Positions 1 to 64,000 of a stretch of 64,000 nt of DNA are shown here, in pieces (the first letter of the stretch is position 1; each line of letters begins with the position of its first letter). Source of the DNA: Planctomycetota bacterium (lineage in GTDB: Bacteria; Planctomycetota; Phycisphaerae; Phycisphaerales; SM1A02); assembly GCA_016872835.1 (NCBI GenBank), contig VGYX01000005.1, positions 1 through 64,000 of the forward strand, written 5' to 3'. The notes under the pieces are model-generated. The model did not search any database. It saw only the letters and a program-made list of their open reading frames with translations, and was not told where the DNA came from. The translations under genes and the position numbers were made by a program.

Positions 1-1074
1 GCCACCGCCACCCTCTCGATCGCCGGCCAGAGCATCTGGGTCGACAACATCACCCGCAGCATGCTTTCAAGCGGCCGCCTGGCCGAGTACATCCGCGACT
101 GGAGCGTGGTGGGCCTGACCAGCAACCCGACCATCTTCGAGAAGGCGATCGCCGGCTCGAACGACTACGACTCGCAGATCCGCGAGCTGCTCGCCAAGGG
201 CATCGACGGCGAGAAGCTCTTCTTCGAGCTCGCCATCACCGACCTGACCAAGGCCGCCGACCTCTTCAAGGGGGTGCACGAGCGCACCGGCGGCATCGAC
301 GGCTGGGTGAGCCTGGAGGTCAGCCCGCTGCTCGCGCGCGACGCGAAGACCACGGTCGAGCAGGCCGTGGCGCTGCACGCGAAGGCGAACCGCCCGAACC
401 TGTTCATCAAGGTGCCCGGCACCCCCGAGGGCCTGCCCGCGATCGAGGAGCTGACCTACCGCGGCATCCCGATCAACGTGACGCTGCTGTTCAGTGCGAA
501 GCACTACCTCGCTGCCGCCGACGCCTATCTGAAGGGCCTTGAGCGCCGCGCCAAGGAAGGCAAGCACCTGCGCGTGGAGAGCGTGGCCAGCGTCTTCATC
601 AGCCGCTGGGAGAAGAAGGCGAACGCCAAGGTGCCCGACGCGCTGAAGAACAAGGCCGGCATCGCCATCGGCGAGTGCTGCTACCAGGCGTACGCCGAGG
701 TCTACGGCAGCGCGCGCTTCCTGGCGCTGCAGGAGAAGGGTGCGCGTCCGCAGCGCCTGCTCATGGCGAGCACCAGCACGAAGGACCCGAGCCTGCCCGA
801 CACCATGTACGTGACCGCGCTCGCCGCGGCGCGCACCGTGAACACCATGCCCGAGGAGACGCTGCACGCGTTCCACGATCACGGCAAGGTGGAGAGCCTG
901 GTCCGCACCGACGGCGGCGCGGGCCCGAACACGCTGGCGGCCATGGAGAAGGTCGGCTGCGGCGTGGACGCCTGCGCGCTGGAACTTCAGAAGGAAGGCG
1001 CGGACAGCTTCGTGAAGAGCTGGAACGACATGCTCGCGAAGATCCACGAGAAGAGCGCCGCGATGGCGAAGTGA
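1..1074 (+). CDS. tal: Transaldolase, 5' end outside window
   Basis: Transaldolase of the pentose phosphate pathway (sedoheptulose-7-P + glyceraldehyde-3-P to erythrose-4-P + fructose-6-P), cytoplasmic. The frame is open from base 1 and the residues before the first Met (GQSIWVDNITRS) already match the family N-terminus, so the gene begins upstream of the window and the Met at base 61 is internal. Family blocks seen: GLTSNPTIF and NLFIKVPGT, whose Lys (codon 409-411) is the expected Schiff-base residue, and a C-terminal KEGADSFVKSW block. The pattern fits the longer, mycobacterial-type transaldolase group. tyrS follows after 42 bases. Confidence 0.95.
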   Translation, partial: ATATLSIAGQSIWVDNITRSMLSSGRLAEYIRDWSVVGLTSNPTIFEKAIAGSNDYDSQIRELLAKGIDGEKLFFELAITDLTKAADLFKGVHERTGGIDGWVSLEVSPLLARDAKTTVEQAVALHAKANRPNLFIKVPGTPEGLPAIEELTYRGIPINVTLLFSAKHYLAAADAYLKGLERRAKEGKHLRVESVASVFISRWEKKANAKVPDALKNKAGIAIGECCYQAYAEVYGSARFLALQEKGARPQRLLMASTSTKDPSLPDTMYVTALAAARTVNTMPEETLHAFHDHGKVESLVRTDGGAGPNTLAAMEKVGCGVDACALELQKEGADSFVKSWNDMLAKIHEKSAAMAK

Positions 1075-1103
1075 GTCGAGCGGCGTGCCAAGCGGCCCGC
1101 CGC

Positions 1104-1109
1104 TAGATT
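1104..1109 (+). promoter_or_regulatory. TANNNT -10-like box before tyrS
   Basis: TAGATT lies 7 bases before the tyrS ATG, with no Shine-Dalgarno sequence between. Transcription would begin at or next to the start codon (leaderless). No convincing -35 element is visible. Part of a pattern repeated across the window. Confidence 0.5.
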
Positions 1110-1116
1110 CCCACCC

Positions 1117-2400
1117 ATGTCCCACGGCGACTATCTCGGCGAACTCTCCTGGCGCGGCATGCTGCATCAGGCCACCGACGGCCTGAAGGAGCACCTTGCC
1201 GGGGGCCAGCGCACGGGCTATTGCGGCTTCGATCCCACCGCGGACAGCCTGACCGTGGGCAACCTGGTCAGCGTGGTGCTGCTGGCGCGGCTGCAGCGGG
1301 CGGGACACCGGCCGATCGCGGTGGTGGGCGGCGCGACCGGCATGATCGGCGACCCCAGCGGCAAGGCGAGCGAGCGCACGCTGCTCGACGCCGATCGCGT
1401 GCGTCACAACCTGCACTGCCAGAAGTCGCAGATGGAGCGCATGCTCGACTTCACGGGCCCGTGCGCCGCGCGCATCGTGAACAACGCGGACTGGCTCGGT
1501 TCGCTCGGCTACATCGACATGCTGCGCGACATCGGCAAGCACTTCAGCGTGAACCAGATGATCGCGCGCGACAGCGTGTCCAGCCGTCTCGAAGGCCGCG
1601 AGCAGGGGATCAGCTACACCGAGTTCAGCTACATGATCCTGCAGGCCTACGACTTCCTGCATCTCTTCCGCGCCACTGGCTGCACGCTGCAGGTGGGCGG
1701 CAGCGACCAGTTCGGCAACATCGTGAGCGGCGTGGACCTGATCCGCCGCCTCGAGGGCACGCACGCCTTCGGCGCCACCGCGCCGCTGCTGCTGAAGGCC
1801 GACGGCACCAAGTTCGGCAAGAGCGAGTCGGGCAACGTGTGGCTGTCCGCCGAGAAGACCAGCCCGTACCGATTCCATCAGTTCTTCCTGAACGCGAGCG
1901 ACGATCAGGTGGGTCAGCTGCTGCGCTGGTTCACCTTCATGAGCCGCGAGGAAGTGGAGGCGCTGGAGGCGAGCCAGAAGGCCGCCCCGCAGGAGCGCGC
2001 CGCGCAGAAGGCGCTCGCCGACGCGGTGACCGACCTGGTGCACGGAACGGGGGAGACCGCGCGGGCGAGGGCCGCCGCCGCCGCGCTGTTCAGCGGCGAC
2101 GTGCGCGGCCTTGACGCCGCGCTGTTGCGTGACATCGCGTCGGATCTGCCGAGCAGCGAGGTTCCTGCCGCACACCTCGCTGGGGAGGGTCTCGCGCTGC
2201 TGGATCTGCTGCCCACCACGTCACTGGCCGCAAGCAAGCGCGAGGCGCGCGAGTTCCTGGGGGCCGGCGCCGTGAGCGTGAATGGCGAGAAGATCGCCGC
2301 TGAAGCTCGGCTGACTTCCGCGCATCTGCTGCATGGCGAGATCGCGCTGCTGCGGCGCGGCAAGAAGTTGTGGCATGTCGTGCGCGCGTCGCACGGCTGA
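1117..2400 (+). CDS. tyrS: Tyrosyl-tRNA synthetase
   Basis: Charges tRNA-Tyr with tyrosine; class I aminoacyl-tRNA synthetase, cytoplasmic, 427 aa as in the family. The N-terminal catalytic domain has the block GFDPTADSL followed by TVGN (about residues 46-49) where the class I HIGH signature normally stands, and the KMSKS-type loop reads KFGKS. Specificity blocks DIGKHFSVNQM, GISYTEFSYM and QVGGSDQFGN are intact. The last 80 residues form an S4 RNA-binding domain. The Thr/Asn forms of HIGH occur in some bacterial TyrRS, so activity is expected. It starts at ATG 1117 behind a TAGATT box. Confidence 0.97.
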   Translation: MSHGDYLGELSWRGMLHQATDGLKEHLAGGQRTGYCGFDPTADSLTVGNLVSVVLLARLQRAGHRPIAVVGGATGMIGDPSGKASERTLLDADRVRHNLHCQKSQMERMLDFTGPCAARIVNNADWLGSLGYIDMLRDIGKHFSVNQMIARDSVSSRLEGREQGISYTEFSYMILQAYDFLHLFRATGCTLQVGGSDQFGNIVSGVDLIRRLEGTHAFGATAPLLLKADGTKFGKSESGNVWLSAEKTSPYRFHQFFLNASDDQVGQLLRWFTFMSREEVEALEASQKAAPQERAAQKALADAVTDLVHGTGETARARAAAAALFSGDVRGLDAALLRDIASDLPSSEVPAAHLAGEGLALLDLLPTTSLAASKREAREFLGAGAVSVNGEKIAAEARLTSAHLLHGEIALLRRGKKLWHVVRASHG

Positions 2401-2405
2401 TCTTG

Positions 2406-3467
2406 TCAGGTCGTGCTCGGCACCGCGGCTTCCACGGGCGCCGGCGCGGGCTCGCTTGGCTTTGCGCGCGGCTCGATCTTCAGCGGCACGGTGACTTCCG
2501 AGGGCCGCTTGCCGTCCACGCTTTCCACCTGCACTCCGGGCGGCAGCACCCACGCGCTGATCGCCTTCTGCGTGATGCGCTTGCTGAGTTCCTCGGGGGT
2601 CAGGTGCACGATCGCGACGGTGCGCGTCTGTCCAGCCTCGATCGGCCCCAGCGCGTCGCCTGGAGCGCTCAGCACGACCTGACGCAGCAGGTCGCCCTGC
2701 TCGCCGAACGAGACGTCGAACCCCTTCAGGTCCTCCGGTGCGCCAGCGACCTCCACGCGCACCGTCGGAAGCGTGAACGATCGGCTGCGAGCCGCGACCG
2801 TGAACTGCACCTTCACGCGATCGGGGGTGAACACGGCCTGCGAGGCGGCGAGCTTCAAGGATTCCGGCAGACGCAGCGACGCGCTCACCTCATGTGTTGA
2901 ACCCTCGGGAAGATCCTTCGCATCCACGACGGCTTCGGCCGTCTCCTGGCTGGCCGCGCTGGCGGAGGGCTCCGGCACGAGCACCTGCACCTCGGCCGGC
3001 TCCACCTTGGTGTCACCGCGCAGCGTGGCAAGCGGCGCCACCGCGCGCACCGCCATGCGCACGGGCACCATGGAGCCCACGCGAATGTCGATGCGGTCGG
3101 GCCGCACCGCCGACACGGATGCGTCGGTCGTACGAATCTCGGGACTCGCCTCGATCAGCGGCGCCAGATTGAGCGTGCGCTGTCCCGGCTCCTGGCCGAC
3201 CACGTTGGGATCCAGCGTGAGCGTGAGGCCCTGTTCAAGCTTCGTCTGGAGCGCGTTGATGCTGGCAGGACTGCCCCTCAGGGTCACGGTGACCGCCTGC
3301 GGCTGCGCCGGATCGACGAACTGGCGCTCGGGATCCGAAGGTCGCAGCACGACCTTGCCGGTCAGGATTCGCACGTCGCGCGTTCGGTCGGCGGCCCACG
3401 TCCAGATCAGCAGCGTGGCGATGATCGCCACCACGAGCGTCGAGATGCGGTTGCGCCACTCGCTCAT
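2406..3467 (-). CDS. cdaR: YbbR-domain regulator of c-di-AMP cyclase
   Basis: 353 aa. One N-terminal membrane segment (about residues 8-24) is followed by an extracytoplasmic part made of YbbR-like beta repeats. In Firmicutes the YbbR protein CdaR binds and modulates the membrane diadenylate cyclase CdaA. Here the gene follows cdaA with a single base between the cdaA stop and this ATG (3467), so the two are almost certainly co-translated. The C-terminus is Pro/Ala-rich. The start was chosen because the residues before this Met overlap the end of cdaA and do not look like membrane-protein sequence. Confidence 0.8.
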   Translation of the reverse strand: MSEWRNRISTLVVAIIATLLIWTWAADRTRDVRILTGKVVLRPSDPERQFVDPAQPQAVTVTLRGSPASINALQTKLEQGLTLTLDPNVVGQEPGQRTLNLAPLIEASPEIRTTDASVSAVRPDRIDIRVGSMVPVRMAVRAVAPLATLRGDTKVEPAEVQVLVPEPSASAASQETAEAVVDAKDLPEGSTHEVSASLRLPESLKLAASQAVFTPDRVKVQFTVAARSRSFTLPTVRVEVAGAPEDLKGFDVSFGEQGDLLRQVVLSAPGDALGPIEAGQTRTVAIVHLTPEELSKRITQKAISAWVLPPGVQVESVDGKRPSEVTVPLKIEPRAKPSEPAPAPVEAAVPSTT

Positions 3468-3468
3468 C

Positions 3469-4455
3469 TCAGGCTTCCTTGCGAGGCTCGACCTCGTCCT
3501 CGGTCGCCTCGGCCGCGGGATCACGCGTGGCGTCGGCTTCCGCGGCGGCGGCCTCGGTCGCGGCCTCCACGATGCTCGCCGGCTCGTCGTTCAGCCCGGG
3601 CGTGGGAAGGGCGGGCGCGTCGACGCCACCCACGCTGCCGAAGATCGCCCCCAGCAGCGATCCCTGACCACGGCGCTTCGGTCGGCTCAGGCGCTGGCGC
3701 AATTGCTCGGCGAAGTCGGCGTGCGGAACCGGATCGGAGAGCTTGCCGCTCTCGGCAAGACGGATCGTGCCGTTCTCCTCGCTCACCACCACCACCAGCG
3801 CGTCGCACTCCTCGGTCACGCCCACGGCGGCACGATGGCGCGCGCCCAGACGCACCGCGAAGGTCTCGTCGGTCAGTGGAAGTTGGACGCTCGCTGCGGC
3901 GATGCGTTCGCCTCGGATCACCACGGCCAGGTCATGCAGCGGACTGCTGGGCCAGAAGATGCTCTCAAGGACCGGCGCGGTCAGTCGCGCGTCCAGTTGC
4001 ACGCCCTGTGCGGCAAGCCCCGCCAGGCTGGTGCCGCGCTCGATCACCACCAGCGCGCCAAAGCGGTTGCGGCTGAGGAAACCGATCGCCTCGTCCAGCG
4101 AGTCGACCAGCGGATCGAGGTTGCGTCGCTCGCTTGGCACGATCGTCTGGCCCAGGCGCACCATCGCCTGACGCAGTTCGGGCTGGAACACGACCAGCAG
4201 GAACACCGCGATCGCGCCCAGCAGGCCTTCGCTCAGGAAGCGCAGGCGCGCGAAGCTCTCGCTGAACAGGCCCGCGAAACGGATGCCCAGCAGCAGCACC
4301 GCCACCAGGATGATCGCGCCCTTGAACACGCCGGCGCCGCGCGTTCCCTGCAGGAAGCGCAGCACGAACAGCACGCCCACGAAGATGACCGACAGCTCGA
4401 CCGCCACGCTGAGCGGATCACTCCCCCTGAAGAGCTGGAAGAGACGGTCGAACAC
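3469..4455 (-). CDS. cdaA: Membrane diadenylate cyclase, altered DGA motif
   Basis: Synthesises the second messenger c-di-AMP from two ATP at the inner membrane. From the GTG at 4455 it is 328 aa: membrane segments in about residues 18-60 and 72-92, then a DisA_N (DAC) domain at about 110-235. The RHR motif is intact (206-208), but the usual DGA motif reads DLA (175-177; codons 3933-3925), so the Gly is Leu. A C-terminal Ala/Glu-rich tail is not typical of the family. Longer starts would run into the divergent gene at 4505, while a TACAGT box 6 bases before the GTG supports this start. cdaR follows directly. Confidence 0.85.
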   Translation of the reverse strand: MFDRLFQLFRGSDPLSVAVELSVIFVGVLFVLRFLQGTRGAGVFKGAIILVAVLLLGIRFAGLFSESFARLRFLSEGLLGAIAVFLLVVFQPELRQAMVRLGQTIVPSERRNLDPLVDSLDEAIGFLSRNRFGALVVIERGTSLAGLAAQGVQLDARLTAPVLESIFWPSSPLHDLAVVIRGERIAAASVQLPLTDETFAVRLGARHRAAVGVTEECDALVVVVSEENGTIRLAESGKLSDPVPHADFAEQLRQRLSRPKRRGQGSLLGAIFGSVGGVDAPALPTPGLNDEPASIVEAATEAAAAEADATRDPAAEATEDEVEPRKEA

Positions 4456-4461
4456 GGGCCG

Positions 4462-4467
4462 ACTGTA
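4462..4467 (-). promoter_or_regulatory. TANNNT -10-like box before cdaA
   Basis: On the minus strand TACAGT stands 6 bases before the GTG of cdaA, without a ribosome-binding site between. It faces away from a second box (TAGGAT, 4492-4497), so the 49-base gap holds two divergent leaderless-type promoters. Confidence 0.5.
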
Positions 4468-4491
4468 CCACGCGAAACTGCGCCAGATCGC

Positions 4492-4497
4492 TAGGAT
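4492..4497 (+). promoter_or_regulatory. TANNNT -10-like box before gene at 4505
   Basis: TAGGAT ends 7 bases before the ATG at 4505. The same hexamer and spacing stand before murC. Confidence 0.5.
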
Positions 4498-4504
4498 TCG
4501 CAGG

Positions 4505-5023
4505 ATGAGCCGAGATGCGACCACCATTCCCGTGGGCAAGCCGACCTTCCAGTGCGCGGCGAGTGGCGAAGCGCTTCCGCCCGGCACGTCGTGCGTCACG
4601 ACGGTGCGCGAGAACGGCCAAGGTGGCTTCGAGCGCCTCGAGTTCAGTCAGGCCGCGTGGCTCGCGGGCGCGCGGCCCGAGGGATTGCTGTGCTGGTGGA
4701 AGACCGTGATGCCCGAGCCCGACGCCAAGCGACGACTGGTGCTCGATGACGAGGCGATCGAGGAGGTCTTCGATCGTCTTGCCGAGGATGACCGTCCCAA
4801 TCGCGTCGCCGTGCGCTGGCTGCTCGCCATGATCCTCCTGCGCAAGAAGCGGCTTCGTCACCTTCGGGTGGAAAGCGCGGAAGGGGTCGAGACCTGGCTC
4901 TTCTCGCGCCGCGGCGACGCCGAGGGCGCTCCGGCCACCGCGGTGGTGCGTCCGGCGCTCGACGAGGAAGCGATCGCGGCGCTTGGAGATGAATTGGGCG
5001 CGGTGGTCTCGTTCGATGCGTGA
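4505..5023 (+). CDS. Conserved-looking hypothetical protein
   Basis: 172 aa, no signal peptide or membrane segment, family not recognised. The N-terminal third has paired Cys/Trp positions (FQCAASGEAL, SCVTTV, LLCWWK) that suggest a small folded domain, possibly metal-binding; the middle is acidic (LDDEAIEEVFDRL) and is followed by a basic stretch (LLRKKRLRHL). It is transcribed away from cdaA and its stop overlaps the start of the lipoprotein gene at 5016, so those two are probably one operon. Confidence 0.7.
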   Translation: MSRDATTIPVGKPTFQCAASGEALPPGTSCVTTVRENGQGGFERLEFSQAAWLAGARPEGLLCWWKTVMPEPDAKRRLVLDDEAIEEVFDRLAEDDRPNRVAVRWLLAMILLRKKRLRHLRVESAEGVETWLFSRRGDAEGAPATAVVRPALDEEAIAALGDELGAVVSFDA

Positions 5024-5882
5024 TCGCTGGCTTGCTGGCGCGCTGCTGCTCCTGGCCGGATGCGTGGCGCCGTCGGCGAACCAGGGTTCCGTGCCACCCG
5101 CCGACCTGGTCGCCTCCAGCGCGTCCGTGGCCGACTTCGTGGCGGGCCAGTCCGCGCGCACGAGGGCACTGGATGACTTCGCCAGTCGAGGCTCGCTGGA
5201 GGTGCGCTGGAAGGACGACGAGGGGTCGCATTTCGAGCAGACCCAGGTCGAACTCGCGTGGCGCGAGCGGGGCCAGCGCATGGCCTTCCGCGCCGACAAG
5301 GTGGGCGAGCGACTGGCGTGGGCAGGTGCCGATGCCGGGCGCTGGTGGATCTTCGAGCTGAAGCGTGAGCCGAGCCGCCTGACGACGGGGCGCCGCGGCA
5401 GTGTGCCGAGGGATTCGATCCTTCCGTTCGTGGGGCCTGAGAGCGTGCTGGAGCTCATGGCCGCGCGCGCGTGGCCGGAGTCGGCGCGCGCCGCGGGTGC
5501 GGAGGGCACCTTGCGCTGGATCGAGTGGGATCTCGCCTCGCCCGTTGGCGCCTGGCGCCGGACGCGAGCGCTGGTGGAGCGGCCGGGCTCGCTTCCGCAG
5601 CGCGTGGAGTTGCTCGACTCGACGGGCCATGCGATCGCACGATCCACGTTGACGCGACCGCTTTCCGTTCCCGTGAATGGTCTGCCGACGGGTGCGTGGC
5701 CCGAGATCGCGGGCACCATGCGGATCGAGGCGGGTGAGTCGAGAGCGACATGGGACATCTTCTGGGATCAGCCCGGAACCGATCCTGCCCGTCTGAAGGA
5801 CCGGCTCTTCGACGTGGCGGTGCTCATCGAGGCGCTTCGTCCGCAGGAGGTCGTGGATCAGGATGCCACGACCAAGCCCTGA
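5016..5882 (+). CDS. Predicted lipoprotein, unknown function
   Basis: 288 aa. A short signal peptide ends in a lipobox (LLLLAGC), so lipid attachment at Cys15 is likely. The rest is a single domain rich in beta-type sequence and Trp, loosely like LolB/LolA lipoprotein carriers (a DDFASRGSLEVRW segment followed by alternating hydrophobic strands), but I cannot confirm that family. The ATG at 5016 overlaps the previous gene by 8 bases and puts the lipobox at the right distance; an earlier in-frame Met would spoil the signal peptide. Confidence 0.7.
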   Translation: MRDRWLAGALLLLAGCVAPSANQGSVPPADLVASSASVADFVAGQSARTRALDDFASRGSLEVRWKDDEGSHFEQTQVELAWRERGQRMAFRADKVGERLAWAGADAGRWWIFELKREPSRLTTGRRGSVPRDSILPFVGPESVLELMAARAWPESARAAGAEGTLRWIEWDLASPVGAWRRTRALVERPGSLPQRVELLDSTGHAIARSTLTRPLSVPVNGLPTGAWPEIAGTMRIEAGESRATWDIFWDQPGTDPARLKDRLFDVAVLIEALRPQEVVDQDATTKP

Positions 5883-5883
5883 C

Positions 5884-7299
5884 ATGTGCGGCGTGATGCG
5901 TGACTGGGTGGCATGGCTGCGGTGGCTTGTGCCTGTCGTCCTGCTGTGGGCCGCGGCCGGATCGCAGCCGGTGCCCTCGCCCGTGGCCACCTCCTCAGGC
6001 GATCACCTGTGGTGGGTGCAGCCGCAGGAGAAGATGTGGGCGGTCACGCATGCGGCGAGAGGACCCGATGGCACGCTGGTGCGGCACGCGGTGGCGAAGT
6101 TCGACGAGGCACCCGCAGCGCTCGCGGCCGAGGGCGATCGCGTATGGGCGCTCTTCGGCGGGAAGCAGGGGCGATGCGAACTCGTGACGGGTGCGGCGGT
6201 GGTGAATCCCGCCAGCGATCTGTGGTTCGTGCGGCCCGCGGGTATGCGACTCTGCGCGTCGTTGCCTCGCACGGGCGTGGAGAGCGTGGCCGCGATCGAT
6301 GGCGAACTCTGGGCGCTGTGCGTCGACACGCCGTCGCACGCGCTTCGACTTGTCGGCGAGACGTGGGTGGAGATCGAACTTCCGTCGCACGCTTCCAGCT
6401 TCACGCGCCGTGAACTCGTGCGCTCGCGTGGCGCACTGTGGTATCTGGTCGAGTCGCCTGATGGCTCCACGCTCCGATGGTCGCGCGAGTCGGGCGCTTG
6501 GCGCGGCGTTCCGCTCTCGTTGCCCGCGTGGGTTCGCACGATTCCCGGCGCCGATCTGCTGTCCGTGCAGACGAGCGATGGCAGTATCGGCTGGGTGGAG
6601 GGCGGTCGATTCGTGGCGCGAGGCGTGGCGCCCACACAGGGCGTGGTGCTTGGTTGGGGCGACGGCCTTGGCGCCCTGGACGTCGGCGCCGACGAGGTCA
6701 CGTGGGCCCCGTTGGCCGCGGCGGGGGGCGGCTTCGACGCGGCCACGGTCGTTGGCGAGCAGGCTTCGACGGCTTCCCGCTGGTTCCACCTTCCCGTGCT
6801 CGGCGTGCTCTCGCTCGGGGTGCTCATGCTGGCCACGATCCTGAAGGCGGCGCGTCAGGTGCGCGCACCCGCCGAGGCACGCGCTGCGCCGGCGGGCATG
6901 GCGGTCGGCCGACGGCTTGCCGCACTCGCGTTCGACGCGGCTCCTGTCGGCCTCGCCGCCATGCTGGCGCTCGATGTCGGCCCCGATGCGCTGCTCGGCG
7001 TTCCGCTGTGGGTCACCGACCTTGAAGAGGCGCGTCCCTTCCTTTGGATGACGGTCGGCACGGTGGCCTTCGGCATGGTGGAGGAGTGCGCCGGCTCGCG
7101 ATCGATGGGGAAGCGGGTCTTCGGGGGTGTCGTGCTGCGATCCGACGGAACCGGTGCAGCGTGGCCGCGCCACGTGGTCCGTAACCTTCTGAAGGGACTC
7201 ACGATGCTCTCGCCGCTGCTGGCGCTTCCGGCCTTGGTGAGTCGCCGTGGAGTCGGCGTGTCCGAGGTCGTGACCGACACCGCCGTGGCCGAGGCCTAG
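5884..7299 (+). CDS. RDD-family membrane protein with large N-terminal ectodomain
   Basis: 471 aa. A signal peptide or first membrane helix (about residues 8-25) is followed by about 270 residues of Trp- and Gly-rich, beta-propeller-like sequence, a membrane helix (about 305-323) and a C-terminal RDD domain with RLAALAFD and GKRVFGGVVLRSDG plus further helices. RDD domains are small integral membrane modules, some linked to ion transport. The gene starts one base after the stop of the lipoprotein gene; a Met four codons later is an alternative start. Function unknown. Confidence 0.7.
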   Translation: MCGVMRDWVAWLRWLVPVVLLWAAAGSQPVPSPVATSSGDHLWWVQPQEKMWAVTHAARGPDGTLVRHAVAKFDEAPAALAAEGDRVWALFGGKQGRCELVTGAAVVNPASDLWFVRPAGMRLCASLPRTGVESVAAIDGELWALCVDTPSHALRLVGETWVEIELPSHASSFTRRELVRSRGALWYLVESPDGSTLRWSRESGAWRGVPLSLPAWVRTIPGADLLSVQTSDGSIGWVEGGRFVARGVAPTQGVVLGWGDGLGALDVGADEVTWAPLAAAGGGFDAATVVGEQASTASRWFHLPVLGVLSLGVLMLATILKAARQVRAPAEARAAPAGMAVGRRLAALAFDAAPVGLAAMLALDVGPDALLGVPLWVTDLEEARPFLWMTVGTVAFGMVEECAGSRSMGKRVFGGVVLRSDGTGAAWPRHVVRNLLKGLTMLSPLLALPALVSRRGVGVSEVVTDTAVAEA

Positions 7300-7371
7300 C
7301 CGCTTTCTGCACGGTTGGGGCCCGGAACGCCGACATGGTGGGGTCCGATTGGGCATGGAGGCCCCTCGACC

Positions 7372-8406
7372 GTGAATTTCCCCAAGAACCTGTCCGAGTC
7401 CATCCGCACCGCTCCCTTCGCCTGGTCCATGGCGTTGGCGGCCGCCGCGCTGCCGTTTGGCGTGGTGGCGTGGAAGGGAAGCACGCGCAGCCCGTCACCT
7501 CAGACCGTGGTCGAGCCGGTCGTGCGAGCGAGCGCGTCCTCGTCGGGCGGCGTGTCGGACTGGTTCTCCGGAGCCGACAACCCATTCCTCACCGAGGAGC
7601 AGGCGCGCGAGCGACGCATGCGTGCCGCCGTGGCGCGCGTGGAGGAGGTGCTGCGACGAAGGCCCGATGTGCGCGAAGTCACCATCCTGACCGCCAACCA
7701 TGCCGAGGGTCGCGGCGCATCGGCGGTGGTCTCGATCGCGATGCGTGACGGCGTGGTGCCGGTGCAACTGGTCGATGCCGCCGGCACGCTGCTGTGTGCC
7801 GCGGTGCCCGGACTGCAGGCAGAGCAGGTCACCGTGATCGACGAGGCCTCGGGCATCCGAGCGCGTGCATGCTCGCTTGGAGCCGAGGGTGGCGATGATG
7901 GTCGCCAGGCGCTGGCGTCGGCGCAGGTTCCGGCGCGTGTGGTTCCGGTGGCTCCAGTCATCGCGCCAAGCGCGCCCAGCGCCGCGAGTCAGGGATGGCC
8001 GGCGTGGCTGTGGGCGGGTGGCGCCGCCGCCGCCGTCGGCCTCGCGTGGTCGGTCTGGTTCTGGCGAACGCGACAGGTGGACGTGGCACCGCCGCTCTCT
8101 GAAGTCGGCGAGGATGATCCGATCGCGGGCACGCTGTCCATGGCGTTGCACCGGCAGGTCGCGGAGCAGGGCACGCTGATCACCACGGCGTTGGTCGAGC
8201 GCCTCGAGCAGGGTGCGCCGGCCAACGAGGTGGCTCAACTGCTGCTGAGTCTGGAGCCGTGGGCCGCCGAGCGCGTCTTGAAGGGCATGCCGCCCGAGGC
8301 GCTTGCCAAGGTCGAGGAGGCGTTGCGCGATCCCGCGCACGACGCGCCCATGGAGCGTGTGCGTGCGCTCGCCGAGGCCGTGCTCAGCGTTCGCGTGGCT
8401 GCCTGA
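7372..8406 (+). CDS. FliF/FliG-like hybrid membrane protein
   Basis: 344 aa from GTG 7372, which has a GGAGG at 7357-7361. Order seen: membrane helix (16-34); periplasmic domain (80-170) resembling the end of the FliF/YscJ ring domain (ASAVVSIAM, CAAVPGLQAEQVTVID); Pro/Ala linker; second helix (209-231); cytoplasmic tail (250-320) resembling the FliG N-terminal domain (VAQLLLSLEPWAAERVLKGM). FliF normally has about 550 aa and ends in a short FliG-binding peptide, so this looks like a shortened M-ring protein fused to its partner domain. No other flagellar structural gene is nearby. Assignment rests on short motifs. Confidence 0.55.
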   Translation: MNFPKNLSESIRTAPFAWSMALAAAALPFGVVAWKGSTRSPSPQTVVEPVVRASASSSGGVSDWFSGADNPFLTEEQARERRMRAAVARVEEVLRRRPDVREVTILTANHAEGRGASAVVSIAMRDGVVPVQLVDAAGTLLCAAVPGLQAEQVTVIDEASGIRARACSLGAEGGDDGRQALASAQVPARVVPVAPVIAPSAPSAASQGWPAWLWAGGAAAAVGLAWSVWFWRTRQVDVAPPLSEVGEDDPIAGTLSMALHRQVAEQGTLITTALVERLEQGAPANEVAQLLLSLEPWAAERVLKGMPPEALAKVEEALRDPAHDAPMERVRALAEAVLSVRVAA

Positions 8407-8414
8407 ACTGTTCT

Positions 8415-9665
8415 TCAGTTCCCGGGATCGCGCGAAGGCGCGCCGCCCGTGTGGCGCGGCTGTCGTGTGGCGGCGTCGGCCATGCTCTCGGAGGTCGCAG
8501 GGGCGACGCCCTCGATCTTCGCGAAGAGCAGTCTTCCGGCGGCGGTCTGCACCGCGTTCGTGACCACCACCGCCACCGTGGCACCCACGCGTGACTGTCC
8601 CTCCTCGATCACGACCATCGTGCCGTCCGGCAGATAGCCCACGCCCTGACGCTCACCCTCGCCGCGCTTGGTCACCTGCACGCTGGCCGTGTCGCCCGGA
8701 CCCAGCGCCGGACGAAGCGTGGTCATCAGATCGTTCAGGTTCAGCGCCGTGACACCCTGAATGCGCGCCACGGCATCCAGATTCGAGTCGAGCGTGAGGA
8801 TGCGCAGCCCCTCGCCGCGAGCGGCCTCCACAAGCATGCGATCCACGCCCATGCCGGTCACGCGAAAGTCCTGCAGCGACACGTCCGCGTAGGGGCTCTC
8901 GCGCAGCCGCGCCAGCAGTTCCAGGCCTCGGCGTCCTCGGCCGCGCTTGCCGCGGTCACCGCTGTCGGCCAGCTTCTGGAGTTCTTCGACCACGAAGTGC
9001 GGCACCACGATCGGCGCGTCCACGAATCCGGTCGCCGCGAGCGCGGGGAGGCGGCCGTCGATCAGCACGCTGGTGTCCACAAGCCACGGACGCACGCCGC
9101 GCCGGGTTCGAGAGAACTCCACGTAGGGAATGACCAGACGGAGGTCGTCCTTCGTGGTCAGCACCACGCTGATGCTCAGATAGCAGAAGACAAGACCAAC
9201 CACCGACTTCGCGAGCGGTAGATAGACGCCAAGCGACTGCTGGATCTCCCACGCGCGGGCGATCACGTCGATCAGCGCACCGAACGCGACGGCGCCGATC
9301 AGTCCGAGGCACACGCCAAGGTAGATGCCCACCACGCCGGCAAGTCGCTTGTTGGGCGTCAGCGCGTCGACGGCCAACACCAGCAGGCCCACGGCGACCA
9401 TCGAGATGATCAGGCCCACCACCGTGGAGTAGGTGAACTCACCGGTGCCGCGCACGCTGTTGACGGTGAGCAGCGTGACCGACACCAGCAGGATCATGAA
9501 CACCGATCGGATGACCAGCATCAGGAGGCGTCCGGAGCGCGCCTCGTGGCTTTCCGGAGGTTGTGGCGCCGGACGATCGATCGATGGTGTCGAGACCGAC
9601 GCCTCCGTCGATGCGGGCGCCGAGGAATCCGGCGGAATCGTGCTCGGGGTCTCGTCGTTCGGCAT
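8415..9665 (-). CDS. PIN-TRAM membrane protein, YacL type
   Basis: 416 aa. Four hydrophobic helices (about residues 45-165) are followed by a PIN nuclease domain with acidic residues in LVDTSVLIDGR, FVVEEL and LTLDSNLD, then a TRAM RNA-binding domain near the C-terminus (GQGVGYLPDGTMVVIEEG). This is the architecture of YacL-type proteins, thought to be membrane-anchored RNases, of unknown target. It converges with the FliF/FliG-like gene, leaving 8 bases between the stops. It starts at ATG 9665 behind a TACAAT box. Confidence 0.85.
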   Translation of the reverse strand: MPNDETPSTIPPDSSAPASTEASVSTPSIDRPAPQPPESHEARSGRLLMLVIRSVFMILLVSVTLLTVNSVRGTGEFTYSTVVGLIISMVAVGLLVLAVDALTPNKRLAGVVGIYLGVCLGLIGAVAFGALIDVIARAWEIQQSLGVYLPLAKSVVGLVFCYLSISVVLTTKDDLRLVIPYVEFSRTRRGVRPWLVDTSVLIDGRLPALAATGFVDAPIVVPHFVVEELQKLADSGDRGKRGRGRRGLELLARLRESPYADVSLQDFRVTGMGVDRMLVEAARGEGLRILTLDSNLDAVARIQGVTALNLNDLMTTLRPALGPGDTASVQVTKRGEGERQGVGYLPDGTMVVIEEGQSRVGATVAVVVTNAVQTAAGRLLFAKIEGVAPATSESMADAATRQPRHTGGAPSRDPGN

Positions 9666-9674
9666 GCAGGATCG

Positions 9675-9680
9675 ATTGTA
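9675..9680 (-). promoter_or_regulatory. TANNNT -10-like box before the PIN-TRAM gene
   Basis: Minus-strand TACAAT, 9 bases before the ATG at 9665, with no Shine-Dalgarno sequence between. Close to the sigma-70 -10 consensus. Confidence 0.5.
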
Positions 9681-9699
9681 CGAGTGATGGCGGCGCGGC

Positions 9700-9705
9700 T
9701 AGCAT
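9700..9705 (+). promoter_or_regulatory. -10-like box for the SRP RNA
   Basis: TAGCAT lies 6 bases before the predicted 5' end of the SRP RNA terminal helix (9712), the distance expected between a -10 box and the transcription start. It is divergent from the PIN-TRAM promoter at 9675-9680. Confidence 0.45.
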
Positions 9706-9711
9706 CCGACC

Positions 9712-9844
9712 TCTCGACGGCGTCGGAGGACGGTCGGGCCCGTCGGGTGGACGGCCCGTGAACCTGGTCAGGGCTTGACCGCAGCAGCCATAAGCGGCGT
9801 CGCCCATGCCGGCGCAAGCCTGGCCGTCCTCCGCGTCGTCGAGA
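9712..9844 (+). ncRNA. ffs: Signal recognition particle RNA (small bacterial type)
   Basis: The conserved domain is plain: GUGAACCUGG-UCAGG at about 9758-9772 and AGCAGCC-AUAAG at 9783-9794, the symmetric-loop sequence that binds Ffh. The ends pair: 9712-9722 with 9834-9844 and 9724-9733 with 9824-9833, one long terminal helix with a single bulged U and one G-U pair. This defines about 133 nt, somewhat longer than 4.5S RNA. The apical part is 10 nt as usual but reads GCUUGACCGC, so the normal GGAA tetraloop is replaced by UGAC or a six-base loop. dnaX begins 16 bases downstream. The family assignment is firm; the ends are inferred from pairing. Confidence 0.9.
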
Positions 9845-9860
9845 TTCCAACGGAGCACGC

Positions 9861-11660
9861 GTGGCGCGAAAGACCAAGGACAAGGAAGTCTCGGAACCCG
9901 AAGGCGACGGCCTGCTGATCGCGGGCGCGTTGGAGCCTTCGGCCGACGCGCCCAAGGCCTACACGGTGCTCGCGCGGCGCTATCGCAGCCGCAACTTCGA
10001 CGAGCTGATCGGACAGGAATCGATCGCGCGCACGCTGCAGAACGCGATCGCCATGGGCCGCACCGCGCACGCCTACCTGTTCTGCGGCACGCGCGGCGTG
10101 GGCAAGACCAGCATGGCGCGCGTGTTCGCCCGGGCGCTGAACGCGCCGAAGGACCTTTCGGAATCCGCCGCGGTAGCCGCCAGCATCCTGCGTGGAGAGG
10201 ATCTGGACGTCATCGAGATCGACGGCGCCAGCAATCGCGGCGTGGACGACGCACGCGACCTGATCAGCAAGGCCGGCATCGCCCCTGCGCGCAGCCCGTA
10301 CCGCATCTACATCATCGACGAGGTGCACATGCTCACCACCCCGGCCTTCAACGCGCTGTTGAAGACCATGGAGGAGCCGCCCTCGCACGTGAAGTTCATC
10401 CTGTGCACCACCGAGCCGCACAAGGTGCCCGCCACGATCCAGAGCCGCTGCCAGCGCTTCGACTTCCGGCCGATCGCCACGAGCCGCATCGTGGAGCACC
10501 TGAAGGCGGTGCTGAAGCAGGAGGGGCTGGGCGCGGAGGACGCAGCCGTGCATCTGGTCGCGCGGCTTGGCAACGGCAGCATGCGCGACGCGCTGAGTCT
10601 GCTGGACCGACTCATCGCCGCTGCGAGCGGCACGATCACGGCTCGGCTTGCCGAGGAGACGCTGGGTCTGCCCGACGCGACGTTGGTGGCGGCGATCAGC
10701 GCGGCGGCCGCGGCGGGCGATCCCAAGGCCGGTCTGCAGGCGGCGGCGCGATTGCTCGAAAGCGGTTCGCCCGTCGAGCAGTCACTCGAATTGCTGGCGT
10801 CGCGTCTGCGGGACCTGCTGGTGATCCGGGCGTGCGGCGCCGAGAGCGATCTGGTGGAGTTGGCCCCCGAGGCGCGCGCGCAGGCCGCGACCGAGGCGCA
10901 GGCCTTCGAGAGCGAGGAATTGGTGCACCTGGTGGCCGTCTGCGAGGCGGCGTTGCGGGCCGCGCGCTCCAGCAGCGCACCGCGCACGGTGCTGGATGCC
11001 ACGGTGGCGCGCATCTGCCTGCACCGGTCGTTCGAGCCGATCGAGACCTCGGCGGAGCAAAAAAAAAAGGTAGCTGAAACGGCGCGGCCGGCGCTCCCCA
11101 GTTCGGTCCATGTTCCGGTGGCGGCGCGCCCGGTCCCGGCCGCGCCACCCGTGATCGCGCGCGAGCCGGTCGCAGCGTCGAAGCCAAGTGTGCCCGCGCC
11201 GGGGGCTGCCGTGGGAGGGGCTGCCGCATCCACGGATTCAATGCCTCCGCCGCGCGACGCTGCGGAGGCGTGGTCGCGCATCGGGGCGATCGTGACGGTG
11301 CCGCGAGATGCGGCCCTGTTCGAGTCCTTCGAACCCGTGTCGCTCGAGGGTCAGACCCTTCGCCTGCGTGCGGCGGATGGGGCGGGCATGGGCGGTGCCT
11401 TCGCCTCGCGGCGCACCGAGCCGCTGCTGGAACTCGTTCGGCGCGGGCTTGGGCCCGCATGGCGCGTCGCGGTCGATGCGCCTGCCGAGGCTGGTGCGCC
11501 CTTGGCACCGCGCGCCACGCATGGCCTCGACGCCGGCATCCCGAATCATCCGCTTGTCCGCGAGGCGATGGACGCCTTTGACGCCATCGTGTTGAAGGTG
11601 GATCGACGCGCCAACGCCTCGTCGGCTTCGGCGGGCAGCGAGACGGATACCGACGCCTAG
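9861..11660 (+). CDS. dnaX: DNA polymerase III subunits tau and gamma
   Basis: Clamp-loader ATPase of the replisome, 599 aa for the full tau form. AAA+ domain: Walker A GTRGVGKT at residues 76-83, Walker B in IYIIDEVHML, sensor 1 around LCTTEPHK, SRC arginine finger in QSRCQRFDF. The zinc module usually found between Walker A and B (four Cys) is absent: residues 91-111 contain no Cys. A 30-residue N-terminal extension precedes the family start. A run of ten A at codons 400-403 can shift the frame and give a gamma form of about 405 aa. GTG start with GGAG 5-6 bases upstream. First protein gene of the dnaX-recR-rpoN-hpnCDE-queG run. Confidence 0.95.
   Translation: MARKTKDKEVSEPEGDGLLIAGALEPSADAPKAYTVLARRYRSRNFDELIGQESIARTLQNAIAMGRTAHAYLFCGTRGVGKTSMARVFARALNAPKDLSESAAVAASILRGEDLDVIEIDGASNRGVDDARDLISKAGIAPARSPYRIYIIDEVHMLTTPAFNALLKTMEEPPSHVKFILCTTEPHKVPATIQSRCQRFDFRPIATSRIVEHLKAVLKQEGLGAEDAAVHLVARLGNGSMRDALSLLDRLIAAASGTITARLAEETLGLPDATLVAAISAAAAAGDPKAGLQAAARLLESGSPVEQSLELLASRLRDLLVIRACGAESDLVELAPEARAQAATEAQAFESEELVHLVAVCEAALRAARSSSAPRTVLDATVARICLHRSFEPIETSAEQKKKVAETARPALPSSVHVPVAARPVPAAPPVIAREPVAASKPSVPAPGAAVGGAAASTDSMPPPRDAAEAWSRIGAIVTVPRDAALFESFEPVSLEGQTLRLRAADGAGMGGAFASRRTEPLLELVRRGLGPAWRVAVDAPAEAGAPLAPRATHGLDAGIPNHPLVREAMDAFDAIVLKVDRRANASSASAGSETDTDA
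11059..11146 (+). other. dnaX slippage site and downstream stem-loop
   Basis: Ten A residues (11059-11068) inside dnaX. After a -1 shift the frame reads Lys-Gly-Ser then TGA (11075-11077); after a +1 shift it meets TAG at 11071-11073. An 11-bp perfect stem (11081-11091 with 11136-11146) begins 12 bases after the run. Programmed shifting by a poly-A run is established for dnaX in E. coli (ribosomal) and Thermus (transcriptional slippage). Either mechanism would make a short gamma subunit here. Confidence 0.8.
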
Positions 11661-11672
11661 CATGCGCTGATC

Positions 11673-12338
11673 ATGGCGAGCGGTCGATCCAGTTCCTCCT
11701 CCTCGACGCAGGGCTCAGGTGCGCATCCGGAGCCGGTGCAGCGGCTGGTCGAGGCGTTCGCGCAGCTTCCCGGCATCGGACGCCGCACGGCGGAACGCCT
11801 CGCCTTCCACGTTCTCAAGTCGCCGAAGGCCGAGGCGCAGCGCTTGGCGCAGGCCATCGATCAGGTGAAGTCGCAGGTCCGTCATTGTGGCATCTGCTTC
11901 AACGTGACCGACACCGATCCATGTCCCATCTGCACCGATGGGCGCCGTGACGCGGCCGTGGTGATGGTGGTCGAGCAACCGAAGGACCTCTGGATCCTGG
12001 AGCGCACGGGCGCGCATCGCGGCGTGTACCACTGCCTCATGGGTCGGCTGGAGCCGCTCGATGGCGTCGGGCCGGAGACGCTGACGGTGCGCGAGCTGCT
12101 GCAGCGCGTGGAGCATCCGGAGCGCAACGCCGGCGGTGTGAAGGTGACCGAGGTGATCCTTGCGACGAATCCCGATCTGGAGGGTGACAGCACCGGCCTG
12201 TATCTCGCGGATCGGCTGTCGAAGCTTGGCGTGATGGTGTCGCGGCTCGCGCGCGGGTTGCCGGCCGGCAGCCAGATCGAGTTCGCGCATCGTGGGGCGC
12301 TCGCCGACGCGATCGCGGGACGGCGGAAGCTCTCCTGA
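11673..12338 (+). CDS. recR: Recombination mediator protein RecR
   Basis: 221 aa. Works with RecO/RecF to load RecA on gapped DNA. An N-terminal helix-hairpin-helix (LPGIGRRTAERLAFHVL) is followed by a four-Cys zinc finger (C72, C75, C84, C87), a Toprim domain (VVMVVEQPKDLWILERT, TNPDLEGDSTGLYLADRL) and a C-terminal Walker-like block (GLPAGSQIEFA). The first 15 residues are Ser-rich and extra. It lies 12 bases after dnaX, as in many bacteria, but without ybaB between. Confidence 0.97.
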   Translation: MASGRSSSSSSTQGSGAHPEPVQRLVEAFAQLPGIGRRTAERLAFHVLKSPKAEAQRLAQAIDQVKSQVRHCGICFNVTDTDPCPICTDGRRDAAVVMVVEQPKDLWILERTGAHRGVYHCLMGRLEPLDGVGPETLTVRELLQRVEHPERNAGGVKVTEVILATNPDLEGDSTGLYLADRLSKLGVMVSRLARGLPAGSQIEFAHRGALADAIAGRRKLS

Positions 12339-12359
12339 TCCAGCGGCTTCGCCCGTACC

Positions 12360-13895
12360 ATGGGCGACGTGCATTTCGAGACCTCCCAGAAGCTGAAGAC
12401 GGGTCAGTCGCTGCGCCTGGCGCCGCGGGTGATCCAGAGCATGGAGGTCCTGCAGATGCCCCTGGCGCAACTGCAGGAGCGCGTGGAGCAGGAACTCGAA
12501 CGAAACGTCGCGCTGGAAACGGTGGAGCCCGATCCCGGCACCGCATCGCCACCGGAGCCCGACGAGGCTCCGGACGAGGAGCCGACGGATCGACCGCTGC
12601 AGGTAGGGGAGGCGAGCGCGGACTTCGAGCGCGCGCGGGCCTTCGAACGGGAACTCGACGACAGCGCCTGGCATCGTCCGACCCGACGCAACGACGAGGA
12701 TCGTGGCACCAAGATGGACATGCTCGCCGGCACGCCCGCGCGTCGTGAGCGCCTGAGCGAGCAGCTGCAGCATCAGTGGGATCTTGCGGAGGAATCCGAG
12801 CCCACGCTGGCGGCCGGTCGTCTGTTGATCGACTTCATCGACGACGACGGACTGCTGTCGGCGGACCTTCCCGCCATCGCCGCGCAGTCGGCTTCGGCGG
12901 CGGGAGGTCCCTTCACCGAGGCCACGCTGGCCGAGACGCTGGCGCATCTGCAGGCGTATCTGGAGCCGGCGGGCGTGGGTGCGCGAGACATCCGAGAGAG
13001 CCTGCTGCTGCAGCTTCAGGCGAAACTGGATCCCGATCGTTGGGCCGAGGCGCCGACCGCGGAGGACGCCGTGGCGATCCGCGACGCCATCGCGGTGGTG
13101 CAGGATCACTACGAGGACCTGCTCGAGAACCGTCTGCCGCGCATCGCGCAACGCAGCGGTCTTTCGCTGCCGGCGGTCGAGGCGGCACGCGAGCGGCTGA
13201 AGCGGCTCACCACCTCGCCCGGACGTGATCTTGTCGACGACGACGCCGGCGTGGTGATTCCCGACGCGATGATCGAGTACGACGCCGCGGGCGATCGTTA
13301 CGTGGCGGCGCTCTGCGACGGCCCGATTCCGCCGCTGCGCGTGAGCCCGAACTACGCGGCGATGGCCGAACGCGATGGCGTGGAGCCGGAGACCCGGAAG
13401 TTCCTGCAGGAGGGCATCCGTTCGGCCAGCTGGCTCATCGACGCGATCACCCAGCGGCGCTCCACGCTGCTGCGCGTGATCGACCAGGTGCTGGTGCGAC
13501 AGCGCGACTGGTTCGACCAGGGCACGGGGCATCTCAAGCCGTTGCCGATGACCGAGGTCGCCGACACCCTGGGCGTGCACGTGGCCACCGTGAGCCGCGC
13601 CGTGAGCGGCAAGTGGCTGCAGACGCCGCGCGGTCTGGTCGAGCTGCGCCGATTCTTCACCGGAGGCACCGAGACGGAGGCCGGCGAGAGCGTGAGCTGG
13701 GAGGCGATCCGCACCATGCTGCAGGAGGAGGTCGACGCGGAGGACAAGGCCCGACCCCTCTCGGACGAGGCGCTTGCCGCGCGTCTGAAGGCGCGCGGCG
13801 TCACGATCGCGCGCCGCACCGTGGTGAAGTACCGCGAGCAGCTTGGCATTCCGCCCGCGCGTCGCCGGCGCAAGCATGGTGGAGGCGCGACGTGA
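12360..13895 (+). CDS. rpoN: RNA polymerase sigma-54 factor
   Basis: 511 aa. Region I at the N-terminus is Gln/Leu-rich (LAPRVIQSMEVLQMPLAQL), then an acidic region II, the core-binding domain (about 110-330) and a DNA-binding domain with an HTH (MTEVADTLGVHVATVSRAV) and the RpoN box (ARRTVVKYRE, 484-493) that reads the -24 element. Sigma-54 needs AAA+ activators; an NtrC-type one is encoded at 45526. The stop overlaps the hpnC start by one base, so rpoN and the squalene genes should be translated from one mRNA. Confidence 0.97.
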   Translation: MGDVHFETSQKLKTGQSLRLAPRVIQSMEVLQMPLAQLQERVEQELERNVALETVEPDPGTASPPEPDEAPDEEPTDRPLQVGEASADFERARAFERELDDSAWHRPTRRNDEDRGTKMDMLAGTPARRERLSEQLQHQWDLAEESEPTLAAGRLLIDFIDDDGLLSADLPAIAAQSASAAGGPFTEATLAETLAHLQAYLEPAGVGARDIRESLLLQLQAKLDPDRWAEAPTAEDAVAIRDAIAVVQDHYEDLLENRLPRIAQRSGLSLPAVEAARERLKRLTTSPGRDLVDDDAGVVIPDAMIEYDAAGDRYVAALCDGPIPPLRVSPNYAAMAERDGVEPETRKFLQEGIRSASWLIDAITQRRSTLLRVIDQVLVRQRDWFDQGTGHLKPLPMTEVADTLGVHVATVSRAVSGKWLQTPRGLVELRRFFTGGTETEAGESVSWEAIRTMLQEEVDAEDKARPLSDEALAARLKARGVTIARRTVVKYREQLGIPPARRRRKHGGGAT

Positions 13896-14851
13896 TGTCG
13901 ATCGCCGAGGCGCGGTGCACCGACTTGCTGGATCGGATGGGGCCGGACCAATGCGAGCGCATGAGCGAGGCCGACGCGCGCGCGTGGTGCGTCTCGCTGG
14001 CGCGCACGCGCGGCGAGAACTTTCCCGTGCTCACGGCGTTGCTGCCCACGCATGTGCGCGAGGACTTCGGCGCGATCTACGCCTTCTGCCGCTGGGCCGA
14101 CGACCTTGGTGACGAGGCCGGTGATCCCGGGCGTGCGCTGGAACTGCTCGCGTGGTGGCGGTCCGAGCTGCAGGCCTGCTACGCGGGCGAGCCGCGGCAT
14201 CCGGTGTTCACGGCGCTGCGACCCACCATCCTGCGACACGCGCTCCCGATCGAGCCCTTCGACCACCTGATCCAGGCGTTCGAGTGGGACAACCGCAAGA
14301 ATCGCTGGTCGACCATGGAGGAGCTCCTGCGAAGCTGCGCGCTGAGCGCGGATCCCGTCGGGCGCATCGTGCTGATGACGCTGGGCGAGTCGCGCGGCGA
14401 GGAGGCGTTCGCCCAGTCCGACGCGATCTGCACCGGCCTGCAGCTGATCAACCACTGGCAGGATGTGCGGCGTGACCTGCTCGAGCGCGACCGCATCTAC
14501 ATTCCCGCGGCCGCCAGCGCCGCCATTCCCGACTTCGAGCGGCGACTCCGCATCACCGCGGAGCAGGGCTGGGCCCCGGATCGGGAGTTCCTGCCGGCCT
14601 ACCGCGCGATGCTGGCCGGACTGGTGAACCACGCCGAGAGCATGTTCGATCGCGGTGAGCCGTTGCTGCGCGGTCTCCGCCGGTCGTCCCGCCCCGTGAT
14701 CTGGCTGTTCCAGCGAGGTGGGCGCGAGATCCTGGCGCGTGTGCGGGCGTGGGACCACGAGACCTGCATCCGTCGGCCGCGCGTCTCGATGGCAAGCAAG
14801 GTGCGCATGATCGCGACAGCCTGGTGGCAGGCCCGGAGGGCGCACGCATGA
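13895..14851 (+). CDS. hpnC: Squalene synthase HpnC
   Basis: 318 aa, squalene/phytoene synthase fold. In the HpnCDE route HpnC converts presqualene diphosphate to hydroxysqualene. The first Asp-rich motif is FCRWADDLGDE (about residues 67-77) and the second is WQDVRRDLLERDRIYIP. The ATG (13895) shares a base with the rpoN stop, and its own stop overlaps hpnD by four bases. HpnC and HpnD were told apart by order and motifs: HpnC has the NxWQDV form. Confidence 0.9.
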   Translation: MSIAEARCTDLLDRMGPDQCERMSEADARAWCVSLARTRGENFPVLTALLPTHVREDFGAIYAFCRWADDLGDEAGDPGRALELLAWWRSELQACYAGEPRHPVFTALRPTILRHALPIEPFDHLIQAFEWDNRKNRWSTMEELLRSCALSADPVGRIVLMTLGESRGEEAFAQSDAICTGLQLINHWQDVRRDLLERDRIYIPAAASAAIPDFERRLRITAEQGWAPDREFLPAYRAMLAGLVNHAESMFDRGEPLLRGLRRSSRPVIWLFQRGGREILARVRAWDHETCIRRPRVSMASKVRMIATAWWQARRAHA

Positions 14852-15723
14852 GCCGTGCATTGCAGGAGGCGGTCCGGACGTGCGAGGCGATCACGCGACG
14901 GCGTGCGCGCAACTTCCATTACGGACTTCGGTTCACCCCCGAGGATCGCCGGTGGGCGATGTACGCGGTCTACGCATGGATGCGCGAGGCCGACGACCTC
15001 GCCGATGGCGCGGGCCCCGATCGTGCCGAGCGTTCCCGGCGCATCGCGAAGTTCCGTGCCGACACCGATGCTGCCTTCGTGGGCCAGCCCGATGACACGC
15101 AGCCATGCATGGTGGCTCTCGCGGAGGCGGTGCGCCGGTTCCATCTGGAGCCCGGCGAGTTCCATGACATGCTTGAGGGCCAGATGGGGGATCTCGACGC
15201 CGCGCGCTTCGAGACTTGGGATGAGCTGCGCGCGTTCTGCTATCGCGTGGCGGGAACCGTCGGCGTGGTGTGCATCCGGGTCTGGGGTTTCCACGGAGCC
15301 GACGCCATCCGGCTGGCCGTGGATCGAGGCATCGCCTTCCAGTTGACGAACGTGCTGCGCGACCTGGGCGAGGATCTGGACGCGGGTCGTTGCTACCTTC
15401 CGCTGCGCGAGTACGCGGCCATGGACCTGTCGCCGGACGATCTGCGTGCATGGCGCCTGCCTGATCGGGGCACCGAGTTCATCCGCGCGCAGTGCGAGCG
15501 GGCGCGTGCGCACTATGAACGCAGCGCACCGCTGGATCGCATGATCGACGCGTCGTGCCTGCCCACGCTCTGGGCGATGACCCAGATCTATCGCGGCATC
15601 CTTGGCCGCATCAAGACGGATCCGCGCATCACGGTCGCCGGGCGCGCGCGGCTTTCCAGTTTCCGCAAGGCCTGGATCGCATGGCGTGCCACGCGCATGA
15701 AGCCGGAGGCGTCATCGCGATGA
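14848..15723 (+). CDS. hpnD: Presqualene diphosphate synthase HpnD
   Basis: 291 aa. Condenses two farnesyl diphosphates to presqualene diphosphate. Asp-rich motifs ADDLAD and NVLRDLGEDLDAGRCYLP are intact, and the RARNFHYG block near the N-terminus is typical. ATGA overlaps link it to hpnC upstream and hpnE downstream, so the three enzymes are likely made in fixed ratio. Confidence 0.93.
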   Translation: MSRALQEAVRTCEAITRRRARNFHYGLRFTPEDRRWAMYAVYAWMREADDLADGAGPDRAERSRRIAKFRADTDAAFVGQPDDTQPCMVALAEAVRRFHLEPGEFHDMLEGQMGDLDAARFETWDELRAFCYRVAGTVGVVCIRVWGFHGADAIRLAVDRGIAFQLTNVLRDLGEDLDAGRCYLPLREYAAMDLSPDDLRAWRLPDRGTEFIRAQCERARAHYERSAPLDRMIDASCLPTLWAMTQIYRGILGRIKTDPRITVAGRARLSSFRKAWIAWRATRMKPEASSR

Positions 15724-17105
15724 GCGACGTGGTCGTGATCGGTGGAGGCATCGCGGGCATCGCCACCGCGCTTCGGCTGGCCGAGGTGGGCCGACGCCCC
15801 GTGGTGATCGAGACCCGGCGCAAGTTGGGCGGTCGCGCCACGAGCTTCGTGGACCCGCGCACCGGCGAGATGCTGGACAACTGCCAGCACGTGGCGATGG
15901 GTTGCTGCACGAATCTGATGGATCTGTATCGCAGGCTGGGTGTGCTCGAGCGCATGCAGTGGCACCCGACCACGTACTGGGCGAATCCGCCCCATGAGCC
16001 GGATCGGATGGAGCCAGGTTGGCTGCCTGTGCCGGGCCAGTTCACGGGCTCATTCCTGCGCATGCGGTTCATCGGCCTGGCCGACAAGATCGGCATCGCG
16101 CGCGCGATGTGGCGACTGCTGCGCATGGGGATCGCGGGGCGCGAGCACTGGCGTGGTCGCGTGTTCGTTGACTTCCTCCGTGAGACCGGCCAGACGGACG
16201 TGGCCTTGGAGCGTTTCTGGGAACCGGTCGTGGTGAGCGCGTGCAACCTGCCAAGTGATCGCGTGGACGCACCCTTCGCCATGCAGGTCTTTCAGGAGGG
16301 TTTCCTGGGCCATCGCTGGGCAAGCGCGATGGGATTGAGTGCGGTGCCGCTGCTGGAGCTCTACGACCCGGCCGAAGCGCTGCTGGCCAAGGTTGGCGGA
16401 CAGCTTCGCCTCGGGGTCAGTGCGCAGTCGATCGCCTTCGATGGACGGCGTGTGACCGGCGTGGTCACCGACGAGGGCTTTGTGGAGGGTGCGGCCGTGG
16501 TGAGTGCCGTGCCCTTCGATCGACTCGCCAAGCTCTGCTCGGACACGCTCAAGACGGCGGATCGTCGACTCCAGCGCCTTGATCAGATCGCCGTGAGTCC
16601 GATCGTGGGTGTGCACCTGCGCTATCCGGCGCGAGTGCTGGAGACGCCGCACCTTGTGCTGCCTGGCCGAGCCACGCAATGGCTCTTCGACAAGGGACTC
16701 GATGCCGGCGGCCGTCAACACGTGCATGCGGTGATCAGCGGCGCCGAGGCGTGGATGGATCTGCCCGAAGCCGAGATCGCGCGACGTGTGCACGCCGATG
16801 TGCAATGGGCGTGTCCGCGCGCCGCCGGAATCAGTCCCGAGGAAGTCCGGAGCGTGAAGGAGCGTCGCGCCACCTTTGCGGCGGTGCCTGGGTTCGCGGA
16901 ACTCCGTCCGGGTCCACGACCTGATCCGCGTGGTGGCGTGGACAACCTCTTCCTGGCGGGCGATTGGTGCGACACCGGCTGGCCGGCCACCATGGAGGGC
17001 GCGGTCCGCAGCGGCTACGCGGCCGCCGCGGCGATCGTTGGAAGCGGGGGCGTGGAGCCCGACTTGCCGATCGAGCCGCTTGCGCGGCTGGTGGGATTGC
17101 GTTGA
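15720..17105 (+). CDS. hpnE: Hydroxysqualene dehydroxylase HpnE
   Basis: 461 aa FAD-dependent amine oxidase-like protein that reduces hydroxysqualene to squalene. An N-terminal Rossmann motif (VVVIGGGIAGIATALRLAE) is followed by RKLGGRATS, and the C-terminus has the FAD block FLAGDWCDTGWPATMEGAVRSG. Starts in an ATGA overlap with hpnD; its stop overlaps the TTG start of queG. Together with hpnC and hpnD it supplies squalene for hopanoids. Confidence 0.93.
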   Translation: MSDVVVIGGGIAGIATALRLAEVGRRPVVIETRRKLGGRATSFVDPRTGEMLDNCQHVAMGCCTNLMDLYRRLGVLERMQWHPTTYWANPPHEPDRMEPGWLPVPGQFTGSFLRMRFIGLADKIGIARAMWRLLRMGIAGREHWRGRVFVDFLRETGQTDVALERFWEPVVVSACNLPSDRVDAPFAMQVFQEGFLGHRWASAMGLSAVPLLELYDPAEALLAKVGGQLRLGVSAQSIAFDGRRVTGVVTDEGFVEGAAVVSAVPFDRLAKLCSDTLKTADRRLQRLDQIAVSPIVGVHLRYPARVLETPHLVLPGRATQWLFDKGLDAGGRQHVHAVISGAEAWMDLPEAEIARRVHADVQWACPRAAGISPEEVRSVKERRATFAAVPGFAELRPGPRPDPRGGVDNLFLAGDWCDTGWPATMEGAVRSGYAAAAAIVGSGGVEPDLPIEPLARLVGLR

Positions 17106-18196
17106 GCCGCCGCGAGGAACTTGCCTCCGAAATCCTTGGGCGCCTCCGAGCGGCGGGCTTCGCGCTCGTCGGCATCTGTGAGGTCCGACCGATCGATCGG
17201 CCGGAGGCGTTCGACGCGTGGATCAAGGCGGGACATCACGGCGACATGGCCTATCTGGCCGAGCATCGCCGCGAGCGATGTGACCCGGGAGTGTTCGTGC
17301 CGGGCGCTCGGTCCATCGTCTGCGTGGCGGACCGCTATGCCGACGGCCGACCGGATCAGCATGGTCCACGTGGCGCACCACGCGGACGGATCGCGCGTTA
17401 CGCACGCGGCCGCGACTATCACGAGGTGCTGCGTGAGCGGCTCGAGCCGCTGGCGGAGGAGCTGCGTGACCGCCACCCCGGCGAGCGCTTCCGCGTGAGC
17501 GTGGACACCGCGCCGATCGCCGAACGCGATCACGCGGTGCGCGCAGGCCTGGGACGCATCGGGAAGCACACGCTGCTGATCGGACCACCGGGCCACGGCA
17601 GCTGGCTGGTGCTGGGCGAGATCGTGACCACCGTGGACCTCGCCCCCACGCCCGCGACGCCGAGCGACCCATGCGGAAGCTGCACGCGTTGCATCGACGC
17701 CTGTCCCACGCGCGCGATCGAGCCTTGGAGGGTGCACGCCGAGCGCTGCATCAGCTACCTCACGATCGAGCACCACGGCGCGCCAGCTGGCTGGTTTCGC
17801 GAGCGCGCGGACGATTGGCTCTTCGGCTGTGACGCGTGCATCGAGGCGTGTCCGCACGCGGCCCACACACTGCGGTCGCAGCGACTGCCGGTCCATCCGG
17901 CCTACGCCGCCGCCACCCGGGACTTCGATCTTGCCGAAGTCCTGCGATGGGATCTCGAATCGATGGAACGGCTTGGTCTCAGTCCGGTGCTGCGCAGACC
18001 CTCGCTTGAGGCGTGGCATCGCAATGCGATTCTTGCGCTTGGGTACGCGGACGCGGGCGTCGCCGTGACCATGCTTCGCGCATTTGCCGAGCGCCCCGAC
18101 ATCTCGGATGGACTGCGGGCGCTCGCGATGGAACAGGCTGCTTGGCTGGCTCAGCGTCCGGGCGCGGGCTCGGGCGTGGGCTCGGCTGCCGGCTGA
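17102..18196 (+). CDS. queG: Epoxyqueuosine reductase QueG
   Basis: 364 aa. Cobalamin-dependent last step of queuosine synthesis in tRNA. Two [4Fe-4S] sites: C191, C194, C197, C201 and C216, C243, C246, C250. The catalytic Asp region is SVDTAPIAERDHAVRAGLG. The start is a TTG at 17102 whose last two bases form part of the hpnE stop (TTGA); no Met exists at the family start. The 3' end overlaps the convergent lipoprotein gene by 46 bases. Nothing ties queuosine to hopanoids, so shared transcription may be accidental. Confidence 0.93.
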   Translation: MSRREELASEILGRLRAAGFALVGICEVRPIDRPEAFDAWIKAGHHGDMAYLAEHRRERCDPGVFVPGARSIVCVADRYADGRPDQHGPRGAPRGRIARYARGRDYHEVLRERLEPLAEELRDRHPGERFRVSVDTAPIAERDHAVRAGLGRIGKHTLLIGPPGHGSWLVLGEIVTTVDLAPTPATPSDPCGSCTRCIDACPTRAIEPWRVHAERCISYLTIEHHGAPAGWFRERADDWLFGCDACIEACPHAAHTLRSQRLPVHPAYAAATRDFDLAEVLRWDLESMERLGLSPVLRRPSLEAWHRNAILALGYADAGVAVTMLRAFAERPDISDGLRALAMEQAAWLAQRPGAGSGVGSAAG

Positions 18197-19629
18197 GCCG
18201 GCGTATCCGCGGCGGGCGCGTCGGCCGGCTCGTCGCCACCATCGGCAGCGGGAGCTTCGGCGGGCTTCTCACCACCATCGCCGGCGGGTGCAGCGGATCC
18301 GGCGTCGGCCGGAGCGGCCTCGGCGGGCGTGTCCGACTTCGGGCCCTCGAGTGCCTTGCGAGCCTCGGCCACGCGTGTCCGCAGCGACGTCGAGGCGGAG
18401 GACGTGTCGCCACTCAGGTCGGAATCCGCGGCTTCGAGCGCCGTGAGTGCCTTCGCCATGGCGGCTGTCCGATCCTCGCGCGCCGTCGCGGCGAGCTTTG
18501 ACCACTTCGAGTCGCCGCTGGCGGTCGCCATCGCGTCAAATGCGTATGCCTCCATCGAGGCGCCACCGGCCCATCGCTCGTGCAGCATCGCCTGCGCAAG
18601 GTGAATCGATGCGGCGGACAGCTTTGCGCCCGGGCCACCTCGCTGCACGCTGTTGGCGGCCGACTCCAGGCTTTCGGCCGATTCCGTCAGAAGGGCCTTG
18701 AGCTCGGCGGACACCTTCTCCAGCGCGTCGGCGGCCGCGCTGGCCCTCTGCATGGCGCTTCGCGAGGCGTCGGAGAGGGAGCTGTTCGCCTTGGTTCGCG
18801 ACGCCGTCACCGCCTCAAGCGCCTCGCGATCCGCCTGCAGTCGCGCGACCTTCGCACGGAGGGCTTCGGCGCGCTTCTGCATGCGATCCGCTTCCGGCGA
18901 CAGGTTGAGGACCACGATCTCCGCCGTCGCAGCCGCTTGCCGCGCATCGATGGCCTGCGTGGAGAGCGCCGCGGCTTCCTGCGTGAGCGACTGCGCCTCG
19001 GCCGAGGTGCGCGCGGCGGACGCGGCGGCGCGCTTCTTCGCGGCTTGACCCTCGAGATCGGTCGCCTTGTGACCCTGCTCGGTCGCGATCGCCTGCTTCG
19101 CATCAGCCTCGCCGCGCGCGGTCTGCGCCTGCGATTCAGCCTCGGTGGCCAGCGCAGAGGCGTCGTCGATCGCCTTCTGCAGGGTCTGCGACTGCTCGTC
19201 GTCACCCGAGGGCATGGCGCCCTGCAGCTGCTTCAGCGAGCGTGCGCCCTGGAGCGCGGACACGATCTGGTCGGCGGCGGACCGCTGCTTCGACTGCAAC
19301 TGCTCGATCGCGACCGTATCCAGACGCGCCGCCTCGCGCAGCAACTGCGCCGAGCTGAGCGCCAGCGCGGCCTGCTGGCCCTGCGTCGCGCCCGGAGGAC
19401 TCGTCATGCTCCTTGCGGCGGATCGCAGCGCGTCGGCGCTTGTGCGGTTGGCCGCAGGATCGGCGACGGCGACCTCAGCCAGCACCTTGCGCGCCTTCGA
19501 GAGGGCTTCATCGAACTTCTTCGAAGCCGCGAGTTGAGGATCCAGCGAAACCGGATCTCCGCAACCCGTCAGGAGCGCGAGCGCTAGGGTGGACAGGGAC
19601 GCGATGGAGAGCCGGCGAACCGTGGACAT
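18151..19629 (-). CDS. Ala-rich coiled-coil lipoprotein, unknown function
   Basis: 492 aa. The signal peptide has lipobox LLTGC. The mature part is almost wholly Ala/Glu/Gln/Ser-rich with long predicted coiled coil (about residues 30-430) and ends in a disordered Ala/Pro/Asp tail. The composition suggests a periplasmic scaffold or spacer, but no family is recognised. The 3' end runs 46 bases into queG from the opposite strand. Its promoter-like box overlaps the stop codon of the gene behind it. Confidence 0.75.
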   Translation of the reverse strand: MSTVRRLSIASLSTLALALLTGCGDPVSLDPQLAASKKFDEALSKARKVLAEVAVADPAANRTSADALRSAARSMTSPPGATQGQQAALALSSAQLLREAARLDTVAIEQLQSKQRSAADQIVSALQGARSLKQLQGAMPSGDDEQSQTLQKAIDDASALATEAESQAQTARGEADAKQAIATEQGHKATDLEGQAAKKRAAASAARTSAEAQSLTQEAAALSTQAIDARQAAATAEIVVLNLSPEADRMQKRAEALRAKVARLQADREALEAVTASRTKANSSLSDASRSAMQRASAAADALEKVSAELKALLTESAESLESAANSVQRGGPGAKLSAASIHLAQAMLHERWAGGASMEAYAFDAMATASGDSKWSKLAATAREDRTAAMAKALTALEAADSDLSGDTSSASTSLRTRVAEARKALEGPKSDTPAEAAPADAGSAAPAGDGGEKPAEAPAADGGDEPADAPAADTPAQPAAEPTPEPAPGR

Positions 19630-19638
19630 GGGCGCGGC

Positions 19639-19644
19639 AGTCTA
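19639..19644 (-). promoter_or_regulatory. TANNNT -10-like box before the coiled-coil lipoprotein
   Basis: Minus-strand TAGACT, 9 bases before the ATG at 19629. Its first three bases are the TAG stop codon of the upstream gene (19642-19644). Confidence 0.4.
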
Positions 19645-21111
19645 ACGCGGCTGGGCAGCGGGGGCTGCTGGATCGTCGACGCGGCCGGGCGCCTTCGGCA
19701 CCTCCAGTTTCACCGGGTAGTCCGGCCGTGGTCGGTACATGCCGCCGATCCACGCGGTCGCGTCCTCCTCGATCGCCTTCTGCAGCGGGGTCGCGACGGG
19801 CTTCCAGCCAGCGATCGCGGGGTGGGGAACGGGGGCCTCGTTTCGTGGTCGGCCGAAGCCCATCAGGATGGACTCCTTCGGTCGTTCGAAATCCAGCAGC
19901 GTCTGGCCCTGTTCCGTCCTGAAGTTCAACAGGACCAGAAGGTTCGTGTAGGCGGTGCGCGAACTCTTGCTGTCCGTCGTGGCCAGCACCAGACGGCCGC
20001 CTGCGGCCCCGCCGTGACACCGGCTGGTCGCGCAGTTCGGAATCAGCCAGCCGTCATGCACGCGCTTGCGGAACAGACGCAGGTGTTCGGGATCCTCGTC
20101 GATCCGCACCATGCCGTACAGGTCCCGCGCCTGCATGCTGAAAAGCAGTTGCAGCAGGCGCTGCGTGGACCATGTCTGCATGCGGGAGCGCTCGGGGCCC
20201 GCGGGTGGCATGCGCTCGTGGCCTGCGTAGCGCTCCTGCACCGCGGTCGGGAGCTCCAGCGCGTGCCGCATGCGCGGCGGCGAGCGCAGATCCGTCTCGA
20301 GCACGCGAATCATGTTCACGTCGTCGTCGCTCAGTCGCGGCACCACTTCGACACGCGTGGTCGTCTCGGCGCCGTCGGCCTTCGCGCGGGCCTTCGGTGA
20401 CTTCTGCAGCAGTTCCAACTCCGCTTCCGCTCGCACCATCATCCGTGCGGCCTCTTCGGAGTCGGCGTTCTTGCGGATCTCTCGCAGTTCCTCAAGCGCG
20501 ATTTCGGGGTGGTGCTTCGCGAGCAGCCATCGCACCAGTTCCATGCGGACGTCCCACGCGTCCGCGGGAATCTTCGCGCGGAATCCTGCCAACTGCTCCT
20601 CGAAGGGCGGCTCGCGTTCCAGCGCCAGGATCTCCCGTCTCGGCAGGGACGTGCGCGCACGCCCGATGCGCACCACCACCTCCTCGAATCCGTCCGAGAC
20701 GAGTTCCGCGGGGATCGTTCGTCCATTGCGCCAGCGCACGATCACCGGCGTGCCCTCCGGTGCATCCAGCAGAGGGATCGCGCTCACGATGGAGTTGCGA
20801 TCGACGGTGCGCTCCTCGCCTGTGGTGGTCTTCAGGGTGATCGAGGCCTCGCCCTCGCGGACCACGGTGCCACCGAACTCCTTGTAGTAGTCGAGGATCA
20901 CCCACAGTCGGCGCGGAGGTGCAGGGGCCACTGTCGCCTCGGTGGGCGTGGCGGACGACTGGCCGGAGCCGTCGGAGGTCGCGGTCGCCGGCGCAGTCCC
21001 GGACGGCGCCACCTGCGTGGTGCCTGGAATCGGCGGTGGTTCCGGTGGCGCGGCCGGAGGATCACCGGCGCGAAGCGCGATTGCGACCATCAGGGGGGCG
21101 AGCCAGGGCAT
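19642..21111 (-). CDS. Exported protein with CX4CH heme-like motif
   Basis: 489 aa. N-terminal signal-like segment, a Pro/Ala/Thr-rich linker (to about residue 65), a domain of beta-type sequence (LWVILDYYKEFGGTV and following), a helical repeat-like middle and a C-terminal region with NCATSRCHGG. CX4CH is a less common spacing of the CXXCH heme site; planctomycete proteins with similar N-C-x4-CHGG segments are often annotated cytochrome-like. Whether heme is bound is not known. It follows a GACAAT box 8 bases before its ATG. Confidence 0.7.
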   Translation of the reverse strand: MPWLAPLMVAIALRAGDPPAAPPEPPPIPGTTQVAPSGTAPATATSDGSGQSSATPTEATVAPAPPRRLWVILDYYKEFGGTVVREGEASITLKTTTGEERTVDRNSIVSAIPLLDAPEGTPVIVRWRNGRTIPAELVSDGFEEVVVRIGRARTSLPRREILALEREPPFEEQLAGFRAKIPADAWDVRMELVRWLLAKHHPEIALEELREIRKNADSEEAARMMVRAEAELELLQKSPKARAKADGAETTTRVEVVPRLSDDDVNMIRVLETDLRSPPRMRHALELPTAVQERYAGHERMPPAGPERSRMQTWSTQRLLQLLFSMQARDLYGMVRIDEDPEHLRLFRKRVHDGWLIPNCATSRCHGGAAGGRLVLATTDSKSSRTAYTNLLVLLNFRTEQGQTLLDFERPKESILMGFGRPRNEAPVPHPAIAGWKPVATPLQKAIEEDATAWIGGMYRPRPDYPVKLEVPKAPGRVDDPAAPAAQPR

Positions 21112-21193
21112 GGCGTCGCATTGTCGCCGATTCGTGGCGCGCCCGCCAGCGACCGCGTCGGTTAGCGTTGGGCGCTTTCAAGGAGCCTTCCCC

Positions 21194-22186
21194 ATGAAAC
21201 TCGGCGTCATGAGCGCACTCTTCTCCGATCGTCCTCTTGAGCAGGCATGCGAGTTCTGCGCCATGCACGGTCTTGAGGCCATCGAGCTTCCCGCAGGCGC
21301 ATACCCCGGCAAGTCGTTCTTCGACCCGGCCAAGGTGCTCTCGAGCGCCCGCGAACAGGACCGCATCAAGGGCATCCTGCGCGACCATGGGCTCATGCTC
21401 AGCGCGCTCGCGGTGCACGGCAACCCGGTGCACCCGAAGAAGGGCGTCGCACGCGACCACCACGCCGCGTGGGAGACGGCGGTGAAGCTTGCGCCGAAGC
21501 TCGGCACCGACATCGTGATCACCTTCAGCGGCTGCCCCGGCGGCAGCCCGAAGGACCAGCAGCCGAACTGGGTGACCTGCCCGTGGCCGAGCGAGTTCCT
21601 CGACGTGCTGAAGTACCAGTGGGATCGCGTGCTCGTGCCGTACTGGGCCGCGGCCACGAAGACGCTCGCCAGGCACGGCGTACGCTGCGCGTGGGAGCCG
21701 CACCCCGGCTTCTGCGTCTACAACCCGGACACGCTGCTGCAGCTGAGCGAGCGCGCCACGAAGGCGAGCGGCGTGAAGGGCAGGACGCGGCTGGGCGCGA
21801 ACCTTGACCCGTCACACCTGTTCTGGCAGGGCATCGATCCGGTGCTCGCCGCGAAGATGATCGGCGAGGCGGGCCTGCTCTTCCACGTGCACGCGAAGGA
21901 CACCGCGCTCGACCCGCACGAGGGGCCGCGCAACGGCTACCTCGACGCGCGCCACTACGGCCGACTGAACGAGCGAAGCTGGAGCTTCCGTGCGTGCGGT
22001 TGGGGCCATGGCACCGAGTTCTGGCGACCCTTCGTGAGCATGCTGCGACGCCACGGATACGACCATGTGCTCAGCATCGAGCACGAGGACGCGCTCATGA
22101 GCGTGGAAGAGGGCTTCGTGCGCGCGGTCGAGTTCCTGCAGGGCTGCCTGATCGAGCAGCCTGCGGCGAAGCCCTGGTGGGCGTGA
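21194..22186 (+). CDS. Sugar phosphate isomerase/epimerase (TIM barrel)
   Basis: 330 aa, AP endonuclease 2/xylose isomerase-like TIM barrel. The N-terminus MKLGVMSALFSDRPLEQACEF, the block GLEAIELPAG and metal-ligand candidates in AWEPHPGF, NLDPSHLFWQG, FHVHAKD and LSIEHEDAL fit the family. The substrate cannot be read from sequence. AGGAG lies 8 bases before the ATG, so this gene has a normal leader, unlike many neighbours. It is transcribed alone between two minus-strand genes. Confidence 0.88.
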   Translation: MKLGVMSALFSDRPLEQACEFCAMHGLEAIELPAGAYPGKSFFDPAKVLSSAREQDRIKGILRDHGLMLSALAVHGNPVHPKKGVARDHHAAWETAVKLAPKLGTDIVITFSGCPGGSPKDQQPNWVTCPWPSEFLDVLKYQWDRVLVPYWAAATKTLARHGVRCAWEPHPGFCVYNPDTLLQLSERATKASGVKGRTRLGANLDPSHLFWQGIDPVLAAKMIGEAGLLFHVHAKDTALDPHEGPRNGYLDARHYGRLNERSWSFRACGWGHGTEFWRPFVSMLRRHGYDHVLSIEHEDALMSVEEGFVRAVEFLQGCLIEQPAAKPWWA

Positions 22187-22216
22187 CGGCGGCGTGAACG
22201 CGGGGGTCGTGCTGGC

Positions 22217-25174
22217 TCAGTCGAGCAGCGCGCCGCGGGTGCCGCTGCGCTCGAGCAGCTTCGCCGCCTCCGCGCGATCGGCCTCGTTCAGGCTTCCGGC
22301 CTTCAGGGCGCCCACGAGACGGCGCGTGTCCTGTTCGCGCTGCAGGTAGCGCAGCGCGGTGCTCGCAGCGGCCTCGGGCTCCATGCCGCTCAGGAAGTCC
22401 ACACCCTCGCGGTACACGATCGTGCTCGCCAGGCGCTTGCTGATGAGCCACTCCACGTAGGCGCCCGGCAGGTCCTTCCACAGGCGGTCGCCCACGGCCT
22501 TCACCAGCGTGGCGGGCAAGTGCTCGATCACGAGCGTGCGGGCGAGCAGGCGGTCGGCGTCGCTCCAGCGGGCCATGCTCGCGTGGATCGTGTCGGCGGT
22601 CGCGTTGATCGCCTTCGAGATGCGCACGCTCAGCTCGGGCAGCGGCACGGTCGGGTGGCGTCGGCCTTCCGCCATGAGCAGCTCGGCCTCGCTGCGGGCG
22701 AAGTCGCGCAGCTTCTCCAGCACCTCCTCCACGTACGGCGCCTTGATCTTCAGGAAGGCGTCATCTTCCAGCAGCATGCACGCCTGGATCTCGTAGCTCG
22801 AGCAGATCACGCCGCACTTGTTCGCGGTGCTGTCCTTGATGATCACCGCACCGCGCGCGCTCAGCTGTCCGCGCGCTTCGGGGGTGAGAAACAGGTTCGC
22901 ACCCTCCGAGATCACCTTGGCGCTCGGCACACCGTCGCTCGTGAGGAACTCGCTCCAGTTCTTGTCGTCGATCGTCGCGGGGCGGCCGCCGCCCGGCACG
23001 AACGCGTCCGTCACCAGGCGATTGTGCAGGGTGTTGCGCAGGCGCGCGCCGTCCGGCTCGTCCACGCCGACCACGCGGCCACGCGCGCCGAGCTTCGCCT
23101 TGCTGAAACTGGCGATCGGCAGGCCTTCCTTGAACAGGCGCAGCAGTTCCGCGTGATCGAGACCGTCCGGATCCTCGCCCACGCCGCTTCCGTCGGCCAC
23201 GCCCACGATGCGCGCGTTGGCGCCGTAGTCGCGGTCCAGGATGCGCATCATGTTGCCGGCCACGTCGCCGTCCGGGCCACCCGTGATCTTCACGGTGAAG
23301 GGCTGCTTGCGCGGGTCGATGCCCACGGCCTTCAGCGCCACCTCCAGGAAGACGTTCACGCCCTCGCTGGTCACGCCGTAGACCTTGTGGTTGATGCCGG
23401 CGCCGGGCTTGCTGCTCATGAAGGCGGTCGGCAGCGCGTACTGGCGGCGCCGCGCGCGCGCCACGATCCACTCGATGTGGTCGGGCGTGATGTTCTCGTC
23501 GGGGCCGAGGTAGATGAACTCCTGGTGACCGAGACGGTCCACGATGCGCGACCTCGTCGCCGCCTCGCCCGTGATCAGGTCCAGAATGCTGTTCACGAAG
23601 CTCTTCACGCAGCGCGTGGGGTCGGCCGCGGGCTCCACCAGGATCGCGCACTTCGCGCCGCCCTCGGGAATGTCCTTGTTCTTCTGCTGCTGCGCGAAGC
23701 TCAGGCCGTAGACCTCGTCGTAGAGCTTGTCCGCCTCGCGGGCGTGCTGCACAGCGTCGCGCGGGCGGATCACGCGCAGGCCGCCGCGGGCGATCTCCTT
23801 GAAGCGCACGTGGAAGCCGTTGTAGCCGCGGCCATGCACGAAGAACGCGCCCCATGGCAGTTCCGGGCGCTGCTCGTCGCGAAGCAGGGCGGGGTCCAGA
23901 CGCAGCGCGAAGCCGAAGCGCGCCGGCACGAAGCAGTTCGTGCGCAGCGAGGCCTCGACGGCGTCCAGCATGCGTCCGATGATCAGCGCACCACTGTCGA
24001 GCGAACGATGCGCCTCGATCTCGCCGCGCAGGGCGGCTGCGGTGCGCGCGAAGGTGTCGTCGTCCATCGTGGCGTCGGGGTTGAAGCGCGCCATGAACAG
24101 GTCGACCACCTTCAGCGCCAGCGGCATGGCTGCCTCAGCCGCGGCCAGGATGCGGTTGAAGCTGTAGGCAAGACGGTCCTTGTGCACCAGCGTCTGATGC
24201 ACCAAGTGGCAGAACGCGGTCAGCGCCTCGGCACGGGCGAGGCCGATCGGGGCGTGTCGCGCCGCGAACTTCAGCGTGTCGAAGTCGAGCCACTTCACGC
24301 GCATCAGCTCGCTGCGTACGCGCTTCCACAGCTCGCCCTTCGGGTCGATCGACGTGCCGTCCTCGGTCTGCACCACGAAGCCCAGGAACGTCACGCTGCC
24401 GTGCGGCGGGTCCTTCACCTGGTCGAGGTACGCGCGCTGGATGCTCACCTTCGCCGTGCTCAGCAGGAACGCCACGCGCTCCAGCATGGTGCGCGTGCGG
24501 GCGTTCGAGAACGCGATCGTGATGCGGCTGTGCGTGGGCTCGGCCTCGGGCTCCAACTCCACCTCGGTGCCATCCGAGCCGCTCACGCGCTGGAACAGCG
24601 AGAGATGCTTGCTCAGGCGCAGCGGCGTGAGCGTGCCCATGTAGTCGGCGGGGGCGTTCGCGGCGTAGGTGCGCACCTCGGTCTCGTTCCAGTCGAGCCC
24701 GTGTTCGCGCGCCCAACGCAGCGCAGCTTCCACGCGTGCCGCCTGGGCGGCGTCCTTGGGATTGAAGGGCACACGCTCGCCGAACTCGAAGGTGTCCAGC
24801 ACGATCGCGCCATCGGCGCTCGAATGGATCTTGGCGGCCCGCAGCGAAGGTTCCATGGGCAGTCCGCCGACGATTTCGGCCAGCACGCCCACCCGATTGC
24901 CAGGCCTGATGCTGGTGACCTCGCGGCCATCCTTGCTGCGCAGCGTGATGTCGAGCGACGCGCCACTGGCCTTCGCCGCGATGATCGCGCGCAGGTGCTC
25001 TCGCACGGCTTCGGGCGAGGTGTCCTGGAAATACATCGGCGGCATCTGCCCGAGGAACCATGGCACCACGTGCTCCGCCGTCGACTGGAACTCGCGTGTC
25101 AGTTCTCCCAGCAGGGCGGTCGCGGAGGGGGCGGCGGGGCTGACGGCGGCAGGCGAGGAGGGCATTCTGATCAT
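22217..25174 (-). CDS. NAD-specific glutamate dehydrogenase, large type
   Basis: 985 aa; oxidative deamination of glutamate to 2-oxoglutarate. The length and the long N-terminal regulatory part place it in the 110-kDa class rather than the 50-kDa class. Catalytic core: RGGLRVIRPRD, the Lys in EGGAKCAI, NAD-binding GGPDGDVAGNMM, and SEGANLFLT. Start candidates are ATG 25174 or 25165; longer frames are rejected because they would run toward ribF. The divergent gap to ribF is 97 bases. Confidence 0.92.
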   Translation of the reverse strand: MIRMPSSPAAVSPAAPSATALLGELTREFQSTAEHVVPWFLGQMPPMYFQDTSPEAVREHLRAIIAAKASGASLDITLRSKDGREVTSIRPGNRVGVLAEIVGGLPMEPSLRAAKIHSSADGAIVLDTFEFGERVPFNPKDAAQAARVEAALRWAREHGLDWNETEVRTYAANAPADYMGTLTPLRLSKHLSLFQRVSGSDGTEVELEPEAEPTHSRITIAFSNARTRTMLERVAFLLSTAKVSIQRAYLDQVKDPPHGSVTFLGFVVQTEDGTSIDPKGELWKRVRSELMRVKWLDFDTLKFAARHAPIGLARAEALTAFCHLVHQTLVHKDRLAYSFNRILAAAEAAMPLALKVVDLFMARFNPDATMDDDTFARTAAALRGEIEAHRSLDSGALIIGRMLDAVEASLRTNCFVPARFGFALRLDPALLRDEQRPELPWGAFFVHGRGYNGFHVRFKEIARGGLRVIRPRDAVQHAREADKLYDEVYGLSFAQQQKNKDIPEGGAKCAILVEPAADPTRCVKSFVNSILDLITGEAATRSRIVDRLGHQEFIYLGPDENITPDHIEWIVARARRRQYALPTAFMSSKPGAGINHKVYGVTSEGVNVFLEVALKAVGIDPRKQPFTVKITGGPDGDVAGNMMRILDRDYGANARIVGVADGSGVGEDPDGLDHAELLRLFKEGLPIASFSKAKLGARGRVVGVDEPDGARLRNTLHNRLVTDAFVPGGGRPATIDDKNWSEFLTSDGVPSAKVISEGANLFLTPEARGQLSARGAVIIKDSTANKCGVICSSYEIQACMLLEDDAFLKIKAPYVEEVLEKLRDFARSEAELLMAEGRRHPTVPLPELSVRISKAINATADTIHASMARWSDADRLLARTLVIEHLPATLVKAVGDRLWKDLPGAYVEWLISKRLASTIVYREGVDFLSGMEPEAAASTALRYLQREQDTRRLVGALKAGSLNEADRAEAAKLLERSGTRGALLD

Positions 25175-25271
25175 GATGCCCAACGGCAGCCGCCCCAACA
25201 AGCGGAAACGCAGCCGCGTCCGGTAATCAAAAGCTCTTTCCTCTTGGGTCTCGCCTTTCCAGCCGATAGCC

Positions 25272-26192
25272 TTGTCCGCCTTGCACTCCGTGACGATCGG
25301 CAACTTCGATGGGGTCCATCGTGGCCATCAGGCCCTGCTCGCTCGAGCGCGGGAAGTGGCAGGTCCAGCCGGGACGGTCACTACCGTCACCTTCGAGCCG
25401 CATCCGATGCGCCTGCTCCGGCCCGAAGCGGCGCCTCAGACCGTCCAGACGCCGTCGGAGCGCCGAGAGATGCTGTTGTCCGCCGGCGCCTCGGAGGTGC
25501 GTGTGCTGCAGTTGGACCGGGCGCTCCTCGATCAGGAGGCGTCCGCCTTCATCCGATCCCTGCATGCGGAACTCGGATTCCAGGCGATCGTGGAGGGCCC
25601 CGACTTCCGCTTTGGGAAGGGGCGCAAGGGCGAGATGGCCCTTCTGCGGTCGGAGGGGGAGAAATCTGGCTTCCGCGTCGAGGTGGTCGCCCCCGTGGAT
25701 GTCCGTCTTGCGGACGGCAGCACCGCCGCCGCCAGCAGTTCGCTGGTTCGATGGTTGCTCTCGCAGGGGCGCGTCGACGACACGGCGCGCGTGCTCGGTC
25801 GTCCGTACGGCTTCAGTGGCCAAGTGGTCCGAGGGGATCAGCGAGGTCGCGAGATCGGCTGGCCCACCGCGAACGTGGATTTCGGCGAGCGTCACATTCC
25901 GATGGACGGGGTCTACGCAGGCCTCGCCACGCTTCCCGATGGAACCCGTGCGCGCGCCGCGATCAGCGTGGGAACCAAGCCGACCTTCGGCGACGCCGAG
26001 CGCACGGTCGAGGCGTTCCTGATGGATCGTCAGATGCCGCTGGATCGATACGGATGGACGCTGCGACTCGAGTTCTCGAACTGGATCCGCGAGCAGGCGC
26101 GGTTCGACAGCCTGGAACCGTTGCTGGCACAGATGCGCCGCGACGTGGTCCGCACGCGGGAGCTCGTCCCGCAGGAAGCGATGCAAGCATGA
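25272..26192 (+). CDS. ribF: Bifunctional riboflavin kinase/FAD synthetase
   Basis: 306 aa. Makes FMN and then FAD. The N-terminal nucleotidyltransferase domain has GNFDGVHRGH (HxGH) close to the start; the C-terminal flavokinase domain has GRPYGFSGQVVRGDQRGREIGWPTANV. The start codon is TTG at 25272, needed to keep the first strand before GNFDG; no ATG is available. The stop overlaps the next gene by four bases. Confidence 0.95.
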   Translation: MSALHSVTIGNFDGVHRGHQALLARAREVAGPAGTVTTVTFEPHPMRLLRPEAAPQTVQTPSERREMLLSAGASEVRVLQLDRALLDQEASAFIRSLHAELGFQAIVEGPDFRFGKGRKGEMALLRSEGEKSGFRVEVVAPVDVRLADGSTAAASSSLVRWLLSQGRVDDTARVLGRPYGFSGQVVRGDQRGREIGWPTANVDFGERHIPMDGVYAGLATLPDGTRARAAISVGTKPTFGDAERTVEAFLMDRQMPLDRYGWTLRLEFSNWIREQARFDSLEPLLAQMRRDVVRTRELVPQEAMQA

Positions 26193-27241
26193 GTGTCACG
26201 ACGGCTGCCGCGTACGCAACGACCGCGTCGGCGCAACGGTTGGCGGAGCGCATCCGCTCTGCCACGAGTCTGCTGGTCACCTCGCACGACAAGCCCGACG
26301 GCGACGCTGTGGGCAGCATGATGGCGCTCACCCGTGCCGCGCGCGCGCTCGGCATCCGCACGGAGGCATGGCTGGCCGGCTCGTTCGATCCTGCCCTGGG
26401 CACCCTGCTCGCGGGCGACACCGTGTGTCGCGCACCCGAGTCCATGCCGCAGGGCGAATTCGATCTTGTGGCCGTGGTCGACACGGGATCGTGGAGCCAG
26501 CTTGAGCACCTGGGGCCGTGGATTCGAGGCCGCGTGGATCGTTGCATCGGCGTGGATCATCATCGCTCGGGTGACACGGGCTTTACCGACCGCATCGTGG
26601 ACACCACGTGCGCCAGTTGCACGCAGGCGCTGGTGCCCGTGCTCGACGCGCTGGGCGCGCGCTTCGACGCCCCAGGCACCGGGTGCGCCGGCAGCATCGC
26701 CGAGGCGCTGTTCGCGGGCCTCGCCACCGACACGGGCTGGTTCCGGTTCAGCGGCGCGGACGCCTCGGTGTTCGCGCTCGCCTCGCGGCTGCTGCGTGCG
26801 GGCGTCGAGAAGGATCGGCTCTATCGGCAACTCGAGGAGACCGCGCGCCCACAACGCATGGGACTGCTCGCGCATGCACTGGGCAGCATGCGCTGGCTTG
26901 CCGGGGGTCGTGCGGCCGTCATGACGCTCTCCCCAGAGGACTTCTCGCGGAGCAGCGGAAGCGCCGAAGACCTTGCGGGCGTCGTGAACGCGCCCATGAG
27001 CGTCGGATCGATCGAGGTCAGCGCGCTGCTGTCGCAGAACGAGCCGGGCCCCGTGGTCAAGATCAGCCTGCGAAGCAAGCCACCGATGGTGCGTGGCGGT
27101 GCCTTCGTCGACGTGAACCGTCTTGCGGGCGTGTTCAACGGCGGCGGGCATGTGCATGCGGCGGGTGCGAAGTTCCGCGGCACCATGGCACAGGCTTCCG
27201 AGGCCGTCGCCGAGGCCATCGAGCGCGCACTCGCGCGCTGA
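26189..27241 (+). CDS. nrnA: DHH-family phosphoesterase, NrnA type
   Basis: 350 aa. Predicted to degrade short oligonucleotides or 3',5'-phosphoadenosine phosphate. DHH domain with HDKPDGDAVGS (33-43), VVDTG (97-101) and VDHH (122-125); DHHA1 domain with GGGHVHAAGA near the C-terminus. The start overlaps the ribF stop (ATGA). As c-di-AMP is probably made in this cell (cdaA), a role in degrading its product pApA is possible but only inferred. Confidence 0.88.
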   Translation: MSVTTAAAYATTASAQRLAERIRSATSLLVTSHDKPDGDAVGSMMALTRAARALGIRTEAWLAGSFDPALGTLLAGDTVCRAPESMPQGEFDLVAVVDTGSWSQLEHLGPWIRGRVDRCIGVDHHRSGDTGFTDRIVDTTCASCTQALVPVLDALGARFDAPGTGCAGSIAEALFAGLATDTGWFRFSGADASVFALASRLLRAGVEKDRLYRQLEETARPQRMGLLAHALGSMRWLAGGRAAVMTLSPEDFSRSSGSAEDLAGVVNAPMSVGSIEVSALLSQNEPGPVVKISLRSKPPMVRGGAFVDVNRLAGVFNGGGHVHAAGAKFRGTMAQASEAVAEAIERALAR

Positions 27242-27244
27242 CGT

Positions 27245-27565
27245 TCAGGTACCGGCGGCCGGCGTCGGCAGGGGCGTGACCTTGTAGCCCAGCCCCTCGA
27301 TCGCCTTCTGCACGGCCGCGCGGGACTGTGGTTCGCGAACCGCGACGTCCGCCTGACGCTGGTCCAGACTCACGCGGCAGTCGACCACGCCATCCACGCG
27401 CTTCACCTTGTCGGTGATCGCGTCCACGCAGCCACCGCAATGCATGCCGTCCACCTGAAAGCGCAGCGCGACGGGCGCGGTCGTGGTCACGCGCGCGTCG
27501 TTTCCGGAGTCGCCACACGCCACGGGAAGCAGCGCCACAAGAAGCGTGAAGAGCAGCGTTCGCAT
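27245..27565 (-). CDS. Small HMA-domain lipoprotein
   Basis: 106 aa. A signal peptide with lipobox LPVAC (Cys17) precedes a heavy-metal-associated domain with the GMHCGGC site (C43, C46), which binds Cu(I) or similar soft metals. Outside the cytoplasm it could pass copper to an envelope protein or to the RND protein encoded just upstream. The ATG shares one base with the stop of that gene (TGATG), so they are translationally coupled. It converges with the DHH gene 3 bases away. Confidence 0.88.
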   Translation of the reverse strand: MRTLLFTLLVALLPVACGDSGNDARVTTTAPVALRFQVDGMHCGGCVDAITDKVKRVDGVVDCRVSLDQRQADVAVREPQSRAAVQKAIEGLGYKVTPLPTPAAGT

Positions 27566-30219
27566 CACGGCATGCTAGGGGCAGTTCGCAGCCGCGGCAC
27601 ACCCAGTCCCATGATCCTCAGCATCGCAGGCAGAAGCCACACGCTGCTGGCCAGGCACGCCACGCTCGCGATCGTCATCACGGCACCCAGACTTCGGAGC
27701 CCTTGATGCTGCGCCCAGAGCAGCGTGCCGAAGCCGATCGTGGTGGTCAGCGCCGTCACCACCACCGCGCGGCGCGTGCTGCCGAATCCGGACAGCAGGC
27801 CACCGTCGATCGCGCGATGGGTGACATGGATGCAGCTGTCGATGCCCAGCCCGATCATGATCGGGATCGCGAAGAAGTTCGCGAGGCTCAGCGGCACGTC
27901 CAGCACGCCCATCACGCCCACCGTGACCCCCATCCCCGCCGCCAGACTCACCAGCGAGAGCGCCGCCAGCCGGAGCGACCGGAAGTCCGCCAGCAGCACG
28001 ATTGCCACGAACAGCGTGGCCAGCACGCCCTGCTGCAGGAACGATCGGCGCATGAGCCGGAGTGACTCGAAGACGGTGATCGGCACGCCTGTGACGTCGG
28101 GATCCACACGACGCATCGCGGCCACGAACCGCTCCAGCGCGGCCGGGTCCCAGACGTCCTCCACGGGATTCAGGATCACCGCCGAGCGCCCATCGCTCGA
28201 GGTGAACGTGTCGCGCATCGCGTCCGGCAGCGCTTGGCGCAACGATCCGCGCGCGCCGGCGCCCAGCGCGGTGGCGAACTCGGTCGACCTGCCGGCCGCG
28301 AGTTCCGAGGCTCGCACCATCTCGTCCGGCGACTGTCGCAGCGCGCGATTGAGTGCCTGCACGCCGTCGCGAAGTGCGCGGATGGTGGCCACATCGGTCT
28401 CCGGTGCGCCCGCCAGTCCGGCGCCATCGGCCAATCGACCAAGCGCCTGCGCCAAGCCGTCGGCCAAGGGTGGCGTGGCGATCTGCCGTGACGAGGCCGG
28501 TCGGCCGAGCGCGGCGTTCCCGATCGCCATGCGCCATGCGGCGCGTTCCCGCGTGTCCGGGCGCACCACGTCCAGCACGCTGCGCGCCTGACCGATCAGC
28601 GGTTCCTTGCGCGCACGCTCCACCAACTCGGGAATGCGATCGATCGAATCCGTGATGCATGCGCCGAACCATGTCGCGTTGCCTCCAGCGGCCTGCAGCT
28701 TGCGCTGCCAACCCACGCTGTCGAGACCCTCGGCCTGCAGTCGCAGCAAGTTGCTCTCGAACCGGATCCGATCCCATCCAATCCAGCCGCCGCCGATCGC
28801 GGCGCACAGGAATGCGCCGGTGAGCAGCCAGTGCCGCATGGCGGCGCGCCCGCCGAAGGGATCCTGCCGGCGATCGAGCGGCTCCATGAACAGGCCGCGC
28901 TTCAGCGGCTCGCGTCGTGCGCCCCGGTCCAGCAGCAGCAGCAGGGCCGGAAGCGTGATCGCCATCGTGATCGCGCAGAGCATCAGTCCCACGCCGCTCA
29001 CGAGTCCCAGTTCCCGCAGGCCCCGCATCGGCGCCGCGACCGCCAGCAGGAACGTGCCGGCGCTGGTCAGGGCGCCGGCCAGCACGCTTGGTACGGCCTG
29101 GCGAATCGTGTGTCGCACGCTGGCGGCGGGTCCGAGGTGGCGCAGCCCCTCCAGATAGCGCGCCACCATGTGCACGCCATAGTCCAGACCCACGCCCACC
29201 AGCACCAGCATGAACACCACGCTCAGCAGGTTCAGGTGGCCCAGCATCAGCGTGGCCGCGCCATACGTGAGTGCGGAGCCCGCCAGGAACACCAGTACCG
29301 CAAGCATCGGCCGTTTCACGCCGCGGAACACCACCATGAACAGCGCCGCGCACAGCAGCAGCGCCACCACGCTGGCCGTGCTCATGTCGTCGCTGGTCGT
29401 GCGCATCTCGTCGGCCTTCAGCACAGGCTTGCCCGTCAGGCCGATCTCGATCGACGGATGCGCCCGCCGCACCTTCGTGATCAGGTCGCGGATCTCCTGC
29501 AGTGGCCGTTCGATCACCGCGAGCGTCTCGAAGTTCTTGTCGGGCATCACCAGCACGAGACGCAGGGGCCCCGGACCGGCGGGAAGCCAGCGCTCGGGCA
29601 AGGCGGTCGCCAGACTCGCAGGCGCATCCGGCATTCCACCCAGCGCACAACGCGCCAGCAGGAACGCCTCGGCCGCGAGTTCGCGCTGGCGTGTGCGCTC
29701 CATGCCGGCGCCATCGGCAAGCAGTCGTTCCAGACGGTCCGTGCTCTGCAGCAGGAGGCCACCCGCACCCGGACCCGAGGTGAGCACCGGCAGCGCGCCG
29801 CGCGCCTCGTGCAGCCCCGAAAGTTCGGCGTCGCTCATCGACCAGGTCGAGAGCCGGTACTGCTCGGCACTCGTGACCGATCCGGTCGCGCCTCGCAGGT
29901 CGGGCAGCGCACGAAGTCCCGTCACCAGTTCGCGCGTCGCCTCGTTGGCCTCCGACTCGTTGCCGGCGGGATCCACGACCAGCAGGATGTACTCAAGATC
30001 GCCGAAGTCCCTGAGGAAATCGCGATAGCGACGCATGTACGGCTGGTCGTCGCCGACCAGCGAGTTGGTGTCCGCATCGAGCCGAAGGTGCCACGCGCTC
30101 CAGAGCGCCGAAGCCAACGCCAGGAACGCCGTGCCAGCCACGATGGCGAGCGGCCGGCGGGCCACCACGGCCGCCAGACGATCCATCAGGCGGCGTCGCA
30201 GGCCGCGCGAACCGCTCAC
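27565..30219 (-). CDS. hpnN: HpnN-like RND (MMPL) transporter
   Basis: 884 aa from the GTG at 30219, which overlaps the pyrC stop (GTGA). Two repeats, each with one helix, a large periplasmic domain and about five helices. Blocks GHLNLLSVVFMLVLVGVGLDYG and VPLSLANFFAIPIMIGLGIDS match HpnN, the RND protein that carries hopanoids to the outer membrane in Rhodopseudomonas. Other MMPL exporters share parts of this, so the substrate is inferred; hpnCDE and hpnH elsewhere in the window support it. The RND class is firm. Confidence 0.75.
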   Translation of the reverse strand: MSGSRGLRRRLMDRLAAVVARRPLAIVAGTAFLALASALWSAWHLRLDADTNSLVGDDQPYMRRYRDFLRDFGDLEYILLVVDPAGNESEANEATRELVTGLRALPDLRGATGSVTSAEQYRLSTWSMSDAELSGLHEARGALPVLTSGPGAGGLLLQSTDRLERLLADGAGMERTRQRELAAEAFLLARCALGGMPDAPASLATALPERWLPAGPGPLRLVLVMPDKNFETLAVIERPLQEIRDLITKVRRAHPSIEIGLTGKPVLKADEMRTTSDDMSTASVVALLLCAALFMVVFRGVKRPMLAVLVFLAGSALTYGAATLMLGHLNLLSVVFMLVLVGVGLDYGVHMVARYLEGLRHLGPAASVRHTIRQAVPSVLAGALTSAGTFLLAVAAPMRGLRELGLVSGVGLMLCAITMAITLPALLLLLDRGARREPLKRGLFMEPLDRRQDPFGGRAAMRHWLLTGAFLCAAIGGGWIGWDRIRFESNLLRLQAEGLDSVGWQRKLQAAGGNATWFGACITDSIDRIPELVERARKEPLIGQARSVLDVVRPDTRERAAWRMAIGNAALGRPASSRQIATPPLADGLAQALGRLADGAGLAGAPETDVATIRALRDGVQALNRALRQSPDEMVRASELAAGRSTEFATALGAGARGSLRQALPDAMRDTFTSSDGRSAVILNPVEDVWDPAALERFVAAMRRVDPDVTGVPITVFESLRLMRRSFLQQGVLATLFVAIVLLADFRSLRLAALSLVSLAAGMGVTVGVMGVLDVPLSLANFFAIPIMIGLGIDSCIHVTHRAIDGGLLSGFGSTRRAVVVTALTTTIGFGTLLWAQHQGLRSLGAVMTIASVACLASSVWLLPAMLRIMGLGVPRLRTAPSMP

Positions 30220-31544
30220 GGTGCGCCAGCTCCGCGCCACCATTCGGTGCGCAGATCGAAGGCGCGGCCCTGCGTGATCACCGCGACGGGCCGGCCGTGC
30301 GCGGTCCAACCGTCGAAGGGAGAGTTGCGGCTGCGGCTTCGGAAGTTCGAGGCCTCGACCTTCCACGCGGCGTCTGGATCGATCACGGAGACGTCGGCGG
30401 GGCCGCCCTCGAACAGCCTTCCGAATCCCGCTTCAAGCAGCCCCAGCAGACGCGCGGGTCCGACGGTCATGCGCTCGATCACCGAGGTCCAGTCCATCAG
30501 GCCGCTCTTCACCAGCGCCAGGCCGTACATGCCCACGGCGCTTTCAAGCCCGATGCAGCCGAAGGGCGCGGCAGAGAAGTCGCGGCCCTTCTCGCTGGCC
30601 GTGTGTGGCGCATGATCGGTGGCGAGGACCTCGATCGTTCCATCCACGACGGCCTTTCGAAGCGCCTCGGCGTCGGCGCCCGTCCGCAGCGGAGGATTCA
30701 CCTTCGCGATCGTGTTCCAGCCGTCGCACGCGGCGTCGGTCAGAAGCAGGTGATGTGGACTCGCCTCGCCGCTCACGGGCTGTCCGGCGGCCTTCGCGCG
30801 CCGCAGGATCTCCACGCTGCCGGCGCTCGAGAGATGCTGCGCGTGGTAGCGGCAGCCGATCGAGGCGTTCAGGCGCACGTCGCGCTCGAACATGATCTCC
30901 TCGGCGACGGCGGGCCAGCCGCCCAGGCCAAGCTTCGCCGCGAGTGGTCCCTCGTTCATCACGGCCTCATGCGTGAGCGTGGCCTCCTGGCAATGCTGCA
31001 GGAAGGGTCGATCGATCGAGCGGCAGGTCGCGAGCACGCGTCGCATCACCATCGCGCTCGCGATGCCGTCGCCGTCGTCGCTGAATGCCACGGCGCCTGC
31101 GCGGGCCATCGCGCCCATCGGCGCCAGACGCTCACCCTCGCGGCCCACCGTGGCCGCAGCCACCACGCGCACGCGCGCAAGCCCCGCCTCGGCCGCCTTC
31201 AGCCGCACGAAATCCACCAGGCTTGGAAGATCGAGGGCTGGCTGCGTGTTTGGCATGCACGCCACCATGCTGAAGCCGCCCGCGATCGCCGCCTCGCTGC
31301 CGGTCCGGATCGTCTCCTTGCGCTCGCCGCCGGGCTCGCGCAGGTGCACGTGCGGATCGATCAGGCCGGGGCACACCAGACAGCCGTCCGCGTCGATCAC
31401 GCGCAATCCCGTGGTCGGAAGCGGGGTCGCGCTGATGCGCTCCACGCGCTCGCCGCGCAGAAGCACGTCACCGACCGCGTCGAAGCCCCGCAGGGGATCG
31501 ATCACGCGTCCGCCGCGCACCAGAATCGGGGGAGCCTCGCTCAC
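30216..31544 (-). CDS. pyrC: Dihydroorotase
   Basis: 442 aa. Third step of pyrimidine synthesis (carbamoyl aspartate to dihydroorotate). Class I dihydroorotase: metal site DPHVHLRE (His65, His67), the FLQHCQ region, and ATDHAPHTASEK with the catalytic Asp. The GTG at 31544 is chosen because TACCAT stands 8 bases before it and the extra residues of the longer TTG-started frame do not match the family. The stop overlaps the RND gene start by four bases. Confidence 0.94.
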   Translation of the reverse strand: MSEAPPILVRGGRVIDPLRGFDAVGDVLLRGERVERISATPLPTTGLRVIDADGCLVCPGLIDPHVHLREPGGERKETIRTGSEAAIAGGFSMVACMPNTQPALDLPSLVDFVRLKAAEAGLARVRVVAAATVGREGERLAPMGAMARAGAVAFSDDGDGIASAMVMRRVLATCRSIDRPFLQHCQEATLTHEAVMNEGPLAAKLGLGGWPAVAEEIMFERDVRLNASIGCRYHAQHLSSAGSVEILRRAKAAGQPVSGEASPHHLLLTDAACDGWNTIAKVNPPLRTGADAEALRKAVVDGTIEVLATDHAPHTASEKGRDFSAAPFGCIGLESAVGMYGLALVKSGLMDWTSVIERMTVGPARLLGLLEAGFGRLFEGGPADVSVIDPDAAWKVEASNFRSRSRNSPFDGWTAHGRPVAVITQGRAFDLRTEWWRGAGAP

Positions 31545-31552
31545 GGGTCGCG

Positions 31553-31558
31553 ATGGTA
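31553..31558 (-). promoter_or_regulatory. TANNNT -10-like box before pyrC
   Basis: Minus-strand TACCAT, 8 bases before the GTG of pyrC. It lies just beyond the terminator of the preceding lipoprotein gene, so pyrC has its own promoter. Confidence 0.5.
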
Positions 31559-31563
31559 ACGGG

Positions 31564-31601
31564 GGCAAAAACAACGCGGCCCTCCGCAGGGGAGGGCCGC
31601 G
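31564..31601 (-). terminator. Rho-independent terminator of the Cys-rich lipoprotein gene
   Basis: An 11-bp perfect GC stem (31575-31585 with 31591-31601) with loop GCAGG is followed on the minus strand by TTGTTTTTGC. It sits 24 bases after the stop of the lipoprotein gene. This is the only textbook terminator seen in the window. Confidence 0.88.
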
Positions 31602-31624
31602 TGAAACTTCACGTCAGGAACGGA

Positions 31625-32053
31625 TCAGCCGTTCTTGGCACCCGCGAACGGGCACATGCTGCCGCTGCCCGAGCCCGGGCAACCGCTCTTGCCGCTGACC
31701 GCGCCGGCCGAGGTGTTCTTGCTCTCGCTGCAGGTGCTCTTCTTCTCGGAGCAGCTGCTGGAGCAGTCCTTCTTCTCGCTGACCGCGCCGGCCGAGGTGT
31801 TCTTGCTCTCGCTGCAGGTGCTCTTCTTCTCGGAGCAGCTGCTGGAGCAGTCCTTCTTCTCGCTGACCGCGCCGGCCGAGGTGTTCGCCTGGGTCTTGCA
31901 GCAGTCCTTCGCGTCCTTGCCCTTGCAGCAGTCCGACTTCTTCTCGGTCACGGCGCCGGGGCTGGCCTTGGCGTCGGAGGTCTTCGTGTCCTTGTTGCAT
32001 GCCGCCAGGCCAAGCATCAGGCTCGCAGCGGCGAGAATCGCGATCTTCTTCAT
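31625..32053 (-). CDS. Cys-rich repeat lipoprotein, unknown function
   Basis: 142 aa. The signal peptide has lipobox LAAC (Cys19). The mature part is Lys/Ser/Cys-rich with 13 Cys in all, arranged as DCC pairs and then two identical 28-residue repeats (each DC-SSSC-STC, opening with NTSAGAVSEKK), plus a third opening and two final Cys. It has no aromatic residue apart from one Phe near the end, so it is unlikely to fold alone; metal or thiol chemistry at the envelope is a guess. AAGGAG lies 8 bases before the ATG, and a strong terminator follows, which suggests high expression. Confidence 0.85.
   Translation of the reverse strand: MKKIAILAAASLMLGLAACNKDTKTSDAKASPGAVTEKKSDCCKGKDAKDCCKTQANTSAGAVSEKKDCSSSCSEKKSTCSESKNTSAGAVSEKKDCSSSCSEKKSTCSESKNTSAGAVSGKSGCPGSGSGSMCPFAGAKNG
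31693..31886. repeat. 84-base tandem repeat inside the Cys-rich lipoprotein gene
   Basis: Two identical 84-base copies (31693-31776 and 31777-31860) and 26 bases of a third (31861-31886). The unit is 28 codons, so copy number can change without a frameshift. Identity at third codon positions shows a recent duplication. Confidence 0.92.
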
Positions 32054-32158
32054 TGGAAGTGACTCCTTCGTGTGCTGCGAGAGGTTCGAGGCCGACGGCA
32101 GCGGCGTCGGTCCCACGAGTATACCGACTGATTCACCGCAGGGATTCAGTTTCTTTCC

Positions 32159-32164
32159 TAGAGT
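32159..32164 (+). promoter_or_regulatory. TANNNT -10-like box before uvrC
   Basis: TAGAGT, 8 bases before the uvrC ATG, with no Shine-Dalgarno sequence. The 119-base gap also serves the divergent lipoprotein gene. Confidence 0.5.
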
Positions 32165-32172
32165 TCACTCCC

Positions 32173-33582
32173 ATGGATTCCCCGCCGGACCAGCCCGAGG
32201 ACCGCGTTTCCGGACTTCTCGTCCGGGCACGGGCTCTGCCGCCAGTTCCCGGGGTCTACTTGATGAAGGACGAGGCGGGGGTGGTGCTCTACGTCGGGAA
32301 GGCCAATCGCCTGCCGGACCGGGTCTCGAGCTACTTCCTGCCAAGCACCGACCTTGGGCCGCGGAAGCAGCCCCTCATCGAGCTGGTCGCGGAGTTCGAC
32401 ATCATTCCCTGCGAGGGTGAGTGGGAGGCGCTCCTGCTGGAGGCCCGGCTGGTCAAGGATCTCAAGCCGCGGTTCAACGCAAGGCTGCTCGACGACAAGA
32501 CCTATCCGTATCTCGCGGTCACGATCCGCGAGGAGTTTCCCGGGGTCTACATCACGCGGGACCCTGGGCATGAACGATTCCGCGGGGCGCGGATCTACGG
32601 TCCGTTCACCAGCGGCGCGGACCTGCGGCACGCGATGCAGCTGCTTCAACGCGTCTTCCAGTTTCGCACCTGCGATCTGGACCTGCGCTCCGAGGATCCG
32701 CGCAACCTGGACTTCCGTCCCTGCATTCTCGCGAACATCGACCAGTGCACCGCGCCCTGCGCCAACCGCATCTCGGCGACCCGCTACCGGCAGGACGTGG
32801 ATCGCTTCTGTCGCTTCCTTGAGAGCCGCCGCGCGGACATGCTTCGCGAACTTCGCGCCGAGATGGAGTCGGCGAGCGCCGAGCGCCGCTACGAGGCGGC
32901 GGCGGTGCTGCGGGACCAGATTCAGGCCATCGAGAAGCTCGACGAGCGCGAGCGCCGCGGACGCGCGGGGGAGTTCGACTGGCAGCCCGAGGTCACGATC
33001 TCCGCGAAGGATCCGCGCGCGGGATGCCGAAGCCTGCAGCGCGCGCTCGGTCTCGAGACCGAGGTGCGGTGCGTCGAGGCCGTCGACATCGCGCATCTCG
33101 GGGGTGGTGACACCGTGGGAAGCCTGGTCTGTTTCGTCGACGGCCGGCCCTTCAAGGATCGCTACCGCCGGTTCCAGGTTCGCACCGTGTCCAACGACGA
33201 CTATCAGGCGATCCGCGAGGTGGTGAGCCGTCGCTTCCGCGACTCCGACCGTGCGCCCGAGCTGCTTCCGGACGTGCTGCTGATCGACGGCGGACCCGGG
33301 CAGCTCGCCGCTGCGCTGGAGGCGCTCGCGCAGTGTCCGGTGCGCCCGCGGCTCGTCATCGGGCTCTCCAAGCGCGAGGAGCTCATCCACGTGCCGGATG
33401 ATCCCGAGCCCATGCGGCTTGGTCGCTCCCACGCGGGTCTGCATCTCTGCCAGGCGATCCGTGACGAGGCGCATCGCTTCGCCCAGCACTACCACCACCT
33501 GCTGCGACGCAAGCGCATGCTGCCGCCCGCCACACCGGGCATCTCGAAGCGGCGAAAGGGCCCGTCGGGCGAAGGTTCCTGA
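32173..33582 (+). CDS. uvrC: Excinuclease ABC subunit C, short form
   Basis: 469 aa. Makes the two incisions in nucleotide excision repair with UvrA/UvrB. GIY-YIG nuclease (PGVYLMKDEAG, VLYVGKANRL, about residues 24-55), UVR motif that binds UvrB (about 235-260), and the RNase H-like second nuclease (VLLIDGGPGQLAAAL and GLSKREE). UvrC normally ends in two helix-hairpin-helix motifs and has about 600 residues; here the protein stops just as the first would begin (TPGISKRRKG). No remnant of the lost part is seen downstream before rnd. Confidence 0.93.
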   Translation: MDSPPDQPEDRVSGLLVRARALPPVPGVYLMKDEAGVVLYVGKANRLPDRVSSYFLPSTDLGPRKQPLIELVAEFDIIPCEGEWEALLLEARLVKDLKPRFNARLLDDKTYPYLAVTIREEFPGVYITRDPGHERFRGARIYGPFTSGADLRHAMQLLQRVFQFRTCDLDLRSEDPRNLDFRPCILANIDQCTAPCANRISATRYRQDVDRFCRFLESRRADMLRELRAEMESASAERRYEAAAVLRDQIQAIEKLDERERRGRAGEFDWQPEVTISAKDPRAGCRSLQRALGLETEVRCVEAVDIAHLGGGDTVGSLVCFVDGRPFKDRYRRFQVRTVSNDDYQAIREVVSRRFRDSDRAPELLPDVLLIDGGPGQLAAALEALAQCPVRPRLVIGLSKREELIHVPDDPEPMRLGRSHAGLHLCQAIRDEAHRFAQHYHHLLRRKRMLPPATPGISKRRKGPSGEGS

Positions 33583-33634
33583 GCGGGGGCGCGTTCCGCT
33601 ACGCTTGCGCGCTCCGCCCCACGGACACCCGCGC

Positions 33635-34933
33635 GTGAATCACCGCCGCCGACAACGAGCCCGTCACCACGAAAGCGCCGAGCGCGAGCACGGCGGGGGG
33701 CACGGCCCGCGCATCGACCATCCGCTGGTTCCGAAGGGCGAGCACGAGGTGCTTTCCAGCGCCGAGGCGGTGCGCGAATTCGCTTCGCATGTGCGTGCCG
33801 AGGGCCTCGTCGCGTTCGACACCGAATTCATCGGCGAGGAATCCTTCCGGCCGCGCATCTGCCTGGTGCAGGTGGCGACCACGGCGCGCGTGGCGCTGAT
33901 CGACCCGCTGGAGGGGGTGGACCCGCGACCGATCTACGAGACCGTGGCCGACCCCGCGGTCCGGACGCTTGTGCACGCCGGCGAGCAGGACATCGGCGCG
34001 GTGCGCGACGCGCTTGGGGGCGCGGTGGCGAATCTGGTCGACACGCAGATCGCCGTCAGCCTGCTTGGGCTGCCATGGCCCAGCAGCCTGGGAACCACGC
34101 TGGAGCATTTCGCCGGCCTGCGTCTGGGCAAGGCGCACACGTTCACCGAATGGGATCGCCGACCGCTCACGGCGAGTCAGCTGCATTACGCCGCGGACGA
34201 CGTGCGCTACCTGCCGATGGCGTGGGACGCGGTGCGCACGCAGTTGGAGGCGCGCGGCCGACTGGCCTGGGCACTGCAGGAGAGCGAGTTGCAGCTCGCC
34301 GGGGAGCTCGAGTTCGACCCGGACCGTCAGATGCGCCGCGCAAGCCGAGGCGAGAACCTGCGTCCCGCGGCCACCACGCTGCTGCGGGAACTCGTGCTGC
34401 TTCGCCGTGAGATCGCACGCGAGACCGATCAGCCGCAGCGCGTGGCGATCCCCGACGTGGCGCTGATGGAGCTCGTGCGGCGCAAGCCCGAGCGTGCCGA
34501 TGCCGTGCGCGAGATCCGTTTCCTGCCGCGGCCCGTCGCGGGGCGTTACGGCGATCGCATCGCCGAATGCGTGCGACACGCGCGCGAATTGCCGCCGACC
34601 AAGGACGAGCATGCGCGCCTGCTCGAGGACGCCGCGGTGCGGGCGCGGATCGACTCGATGTGGCTGGCGCTCCAGATCCGCTGCATGGCGGAGGATCTGG
34701 CGCCCAACCTCATGTGCAGCCGAAGCGAGTTCACCGACTGGTGCGCCGCACGCATCGCGCTTGATCGTCGTCGGCGCCGTGGCGAGATGGGTGGCGACGC
34801 CCCGGCTCCATTCCCCGCCCATGACTGGCGCACGAAGGCCATCGGAGCCTGGCTGCTGGACTTCGTCGAGGGGCGCGGCACCCTGAACATTCGTTGGGAT
34901 TCTCAGGCTGGAGCGATCCGGCCCGTCGACTGA
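33635..34933 (+). CDS. rnd: Ribonuclease D
   Basis: 432 aa. 3'-5' exoribonuclease of tRNA and small RNA maturation. DEDDy nuclease motifs: FDTEF (D62, E64), HAGEQD, and YAADDVRYL. An HRDC domain follows (LLRELVLLRREIARETDQP...). It starts at GTG 33635 after a His/Arg-rich extension of about 35 residues. Gap to uvrC 52 bases, containing TACGCT as a possible -10 with a leader of about 30 bases. Confidence 0.92.
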   Translation: MNHRRRQRARHHESAEREHGGGHGPRIDHPLVPKGEHEVLSSAEAVREFASHVRAEGLVAFDTEFIGEESFRPRICLVQVATTARVALIDPLEGVDPRPIYETVADPAVRTLVHAGEQDIGAVRDALGGAVANLVDTQIAVSLLGLPWPSSLGTTLEHFAGLRLGKAHTFTEWDRRPLTASQLHYAADDVRYLPMAWDAVRTQLEARGRLAWALQESELQLAGELEFDPDRQMRRASRGENLRPAATTLLRELVLLRREIARETDQPQRVAIPDVALMELVRRKPERADAVREIRFLPRPVAGRYGDRIAECVRHARELPPTKDEHARLLEDAAVRARIDSMWLALQIRCMAEDLAPNLMCSRSEFTDWCAARIALDRRRRRGEMGGDAPAPFPAHDWRTKAIGAWLLDFVEGRGTLNIRWDSQAGAIRPVD

Positions 34934-34951
34934 AACGTCAAGGACCTCTCC

Positions 34952-35995
34952 ATGGAACACCTGCCTCTTCCGCGTCGCGAATTGCTCGCATCGATCCCGG
35001 CCCTGCTGGCGGCACCGGCCGCGATGGCACAGATGGCGCCGGCGAGTCAGATGGCCCCAGATGGCGGTCGTCCACGTACTCGTCCGACGGGCGGACAGGA
35101 GGGCGTCACCCTCCCGTTCGCGATGGCGGCGTGCTGGGCCGACGACTTCGGAGCGCTCTCCGACATCCGTCTTCACGCGCGCCTTGACTGCACGATCGGC
35201 GTACGGACCGCGCGTCAGCCGGCCTCGGATGACGAGTCCTGCGCCATGCTGCTCTCGATCGGCGCCGCAGCGGAATGCAGCGCGATGCTGGCCAGCGCCA
35301 GCATGGCGGGCTCGGGCATCCTCTACATGCCGCCCAAGGATTCCGGTGATCTCGTGCAACTGTCGGTCAAGATCGGCCAGGTCAGGAAGGGCTCGAACCC
35401 GGACGCGGTGCGCAGCGCCGCCGGCATCTTCGCGCGCCCGGATCCCACGGGCGCATTCGATCCCGCATGGAGCCCGAATCAGGAGTTGCTGGACAAGGTT
35501 CGCAATTCGATGAGCGATCAGAACTGCACGGCCGTGATCGTGGCGCCGGATCGCAAGGCGGACTTCCTGAAGAGCCTGCGTGCGCTTGCGAAGGTCTCGC
35601 CCGCGATCGCGAAGGCGATCGGCGAGCCCGAGCGTTGGGAGGCGGGCTGCACGCCGGTCATCGTGGGTCGCGGTCCCGCCTCGTCCGTGCAGACCGCGAT
35701 CACGTCCGGTCGGACCATGCAACGGGCGGTGCTGTTCGCCTGTCAAGTGGAGGCGTCGCTGGACCTGCGCGTGATCCTTCCAGGCGTGTTCGAGTCGGCG
35801 TCGGCCCAGGGAGCCGAGGCCACCGAAGCCGCGAAGGTGCTCTCGCTGATGCTCGCCTCGCCCGGCTTCGAGCCGATCGCTGTCGGCCGCCTGGGCAAGT
35901 TGGTGGATCCGAAACCCCGACGCGTGCCCCCCTTCATGCAGATCCTGGCGCCGAGCCTTGAGGTGCCCGAGGTGAAGGCGCCCGCAGCCGGGTGA
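34952..35995 (+). CDS. Exported hypothetical protein with Tat-like signal
   Basis: 347 aa. The N-terminus has twin Arg (LPRRELLASIPALLAAPAAMAQ in part), a Tat-type signal, so export in folded form is likely. The mature part is acidic with scattered Cys (DESCAMLL, AAECSAML, DQNCTAVIV, EAGCTPVIV) and looks like two alpha/beta repeats. Family not recognised. AAGGA lies before the ATG; it follows rnd after 18 bases and may be co-transcribed. Confidence 0.72.
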   Translation: MEHLPLPRRELLASIPALLAAPAAMAQMAPASQMAPDGGRPRTRPTGGQEGVTLPFAMAACWADDFGALSDIRLHARLDCTIGVRTARQPASDDESCAMLLSIGAAAECSAMLASASMAGSGILYMPPKDSGDLVQLSVKIGQVRKGSNPDAVRSAAGIFARPDPTGAFDPAWSPNQELLDKVRNSMSDQNCTAVIVAPDRKADFLKSLRALAKVSPAIAKAIGEPERWEAGCTPVIVGRGPASSVQTAITSGRTMQRAVLFACQVEASLDLRVILPGVFESASAQGAEATEAAKVLSLMLASPGFEPIAVGRLGKLVDPKPRRVPPFMQILAPSLEVPEVKAPAAG

Positions 35996-36051
35996 TCTCC
36001 GGGGGATTCGTTCGCTTGTGCTTTGGCGCGGGGGGGTGCATTCTTCCCGCC

Positions 36052-36753
36052 ATGAGCGCGATCCGGATCTACAACGGTGATGGTGATCGTCTGGTCGAGG
36101 CGCCGAGCGGCGGTCCTCGTGTGACCATGATTCCCAATGGCAACCCACGCTCGGTGAGCGGACAGCGGTCGCTGCGCCTGCAATGGGGCCAGCACTTGCT
36201 GGACGATCTGGTCGAGGGCCGCTATCGGACGGTGGTATGCGGCGTGAATGACGTCGACAACTCGCACGGTGTGCTCGGTGAGCTGCTCAAGCTCATTCCG
36301 ACCAGCCAGTGGTCGCTCTCCAGCGCCACCAGCTACGCGCGCATGTTCCGCGGCGCCGTGAACCTGCACGCACGCGATGATCGCGAGCCGTACGTGCTCA
36401 AGTTCGACCTCGACCGGCTTCTGATCCTGGGGTTGCTGCGACCCGCCGGTCGCGATCACTTCACGCTGGAGGACCTCTATCGCGGCTTCCGGACGGTCAG
36501 CAAGATGCTTGAGGGGCGACTCGATCGCGCGCCTGCCTGCACGGTGTCCTTCCTGGGCGCGAAGTCAAACCGCCTGCTTGATCATGAAGGACATGAACCG
36601 AGCCTCGAGTCGGCGCTGCATGCCATGCATCAGGCCGGCTTCACGGGGGACGTCTATCCGCCGGTCGGACTGTGGGACGTGCCGCGCACCGCGGTCTACG
36701 CCACCTATCCCTTTCCGGAGGGACTGCACCGGATGCGCGAAGGCAGCAGTTGA
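36052..36753 (+). CDS. Conserved-looking hypothetical protein
   Basis: 233 aa, no signal peptide or membrane helix. Sequence is well balanced and looks globular (GQHLLDDLVEGRYRTVVCGVNDVDNSHGV..., YPPVGLWDVPRTAVYATYPFPEGL). I do not recognise a family. The start at 36052 follows a CATTCT hexamer 7 bases upstream, close to the TANNNT pattern. It converges with rlmN. Confidence 0.7.
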   Translation: MSAIRIYNGDGDRLVEAPSGGPRVTMIPNGNPRSVSGQRSLRLQWGQHLLDDLVEGRYRTVVCGVNDVDNSHGVLGELLKLIPTSQWSLSSATSYARMFRGAVNLHARDDREPYVLKFDLDRLLILGLLRPAGRDHFTLEDLYRGFRTVSKMLEGRLDRAPACTVSFLGAKSNRLLDHEGHEPSLESALHAMHQAGFTGDVYPPVGLWDVPRTAVYATYPFPEGLHRMREGSS

Positions 36754-36760
36754 GCCGCGC

Positions 36761-37816
36761 TCACCCGCCCACGCGCAGGTCGACGAACTTGCGCCGTCGG
36801 ATGCGCTCGTTGCCCAGCTGCCCGCACGCCGCCATCGCGTTGCGACCCTTCGTGCCGCGGCGCTTGCAGAACTGGCCGTTGGCGATCGCGCGCGACACGA
36901 ACGCGGCGGTCTCGGCTTCGGTCGGCGCGCGCCACGGGCTGTCGCGCCGCGGGTTGTAGGGGATCACGTTCAGCGAGCACTTGATCCCGCGCAGCAGCGC
37001 GCAGACCTCGTCGCAGTGCTCAGGGGCGTCGTTCACGCCCGGGATCAGCACATACTCCATGCAGAACACCGCGTTGCGGTGCACGGGCCAGTCGCGCAGC
37101 GCGTCCAGCACGCCGGCTACGGGCTCGGCGCGCGTGATCGGCATGATCTCCGCGCGGATGCGGTCATTCGGCGCGTTCAGGCTGAAGGCGATGTTGAGCT
37201 TGCGGAAGCCGGGCTTCTCGGCGAAGCGCGCCAGTTCGCGCACGCCGCCGGCGCGCCCCACCGTGCTGACGGTGATGTTGGCGGTCGGCACGCTGGGTCC
37301 GTGATGATCGGCGAGCACGCGGATCGCCTGCAGCACGCTCGCCATGTTGTCCGTCGGTTCGCCCATCCCCATGAACACGATGTTCTTGATGGGAAAGCCG
37401 CGCCCGCCCTCGAACGGATTCTCGATCATGTGCCGCGCCGCGAACCACTGCGCCACGATCTCGCCGGGCGTCAGGTTCCGCATCAGGCCCATCTGCGCCG
37501 TCTCGCAGAAGCCGCATCCCATCGCGCAGCCGACCTGACTGCTGACGCAGAGGGTGCGCGTGATGCGCGTGTCGCGGTACATGGGGATCACCACGCTCTC
37601 GGTCTCGAGGCCGTCCTGCATGCGCAGCGTGAACTTCACCGTGTCGTGGTCCACGAGCGTGCGGGCGATCTCGGGATCGCGGTCCTCGACCCATGTCGCC
37701 GCGCGTCGGCCCTCGCGGAAGAACGCCGCGTGCGCCTCGCGCGCCTGCGGCCGAAGCACCCCCAGCGCGGCGGCGGCCGCGACAGTCTCCTCGAGGACGT
37801 GTCCCATCAGGTGCAT
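36761..37816 (-). CDS. rlmN: 23S rRNA/tRNA adenine-C2 methyltransferase RlmN
   Basis: 351 aa radical SAM enzyme that methylates A2503 of 23S rRNA (and A37 of some tRNAs). The cluster motif is C97-x3-C101-x2-C104 (GCAMGCGFC), followed by NIVFMGMGEP and, near the C-terminus, AACGQLG with the methyl-carrying Cys. It is somewhat shorter than E. coli RlmN at the N-terminus. The Cfr subfamily shares these motifs, so the exact position methylated is inferred. A TACAGT box lies 6 bases before its ATG. Confidence 0.9.
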   Translation of the reverse strand: MHLMGHVLEETVAAAAALGVLRPQAREAHAAFFREGRRAATWVEDRDPEIARTLVDHDTVKFTLRMQDGLETESVVIPMYRDTRITRTLCVSSQVGCAMGCGFCETAQMGLMRNLTPGEIVAQWFAARHMIENPFEGGRGFPIKNIVFMGMGEPTDNMASVLQAIRVLADHHGPSVPTANITVSTVGRAGGVRELARFAEKPGFRKLNIAFSLNAPNDRIRAEIMPITRAEPVAGVLDALRDWPVHRNAVFCMEYVLIPGVNDAPEHCDEVCALLRGIKCSLNVIPYNPRRDSPWRAPTEAETAAFVSRAIANGQFCKRRGTKGRNAMAACGQLGNERIRRRKFVDLRVGG

Positions 37817-37822
37817 CGCTCC

Positions 37823-37828
37823 ACTGTA
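37823..37828 (-). promoter_or_regulatory. TANNNT -10-like box before rlmN
   Basis: Minus-strand TACAGT, 6 bases before the ATG at 37816. Same hexamer and spacing as before cdaA. Confidence 0.5.
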
Positions 37829-37890
37829 GCGACACGCACGCGGAATCCGGAACGCACGCTCGGGGACTGGGCGATACGGGCACGTCTGTC

Positions 37891-37896
37891 TACCAT
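37891..37896 (+). promoter_or_regulatory. TANNNT -10-like box before fdx
   Basis: TACCAT, 9 bases before the ATG at 37906. Same hexamer as before pyrC. Confidence 0.45.
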
Positions 37897-37905
37897 GATC
37901 GTCTC

Positions 37906-38304
37906 ATGCACCTGAAGCGCAGCGACCACGAGCACGGACCGCCGATCGTTCCCGTCACCTTCCATCTGGAGGATCCCGAGGGCCTCACCGGCACCGGTCA
38001 GAAGGAATGGCAACTGATGGGTGGCGAGGGCGAGAGCATTCTCGAACTCGCCATGGATCATGGCATCAACATCGAGCACGCCTGTGGTGGCGTCTGCGCC
38101 TGCAGCACCTGCCATGTCTACGTGGAGCAGGGCATGGATCAGCTCACGGAGAGCACCGAGGCCGAGGACGACCGCGTGGAGGAGGCGCCTGCGATCCAGC
38201 GCAACAGCCGCCTCGCGTGTCAATGCGAGATCAAGGGCAAGGGGCCCATCGTGGTGCGCGTTCCCGCGTGGAACCGCAACGCGATCAAGGAAATCCCGCA
38301 CTGA
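37906..38304 (+). CDS. fdx: [2Fe-2S] ferredoxin, ISC type
   Basis: 132 aa. Adrenodoxin-like ferredoxin giving electrons for Fe-S cluster assembly. Ligands C60-x5-C66-x2-C69 (CGGVCACSTC) and a fourth Cys in LACQCEI. An N-terminal extension of about 15 residues is charged and His-rich. iscX follows after 5 bases, the order found at the end of the E. coli isc operon, but no iscS, iscU, hscA or hscB is in the window. Confidence 0.93.
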   Translation: MHLKRSDHEHGPPIVPVTFHLEDPEGLTGTGQKEWQLMGGEGESILELAMDHGINIEHACGGVCACSTCHVYVEQGMDQLTESTEAEDDRVEEAPAIQRNSRLACQCEIKGKGPIVVRVPAWNRNAIKEIPH

Positions 38305-38309
38305 TCGCC

Positions 38310-38525
38310 ATGGCTGGCCCCGAAGCGATGCACTGGCTCTCCGTCGATCGCCTGGCCGAGGCGCTGGTCGAAGCGCATCCCGACGTGGATCCGGTCTCGA
38401 TCAGCTTCCCGAAGTTGAAGTCACTGGTGATGGCCCTGCCGGGCTTCCATGAGGAGCCAGGGCATCCCTGCAACGAGCGCATCCTGGAGGCGATCCAGCA
38501 GGCCTGGATCGACGAGCGCGACTGA
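38310..38525 (+). CDS. iscX: IscX, small acidic Fe-S assembly protein
   Basis: 71 aa, the family length. IscX binds IscS and iron and tunes the rate of cluster formation. The family pattern (W at position 9, AHPDVDPVSISF, LPGF, then NERILEAIQQAWIDE) is clear. It directly follows fdx. It converges with cls, leaving 3 bases between the stop codons. Confidence 0.9.
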   Translation: MAGPEAMHWLSVDRLAEALVEAHPDVDPVSISFPKLKSLVMALPGFHEEPGHPCNERILEAIQQAWIDERD

Positions 38526-38528
38526 GTT

Positions 38529-39965
38529 TCACAGCAGCGGGCTGAGCAGGCCCGCGGTGCTCTCGAGCAGGCGCTGCCCGAGCGGCCGTGCTTCCCACGT
38601 GGCGCGATCGACCCGGAGACTGCGGGTCACGTAGGTCTCCTGCAGTTGGCGCAGGCGCTCGCAGAACGCGGCGTCGTAGACCAGCACGCCCATCTCGAAG
38701 TTGATCTCGAAGCTCCGACGGTCCAGATTCGCGCTCGTCACGACCGAGGCCATCCGATCCACCACCAGCGTCTTCGCGTGCAGCAGGCCGCCCGTGAACT
38801 CGTGGATGACCACGCCCGCGCTCAGCAGGTCCCCGTAGAAGGCGCGGCTTGCGCGCTGCACCAGCCACGAGTCGTTGCGCCGCGGCACCACCAGATGCAC
38901 GCGCACCCCGCGACGCGCCGCCACCACGAGCGCCGCCTGCATGGGCAGGTCCGGCACGTAGTAGGGGGTGGTCAGCACGATCTCCTCGCGCGCAAGATGC
39001 ACCGCGGCCTGCAGCAGCGTGGTCATGGAGTCGTTGCCGAAGTTCGGGCCGGTCGCGACCGCCTGCGCGGTCATGCCGGACGCGTCGAACTCGGGCTGGA
39101 TGTTCAGGGCCGGATCCAGATCCTCCAGATGTTCCATGTACCAATCCTCGACGAACACCAGTTGCAGCTCGCGCGCCAACGGTCCGCGCACCCGCACCAT
39201 GCAGTCGACCCACGGCGCATAACGCGCCTTCGGCGCGAAGCCCGCATCGGCGATGTTCTGGCTGCCCATCCAGGCGATCACGCCATCCACCACGAGCAGC
39301 TTGCGGTGGTTGCGGATGTCCAGCCGCGCCACGATCAGCCGCAGCAACGAGACCGGCAGGGCTTCGGCCACGCGCACGCCACCCGCCTCGAGCGCGCGTC
39401 GCAGATCGCTGCGCAGGAACGCCTTGCTGCCCACGCCGTCGACCAGCAGGCGCACGGTCACGCCGCGCTTCACGGCCCCAAGCAGCGCCTGCGCGATGCG
39501 CTTGCCCGATGCGTCCAGCAGATAGATGTAGGTCAGCAGGTGCACATGCGCGTGCGCGGCGTCGATGTCACGCACCATCGCCCCGATGTTCGCCGCACTG
39601 TCGCCGCTAAGTTCCAGCGCGTTGCCCGCGAGCGCCGGTCCGTGGCTCACCGACTCGGCCAGTCGCGCCAGCTGCGTCTGGCCAGGGTCCAGCTGCAGCG
39701 CTCGGGCACGCGGATCGCTTGGCGCGTGCACTTCGGGCCGATCGACTTTCCGCAGGATCCCGGCGTGACGGGTGGCGCGCCGCCGTCCGAAGTTGTTCTC
39801 GCCCACCAGGAAGTACGCGATCAGTCCCGCGACCGGAATGGCGATCACGGCGATGATCCAAGCCATCGCCACCGTCGGCCGGCGCCCCTTGCGCACCAGC
39901 ACCAGGCAGGCCACGAAGAGCCGCAGCGCCAATTCCGCCAGCAGAAGAGAGGGGTGCAGGGTCAC
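38529..39965 (-). CDS. cls: Cardiolipin synthase (phospholipase D family)
   Basis: 478 aa. Joins two phosphatidylglycerols at the inner membrane. Two N-terminal helices (about residues 5-22 and 33-52) are followed by two PLD repeats with HxKxxxxD motifs: HRKLLVVD...GSQN and HAKTLVVD...SANLD. Length matches E. coli ClsA. GTG start at 39965, 19 bases after greA. Confidence 0.93.
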   Translation of the reverse strand: MTLHPSLLLAELALRLFVACLVLVRKGRRPTVAMAWIIAVIAIPVAGLIAYFLVGENNFGRRRATRHAGILRKVDRPEVHAPSDPRARALQLDPGQTQLARLAESVSHGPALAGNALELSGDSAANIGAMVRDIDAAHAHVHLLTYIYLLDASGKRIAQALLGAVKRGVTVRLLVDGVGSKAFLRSDLRRALEAGGVRVAEALPVSLLRLIVARLDIRNHRKLLVVDGVIAWMGSQNIADAGFAPKARYAPWVDCMVRVRGPLARELQLVFVEDWYMEHLEDLDPALNIQPEFDASGMTAQAVATGPNFGNDSMTTLLQAAVHLAREEIVLTTPYYVPDLPMQAALVVAARRGVRVHLVVPRRNDSWLVQRASRAFYGDLLSAGVVIHEFTGGLLHAKTLVVDRMASVVTSANLDRRSFEINFEMGVLVYDAAFCERLRQLQETYVTRSLRVDRATWEARPLGQRLLESTAGLLSPLL

Positions 39966-39984
39966 GCGCGCACCGCCGCACCGT

Positions 39985-40455
39985 TCATTCCAGGATCGCC
40001 ACGACCAGGAAGCGCTTCTCGCCGCGCGGCAGGTCCACCCGCACGGTCTCGCTGATGCGCGCCTTCATCAGCGCGACACCCATCGGGCTGGTCGCGGTGA
40101 CCTCGATCACCTCGTCCGGGCCGCCGTCCTCGCTCAGCTGGCCCACCAGTCGATAGACCTCCTCGCGACCGTTGCCAACGTCCTTCAGGCGAACCGTCGC
40201 ACCGAGGAACACCATGTCGGTCGGCACGTCGATGGCGCCGGCCACCTGCGCGCGCGACAGCTTCGCCTCAAGTTCGCGGATCTTGGCCTCGTTCATGGCC
40301 TGATCCTCGCGCGCCGCGTGGTAGTCGGCGTTCTCCTTCAGGTCACCCTGTGCACGGGCCTCGGCGATACGCTGCGCGATCACCGGGCGGAACTGCGTGC
40401 ATTCCGCCAATTGCGCCTCGAGGCGCTCCTTGTCTGCCTTGGACATGAGTTCCAT
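39985..40455 (-). CDS. greA: Transcript cleavage factor GreA
   Basis: 156 aa. Rescues backtracked RNA polymerase. An N-terminal antiparallel coiled coil with the acidic tip region ([15 protein letters not shown]) and a C-terminal FKBP-like domain ([21 protein letters not shown]). Start at ATG 40455; nothing upstream in frame matches the family. Part of a minus-strand run between a membrane protein and cls. Confidence 0.95.
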
Positions 40456-40474
40456 GGTGGCCCGCTGCGGGAGG

Positions 40475-41140
40475 CTAACGGTCCGCAAGGAAGCGGGCAA
40501 CCGGAGCCCGCGGGCGCACCACACGCGAGGTCCAAACCCATGCGAGCGTCGCCAAGCAAAGCACGATTCCAAGGCCGACCAGCGCCTCGTCAAACCGCAT
40601 GCTCGCGTCGGGGATCGTCAGGCGGAGGGGGCCAAGCACCGGCCCAAGCGCCCACGCGGGCGGTTCGGGAAGCCCTGCGCTTCGGCACGCGACCTCCAGT
40701 GGCATGCCAAGTCCGGTGATGCCCAGGCACGCGAGCATCGTTCGTGTCCGGACCCTTGACGACCCCGAAGCGAGCGCCGCCGCCACAAGTGCGGCGACCA
40801 CCACGCTCCAGGCGATCATCAGTGCGTCGATCATCGCGAGTCGTGCCGGCGACCACGCGGTCGTCAGGCGCAGCGGCCACAGCACCACCTGGGCCAGAGT
40901 CGTGAGCGTCAGGAGATCCAGCACCACGCGCCGCACGGGCCAGCGTTCCCGGGGTCCGGAAAGCCGGAGCAGCGGCCATCCGGCGCACAACCCAACGCCC
41001 AGCGACGCCACCATCAGTCGAATGCCAGGCGTGAAGCCCGCGATCGTGGGATGCAGCGGAGCCTGCGGCCCGATGCAGATCAGCCAGGAACCAAGGATCC
41101 AGAGCGCCGCGAGCAGCACAAGGCCGCGGGGAGGTGGCAT
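40475..41140 (-). CDS. Integral membrane protein, unknown function
   Basis: 221 aa with about six hydrophobic helices and short loops; Arg-rich loops ([14 protein letters not shown]) suggest topology. No family recognised. It lies after ftsQ (18 bases) and before greA, on the minus strand. A TAGGCT box 7 bases before the ATG suggests its own transcript start as well as read-through from ftsQ. Confidence 0.7.
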
Positions 41141-41147
41141 GGCGCGC

Positions 41148-41153
41148 AGCCTA
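41148..41153 (-). promoter_or_regulatory. TANNNT -10-like box before the membrane protein
   Basis: Minus-strand TAGGCT, 7 bases before the ATG at 41140, in the short gap behind ftsQ. Confidence 0.4.
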
Positions 41154-41158
41154 TCGCC

Positions 41159-42016
41159 TCAGCGCATGCCGACGTAGTCGTTGAGCAGGTCGATCTGGTC
41201 TTCGCAGTTCGCGTCGATCCGGCCGCCGTGATCCTGCAGCCACGCCAGGTAATCGAGCTTCTGCCGGGCGGGGACCTCGGCTGCGCCTTCGCGCCCAGGC
41301 GCGCGTCCCCACTTGATCGTGCAGTTGCGCATGGTCTTCAGTCGCAGGCAACCATCGGTGGGGATTCCAGTCAGGTCGATCCACGCGATCTGGCTTCGCC
41401 ACGGTCGCTCGTCGATCAGGCGGGCCAGAGCCATGGCGGCACTCACGTCGTCACCAGGCCAGGGTGTCCCGTAGGAGGACGGTCGTTGAAGTCGTGCGCC
41501 TTCGATGCGTAGGAACCCACGTGGGGCGGTTCCCGCCTTGTAGCAGCGAGGCAGCAGGCGTCCGCGCATGTCCACCAGATAGTCGTAACCATCTTCACGG
41601 ATCACCGCGAACGGGGTCGCCCAGGTCGCCTCGATCGACACCTCGTCGGCGCCGGAACGCCGTACCTGCCGGATCTCCTCGAACCAGCCTGAAGCGAGGA
41701 GTGCCTCTCGGGCCGCGGCCAGTCCGGAACGATCCATGGGCGAGCCTGACAGCGGCCGATCCACAAGCTCGGCGAGCGGCGAGAGATCGCCATCCGTCAT
41801 CCACGCGGGCCGATCCTCGAAGACCACTCGCATCGGTCCCTCGGGTCGCATCGACAGTGCCTCGGCTCGCAGGGCCGGCACGCCGAGGGCAAGCCCGAAG
41901 GCCAACGCCACGATCACGGTGGTCCAACTCCCCGCCACCAGCAGAGGTTTGAATGAAGCGAATCGATCCGAGAGAGGGGTGCCTGTCCGAGTGGACTTCG
42001 CGCGACGCCGTGCCAT
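41159..42016 (-). CDS. ftsQ: FtsQ-like cell division protein
   Basis: 285 aa. A basic cytoplasmic N-terminus, one membrane helix (about residues 26-46) and a periplasmic part whose first segment could be a POTRA domain (RSGLAAAREALLASGWFEEIRQVRR, then EVSIEATWATPFAVI), followed by a beta domain (YDYLVDMRGRLLP). Sequence similarity is weak, but the position after murC-murB-ddl is the normal place of ftsQ. It would link early and late divisome proteins. ftsA and ftsZ do not follow. Confidence 0.75.
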   Translation of the reverse strand: MARRRAKSTRTGTPLSDRFASFKPLLVAGSWTTVIVALAFGLALGVPALRAEALSMRPEGPMRVVFEDRPAWMTDGDLSPLAELVDRPLSGSPMDRSGLAAAREALLASGWFEEIRQVRRSGADEVSIEATWATPFAVIREDGYDYLVDMRGRLLPRCYKAGTAPRGFLRIEGARLQRPSSYGTPWPGDDVSAAMALARLIDERPWRSQIAWIDLTGIPTDGCLRLKTMRNCTIKWGRAPGREGAAEVPARQKLDYLAWLQDHGGRIDANCEDQIDLLNDYVGMR

Positions 42017-42065
42017 GGGGTCGAGTATCGGCCGTCGCGCGCTCCGGCGTGGAATTTCGGCGGTC

Positions 42066-42968
42066 TCAGGCGCGGACCGCGGCTCCGCCTCGTGCCATGG
42101 CCCGTTCGGCCAGCACGATCACCAGCCGCTCCATTGGAAGGCCCGCGTGGGCGGCGGCCTTGGGAACCAGCGAGTGATCCGTGAACCCGGGCATCGTGTT
42201 CGCCTCAAGGAACCACGCCCCGCGCGCATCCAGCATGAAGTCCATCCGGGCCACGTCGCGCAGTCCGAGCCGCGTCCACGCGGCCCGAGCCCAACGCCGG
42301 ATCGAATCCGCCACGCCCGCCGGCAGTTCTGGATCCAGCCGGTACTCCGTGTCGTCGCGGTTGTACTTCGCCTCGTAGTCGTACAGTCCGCACTTCGGCC
42401 GAACCTCGATCAGCGGCAGTTCGCGATCTTCCAGAAGGCCGATCGTGAGTTCGCGACCCGCGATGAAGGACTCCGCCAGCAGGACGGGCCGCCGCGGATG
42501 CAATTCGGCGCGAGCGCGCTCGGCGTCGGCGACCGTTCCGCACACCCGCAAGTCCACGCTGCTGCCGTCATCGCAGGGCTTCAGCACCAGCGGGGGCGAG
42601 AGCGTAAGGCGGTCGGCCGCTTGCAGCACCTGGCTGTCGGGCGTGGGCACGCCCACCGCGGCCACCGCACGCTTGCTGGCCGGCTTGTCCATGGCCAGCC
42701 GAGCAGCCGCAGGCGCGCAGCCGACATAGGGTCGCCCATCCCGCTCCAGAATGTCCTGCAGCACGCCACCTTCGCCCCAGGGGCCGTGCAGCACGGGGAA
42801 GACCACCTCGCCGGGCATCGCGCGGAGCTCTTCAAGCCCCGGGCGATCGATCGTCTGCTCGTGCACCACGGCGCCTGCGCGCCGGAGCGCGGCCGCCACC
42901 ATCCCGCCGCTTCGCAGGCTGACTTCACGCTCCGCATCGGGCCCGCCCTTCAGCACCAGCACGTTCAT
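42066..42968 (-). CDS. ddl: D-alanine--D-alanine ligase
   Basis: 300 aa. Makes D-Ala-D-Ala for the peptidoglycan stem. ATP-grasp fold: N-terminal LKGGPDAEREVSLRSG, HGPWGEGG, LVLKPCDDGSS, EVRPKCGLYDYEAKY, and DFMLDARGAWFLEANTMPGFT with the metal-binding Glu/Asn. The ATG overlaps the murB stop by four bases. Forty-nine bases separate it from ftsQ, with a GATACT box 7 bases before that gene. Confidence 0.95.
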   Translation of the reverse strand: MNVLVLKGGPDAEREVSLRSGGMVAAALRRAGAVVHEQTIDRPGLEELRAMPGEVVFPVLHGPWGEGGVLQDILERDGRPYVGCAPAAARLAMDKPASKRAVAAVGVPTPDSQVLQAADRLTLSPPLVLKPCDDGSSVDLRVCGTVADAERARAELHPRRPVLLAESFIAGRELTIGLLEDRELPLIEVRPKCGLYDYEAKYNRDDTEYRLDPELPAGVADSIRRWARAAWTRLGLRDVARMDFMLDARGAWFLEANTMPGFTDHSLVPKAAAHAGLPMERLVIVLAERAMARGGAAVRA

Positions 42969-43939
42969 TGGATCGCTCCGGTGCGGTCGCCGCGTCGCCA
43001 GATCACGACTTCCGTGTGAAGCTCGACGCCCTGCGCCTCGCGCACGCGATCGATCACGCGCTCCACCAGGCGCAGCACATCGGTCGCGCGGCCCGTGCGC
43101 GGTTCCGGCACGAACAGGAAGTTCGCGTGCTCGGGGCTCACGGTCGCGGTGCCTTCGACCAGTCCCTTCAGGCCGCTGCGATCGATCAGCATGCCCGCGC
43201 TCACGCGCTCGCCGCTGGGCAGCGTCGGATTCCGGAACATGCAGCCCGCGGAGTGCGCAGCCATGGGCTGTGACCCGGACTTGTACGCCATGATCTCCTT
43301 CAGGCGCGTGCGGATCGGCTCCTGATCGCCCGGCTGCAACTGGAAGTCCGCGCGCACGATCACGCCCCGCGGCATGTTCGTCTGGCGATAGTCGAAGCGA
43401 ATCGCGCTTGCGGGAAGCTCCTCGGTGACACCGTTCGGCCGCATCAGGCGCACGCACGCTGTCACGTCCCCGATCGCACCGAAGCGTCCACCTGCGTTCA
43501 TCCGCAGCGCACCGCCCACCGTCGCGGGAATGCCCGCCATCGGACAGAGGCCGTCGAGTGCAGCGCGCACGCTCGCATGCATCACCTTGGCCAGATCGGC
43601 ACCGCCGCCGGCGCGCACCAGATCGGCGCGACCATCCACACCGATCGTGCATGCCTCGAAGACCGGCTGGTCCAGCTTCACCACCACGCCGTCCACGCCC
43701 TCGTCGGCGACCAGAAGGTTTGCGCCATCCCCCAGCACACGCACCGGCACGTCGGCGTCCGCGCAGCGGCGCAGCAGCGTGGAGAGAGCGTGCTCCGTAC
43801 GGGGACGAACCAGCGCGTCGCACGGTCCACCCACGCCGAACCAGGTGTGCTCGCGCCCGATCGGCGCGTCGCGCGTCAGCTCGGCGTCCAGATCCGCGCA
43901 CAGGCGTTCGACATCAGGCCGCATGGTCTCAACAGGCAT
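42965..43939 (-). CDS. murB: UDP-N-acetylenolpyruvoylglucosamine reductase
   Basis: 324 aa. Second committed step of peptidoglycan precursor synthesis, FAD-dependent. FAD domain: GREHTWFGVGGPCDALV, VLGDGANLLV, GIPATVGGALRMNAGG; C-terminal AGCMFRNP carries the group in place of the Ser/Cys proton donor, and the final Glu region is ELHTEVVIW. The start could be ATG 43939 (overlaps murC by 11 bases) or ATG 43924. Confidence 0.94.
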   Translation of the reverse strand: MPVETMRPDVERLCADLDAELTRDAPIGREHTWFGVGGPCDALVRPRTEHALSTLLRRCADADVPVRVLGDGANLLVADEGVDGVVVKLDQPVFEACTIGVDGRADLVRAGGGADLAKVMHASVRAALDGLCPMAGIPATVGGALRMNAGGRFGAIGDVTACVRLMRPNGVTEELPASAIRFDYRQTNMPRGVIVRADFQLQPGDQEPIRTRLKEIMAYKSGSQPMAAHSAGCMFRNPTLPSGERVSAGMLIDRSGLKGLVEGTATVSPEHANFLFVPEPRTGRATDVLRLVERVIDRVREAQGVELHTEVVIWRRGDRTGAIQ

Positions 43940-45386
43940 CGCCAGCACCGCTTTGAACCAGTTCGCGGGCCACGCGCCACACGCTGCCGGCCCCCATCGT
44001 CACCAGCACGTCGCCCACCTGCAGCGAGGCCCGCGCCCGCTCCAGCGCCGACTCCAGCGATCCGACGGCCAGCGCGCTCGTGCCTGCCGCACGCACGCGC
44101 TCCGCCAGCATCTCGCTGCTGACCTTCGTGCGCTCGGCCTCGGGATCGCGTACGAAGTGGATGTCGGGCAGCAGCACCAGATCGGCATGACCGAAGGCCG
44201 TGGCGAAGGAGTCCATGAGCAGTCGCGTTCGGCTGTGCTGGTGCGGCTGAAACACGCACACGAGCCGTCGCGGTGTGGTCGCCTCGCGGATCGCTTGCAG
44301 GGTCACACGGATCTCGGTCGGGTGGTGTCCGTAGTCGTCGAACACGCGCACGTCACCGAACGGCATGCGCGCCAGGCCCACGAACTGCTGGCGCCGATCC
44401 AGGCCCACGAAGGATTCGAGCGCACGCTCCACGTCCTCGCGTGCCGCGCCCAGCCGCAGCGCGATCACGCCCGCAGCGGCGCCGTTCAGGGCGTTGTGCG
44501 CTCCCATGAGTCGCGGTCGCCACTGCAGCGACACCGCACCTGCACGCGTCACGTGCACGGTGCCGTCCACCAGACGTTCCACGCGATGCGTGGCCTGTGC
44601 GTGCGTCCCGAAGGTCTCCACCGCCGCCGCAATGCCGTGCGTCACGCGTTCGCGATGCGCGCCCTCGTGCGCGATCAGCAGGAATCCGCCATCGCGCGCG
44701 GACGGCAGCGATGCGGCGAACTGCTGAAAGGCGTCGATGACGTCCTCCAGCGAGCCGTAGCAGTCCAGATGCTCGGCCTCCACGTTGTTCACGATGGCCA
44801 CCGCGGGTCGAAGGTGGTGGAAGGATCGATCGAACTCGCACGACTCGGTCACCAGCAGGCCCGGCTGGCCCGCGAGCGCACCGCTCGGCACGCGCTCGGC
44901 GCCCGGGCGCGCGTTGCCACCCAGTGGGGCGCAGGTGGCGCCGGCGATGAAACCGGGATCGAGTCCGGCCTGCAGAAGGATCCATGTCAGCAGGCAGGTC
45001 GTGGTGCTCTTGCCATGCGTGCCCGCCACCGAGACGCCGGTGCGCACGCGATGCAGTTCGCCCAGCATCTGCGCGTAGGTTCGCACAGGCACGCCTCGCT
45101 CCATCGCGGCACGCAAGGTCGGATGCGATGCGCCCGCGGCGGCCGTCGCCACGACCAGCGCCGCGTCGTCGGGAATCGCGCCGCCGGGCCCCTCCGCGAT
45201 CGGAATGCCGTCGGCGCGAAGGCGGTCCACCGTCTCGCCGCCTTCACGATCCTCGCCCGCCACGCGTGCGCCTGCGGCCAAAAGCAGTCGGGCCAGCCCG
45301 CTCATGCCGGTGCCGCCCGCGCCCACCATCCATACGCGGCTTCCGCGAAGGGTGGGAAGGGGAGCGGTCGCCGTGGCAGGACGCAT
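43929..45386 (-). CDS. murC: UDP-N-acetylmuramate--L-alanine ligase
   Basis: 485 aa. Adds L-Ala to UDP-MurNAc. Rossmann start WMVGAGGTGMSGLARLLL, ATP loop GTHGKSTTT, then TESCEFDRSF, NVEAEHLDCYG and FDDYGHHPTEI. First gene of a murC-murB-ddl-ftsQ run, a fragment of a dcw cluster. ATG 45386 is preferred over ATG 45395 because a TAGGAT box lies 7 bases before it. Confidence 0.95.
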   Translation of the reverse strand: MRPATATAPLPTLRGSRVWMVGAGGTGMSGLARLLLAAGARVAGEDREGGETVDRLRADGIPIAEGPGGAIPDDAALVVATAAAGASHPTLRAAMERGVPVRTYAQMLGELHRVRTGVSVAGTHGKSTTTCLLTWILLQAGLDPGFIAGATCAPLGGNARPGAERVPSGALAGQPGLLVTESCEFDRSFHHLRPAVAIVNNVEAEHLDCYGSLEDVIDAFQQFAASLPSARDGGFLLIAHEGAHRERVTHGIAAAVETFGTHAQATHRVERLVDGTVHVTRAGAVSLQWRPRLMGAHNALNGAAAGVIALRLGAAREDVERALESFVGLDRRQQFVGLARMPFGDVRVFDDYGHHPTEIRVTLQAIREATTPRRLVCVFQPHQHSRTRLLMDSFATAFGHADLVLLPDIHFVRDPEAERTKVSSEMLAERVRAAGTSALAVGSLESALERARASLQVGDVLVTMGAGSVWRVARELVQSGAGDAC

Positions 45387-45393
45387 CGATCGC

Positions 45394-45399
45394 ATCCTA
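45394..45399 (-). promoter_or_regulatory. TANNNT -10-like box before murC
   Basis: Minus-strand TAGGAT, 7 bases before the ATG at 45386. It could be mistaken for an AGGA Shine-Dalgarno sequence, but hexamer and spacing equal those at 4492-4497. Confidence 0.45.
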
Positions 45400-45512
45400 G
45401 GGGCTGCGGTGGGGCCGCTGGACAGGTGCTGGAATGGGGCGGCGCTCACGCCCCGACCATCGGCACGTTGCCGCGGCGATCGTGAATGCGCGGAGGGTTT
45501 CCGGCCCGTCCG

Positions 45513-45518
45513 TACAAT
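45513..45518 (+). promoter_or_regulatory. TANNNT -10-like box before the NtrC-type regulator
   Basis: TACAAT, 7 bases before the ATG at 45526. It differs from TATAAT by one base. Divergent from the murC box across a 139-base gap. Confidence 0.5.
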
Positions 45519-45525
45519 CGGCCTG

Positions 45526-46905
45526 ATGTCCGACGCGTCCGCGAATGTCCGAGCGCAGGTTCTGGTGATCGACGACGAGGCGGAGCACGCCCAGACGATG
45601 GCGGACACGCTGCGGAAGCCTGGCCACGTCTGCACCGTGGTGCACTCGCTGAAGGAAGCCGAACCCGAGCTTCGCGACGGCAATTTCGACGTGATCGTGA
45701 CCGACCTCGTGATGGACACTCCCACGGCGGGTCTGGAGGTGCTGAAGCTCGCCAAGGCTCACCAGCCCGACGCCGAGACGATCCTCGTGACGGCCCACGG
45801 CGACGTGCCCACCGCCAAGGCCGCGCTGCAGGGAGGCGCCTACGACTTCATCGAGAAGCCCCTCGACGTGGTGGTCTTCCGCAACCTGGTGCAGCGCGCC
45901 GCCGAGACCGTGCTGCTGCGCCACCAGAATGCCTCGCTGCGAGGTCAGGTCGATGCCGCGTTCGGCTTCGAGGGGATCATCGGCGAGTCGGCGGCCATCC
46001 GGAAGGTGATCGACACCATCCGTCAGGTCGCGCCCAGCACCATTCCCGTGCTCATCACCGGCGAGAGCGGCACGGGCAAGGAGCTCGTCGCCAAGGCGAT
46101 CCACCAGCACTCCAAGCGCCGCGAACGGCGCTTCGCCACCTTCAACGCGGCCGGTCAGAGCGAGAGTCTTCTTGAGGACCAGCTCTTCGGCCACGTGCGT
46201 GGCGCCTTCACGGGCGCCGACCGCGATCGCGAGGGCGTGTTCGAGTATGCCGACAAGGGCACGCTCTTCCTCGACGAGATCGGCGATATGCCGATGACCA
46301 TGCAGCCGAAGCTGCTGCGCGTGCTCGAGACGGGTGAGGTCATCCGGCTCGGGTCCAACGACCCCCGCAAGGCCGATGTGCGCTTCATCAGCGCCACCAA
46401 CCAGAACCTGAAGGAGGCGAGCACGCAGGGGCGCTTCCGTCAGGACCTGTACTTCCGCCTGAAGGGCGTTGAGATCCACCTGCCACCGCTTCGTGAGCGC
46501 CGCGAGGACGTGCCGGCGCTCGTGCGTCATGCCGTGGGCAAGTGGTGCGCCGACCTTGGTCGCCCGCGCCTCGAGGTGGGCGACCCCGCGATGATGCGAC
46601 TCATCGCCTACGCCTGGCCGGGCAACGTGCGCGAACTGCTGAACGTGGTGCACCGCATGGTCGTGACCTGCGGCGGCACACGCATCGAGCTCAAGGATGT
46701 GCCCTCCGAGATCCACGAGAGCGAGGGCGAACAGGCCTCCGAGGGCGTCGGCAGTCTCGCGGGCATCGGCCTCGATCGTCTCGAGAAGGAGGCGATCCGC
46801 CAGACGCTTGCGATGACCAGCGGCAACCGCGAACAGACGGCCGAGCTGCTGGGCATCGGAGAGCGCACGCTCTATCGCAAGCTGAAGGAGTATGGCCTGC
46901 GCTGA
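45526..46905 (+). CDS. Sigma-54-dependent response regulator, NtrC family
   Basis: 459 aa. Receiver domain (phospho-acceptor D60 in VIVTDLVM), AAA+ domain with Walker A GESGTGKE (179-186), sigma-54-contacting loop GAFTGA (226-231), Walker B GTLFLDEIGD and a C-terminal FIS-type HTH (NREQTAELLGIGERTLYRKL). All parts needed to activate sigma-54 are intact. No histidine kinase is adjacent, so its signal is unknown. Two Lpt permease genes follow in the same direction after a stem-loop. Confidence 0.93.
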   Translation: MSDASANVRAQVLVIDDEAEHAQTMADTLRKPGHVCTVVHSLKEAEPELRDGNFDVIVTDLVMDTPTAGLEVLKLAKAHQPDAETILVTAHGDVPTAKAALQGGAYDFIEKPLDVVVFRNLVQRAAETVLLRHQNASLRGQVDAAFGFEGIIGESAAIRKVIDTIRQVAPSTIPVLITGESGTGKELVAKAIHQHSKRRERRFATFNAAGQSESLLEDQLFGHVRGAFTGADRDREGVFEYADKGTLFLDEIGDMPMTMQPKLLRVLETGEVIRLGSNDPRKADVRFISATNQNLKEASTQGRFRQDLYFRLKGVEIHLPPLRERREDVPALVRHAVGKWCADLGRPRLEVGDPAMMRLIAYAWPGNVRELLNVVHRMVVTCGGTRIELKDVPSEIHESEGEQASEGVGSLAGIGLDRLEKEAIRQTLAMTSGNREQTAELLGIGERTLYRKLKEYGLR

Positions 46906-46920
46906 CCGCTTGCGGTCGGC
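46901..46920 (+). other. Stem-loop at the end of the NtrC-type gene
   Basis: An 8-bp stem (46901-46908 with 46913-46920, one G-U pair) with a CUUG tetraloop covers the stop codon region. No U-tract follows, so it is not a standard terminator. It may protect the mRNA end or reduce read-through into the permease genes. Confidence 0.4.
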
Positions 46921-46947
46921 GACCTGCCGCTCCACACTCCCACGACC

Positions 46948-48567
46948 ATGCCCTGGATCCTCTGGCGGCATCTCCTGTCTGAACTGCTGAAGGTCCTGCT
47001 GCTCACGGCGTCGGTCATCGTGGTGGTGGTCGCATTCGGCGCGGCCATCAAGCCGCTCGCGGCGAGCTCGATCGGCCCCGGAAGCGTGCTCAAGTACATC
47101 GCGCTCGCGACCATCCCCATGATGCAGTTCGCATTGCCGTTCGCCGCGGGCTTCGCCGCGACGATCGTGATCCATCGCCTCGCCGCCGACAACGAACTCG
47201 TGGCCATGGCCGCCAGCGGCCTGCGTCATCGCTCGATCATCGCACCCGTCGCCGGCGTGGGGGTGGTGATCTTCGCGATCATGCTCTGGCTGGTCAGTTC
47301 GGTGGTGCCGCGTTTCTGGGGTCTCATGCGCGAGACCATCGCGCAGGACGCCGCGTCGGTCTTCGTGGCGGCCGTGGAGCGTGGCGAGGCTCTCGAGGTC
47401 GGCGACATCACCCTCTACGCCGACGCCGTCGAGGTGGAGCCCGCGCCGCCCGACACCGGCGCCTCGCAGCGGCTTCGCCTGGCCGGCGTGGCCGCGATGA
47501 AGCGCGGACGCAGCGCCGATGGCGCCACCGAGGTGCTGTCCGAGTTCGCGATCGTCGACGTGCACCGTCGCGACGGCGCGACCGTGATGAAGCTCTCGAT
47601 GCGCGAGGGCACGGGCTTCCGCGCCCGAGAGGGCACCGTCGCCTTCATTCCCCAGGCCACGCCCGACGCCGTCGAGATGGGCCGCGCAATGGAGGCCGAC
47701 GCGCGCAGCACGACCACCGCCGATCTCCAGGCACTTCGAGCCCACCCGGACGACGAATCGGGCGTGCGTGCGGCCATGTCGACCGCGGCGGCCGTCCTGG
47801 ACCGGGTGGACCTGCTCGACTGCGTGCAGCGCACACTCGCGGGAACGGGGTCCGTCACGCTCGCCGATGATGTGAGTGCGCGTCGCTACCGCATCGATTC
47901 CGCGCGCAGCAGCGGTCCGAAGCTGGCCGCCGGTGCCTCGCCCATGCAGGTCACCGAACTTGACGGCACGCGCCCGGTGCGTCGCGCGACGTCGCGCGAC
48001 GGGTCGCTGCTGCCGTCCAGCGGCGGCGAGGGAAGTCGCGTGGATCTGATCCTCGATCAGGCGACGGCGCTCGATCTTGGCGGAAGCGCTCCCACGACGA
48101 CGCGGTGGCCAGCGCGTCTGCGGGATCTTCGGGCGATCGAGTGTCCGTCCGCCCAGCAGAACATGGCGTCCTCCGGTGAACTGCTCCAGCGGCTGGACGC
48201 GCTCGCGACCGGTGGCGGCCCGAACGCCGGAGAGAGCGCCAATGCCGCGGCCGAACTGCGCCGACGCATCGGGCGACTCGAACGTGACGCCTTCTCGAAC
48301 ATCCAGCAGCGTCTGGCGCTCTCGGCCTCGGCGCCGCTTGTGCTGCTGCTCGGAACCGCACTCGCGGCGTGGAAGCGCTCCAGCATGCCGCTCACCATCT
48401 ATCTGCTGGCGTTTCTTCCGGCGCTCCTGAACATCGTGATGGTCGCCGGCGGCCAGCAGGTCATGCGCGGCGGCGCGGAGTGGGCGGGACTTGGACTCAT
48501 GTGGCTCGGCAATGGCTGTCTGCTGCTGTTCTTCCTGCACGCCTTCCGGCAATGGGCCCGGCACTGA
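46948..48567 (+). CDS. LptF/LptG-family permease (first copy)
   Basis: 539 aa. Inner-membrane subunit of the LPS transport ABC complex LptB2FG. Three N-terminal helices up to about residue 120 with the coupling-helix region RLAADNELVAMAASGLRHRS, a long periplasmic part (beta-jellyroll, with a longer-than-usual insertion rich in Ala/Ser), then three C-terminal helices (about 450-535). The usual length is about 360 aa, so the periplasmic part is enlarged by roughly 150 residues. Which of LptF or LptG it is cannot be decided. The stop overlaps the next gene. Confidence 0.85.
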   Translation: MPWILWRHLLSELLKVLLLTASVIVVVVAFGAAIKPLAASSIGPGSVLKYIALATIPMMQFALPFAAGFAATIVIHRLAADNELVAMAASGLRHRSIIAPVAGVGVVIFAIMLWLVSSVVPRFWGLMRETIAQDAASVFVAAVERGEALEVGDITLYADAVEVEPAPPDTGASQRLRLAGVAAMKRGRSADGATEVLSEFAIVDVHRRDGATVMKLSMREGTGFRAREGTVAFIPQATPDAVEMGRAMEADARSTTTADLQALRAHPDDESGVRAAMSTAAAVLDRVDLLDCVQRTLAGTGSVTLADDVSARRYRIDSARSSGPKLAAGASPMQVTELDGTRPVRRATSRDGSLLPSSGGEGSRVDLILDQATALDLGGSAPTTTRWPARLRDLRAIECPSAQQNMASSGELLQRLDALATGGGPNAGESANAAAELRRRIGRLERDAFSNIQQRLALSASAPLVLLLGTALAAWKRSSMPLTIYLLAFLPALLNIVMVAGGQQVMRGGAEWAGLGLMWLGNGCLLLFFLHAFRQWARH

Positions 48568-49694
48568 TGGGGATCCTCGCGCGCCATGTCGCCTCGCGGT
48601 TCCTGTGGAACTTCGCCGCGCTCTTCGGCGCGCTGTACCTGTTCGGCGTGGGCATCGACGTGGTCATCTCCACGAACAAGTTCCTCGAGGCGGCGGATCT
48701 GGCGGTGCGTCAGGGGTTGGTGCAGTCCCGCCTCATGGGATTCGTGGTCATGCTGCTCGACTTCCACGGGCCGCGCATCTTCCAGTTCCTGCAGTTCATG
48801 GTCGGCATGGTGTCCGTGGGCGCGATGGGATTCACGCTCTCCCAGATGCATCGCGCGCGTGAACTCACCGCGATCATGGCGGCCGGCATCGATCTTCGAC
48901 GCATCGCGTACGTGGTCCTGCTCATGGCACTCGGGCTCAACCTGGTCCAACTCGCCAGCCAGGAATGGATCCTTCCGCGCCTGGCGCCCAAGCTCGTGCG
49001 CACGCACGCCGACATGGTCGAGGGTCGCGGAAGCGCGTTCCCGGTGCCGCTCTCGCGCGACGCCTCGGGCAAGCTGCTGCAGGCGTCCACCTTCGATCCG
49101 ACCACCGGCCGACTCACGGGTCTCACCGTGCTCGAGCGCGACGAGCGCGGCCGCGCCCGCACGCGCATCAGCGCCGACGCCGCTCGATGGGATGCGGTAC
49201 GCGAGGTCTGGGTGCTCGAGGGTGGAAAGGCCATCCGGCTACCGGACTCGCCGCAGGCGCGGGCCACCACCGAGGCGGGCGAGTTCGAGCGGCCGGCCGA
49301 CGAGGTGGCCACGAATCTCGGCCCCGAGTCGATCCTGACCCGTCGCTTCCGCATCTACGGCCAGATGCTCTCCACGCCGCAGCTGCTCGAGCTTCGCGAT
49401 GGTGGCGGACCGGACCGCACGCTCGCGGGGCGACTTCTCGCCTCGCGCATCCTTGGGCCGCTCGTGAACCTGCTGGTGCTGGCGGCCGCGATTCCCTACT
49501 TCCTGCTGCGCGAGCCGTGCGGCATGCTGGGTCAGAGCCTGCGCGCCGCGGCCTTCGCCGTGCCCGTTTCGATCACCGCGCTCACGCTCACCGCGGTGCC
49601 GCTCTCGGGTCTGCCGCCGCTTCTCGGAGCCGCGATTCCCGCGGCGCTGCTGCTGCCTTGGGCAGCGTGGCGCCTCAGCGCGCTGCGTTCCTGA
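48567..49694 (+). CDS. LptF/LptG-family permease (second copy)
   Basis: 375 aa, normal family length. Helices near residues 12-35, 55-90 and 100-120 with coupling helix HRARELTAIMAAGIDLRR, periplasmic domain (about 125-275), then three helices to the C-terminus. The ATG shares a base with the stop of the first permease (TGATG), so the pair is probably made 1:1 as the LptFG dimer. lptA, lptB and lptC are not in the window. The 3' end overlaps the convergent parvulin gene by 20 bases. Confidence 0.87.
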   Translation: MGILARHVASRFLWNFAALFGALYLFGVGIDVVISTNKFLEAADLAVRQGLVQSRLMGFVVMLLDFHGPRIFQFLQFMVGMVSVGAMGFTLSQMHRARELTAIMAAGIDLRRIAYVVLLMALGLNLVQLASQEWILPRLAPKLVRTHADMVEGRGSAFPVPLSRDASGKLLQASTFDPTTGRLTGLTVLERDERGRARTRISADAARWDAVREVWVLEGGKAIRLPDSPQARATTEAGEFERPADEVATNLGPESILTRRFRIYGQMLSTPQLLELRDGGGPDRTLAGRLLASRILGPLVNLLVLAAAIPYFLLREPCGMLGQSLRAAAFAVPVSITALTLTAVPLSGLPPLLGAAIPAALLLPWAAWRLSALRS

Positions 49695-50625
49695 CCCGCG
49701 ACCAGCTGTCGCGCAGCGACTCGTCCAGGATCACGGCGTCGCGCTGGCCTTGTCGCAGTCCCGACACGAGTCCCTCCATGCGAACGCGTTCCTGATTGCG
49801 GCGCACCTCCCGCTCGGCCATGCGTCGGGCCGCGGCGGGATCCGCGGGAGCGTTCGCCGGAGTCTCCGACTCCACCTTCACCAGCACGTAGGCATCGCCC
49901 ACCAGCACCGGCGCGCTCGTGCCGCCGATCTGCAGCGCCCAGACCGCCTGACGGAAGGCCGAGGGCCACGTCGGGTCCAGCTTGCTCACGGGGTTCACCA
50001 AGCCCCCGCGGCTTGAACTCGGATCCGTGCTCATCATCGCCGCCACTTCGCCGAATGGCTGGCCCGAATCGACGCGTCGACGCGCCTCGGCGCATGTCTT
50101 CAGATCGGCGACGGTGATGATCCGGCACACGCGCCGCGCGCCGTGGGTCGCGTCCAGCGCCGCATCCACGGCCTCGGGTGTCAGCGTGATCTGATCCTGC
50201 ACCAGCAGACGAGCCGCCGCGTTCCTGCGCATCAGCGCCGCCCACCTTCGCTCGCCAAGACCCTGCAGCGCGCGCAATTCCGAAAGCAGACGCTCCGCGC
50301 GTTCGGGATCCGGATTCAGGCTCTCCAGCAGTTCCGCGCGCTCACGTTCCGTGGCGGCGGCGTCCACCTTCAGGCCGCGCTCCGCCAGCAGGCGGTCCAG
50401 TTGGCGGTCCAGCAGCGTCTCCTCGATCACCACGGCGCCCGCACGCTCGGCCAGCAGGGGCTGCAGTTGCGACCACTCGATCACGTCACCTTTCCAGGTC
50501 AGCGCAGGGCGTGGCGATGGCGCAGGGATCGTCTTGGCGGGAGGCGGCGCCGGCGGCGCGGCGTCCGGGCTCTCGCGCACCGAGCCGCACGCCACGCACA
50601 CCAGAAGCAGGGGAAGCGCTCGCAT
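49675..50625 (-). CDS. Parvulin-like (PpiC/SurA-type) lipoprotein
   Basis: 316 aa. A signal peptide with lipobox LVCVAC and a Pro-rich linker are followed by a SurA-like helical region (about residues 50-155) and a degenerate peptidyl-prolyl isomerase domain (RRVCRIITVADLKTCAEARRRVDSGQPFGEVAAM, then DPSSSRGGLV). It would act as a periplasmic foldase or chaperone; catalytic residues cannot be judged reliably. It follows the glycosyltransferase gene after 4 bases and probably shares its transcript. Confidence 0.75.
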   Translation of the reverse strand: MRALPLLLVCVACGSVRESPDAAPPAPPPAKTIPAPSPRPALTWKGDVIEWSQLQPLLAERAGAVVIEETLLDRQLDRLLAERGLKVDAAATERERAELLESLNPDPERAERLLSELRALQGLGERRWAALMRRNAAARLLVQDQITLTPEAVDAALDATHGARRVCRIITVADLKTCAEARRRVDSGQPFGEVAAMMSTDPSSSRGGLVNPVSKLDPTWPSAFRQAVWALQIGGTSAPVLVGDAYVLVKVESETPANAPADPAAARRMAEREVRRNQERVRMEGLVSGLRQGQRDAVILDESLRDSWSRVRNAAR

Positions 50626-50629
50626 CGCG

Positions 50630-52687
50630 TCAGTATGGCGCATCCGTGTCCGGCGGGCGGCGCGATGGCCAGAGCGGGCGAAGTTCGCCGCGCAGCCCCA
50701 CCAGTCGGCGGCCGTCGTGCAATTTCATCTGCGGGCACCCACGAAGCACTTCAAGCAGTCGCGTCACGTCAAGGCCGGGCGAGAGCCAACCCACGGCCCT
50801 CCACCTCGCCAACATGCCTTCATCGATCAGCACCAGATCGAAGCGTTCCCGCAGCCAGCGCAGCGGATCCGGTTGCAGCAGCGCCACCTCCACGGGGTTC
50901 GTGTCCCAGACCGTGCTCCATCGAAGTGTCGTGCCCGGAGGAAGCCAGAAGGGCGTGCTCCAACCCACGCTCAGCACGCGCTCCCCATCGAACAGCGTCC
51001 CGAGTGCCGCCTCGATCATGGGTTCCGCCCTCACGATCTCGACGTCGCCATCGTTCGGGCTGCGAAGCAGCTCGATGGCCAGATCTCCCGAGGCGCGATC
51101 GACGCGGCCCACGAGCGTGAGCACGCGAGGCGAATCCTGCACCAGCGTCCATGCGGGAAGCAGTGCCCAAGTCAGCGCAACAAGCATCGCAACCCGTCGG
51201 GTCGACGGTCCCGACACGCGGTGCCAGGCCAATCCCACCGCCGCCGCCAGAGGCACCGCGATGGGCATGAGAAAGCGCGACTGCATGTGCGTGAACACCA
51301 GCCACCCAAGCAGCGTGCTCGTACCCATCATCGCCAGCACGATCGCGGGACGGCGAGTCGCCGCATCGCGCCAGAGCAGTCCGAGCGCCGCGATGCCAAG
51401 CCACGGAAGGGGTCCCCAGAGCCAGCGCCATGGCTCACCGGGCTGCGGATTCGGTCCCACCCCGAACGCGAAGAACATCCGCCACAGCGCACCGATCCGG
51501 TCGCCAATCCCCACGTCCGATCGATGCGCGGCGTCCCACCTCGCGGCCTGCTCCGGGCTCCACCATCCACTCCCGAGATGCGACGCGAGCAGCGGGAACA
51601 GCGCCGCGGTCGTGGCGATCGTGTTCCGAAGCAGCCACGGGAACAGCGCCACCGCCGCCAGCGCGATCCACGCAAGCCACCAGCGGGGGTCCCGCAACAC
51701 CGAAGGCCGCAGGCTTTGCGCGGCCAGCGCGGCCGGCAAGGCCAGCACCACGCAACTCGCCTTGCAGCCCACCAGCGTCGCCGCCGCCAGCCCGAACAGC
51801 ACACCGGATCGCCACGCGCCGTGCACGCGCGTGCACTGCAGCGCCAGACTCATGCCCAGCAGCACACCGGACTCGCTGCAGGCCAGGGATCCCGTGACCG
51901 TCACCCATGGCGTCGCCAGCAACGCAAGCGTCGCCACGCCGCGGCCATCTCCGCGCGTCGGCAAGGCGTCCCCCAGCGCCCACGCCGCCAGCATCGCAAG
52001 GCCAGCGTGCAGCAGTTGGCACGAAAGCGCCGCCTCGCGCGGATCGGCCCGCAGCATCATCAGGTGCGCGTACGCACCCTCGATGAAGTTCGGAAGCCCC
52101 GAATACGCGTTGTGGGGCAGCGGCTTGAAGCGACCCCCCAACGCCCACTCTCGAGGAACCTGCAGGTGGTAGCTCAGCGCGTCGTAGCCGCCGAACTCGG
52201 TCGACCAGAGAAAACCGGCGGGCACCATGCTTGCCACCAGCATCGCGCTCGCCGCCAGCCCGAACGCCGCCGCAAGCCATGCCGGCTCGTCGCGATCCGA
52301 CTGCGGCAGCAGATGCCGTCCAAGCATCCACCATCCCGGAGCCAGCAGAAGCAGCGCGCCCACGATCCCCAACTGCAGCAGCCCGAGCGTTCCCGCCCAC
52401 TGGGTCACGCACAAGAGCGTCGCCGCGCCTGCGGCGGTTTGCGCGGCCGCGCCTTGCAACTTGATGGCCGTGCCGAGAGCGCGTCCGAGTCCAGCCGCCG
52501 AGGCGAACCACAGCATCGTCTTGGGCACCGCGGCAAGCAGTGCGTAGCCAAAGCTCGCAAGCGTGATCCGATCGCCTGTCAGGAGCACCAGCGCGACGGC
52601 GCCCGCCAGCATCGTCGCGAGAGCCGCCAGCCACGGTCGGATCGCCCGCCCCGGAACCGCTTGAATTTTTGCCGTGTGCCGGAGCAT
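50630..52687 (-). CDS. GT-C-type membrane glycosyltransferase
   Basis: 685 aa with 12 or more hydrophobic helices and a soluble C-terminal part of about 150 residues. The first large loop has the GT-C pattern with an acidic residue before a Tyr-His (FGGYDALSYHLQVPREW), as in the dolichyl-phosphate mannosyltransferase/ArnT superfamily; such enzymes move a sugar from a lipid carrier to protein, lipid or polysaccharide. Acceptor and donor unknown. The start is ATG 52687 or ATG 52735. The 149 bases to fliW hold no other gene. Confidence 0.75.
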   Translation of the reverse strand: MLRHTAKIQAVPGRAIRPWLAALATMLAGAVALVLLTGDRITLASFGYALLAAVPKTMLWFASAAGLGRALGTAIKLQGAAAQTAAGAATLLCVTQWAGTLGLLQLGIVGALLLLAPGWWMLGRHLLPQSDRDEPAWLAAAFGLAASAMLVASMVPAGFLWSTEFGGYDALSYHLQVPREWALGGRFKPLPHNAYSGLPNFIEGAYAHLMMLRADPREAALSCQLLHAGLAMLAAWALGDALPTRGDGRGVATLALLATPWVTVTGSLACSESGVLLGMSLALQCTRVHGAWRSGVLFGLAAATLVGCKASCVVLALPAALAAQSLRPSVLRDPRWWLAWIALAAVALFPWLLRNTIATTAALFPLLASHLGSGWWSPEQAARWDAAHRSDVGIGDRIGALWRMFFAFGVGPNPQPGEPWRWLWGPLPWLGIAALGLLWRDAATRRPAIVLAMMGTSTLLGWLVFTHMQSRFLMPIAVPLAAAVGLAWHRVSGPSTRRVAMLVALTWALLPAWTLVQDSPRVLTLVGRVDRASGDLAIELLRSPNDGDVEIVRAEPMIEAALGTLFDGERVLSVGWSTPFWLPPGTTLRWSTVWDTNPVEVALLQPDPLRWLRERFDLVLIDEGMLARWRAVGWLSPGLDVTRLLEVLRGCPQMKLHDGRRLVGLRGELRPLWPSRRPPDTDAPY

Positions 52688-52836
52688 CCAACGGCAGTGT
52701 GCCACAAACCGCACCCGCACGGGCCCGATGTTCATGCCACACCCACCCTCAAGCCGATTCCTTGTTCCGCAGCCACGGATGGTTGCGACCGACCGCGCTT
52801 CCGTGCGGCCGGTCTTGGCGCAAGACAGGAGGTCGC

Positions 52837-53289
52837 ATGCTTGTCCAGACCACTCGTTTCGGACCCGTCGAAGTCGACGAATCCAGGCTGCTGGAGTTTC
52901 CCGCCGGTTTGCTTGGGTTCTCCCGAGCTCGCCGCTTCGCGTTGCTTCAGCCCGACGAGCGGGGCGTGTTCTTCTGGTTGCAGAGCGTCGAGAGCGCGGA
53001 TGTCGCCTTCGTGGTCACCGACCCATGCCTGTGGAGCCAGGACTTCACGGTCAGTCTGCGCCGTGAGCAGACGGCGGAGATCGGGCTGCCTGAGGGCGTC
53101 ACGCCGCAGCTGCTCGTGATCGTGAACCGTCGCGATCATGGCATCACCGCAAACATGCAGGGACCACTCGTCATCAACCCTGCCACGCGCGTCGGCCTGC
53201 AGGTCGTCCTTGCCGATCGACGCTGGACCACGCGTCACGAGCTGGTGTCGGTCTCGCCTGCCACCCGCGCCGCTACGCAGACGGCCTGA
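52837..53289 (+). CDS. fliW: Flagellar assembly factor FliW
   Basis: 150 aa. FliW binds CsrA and, in flagellated bacteria, flagellin, so that free flagellin frees or blocks CsrA. Conserved blocks: TTRFGPVEVDESRLLEFPAGLLGF, FFWLQSVESADVAFVVTDP, and GPLVINPATRVGLQVVL. AGGAGG at 52827-52832 lies 4 bases before the ATG, so this gene has a normal leader. csrA follows after 12 bases. Confidence 0.95.
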   Translation: MLVQTTRFGPVEVDESRLLEFPAGLLGFSRARRFALLQPDERGVFFWLQSVESADVAFVVTDPCLWSQDFTVSLRREQTAEIGLPEGVTPQLLVIVNRRDHGITANMQGPLVINPATRVGLQVVLADRRWTTRHELVSVSPATRAATQTA

Positions 53290-53301
53290 GCATCACGATC
53301 C

Positions 53302-53592
53302 ATGCTTGTCCTCTCTCGCCAGCGTGATGAACGAATCGTGATCGGTGACGACGTCGAGGTTGTGGTCGTCGACATCCGTGGCGACAAGGTGCGCCTTGGG
53401 ATCGTCGCACCGAACACCGTCTCCGTGCACCGCAAGGAGATCTACGAGGCCATCCGCCGCGAGAATCAGGATGCGTCCGGCCTGCAGGGCGATGTCACGC
53501 GCTTCAACGGCGTCACGCCCGGATCCGAGGCGATCCGTCGTCTCGCGCAGCGTCATCAGGGACACGGCGACTCGCGACGCGAGATCGCCTGA
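53302..53592 (+). CDS. csrA: Translational regulator CsrA
   Basis: 96 aa. Homodimeric RNA-binding protein that blocks GGA-containing ribosome-binding sites. The core ([20 protein letters not shown] ... [22 protein letters not shown]) is intact, including the Arg of the VHRKE segment. About 35 extra C-terminal residues follow the usual 61; a C-terminal extension is where FliW acts in other bacteria. It ends 42 bases before the convergent rplT. Confidence 0.95.
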
Positions 53593-53634
53593 CGCGCTCG
53601 GGCGCGTTTGCACACGAACACACGTGCGTTCGAC

Positions 53635-54000
53635 TCAGGCGGCCTTCGCCAAGCGGCCCTTGGCCATCTCGACGAGCGTGTCGAAGCTGGCCGGGTCCTG
53701 GATCGCCATCTCGCTGAGCATCTTGCGGTTCAGCAGCACGCCCGAACGGGACAGGCCACCGATCAGCAGGCTGTAGCGGAAGTCGCGCATACGGCACGCC
53801 GCCGTCAGGCGGGCGATCCACAGCGAGCGCATGTCGCGCCGACGAAGGCGGCGATGACGCCACGCATTGCGGCCGGCGCGCATGAGCGCGACCTTGGCCT
53901 GCTGCTTGTGACGGCTCTTGGTGCCGTAGTAGCCGCGGGCCTCGCGAAGAACGCGGCGGCGGGCCTGAGTACGAGCTGCTCCCTTGCGTGCGCGTGGCAT
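53635..54000 (-). CDS. rplT: 50S ribosomal protein L20
   Basis: 121 aa, full family length: Arg/Lys-rich N-terminal helix (RARKGAARTQARRRVL), then RDFRYSLLIGGLSRSGVLLNRKML. Early 50S assembly protein and often a regulator of its own operon. It lies 20 bases after rpmI. Confidence 0.97.
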   Translation of the reverse strand: MPRARKGAARTQARRRVLREARGYYGTKSRHKQQAKVALMRAGRNAWRHRRLRRRDMRSLWIARLTAACRMRDFRYSLLIGGLSRSGVLLNRKMLSEMAIQDPASFDTLVEMAKGRLAKAA

Positions 54001-54020
54001 GGTTCGTTCCTTTCAGTGAG

Positions 54021-54221
54021 TCAGCGTGCGAGGCTGCGGTGCAGCACCTTGCCCAGCATGGCGTTGTCGGAGGAGGAGAGGGTGCGGGCGCGGCGGTAGC
54101 TGCGCACCGCGGCGCCGGTCTTGTTGCTCTTGAGGTGACGGCTGTTCGGACTGTGGAAGCGCACCTTCCCCGAGGCGGAGATCTTGACGCGCTTCAGCAA
54201 TCCCTTGTGGCTTTTGTGCAT
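54021..54221 (-). CDS. rpmI: 50S ribosomal protein L35
   Basis: 66 aa, family length. The family pattern is present (HKGLLKRVKISASGKVRF, HLKSNKTGAAVRSYRR). The start at ATG 54221 is set by the family; longer in-frame extensions are not L35. infC, which usually precedes rpmI-rplT, is absent: upstream, after 83 bases, lies the gene of a membrane protein that partners a sigma factor. Confidence 0.93.
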   Translation of the reverse strand: MHKSHKGLLKRVKISASGKVRFHSPNSRHLKSNKTGAAVRSYRRARTLSSSDNAMLGKVLHRSLAR

Positions 54222-54304
54222 GGGTTCAGGCCTCTTCTTCCCGATTCGGCGGGTCGATGAGGATACCGAAACCCCCATCAGGGTCAAGATCCGTCTTTCA
54301 GGGG

Positions 54305-55222
54305 TTACTGCGCCAGGAACCCGTCCCCAGCCAAGGGGAGTTCGACCAGATTGGGCATCCGATCGGCCCGGTCCACGCCCACAGGCAGGAAGATGTTGTC
54401 CCCGTTGACCACCGGGACCACCAGCCAGCCCACCGAGCCGTCCCCGAACATCACGTTCTGGCCCCGCTGGCTGTGATTCCAGCTCGACAGGCTGGTTCCC
54501 ACGGGCCGTCCGGCTCGCCGAAGTTCCAGCACGGGATTGGCATCCGCCACCAGCGGGCGAGCCCCAACGACCCGCAGCAGGAAGGGGCGATCCGCCCACG
54601 GGACCTGCATGGCAAAGGCGCGCGTGCCCGACTTCGCCGCGCAGCCCGGACAGCTGATGTGATGGTGTCCGCAGTAGCCCTGCACCGAGAGGGACTGCAG
54701 GTTCGCGCCGTGGTCGTAGGTGGTCCAGTCCAGCATCGCGGGCCGCGGCGCGTGGCGGGCGATCATGCTGGCGCTCATCGGGAGCGCGTCGCGGTGGTCC
54801 GCCGCGTAGGACACCAGTCCGGCACTGAGTTCACGAAGGTTGTTCGCGCAGCGCGACCGCATCGCCGACTGTCGCATGTGCGCCAGCGCCGGCCAGGCCA
54901 CGCCCAAGGCCAGCAGGGCGACGGCCGCGATGCCGCCGAAGTCGGCCCATCGCACGCGTCGCCGAGGCGCGCGGTCCAGCCGCATGCGCTCGGACTGTTC
55001 GCGTTCGGCGGCGTCGATGCGCGCCAGCGTCGCGTCGATCAGCGATGAATCCGAGGACTCCGTCGGATACCTGTCCAGCACGCGCAGCGCCGCGAGCACG
55101 CGCCGATCTCGCTCGTTGTCCACGCGGGCCTCGTCGAAACCGCACTCGACCAGGCGGTCGATCGATGCCGCGTCCTCGTCACGCAACTCGGGCCCGCCAC
55201 GATGGTCCACGGGTTCGTTCAT
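54305..55222 (-). CDS. Sigma-factor partner with pseudopilin-like ectodomain
   Basis: 305 aa. An acidic cytoplasmic part (1-90), one membrane helix (about 92-114) and an extracytoplasmic part that begins like planctomycete DUF1559 pseudopilin-type proteins (MRSRCANNLRELSAGLVSYAADH in part) and ends with NHSQRGQNVMFGDGSVGWL, the H...DG signature. Its ATG overlaps the stop of the ECF sigma gene by four bases, the usual place for an anti-sigma factor. No zinc-binding anti-sigma motif is seen. An anti-sigma role is inferred from topology and coupling. Confidence 0.7.
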   Translation of the reverse strand: MNEPVDHRGGPELRDEDAASIDRLVECGFDEARVDNERDRRVLAALRVLDRYPTESSDSSLIDATLARIDAAEREQSERMRLDRAPRRRVRWADFGGIAAVALLALGVAWPALAHMRQSAMRSRCANNLRELSAGLVSYAADHRDALPMSASMIARHAPRPAMLDWTTYDHGANLQSLSVQGYCGHHHISCPGCAAKSGTRAFAMQVPWADRPFLLRVVGARPLVADANPVLELRRAGRPVGTSLSSWNHSQRGQNVMFGDGSVGWLVVPVVNGDNIFLPVGVDRADRMPNLVELPLAGDGFLAQ

Positions 55223-55914
55223 GCGACAGGGTTCGTCGTGTCGCGGCGGCCGCGACGCCATCGATCGGCGAACGCGGCCACCGCGGAATGCAGGCGGCTC
55301 TTCACGGTGCCCAGCGGGATCTGCAGGATGTCCGCGATCTGCTGGTAGTTCATCTTCTGGAAGTACGCGAGCACGATGATCTCGCGATGCAGCGGCGGCA
55401 GGGCGTCCACCGCCTGCTTGACCAGCACGGACTCCTCCTTCAGGGTCAGCGGCTGCGCCGGCTGGTGGATGTCGTCGGCGAACAGATCGATCAACTCCCC
55501 GTCGCCGTGCTCGCCGATCGGGGTCTGCAGGCTCACGGCGCGGCGTCGACGGTCCTTTCGATACCAGTCACGAGCCTTGTTGGCCGCGATGGTGTAGAGC
55601 CATGGCCGGAACACCCGGGTGGGGTCGAAGGTCGCGCCGGACAGGTGGATCTGCAGGAAGGTCTCCTGGAACACGTCCTCGGCCGCGGCGCGGGTGCCCA
55701 GAAAGCGCTGGAGGAATCCGTGCAACTCGGGGCGATAACGCTCCATCAGGATCGGGAACGCCTGCAGGTGACCCCTCAGATGGGCCGCCAGCAACGCCTC
55801 GTCGGTCGACTCCGTTCCGATCGACTCCACCGGTCCAAAGGATGACTCCTCGGCGCCTTTCAAGGCATTTCCGAGCCAAGACAGGGGGTTGATCGAGCGG
55901 GCGAGCGAAGCCAT
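55219..55914 (-). CDS. ECF-type RNA polymerase sigma factor
   Basis: 231 aa. Region 2 (LMERYRPELHGFLQRFLGTRAAAEDVFQETFLQIH, RPWLYTIAANKARDWYRK) and region 4 (LPPLHREIIVLAYFQKMNYQQIADILQIPLGTVKSRLHSA) are complete; about 45 extra residues precede region 2. Together with the following membrane protein it likely forms an envelope-signal switch. It is divergent from hpnH (70 bases). Confidence 0.93.
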   Translation of the reverse strand: MASLARSINPLSWLGNALKGAEESSFGPVESIGTESTDEALLAAHLRGHLQAFPILMERYRPELHGFLQRFLGTRAAAEDVFQETFLQIHLSGATFDPTRVFRPWLYTIAANKARDWYRKDRRRRAVSLQTPIGEHGDGELIDLFADDIHQPAQPLTLKEESVLVKQAVDALPPLHREIIVLAYFQKMNYQQIADILQIPLGTVKSRLHSAVAAFADRWRRGRRDTTNPVA

Positions 55915-55984
55915 TGCATCGTGTTACGATTGTCCTTTCGGCAAGGTTTGTCACGAACCAAGGATTTTGGAGAACTGACCCAAG

Positions 55985-57118
55985 ATGGGTGTGCCAATCA
56001 GCCAGATGTGGACCGTCGCGAGCTACGTCCTGCGCCAGCGCCTGGCGGGGCGTCGGCAGTACCCCTTGGTCCTCATGCTCGAACCGCTGTTCCGATGCAA
56101 TCTGGCATGCGCCGGCTGCGGCAAGATCCAGTATCCGCCGCATGTCCTGAAGCGCCAGTTGACCCCGGCCGAGTGCTTCGCCGCCGCCGAGGAGTGCGGC
56201 GCGCCCATGGTCAGCATTCCGGGGGGCGAGCCGCTGCTGCACCCAGACATCGCCGAGATCGTGCGAGGGTTGGTGGCCCGCCGGAAGTACGTCTACATGT
56301 GCACGAACGCGCTCCTCCTGAAGGAGAAGCTCGAGGAGGGCCTGTTCAAGCCGAGCAAGTACCTCACCTTCAGCGTGCACATGGATGGTCAGGAGGAGAA
56401 CCATGACTTCGCCGTGTGCCGCGAGGGCACCTTCAAGAAGGCGATCGAGGGCATTCGCCTCGCCGTGAAGATGGGCTTCCGCGTCACCACGAACACCACG
56501 CTCTTCCAGGGCGCTGATCCGAACTCGGTGCGCGCATTCTTCGACGAGATGATGGAGCTCGGCGTGGAAGGCATGATGCTGAGTCCGGGCTATGCCTACG
56601 ACAAGGCGCCCGACCAGACCGGCTTCCTGCAGCGCAAGGGCACGAACGAACTGTTCGAAATGATCCTCTCGAACCGCAAGAAGGGCTGGCGCTTCAACCA
56701 GAGCCCGCTGTTCCTGGAGTACCTGATGGGCAAGCGTGAGTACGACTGCACCCCTTGGGGCATGCCGTGCTTCAACGTGTTCGGCTGGCAGAAGCCGTGC
56801 TACCTGCTTCAGGAGGGGTATGCCGACACCTATCGGGAACTGCTCGACGAGGTCGACTGGTCGAAGTACGGCCACGCGAGCGGCAATCCCAAGTGCGCCA
56901 ACTGCATGGTGCACTCGGGCTACGAAGCCACGGCGGTGGATCACACCTTCAGCGGCTTCGGCGGCATCTGGGCCAACATCAAGGCGATCGTCTTCAACAC
57001 CTATGCGAACCCGGCGGCGGCCCAGCGGCTCGAAGCCGAGAAGGGCAAGCCGCACGGACCGATCGCGCACCTTGTGCAGCTGGGCTTGGCCACGGATCTC
57101 GGCAAGACGGCCGCCTGA
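55985..57118 (+). CDS. hpnH: Adenosyl-hopene transferase HpnH
   Basis: 377 aa radical SAM enzyme adding an adenosyl group to diploptene, the first step of side-chain extension of C35 hopanoids. The cluster motif is C38-x3-C42-x2-C45 (RCNLACAGC); other family blocks are IPGGEPLLHPDI, FSVHMDGQEENHD, MLSPGYAYDKAPDQ and the C-terminal CANCMVHSGYE. GGAG about 12 bases before the ATG and a TACGAT at 55925-55930 suggest an ordinary leader. Confidence 0.95.
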   Translation: MGVPISQMWTVASYVLRQRLAGRRQYPLVLMLEPLFRCNLACAGCGKIQYPPHVLKRQLTPAECFAAAEECGAPMVSIPGGEPLLHPDIAEIVRGLVARRKYVYMCTNALLLKEKLEEGLFKPSKYLTFSVHMDGQEENHDFAVCREGTFKKAIEGIRLAVKMGFRVTTNTTLFQGADPNSVRAFFDEMMELGVEGMMLSPGYAYDKAPDQTGFLQRKGTNELFEMILSNRKKGWRFNQSPLFLEYLMGKREYDCTPWGMPCFNVFGWQKPCYLLQEGYADTYRELLDEVDWSKYGHASGNPKCANCMVHSGYEATAVDHTFSGFGGIWANIKAIVFNTYANPAAAQRLEAEKGKPHGPIAHLVQLGLATDLGKTAA

Positions 57119-57169
57119 ACAACCTGTCTGATGCGGGTTTCGGGCGGTGGCGCGCGCGATCCTCGCGGC

Positions 57170-58339
57170 ATGGCTTTCGACCGTGGCACCGTCTCGTACC
57201 GACGCTTCTCGTTGGAGGGGTGGAAGACCCCGCCTGGACCGGATCTGCTGGAGGCGATGCAGTCCGCCTCGCTGGTCGACGAGGGCGAGGGATCAGGTGC
57301 GGGCTGGACCGCTGGTGAGCACCTGTTCGACACGGCGTTCGAGGCGGAGCGCAACCTCTTCGGCGGCGATGTGCTGGCCGCCATCCGGATCGACAGCGAC
57401 CGCGTGCCTTCGGAGGTCCGCCGCGCCTATCTGCTGTCGGCGATGGCCGAGGAGATGGCCGATACGGATCGAGGTTCGCGCAAGCGTGCGCGCGATGCGG
57501 CGCTGAAGCGTTGCGACGCCGAGATCGCCGACGGCCGTTGGCGCCGACGCAAGTTGGTGCCGGTGCTCGCAAGCTTCGGGGCGAAGGCCGCGCTCGTGCC
57601 AGCCAAGGGCGACGCCGTCACCACCGCGGTGCGCACCCTGCTTGAGGAGACGCTGGGCGTGTCCGCGACGGCGCTGACGTCGGGCTCCCTCGCCGTGCGA
57701 CTCGCCGACCAGCACGGACTTGCTTCCGCGGCCTCGGATGCGCAGCCGGAGGCGTTGGGGCCGGTGCCGTCGCGAGACGGCGACGACGCGGATCGTCCGG
57801 CGCCGCCGTGGTGCGACGAGAGCCATCCGATGGACTTTCTCGGCAACGCCTTCCTGCTGTGGGCTTGGTGGCAGGCCGAGCGCGACGGCCCCGAACCCGA
57901 GACCGGCACGGTGATCCTGCGCAAGGCCATCGAGTTCGCGTGTCCATGGGACTCGACCGGTTCGACCGTTGTTCGCAGCGACGATCCATCGGCGCGAAGC
58001 GAGGCACGCGCCGCGATGCGATGCGGCAAGTGGCCGCGCCGCGCGGGACTGATCCTGCAGCGTGCGGGCGAGGCGTGGGAGTTCATGCTGCAGGCGGATC
58101 GCTGGGAGGTCTCCGGCCTGCGCATCCAGCAGACGGAGGCGGCGCCAGCGACGCGTCGCGAGGCGATCGAGATGCGTCTGGCCTCGATCCGCGGCTGCGA
58201 TGCAGCGTTGCTGGAACTGTTCGAGGCGTTCCTTCGCGAGCGCCTTGGCGGAGGCTGGAGCGGGGCGCGCGCTTCGGTCTCGCGATGGATGCGGGAAAGC
58301 GAGCCGCGCATCACGCGGATCGCGGCCTTGGCGGAGTGA
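57170..58339 (+). CDS. RdgC-like protein
   Basis: 389 aa. The first 200 residues follow the RdgC layout: FDRGTVSYRRFSL at the start, GWTAGEHLFDTAFEAERN, EVRRAYLLSAMAEEMA with a following basic segment, and FGAKAALVPAK. RdgC is a ring-forming DNA-binding protein that restrains RecA; the planctomycete relatives keep the N-terminal half and vary after it. The middle (about 190-225) is low-complexity, and the C-terminal part is unfamiliar. Start at ATG 57170 is set by similarity. Confidence 0.65.
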   Translation: MAFDRGTVSYRRFSLEGWKTPPGPDLLEAMQSASLVDEGEGSGAGWTAGEHLFDTAFEAERNLFGGDVLAAIRIDSDRVPSEVRRAYLLSAMAEEMADTDRGSRKRARDAALKRCDAEIADGRWRRRKLVPVLASFGAKAALVPAKGDAVTTAVRTLLEETLGVSATALTSGSLAVRLADQHGLASAASDAQPEALGPVPSRDGDDADRPAPPWCDESHPMDFLGNAFLLWAWWQAERDGPEPETGTVILRKAIEFACPWDSTGSTVVRSDDPSARSEARAAMRCGKWPRRAGLILQRAGEAWEFMLQADRWEVSGLRIQQTEAAPATRREAIEMRLASIRGCDAALLELFEAFLRERLGGGWSGARASVSRWMRESEPRITRIAALAE

Positions 58340-58349
58340 CGTGCGCGAC

Positions 58350-58994
58350 TCAGCGCAACGCTTCGAAGCCTGCGGGCGATGCTTCGTCGGTGCGGCCGCT
58401 CGCTTCATCGCACGCGCGAACCGCCTGCAGAAACGCGCGGACGAGTTCCAAGTCCTTGCGTCCTCGCTCGCGTTCCACGCCGCTGGACACATCCACGGCC
58501 CACGGACGCACCGCGGTCAGGGCATCATGGACATTCGCTGGCGTCAATCCTCCGGCCAGGATCAGGGGCAGGCTTGGCCACGGGGAGGCGGCGTTCGACC
58601 AATCCCAGGAGGCCCCCGAACCAGCGGAGGGTGCGTCGAGCAGGCTTGCGATCGGAGTCGGTTCGGAAGGGTCCGGAGCGGCACCTGCCGCGAGTGCCCG
58701 GATAAAGGGTCGATGAAGTCCAAAGCCCGGCCCATGAATCTGCACCGGACCGGGCCATGATCGCGCAAGATCGCTCCAGTCCGGCTCATCGCCTCGACCC
58801 ACCAGGACCGTCCGAACCGGCACGACCGCGGCGATCCGGAACGCCGTCTCCGGGGAAACCTGGCGGGGGGAGCCTTGGGCGACCACTACACCCACGGCGT
58901 CGGCCCCAAGGTCGACAATCTGTCGCGCCTCATCCACCGAGAGGACCCCGCAGATCTTCACCAAGGTTCGAGACCGCTTTGCGACCGGCCGCAT
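58350..58994 (-). CDS. trpF: Phosphoribosylanthranilate isomerase
   Basis: 214 aa TIM barrel of tryptophan synthesis. VKICGV near the N-terminus holds the catalytic Cys; VQIHG and LAGGLTPANVHDAL with AVDVSSGVE hold the phosphate site and the general-acid Asp. A Ser/Pro-rich insertion lies at about residues 115-135. No other trp gene is nearby. A TAGTCT box 7 bases before the ATG overlaps the gltA promoter region. Confidence 0.93.
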   Translation of the reverse strand: MRPVAKRSRTLVKICGVLSVDEARQIVDLGADAVGVVVAQGSPRQVSPETAFRIAAVVPVRTVLVGRGDEPDWSDLARSWPGPVQIHGPGFGLHRPFIRALAAGAAPDPSEPTPIASLLDAPSAGSGASWDWSNAASPWPSLPLILAGGLTPANVHDALTAVRPWAVDVSSGVERERGRKDLELVRAFLQAVRACDEASGRTDEASPAGFEALR

Positions 58995-59000
58995 CCTCTC

Positions 59001-59006
59001 TAGACT
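59001..59006 (+). promoter_or_regulatory. -10-like box before gltA
   Basis: TAGACT, followed by a 23-base leader that holds AGGAG 6 bases before the gltA ATG. It overlaps by five bases the minus-strand box of trpF (59002-59007), so polymerase cannot use both at once. Confidence 0.4.
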
Positions 59007-59007
59007 A
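59002..59007 (-). promoter_or_regulatory. TANNNT -10-like box before trpF
   Basis: Minus-strand TAGTCT, 7 bases before the ATG at 58994. The bases between also read AGAGAGG, so a ribosome-binding role cannot be excluded. Confidence 0.4.
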
Positions 59008-59029
59008 AGCGATCCCCTAGGAGCCAACG

Positions 59030-60175
59030 ATGAGCCTCGCCACCGCACCGACGTTTGACAAGGGCCTCGCCAACACGATTGCCGCGGAAACCCAGATGAG
59101 CTTCATCGACGGCGGCAAGGGTGTGCTGGAGTACGTCGGCATCGACATCGACGCGCTGGCTCGCAACAGCACGTTCGAGGAGACCGTCTATCTGCTCTGG
59201 AATCGCCGGCTGCCGAGCCGCACCGAGCTGGAGTCGTTCACGGCTGACCTTCGTGCGGAGTACGAGCTTCCCGGCGGCATGCTGGACCTGATCTCGAAGT
59301 TGCCGCGCGACGCCACCCCGATGCATGCGCTGCGCACGCTGGTGAGCGCGCTCGCGTTGCACGACGCCGAGGCCGACGTGGAGGGTGCCGAGGCGAACGA
59401 GCGCAAGGCGATCCGCTTGCTCGCGAAGACGCCCGCGCTCATCGCGAACTTCGATCGCTTCCGCAAGGGCAAGCCCTTCGTGGCGTCGGACACGTCGCTC
59501 TCGATGGCCGCGAACTTCCTGTGGATGCTCAACGGCGCGAAGCCCACGGACGCGGTCGCCAAGGCGCTCGACGTCTGCCTGATCCTGCACGCGGATCACG
59601 GCCTGAACGCGAGCACCTTCGCGGGCCGCGTGACCATCAGCACGCTGAGCGACCTCTACTCCGCGATCGTGACCGCGATCGGCACCCTGAAGGGACCGTT
59701 GCACGGCGGCGCGAACGAGGAGGTCATGATTATGCTGCGCGAGATCGGCGCCATCGAGCAGGTCGAGCCTTACATCATGGCGCGACTGAAGGCGAAGGAC
59801 CGGATCATGGGCTTCGGTCACCGCGTCTACAAGGCCTACGACCCGCGCGCGACCTATCTGAAGACCTTCGCGAAGCAGGTCGCCACGGACACGGGCAATC
59901 TCTCGCTCTACGAGATGAGCCGTCGCATCGAGGAGATCATGGCGCGCGAGGTCGCGGCGAAGGGCATCTACCCGAACGTCGACTTCTACTCCGCCACCAC
60001 GTATCACTCGATCGGCATCGACCTGGATCTGTTCACGTGCATGTTCGCCATGAGCCGCATCGCCGGCTGGGCGGGTCACTGCATCGAGCAGCTCGACGGC
60101 AACCGCCTGATTCGTCCCGCGGCGGCGTATGTTGGCCCGCACGGGCAACCCTACGTCGCGATGCAGGAGCGCTGA
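59030..60175 (+). CDS. gltA: Citrate synthase
   Basis: 381 aa. Condenses acetyl-CoA and oxaloacetate. Catalytic His in LHADHGLNAST, second His in GFGHRVYK, and Asp in NVDFYSA are all present, with GPLHGGANEEV between. The length is that of the short bacterial type (about 380) rather than the 430-residue proteobacterial type. AGGAG 6 bases before ATG 59030. Confidence 0.96.
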   Translation: MSLATAPTFDKGLANTIAAETQMSFIDGGKGVLEYVGIDIDALARNSTFEETVYLLWNRRLPSRTELESFTADLRAEYELPGGMLDLISKLPRDATPMHALRTLVSALALHDAEADVEGAEANERKAIRLLAKTPALIANFDRFRKGKPFVASDTSLSMAANFLWMLNGAKPTDAVAKALDVCLILHADHGLNASTFAGRVTISTLSDLYSAIVTAIGTLKGPLHGGANEEVMIMLREIGAIEQVEPYIMARLKAKDRIMGFGHRVYKAYDPRATYLKTFAKQVATDTGNLSLYEMSRRIEEIMAREVAAKGIYPNVDFYSATTYHSIGIDLDLFTCMFAMSRIAGWAGHCIEQLDGNRLIRPAAAYVGPHGQPYVAMQER

Positions 60176-60184
60176 GCGCCCAAC

Positions 60185-60916
60185 TCAGATCTCGATGACC
60201 TGTCCCTGCTGCAGGCAGGGAATGGTGGTGCACGTGGGATCGAAGGCATCCGGCATGTGAACGAGTCGCATGCGCTTGCGCACGCTCTCGGGCAGCGCAT
60301 TGAGCGGCTCGATCGACGTGTGCGTGGGTGGCGGGCTGGTCTCGTGCACGATCAGGTGTGCGCCGGCTTCGAGCCACTGGATCAGGTCAGGATCGAAGGG
60401 TGTGTCCGAACTCCACGCGAGGATGCGGTCTCCCTCGGTGAAGCGGAGTGCGATGGTCGGCACCGAGTGCTCGGTGGGCCGACACTGCACCAGCAGACCG
60501 CAGACGCCGGTGGTGCGCTCGGGATCGAGTTCACGCACATCGAAGTAGTCCCGCAGGCGCGCCTTGCCACCCTGGTCCATTGCGGGACCGAGTCGCTCCC
60601 AGAGTCGCTCCGCGACAGGCTTCCAGCAATGCACGCGAGGCAGGGGCGTGCCATGGTTGCGGTGCATCAGCCAGCGTCGGAATCCGATGCTCTCAAGTCC
60701 GTTGCAGTGATCCCCGTGCAGATGGGTCAGGATGATGTCGTCGATGCGCTCGGGCCACACGTTCCAGCCGCTGCGCTCGCGCGCCTCGCGCATGGCGCTG
60801 CCCACGGAATCGGGGCAGTCCAGCATCACGAAGCCCGCGGGCGCCTCGATGACCGCGCTGGAGCCGAAACGCTCGCAGGAGAAGGCGTCGCCCGTGCCGA
60901 GCACCAGAAGCCGCAT
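60185..60916 (-). CDS. MBL-fold hydrolase, ribonuclease Z-like
   Basis: 243 aa metallo-beta-lactamase fold. Metal site THLHGDH (H65, H67, D69, H70), further ligands in PTEHSVP, SSDTPF and VHETS. The pattern resembles RNase Z/ElaC-type enzymes but lacks a clear exosite, so the substrate (tRNA 3' end or small phosphodiester) is uncertain. It converges with gltA, leaving 9 bases between the stops. ATG 60916 has a TACTCT box 6 bases upstream. Confidence 0.85.
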   Translation of the reverse strand: MRLLVLGTGDAFSCERFGSSAVIEAPAGFVMLDCPDSVGSAMREARERSGWNVWPERIDDIILTHLHGDHCNGLESIGFRRWLMHRNHGTPLPRVHCWKPVAERLWERLGPAMDQGGKARLRDYFDVRELDPERTTGVCGLLVQCRPTEHSVPTIALRFTEGDRILAWSSDTPFDPDLIQWLEAGAHLIVHETSPPPTHTSIEPLNALPESVRKRMRLVHMPDAFDPTCTTIPCLQQGQVIEI

Positions 60917-60922
60917 CGGAGC

Positions 60923-60928
60923 AGAGTA
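60923..60928 (-). promoter_or_regulatory. TANNNT -10-like box before the MBL hydrolase
   Basis: Minus-strand TACTCT, 6 bases before the ATG at 60916, no ribosome-binding site between. Confidence 0.5.
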
Positions 60929-60973
60929 GCAGCCGCTTGCCGATTCAAGCCGACCCCGCGATACTTCCGCGGC

Positions 60974-62512
60974 GTGCGCAGGATCGCGACCACACTCGTG
61001 GCTCTCTTCGGCGCCCTTGCGGCGTCGGGGGGGGCGCATGCGCAGAACGCCGCGGCGATCGCAGACAGCGTCCGGAGACAGCTACCTGTTGGAACCTCGC
61101 TTACCGAGAACATCCAGCGGCAGTTGAACACAGAAGACACCGCCTTTCGGCAGGCATTCTTCGCCAATACCCCGATTGCGGAGCGTCTGCTGTTCGATGC
61201 CGGCGGCACGTTCCGCTTCGCCTACAGCCTGATCGACAACGCGCGGAGTCAGGAGCAGCAGGTCTACACCCCCGACCTGCGGCTCTTCCTGCGGGCTGAA
61301 CTGGATGGTGGCTTCCGCTTCTTCGGCCGCCTGCGCTTCCAGTACAACGACTGGGAATACACGGGCACTGCGGGGCTCGGTCCCGATCCGCGCGAGGACG
61401 GATGGCAGTGGCCCATCGGGGAGATCTACTGGGGCACGTTCGATCTTGCGGGTTTCACTGAGTCGCGCACCGGCCGCAAGAGCGTCGACAGCAACCTGAT
61501 CATCCAGGGCGGGCGCAACTACGTCATCTGGGCGCAGGGTCTGGTGCTGAGCAACTACGTCTACGCGCTGCAGGCCGACCTGATCCTCGGTGACCTGGCC
61601 ATCACGGGAATGCTGGCGAACTCCGCTGGCTACGACACCGTGGACTGGGACACCTCGCGTCCGGGCTACGACACCGACACGAACCGTCTCTTCTCGGGCG
61701 GCAAGCTGGAGTGGCGTGGAGTCGCCGGACACCGGCCCTACGCCTACTACCTGTGGCAGAACGATCTCAATGGCGGCCAGCAGGCCACGCTGGGGACATC
61801 GACGTTCCCGATCCCGACCACCTTCCGGTACAACAGTGGATACGTGGGTGCCGGCTCCACGGGCAACATCGGCCCGAACATGATCTACCGGTCGGAGTTC
61901 GCGTGGGAGTACGGCACCACCCTGAGCGACCCGCTCGATCCGACGAACCTCGACACGCTCACGCGACCGCAGGTGGAGAACCAGATCAGCGCCGTCGCCG
62001 GCGTGGTGGGGCTGACCTGGCTGGCTCGCGACGCGGGCGACACGCGCGTGGACTTTCAGGCGCTCGCCGGCAGCGGATCCTCGGAGCGGCTCGAGAGCGG
62101 AACGACCTTCGCGGGCATCGCGCCCGGCGCGACCGACCACAGCTTCAACTCGCTCGGCTACATCAACACCGGTCTCGCGTTGGCGCCGGAGCCCGCGAAC
62201 CTGTTCTGTCCCTCATTGGGCCTGAGCAGCAATCTGCTGCCATCCTCGGACTTCCTGAGCGAGTTCCGAGTGGGCGTGAATGGCTATCTGTTCACACGCA
62301 TCCAGAACGACGCTCCGATCAGCATCCAGACCCGGCTTGATGGGAGCAATCTGGTGGGTGGCGAGATCGACGCCATTCTGGACTGGCGCATCAGCAGCGA
62401 CGTGAACCTGAACTTCCGATACGGCATCTTCATGCCGAATTCCTCGGTCTTCTTCAATGGCGAGGGCGGCGCGCGCGACTTCATCTATGCGGGAGTCACC
62501 TATGCGTTCTAG
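60974..62512 (+). CDS. Outer-membrane beta-barrel protein, alginate-export-like
   Basis: 512 aa from GTG 60974. Signal peptide of about 24 residues ending at HAQ. The mature part is alternating-hydrophobic, Tyr/Trp-rich strands separated by Gly/Asp/Asn turns, and the last residue is Phe, the outer-membrane assembly signal. The block RAELDGGFRFFGRLRFQYNDWEY and the lack of a plug domain suggest a large porin or an AlgE-like exporter; substrate unknown. A GATACT box lies 8 bases upstream. Its end overlaps the next lipoprotein gene. Confidence 0.75.
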   Translation: MRRIATTLVALFGALAASGGAHAQNAAAIADSVRRQLPVGTSLTENIQRQLNTEDTAFRQAFFANTPIAERLLFDAGGTFRFAYSLIDNARSQEQQVYTPDLRLFLRAELDGGFRFFGRLRFQYNDWEYTGTAGLGPDPREDGWQWPIGEIYWGTFDLAGFTESRTGRKSVDSNLIIQGGRNYVIWAQGLVLSNYVYALQADLILGDLAITGMLANSAGYDTVDWDTSRPGYDTDTNRLFSGGKLEWRGVAGHRPYAYYLWQNDLNGGQQATLGTSTFPIPTTFRYNSGYVGAGSTGNIGPNMIYRSEFAWEYGTTLSDPLDPTNLDTLTRPQVENQISAVAGVVGLTWLARDAGDTRVDFQALAGSGSSERLESGTTFAGIAPGATDHSFNSLGYINTGLALAPEPANLFCPSLGLSSNLLPSSDFLSEFRVGVNGYLFTRIQNDAPISIQTRLDGSNLVGGEIDAILDWRISSDVNLNFRYGIFMPNSSVFFNGEGGARDFIYAGVTYAF

Positions 62513-63302
62513 TGCGCGCATGTGCATCCTGCTGCTGCTCGCGTTGGCTGGTTGCAAGCCGTACGTCCTGAGCAGTTCCGCCGTGGACACCTTGGGCCAG
62601 GCCAATCAGGAGATCGAATTTCTGGCCGCGGTGGAGAAGATGCCTGCGGTCACCAACAACGACGCGTTGCACGCGTTCCTGCTGCTTCAGGATGGCGATG
62701 ACACGTGTCCTGACTACGCGACGCGTGTGCAGGAGGGGGTCCGTCGTGGCTGGATGCAGGCGGATCATTCGCGGCTGGCGAACGAGGCGGCGCGTGTTGG
62801 ATGGATGGCCACGGCTGGTTGCGTGGTGATGAACGTGAAGGGCGGCCTCACCATGCGCGTGATCGGTCCAGTGCCACGCTACGCCACGAAGGAACTTGTC
62901 TTCATGGAGATCCTTCCGCTGCGCACCGAGAACCAGGTGCTCGCCGGCTCGGAGTTCGTGGACTACCTGAACCGCCTGCAGCGCATCGCCGGAGCGAATC
63001 GGCGGGCCAGGCCGGATTCGCCGCTGGGCGTACCGGCTGGCGAGGCCGCGGTCTCGCCGGGCAACGAGGGCGCGATTCAGGAAGGCTCGTTGCCAGCACA
63101 GGGGCCGCTTGAGGCACCGCCTCCAGAAGAAACTCCGACGGCGCCGCCGCCCGGGAATTCAACGCCCGAGGTCCGCCCGTCCGCAGGGTCGGGTGCTGGC
63201 GTGACCCCAGCCAAGGGCTCTTCGCCGGCGTCGCAGGTGCCTGGCACGATGCGCCCGGCCAAGAAGCCTGCGCCAGGTGCCCAATCTGGTGGCGGGGGCT
63301 GA
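62502..63302 (+). CDS. Predicted lipoprotein, unknown function
   Basis: 266 aa. Lipobox LALAGC near residue 18, a compact domain (about 25-165) with two Cys (DDTCPDYA, TAGCVVM) that could form a disulfide, and a long Pro/Ala/Gly-rich tail, which may span peptidoglycan or anchor to a partner. Its start overlaps the barrel gene by 11 bases, so the two are likely co-expressed as an outer-membrane pair. Family not recognised. Confidence 0.75.
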   Translation: MRSSARMCILLLLALAGCKPYVLSSSAVDTLGQANQEIEFLAAVEKMPAVTNNDALHAFLLLQDGDDTCPDYATRVQEGVRRGWMQADHSRLANEAARVGWMATAGCVVMNVKGGLTMRVIGPVPRYATKELVFMEILPLRTENQVLAGSEFVDYLNRLQRIAGANRRARPDSPLGVPAGEAAVSPGNEGAIQEGSLPAQGPLEAPPPEETPTAPPPGNSTPEVRPSAGSGAGVTPAKGSSPASQVPGTMRPAKKPAPGAQSGGGG

Positions 63303-63452
63303 GTCCCGGAACCTTTGCAGTTTTTTGCACTTCCACATTGCGTGGAGCACGGGGGAAGTGAAAGTCGTACTTTGTTTGACAGTCCGGCGCCTGTGACTGG
63401 TTTCAAGTTTCGCAGCGAATCAGGGCGCTGATCCGTAACCGAGTAACCAACC
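63303..63452 (+). promoter_or_regulatory. Intergenic region before the FecR-domain gene
   Basis: 150 bases, visibly richer in A/T than its surroundings (a run of six T near 63320). It has a TTGACA at 63376-63381 but no good -10 at 17 bases, and a possible stem pairing ACTTCC with GGAAGT around 63327-63358. Likely holds a promoter; no element can be fixed. Confidence 0.3.
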
Positions 63453-64000
63453 ATGTTCCGAACCACCATCTGCTCGCTTGTCATGCTCGTGTCCACCTGC
63501 CCGTCGCTTGGCGACGCGCCGGCTCCGGCGCAGTCGGACCAGGCGCCGGCCTCGGCGCAGAATTTGCAGGCGATCTTCCTGGAGGTCGACGGCAAGGTGC
63601 GCTGGCGCGCGGATCAGGGTGCCACGTGGCGGGATGCCCGGGTGAACGATCTGGTGAACGAGGGTGCGGAGATCCGCACTGGCCTTCGAAGTCGCGCAGC
63701 GCTGCGCGTGGGCCGCAACGCCACGATCCTCGTTGATGCGGGCACTTCCTTCGAGTTGCCGCAGCTGGAGCAGGAGGGCCAGACGCTGCGCACGCTCGCG
63801 TCGGTCAAGACCGGTCGCGTGGACTTCAAGGTGGACAAGGTCGGTTACGCGAACGACTTCAAGGTCGCCACGCCGCAGACGACGCTGTCCGTGCGTGGCA
63901 CCGGCTTCGCCGTCAATTCGGGGCCGCTCCTTGGCGTGGAGGTGGTGGGTTCGCGCACCAACATGATCAACGCGATCGAGCTGAAGTACGTCGCCTCCAA
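63453..64000 (+). CDS. FecR-domain protein, 3' end outside window
   Basis: The frame is open from ATG 63453 to the window edge (182 codons seen). A signal peptide of about 20 residues is followed by a FecR-type domain: VDGKVRWRADQGATWRDARV, GAEIRTGLRSRAALRVG and TPQTTLSVRGTGFAV. Here the protein has no cytoplasmic anti-sigma part, so it is an exported FecR-like domain protein rather than a sigma regulator. Follows the barrel/lipoprotein pair in the same direction. Confidence 0.85.
   Translation, partial: MFRTTICSLVMLVSTCPSLGDAPAPAQSDQAPASAQNLQAIFLEVDGKVRWRADQGATWRDARVNDLVNEGAEIRTGLRSRAALRVGRNATILVDAGTSFELPQLEQEGQTLRTLASVKTGRVDFKVDKVGYANDFKVATPQTTLSVRGTGFAVNSGPLLGVEVVGSRTNMINAIELKYVAS

Follow-up and report, generated by a model that had tools for sequence, protein, structure and literature searches.

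The RBM2 motif forms the inner M ring of flagella, around the FliPQR export gate. According to the published accounts, a 23-mer of RBM2 makes the hole for this gate (PMC8270960), the RBM2 ring contacts FliQ and FliP (PMC11481574), and the C terminus of FliF from C. pneumoniae binds the cytoplasmic domain of FlhA (PMC2830194). A natural short FliF-FliG fusion has been described in the Chlamydiaceae (Bergeron 2016; PMC4768692). Partial flagellar gene sets are reported in a 2025 survey of flagellar loss, in which one cluster consists mostly of Chlamydiota and the main text does not contain the term 'planctomycet' (PMC12199754); the study of degenerate flagella in Actinobacteria concerns the loss of the rod (PMC10746217), and a Planctomycetes genome of the family M1A02 is reported with ordinary flagellar genes (PMC9119077). 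Among the open-access literature matches listed, there was no report of gate-only remnants or of FliF-FliG fusions in Planctomycetota. The present work concerns such a fusion, encoded in a stretch of 64,000 nucleotides from a Planctomycetota genome (referred to below as the window), to which attention was drawn by an earlier note made from the sequence of the window.

A short fliF gene with a FliG-like tail

The open reading frame described in the note is real, with the start, stop and likely ribosome-binding site given in Table 1, and the encoded protein of 344 aa shows the order of helix, single RBM2, helix and FliG-N-like tail. Its AlphaFold2 model has a mean pLDDT of 64.9, and the tens of residues from 71 to 160 average 76-87. 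The second membrane helix is treated here as predicted and not as firm, because its hydropathy is below the threshold used (1.4), whereas a stretch within RBM2 (residues 127-146) exceeds this value. No pattern of a sigma70-type promoter or of a terminator was seen in positions 4300-9900 of the window.

Table 1. Positions, in the window, of the fusion gene, its parts and the other genes discussed in the text
Feature	Position	Strand	Remarks
Conserved upstream neighbour, 172 aa	4505..5023	+	Marker of the ancestral flagellar locus; without Pfam match
Conserved upstream neighbour, putative lipoprotein	5016..5882	+	Read by eye; no Pfam match
Gene immediately 5' of fliF; its protein has an RDD-like membrane end	5884..7299	+	RDD 19.3 bits, below cut-off
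GGAGG, likely ribosome-binding site of the fusion gene	7357..7361	+	Read from sequence; ten bases 5' of GTG
Short fliF-fliG(N-like) fusion gene, 344 aa	7372..8406	+	GTG start at 7372, stop at 8406
First membrane helix, residues about 14-34	7411..7473	+	Hydropathy peak; model helix 5-32, low pLDDT there
FliF RBM2 domain, residues 73-165	7588..7866	+	VIA-align, Foldseek, Pfam PF01514
Second membrane helix (predicted), residues 212-234	8005..8073	+	Helix in AlphaFold2 model
FliG N-like cytoplasmic tail, residues 250-344	8119..8403	+	Sequence profiles; structure matches fall on FliG M
fliW	52837..53289	+	Pfam PF02623, 109.5 bits
csrA	53302..53592	+	Pfam PF02599, 82.4 bits

Relatives of the fusion were identified at five further loci by a contig scan with a two-sequence alignment (best segments 53-60% identical), and the scan using the single fusion protein as query gave no relative. 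Two of the five orthologue records are labelled Planctomycetota, and one orthologue (L047) is identical in sequence to a stretch of the genome G039, which belongs to the same genus. The alignments of the fusion comprise four sequences, this protein included, L050 (broken frame) and L051 (cut by the contig end) having been set aside; in all four the frame is intact with invariant blocks, and the mean pairwise identity is 0.69 in RBM2, 0.79 in the tail, which is the most conserved segment, and 0.21-0.51 in the helices and linkers. For the closest usable pair (L048/L049), the fliF gene has a dN of 0.13 and a dS of 0.76 (dN/dS about 0.17), due to which the open reading frame cannot be ascribed to chance; the dN/dS values of neighbouring genes in the same pair are 0.09/0.55 (PIN-TRAM) and 0.23/0.82 (RDD gene). 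In L050 (positions 891-1971) the orthologue lies in two frames within a short MAG contig, which may be due either to a sequencing error or to true decay. Elsewhere in the window, a frame on the minus strand (31614-32000) contains internal repeats and may represent a repeat region or, on the opposite strand, a repetitive protein.

Identity of the FliF part

In the AlphaFold2 model, the domain following the first helix shows the order helix-strand-strand-helix-strand, and it is the one RBM in the whole model. By means of VIA-align, residues 73-165 were superposed on chain residues 123-221 of 8wkq_WJ, an MS ring (Z 10.9, 2.1 A, 92 residues), and the comparison with the RBM2inner entry 6sd2 gave a Z of 10.6, while all eight matches found by Foldseek at E <= 0.001 with the fusion model were FliF/MS-ring entries, the best at 1e-4. 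The Pfam family YscJ_FliF (PF01514) gives 18 bits in the fusion, where the match covers the end of the model (profile 125-173), and 20.7, 22.2 and 19.6 bits in three orthologues (E-values of 0.0028-0.00015 for the four proteins), and the cut-off of 24.4 is thus not reached. Despite this, the matches by Foldseek and VIA-align settle that the FliF part is RBM2, and it is firm, as judged from the modelled fold, that the fusion carries this domain of FliF.

RBM1, RBM3 and the collar are absent from the fusion according to the family FliF model, the length of the protein and its AlphaFold2 model. The family model, which comprises 543 positions and is based on 17 sequences with this protein among them, matches the fusion only in positions 88-261 (RBM2), 368-494 (near the second helix and the tail) and, weakly, 2-60 (N terminus), and the 344 aa of the fusion compare with 514-626 aa in the 14 longer rows of the family FliF alignment. 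The reduced FliF/YscJ-type domain that had been proposed from the sequence is therefore confirmed and can be named as RBM2, and the prediction of the structure of the fusion alone, which had been suggested as a check, yields a fold that superposes on FliF rings. It was also correctly noted that the protein lacks the first ring domain as well as the FliG motor domain, no RBM1 and no FliG_C being found in the fusion, and that a protein of this kind, with a single RBM2, cannot form a normal M-ring.

Relationship of the tail to FliG

The tail is, by its sequence, of the FliG armadillo type and N-like, and its structure points to the middle domain (M) of FliG. The Pfam family FliG_N gives 13.2 bits (E 0.14) in the fusion and about 14 bits (up to 14.1) in two orthologues, where the cut-off is 25, and no match at E 1 in the orthologue L047. 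A FliG_N profile made from 14 relatives matches, among the 563 frames of the window, only the frame of the fusion (E 0.014), and its E-values against the fusion protein and the orthologues are 0.002-0.025 (0.025 for the fusion), whereas the FliG M profile of the family shows no match to the fusion at E 5. In the profile-profile comparison by hhalign, the tail is assigned to FliG_N with a probability of 84% vs 0.8% for FliG_M, both values being indicative due to the small alignments. For the FliG_C motor domain, there is no match at E 10 in the fusion protein or in the genome. When the orthologue profile was compared with the sequences in PDB, the best match was an engineered Vibrio FliF-FliG fusion (combined E 0.028), in which RBM2 (11.7 bits) and the FliG N region (4.2 bits) are matched in order; five of the seven PDB sequence matches listed (E 0.3-0.5) are short designed-looking proteins.

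The structural comparisons point elsewhere. Most of the FliG matches of the tail fall on the middle region, residues about 102-174 (Z 5.4-6.7), and are tied with unrelated helical repeats. For the tail-only model (pLDDT 82), the Z in VIA-align is 6.6 or less, with FliG, MgtE and unrelated helical repeats tied, and Foldseek gives no match at E 0.001. As the tail is aligned on the middle region (residues 110-174) even in the full-length FliG chains 3hjl, 9n49_G and 8umx_B, the structure speaks against FliG N. The label 'N-like' is based on the sequence profiles. The FliG-N-like tail of the earlier note hence stands so far as the sequence profiles are concerned, but the Pfam matches remain below the cut-off and the structure matches fall on FliG M; likewise, the profile searches that it recommended for the two regions find matches to both FliF and FliG, but both are below the Pfam cut-offs (18 vs 24.4 and 13.2 vs 25 bits). 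Among relatives, a longer FliF with a FliG_N tail is seen in G025 (27.4 bits) and G058 (20.5 bits; cut-off 25), and the longer FliF of G004 ends in FliG_C (72.6 bits).

Flagellar genes remaining in the genome

The genome from which the window is derived (G000; 2.39 Mb, 46 contigs, 98.9% complete) lacks, in the profile searches, any second YscJ/FliF, any FliG_C and any FliG_M. Flagellin N (PF00669), rod/hook C (PF06429) and T3SS ATPase C (PF18269) gave 0 matches at E 0.001, and for FliMN_C (PF01052) there was none over the cut-off, with three weak matches at E 0.08-0.33. The rod/hook, flagellin, FliM/N and ATPase parts expected of a working flagellum are thus not found in this genome. Present instead, on another contig, is a gate cluster with the order fliO-fliP-fliQ-fliR-flhB-flhA-flhF-like-sigma28 (fliA), in which FliO, FliP, FliQ, FliR, FlhB and FlhA all match their own Pfam families over the cut-off (FlhA with 618 bits), and the flhF-like and sigma28 genes match the SRP54 GTPase and the sigma70 regions, respectively. 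It was rightly stated earlier that no flagellar structural gene lies beside the fusion.

The sigma28-like factor, which follows the flhF-like gene (L032 1329-2114; L033 15788-16573), is 95% identical between G000 and G039, and this far exceeds the identity of the gate genes (47-79%), which makes a separate role for the factor probable. A scan for sigma28-type promoters, based on a consensus with up to 2 mismatches and run without a shuffled control on 15 stretches, showed 1 to 6 matches in each of ten stretches and none in the window, L031, L032, L039 and L101, and it provided no lead to a cargo or a regulon.

Distribution in the family

Within 61 genomes of the family, FlhA is present in 47 and FliF, at E 0.01, in 48, where 47 matches are strong and that in G052 (E 0.005) is treated as spurious. 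Strong matches to both FliF and FlhA are seen in 46 genomes and to neither in 13, so that 59 of the 61 genomes have both or neither; the two exceptions are G052 (FlhA only; 88% complete) and G047 (FliF only; 65% complete), the latter without any match to rod/hook, flagellin, ATPase or FliM/N. The rod/hook domain is found in 39 of the 61 genomes, the T3SS ATPase C domain in 38 (37 over the cut-off), flagellin in 36 and FliG_M in 41. Single absences among the 39 rod/hook genomes consist of flagellin in G044, G051 and G052, and of the ATPase in G014.

Exactly 8 of the FlhA-positive genomes, belonging to 5 genera, are without a rod/hook domain, and all 8 are also without flagellin and ATPase matches. 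These gate-only genomes are G000 and G039 (genus g1), G003 (g4; 88% complete), G004 (g5), G018 and G055 (g19), and G025 and G058 (g26; the FlhA of G058 is a fragment). They had been picked by FlhA rather than FliF, and FliF is present in all of them (8/8). The survey of genomes with and without flagella, which the note had proposed, hence reveals the co-occurrence of FliF and FlhA without rod/hook, flagellin or ATPase in 8/61 genomes. A search for FliM/N, covering the eight gate-only genomes and four others, found no match over the cut-off in any of the eight, and the rod-and-hook controls were positive (3/3). Remnants of other components are present in some cases: FliE is retained in both G003 and G004, and G003 also has a reduced FliG that matches the N, M and C profiles. 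FliG_M matches are weak in G003 and G058, and that in G058 lies in a frame of 465 aa on a different contig from its fliF.

Changes in FlhB and FlhA

The NPxH autocleavage site of FlhB (x = T, E, D or Q) is present in 37/37 rod/hook genomes and in 0/7 gate-only genomes, a count that leaves aside G058 (best match E 0.54) as well as G011 and G044, whose stretches end early. In G003, G004, G018 and G055, the C-terminal domain of FlhB is present without NPxH, and in G000, G039 and G025 (the last read by eye) this domain is gone; the FlhB of the genome studied here stops at profile position 221 of 335, and its cytoplasmic domain is missing. In Salmonella, as reported, the removal of one loop of the FlhB cytoplasmic domain halts all export (PMC3640470).

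The changes in FlhA are uneven. Out of 99 positions of the membrane/FHIPEP part that are invariant in 39 relatives, 86 are kept in G000, 84 in G039, 93 in G025, 99 in both G003 and G004, 98 in G018 and 97 in G055, and out of 31 invariant positions of the C domain, the numbers are 23 (G000), 24 (G039), 27 (G025), 29 (G003), 29 (G004), 25 (G018) and 22 (G055), the fragment of G058 not being counted. In leave-one-out controls, four of five retained 98-99 of 99-100 positions and, in the C domain, 31 of 31-33; the fifth, the divergent G051, retained 99 of 109 and 31 of 46, a level similar to that of the lower gate-only rows. All of the gate-only rows (7/7) have the FVRGD motif, and its aspartate corresponds to Salmonella Asp-208, as judged by the Lys-203/Arg-206/Asp-208 spacing given in PMC3139655; the equivalent of Lys-203 is Arg in G000, G039 and G025. 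Asp-208 is described as the sole essential acidic residue among the eight charged residues mutated in Salmonella FlhA, where most substitutions were tolerated with FliH-FliI and not without them (PMC3139655), and flagella are reported for Salmonella mutants without ATPase activity when the proton motive force and the substrate levels are raised (PMC4230889). In a very GC-rich stretch of G025:C18 (L129, L099), FlhA lies within a frame of 886 aa and FlhB ends soon after the membrane part.

Origin of the locus and selection on its genes

The three genes upstream of the fusion are co-directional with it, and it is followed by a converging PIN-TRAM gene. In G056, which possesses the full flagellar set, the same disA-like and ybbR-like genes, the gene of 172 aa, the lipoprotein gene and four other genes lead into flgB-flgC-fliE-fliF-fliG-fliH-fliI-fliJ (names by eye), and family matches to Flg_bbr_C, FliF, FliG_M and the ATPase confirm this cluster (G056:C2). 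As the fusion shares the upstream genes that lead into the G056 cluster, the flagellar locus has evidently been hollowed out in place. At the ancestral locus of G000, G039, G018 and G055, no flagellar gene other than the short fliF is seen, and that of G003 and G004 still has fliE and a two-component pair (by eye); these descriptions leave out G025 and G058, where the gene caller misreads the very GC-rich L042, L097-L099 and L103. The RDD-like protein is a possible partner of the fusion, though it is not constant across genomes: its counterpart in G004 matches RDD with 53.8 bits, and G039 has no room for such a gene.

Some other genes at these loci may be recorded. The protein between the lipoprotein gene and fliF (L100 3101-4357; L096 6374-7324) shows no Pfam RDD match in G018, and the corresponding position in G056 is occupied by a protein of 669 aa without a Pfam match. 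A DegT-like aminotransferase (by eye) follows fliF/fliG in G004 (L100 10399-11577), G018 (L096 8565-9734) and G003 (L095 8756-9979), and not in g1. At a separate locus of G039 (L034; G039:C1:231000-250999), a plus-strand frame of 972 aa at 13973-16891 has a start that we take to resemble a type II Cas9, and another plus-strand frame lies after it.

Phylogenetic trees were examined for FtsH (18 rows, of which several are partial and one is filled to only 15%) and FlhA (47 rows, a quick version, in which long branches and composition bias are flagged in the g1 and g26 rows). In both trees, G004 groups with the flagellated G007, G035 and G050 (FtsH fork 94/97, FlhA fork 99) and g1 joins g26 (FtsH 88/88, FlhA 99). 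The position of g19 is unstable, its neighbour being the G004 group by FtsH and G051 by FlhA. Neither tree shows G003 and G004 as sisters, and flagellated rows group closer to G004. These branching patterns suggest that the flagellum was reduced separately two times at the least and probably three or four times, where the number is an estimate that calls for caution on account of the long branches. The fusion of FliF with FliG_N may predate the split of g1 and g26, with g1 then losing RBM1 and RBM3.

Between G000 and G039, where dS is near saturation, the dN/dS values are 0.21/2.13 for flhA (a ratio of 0.10), 0.18/1.71 for fliP, 0.18/1.40 for fliQ, 0.50/1.45 for fliR, 0.50/2.34 for flhB, 0.04/2.76 for sigma28 and 0.11/2.08 for ftsH. 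The genes flhB and fliR evolve fast, with 47-48% identity vs 83% for ftsH, and fliF, flhA, fliP and fliQ are under purifying selection.

Proposed function of the retained fliF and gate genes

We consider it probable, on the whole of this evidence, that the fusion is the surviving fliF of a lineage that lost its flagellum, and that it would serve as a reduced MS ring, on which a retained and probably proton-coupled export gate is scaffolded. The gate is taken to be probably still proton-coupled, without an ATPase or a substrate switch, because the energy-coupling loop of its FlhA, including the counterpart of Asp-208, is preserved. In terms of mechanism, fliF would have been cut to a single RBM2, with the loss of RBM1 and of RBM3 with the collar, and with a FliG N-like domain as its C terminus. 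The protein would assemble via RBM2 into a small ring in the inner membrane, this ring would hold the FliPQR-FlhB-FlhA gate, and the tail may pack between neighbouring subunits, in replacement of FliG, and/or on the cytoplasmic ring of FlhA; a gate holder lacking rod and rotor would presumably require no ring motif but RBM2. A common complex of FliF and the gate is inferred because the two are retained together, their genes not being adjacent. The role of the fusion as a gate scaffold is likely, and protein export by the retained gate, a putative function, is possible; the case against export in g1 is that FlhB is there without its cytoplasmic domain, one loop of which Salmonella cannot do without. 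The relaxed C domain of FlhA (23 of 31) and the fast evolution of flhB and fliR count against this reading of scaffold and export, as do the Arg at the Lys-203 position and the finding in Salmonella that most FlhA substitutions need FliH-FliI to be tolerated (PMC3139655). Among the three options offered in the earlier note (viz. a relict, a regulator that caps FliF/FliG, or a part of another membrane ring), the last comes nearest, the ring being probably one around the retained export gate.

More tentatively, and as a proposal that could well prove wrong, the gate-only genomes may represent a recurrent and selected end state, to which several lineages have independently cut the flagellum: a FliF ring with the FliPQR-FlhBA gate, kept as a minimal inner-membrane exporter or proton-driven channel, in which FliF would have as little as one ring domain and would in many cases be fused to a piece of FliG, and from which the ATPase, FliM/N, rod, hook, filament and FlhB switch would have been discarded.

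Some weight, though a limited one, should be given to the alternative that the gate and ring export nothing and form an ion-conducting or scaffolding complex of the inner membrane, e.g. one that holds the FlhF-like GTPase. The greater conservation here of the membrane part of FlhA (86 of 99) in comparison to its C domain (23 of 31), the loss of the FlhB C domain and the flhF-like gene adjoining flhA are in accordance with such a complex. However, FlhB of G003, G004, G018 and G055 retains the C domain and is missing only NPxH, and G003 and G004 keep FliE, and because of these features the gate in those relatives is seemingly still able to pass something.

It is rather unlikely that fliF and the gate genes are a decaying relict without any present function, i.e. 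the last genes to go after the flagellum was lost. The graded shortening of FliF and FlhB across lineages would agree with decay, as would the long branches of the gate-only FlhA rows, the faster flhB and fliR, the 13/61 genomes with neither FliF nor FlhA, and the broken frame of the orthologue L050 from a short MAG contig. However, fliF, flhA, fliP and fliQ are under purifying selection, four fusion sequences have an intact frame with invariant blocks, FliF occurs in 8/8 genomes that were picked by FlhA, and the Asp-208 motif of FlhA is kept in 7/7. The term relict, as used in the note, is thus apt for the origin of the gene, which occupies the same locus as the full fliF of a flagellated relative, but it is too weak for its present state, in view of the purifying selection and the co-retained gate.

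Two other interpretations are so improbable that they are rejected. A regulator capping or poisoning a normal FliF/FliG ring, as might be imagined for a FliF ring module joined to a FliG-like module without motor domain, is contradicted, as far as a 98.9% complete assembly goes, by the finding of no other FliF, FliG_C or FliG_M in this genome, and of no FliM/N over the cut-off. An SctJ-type injectisome ring could be considered because RBM2 also matches EscJ (Z 9.6, rmsd 5.3) and PrgK (Z 8.7, 2.8), but the gene lies at a flagellar locus, the protein has a FliG-like tail as well as two predicted membrane helices, the genome gives no match to a T3SS ATPase, and the best structure matches are to FliF.

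The gate-only genomes resemble natural experiments on what the core of type III export can do alone. They have together lost the rod, hook, filament, FliM/N, ATPase and the self-cleavage site of FlhB, and the ring motif touching the gate and the energy-coupling part of FlhA are kept. It thereby becomes testable which domain of FliF is required to hold the gate, whether the role of FlhB cleavage is confined to the building of flagella, and what is transported by a gate without a flagellum.

Comparison with known fusions

The results presented here extend the natural FliF-FliG fusions beyond the Chlamydiaceae. As described, the fusion of the latter group resembles the present one in its length of about 330 aa, its non-flagellated host, the two membrane helices (the second being a prediction here), the missing RBM1 and the kept RBM2, as well as in the fusion of a FliG domain at the cytoplasmic end and the retention of FlhA. 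However, according to PMC4768692, the Chlamydia protein contains the middle domain of FliG and a second RBM-like region, whereas here the sequence profiles favour FliG N, with the structure matches falling on FliG M, and there is one RBM in the model. Similarly, Chlamydia is described as having an injectisome (PMC4768692) and the FliI ATPase (PMC2830194), whereas no T3SS ATPase is matched here, and the reduction has here occurred within a family whose relatives keep the whole set at the same locus. Set against the published description of the Chlamydiaceae fusion, the similarity of the two proteins would appear to be a case of convergence.

With canonical FliF of the MS ring, the fusion shares the order of membrane helix, RBM2 and (predicted) membrane helix and the same genomic locus, but it is without RBM1, RBM3 and the collar, and no separate FliG is present. 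The engineered FliF-FliG fusions (PMC11481574, where a functional Salmonella fusion is also cited) are likewise single chains; however, the engineered Vibrio fusion is described as consisting of the whole fliF and fliG genes, whereas the present one is natural and minimal, with one FliG domain. The FliF-FliG_C of G004 and the FliF-FliG_N of G025 and G058 are similar in being natural fusions in genomes that have the gate but no rod/hook, flagellin or ATPase match. They differ in that their FliF is longer (RBM1 and RBM2 by Pfam, RBM3 by eye), and in G004 also in that the tail is FliG_C.
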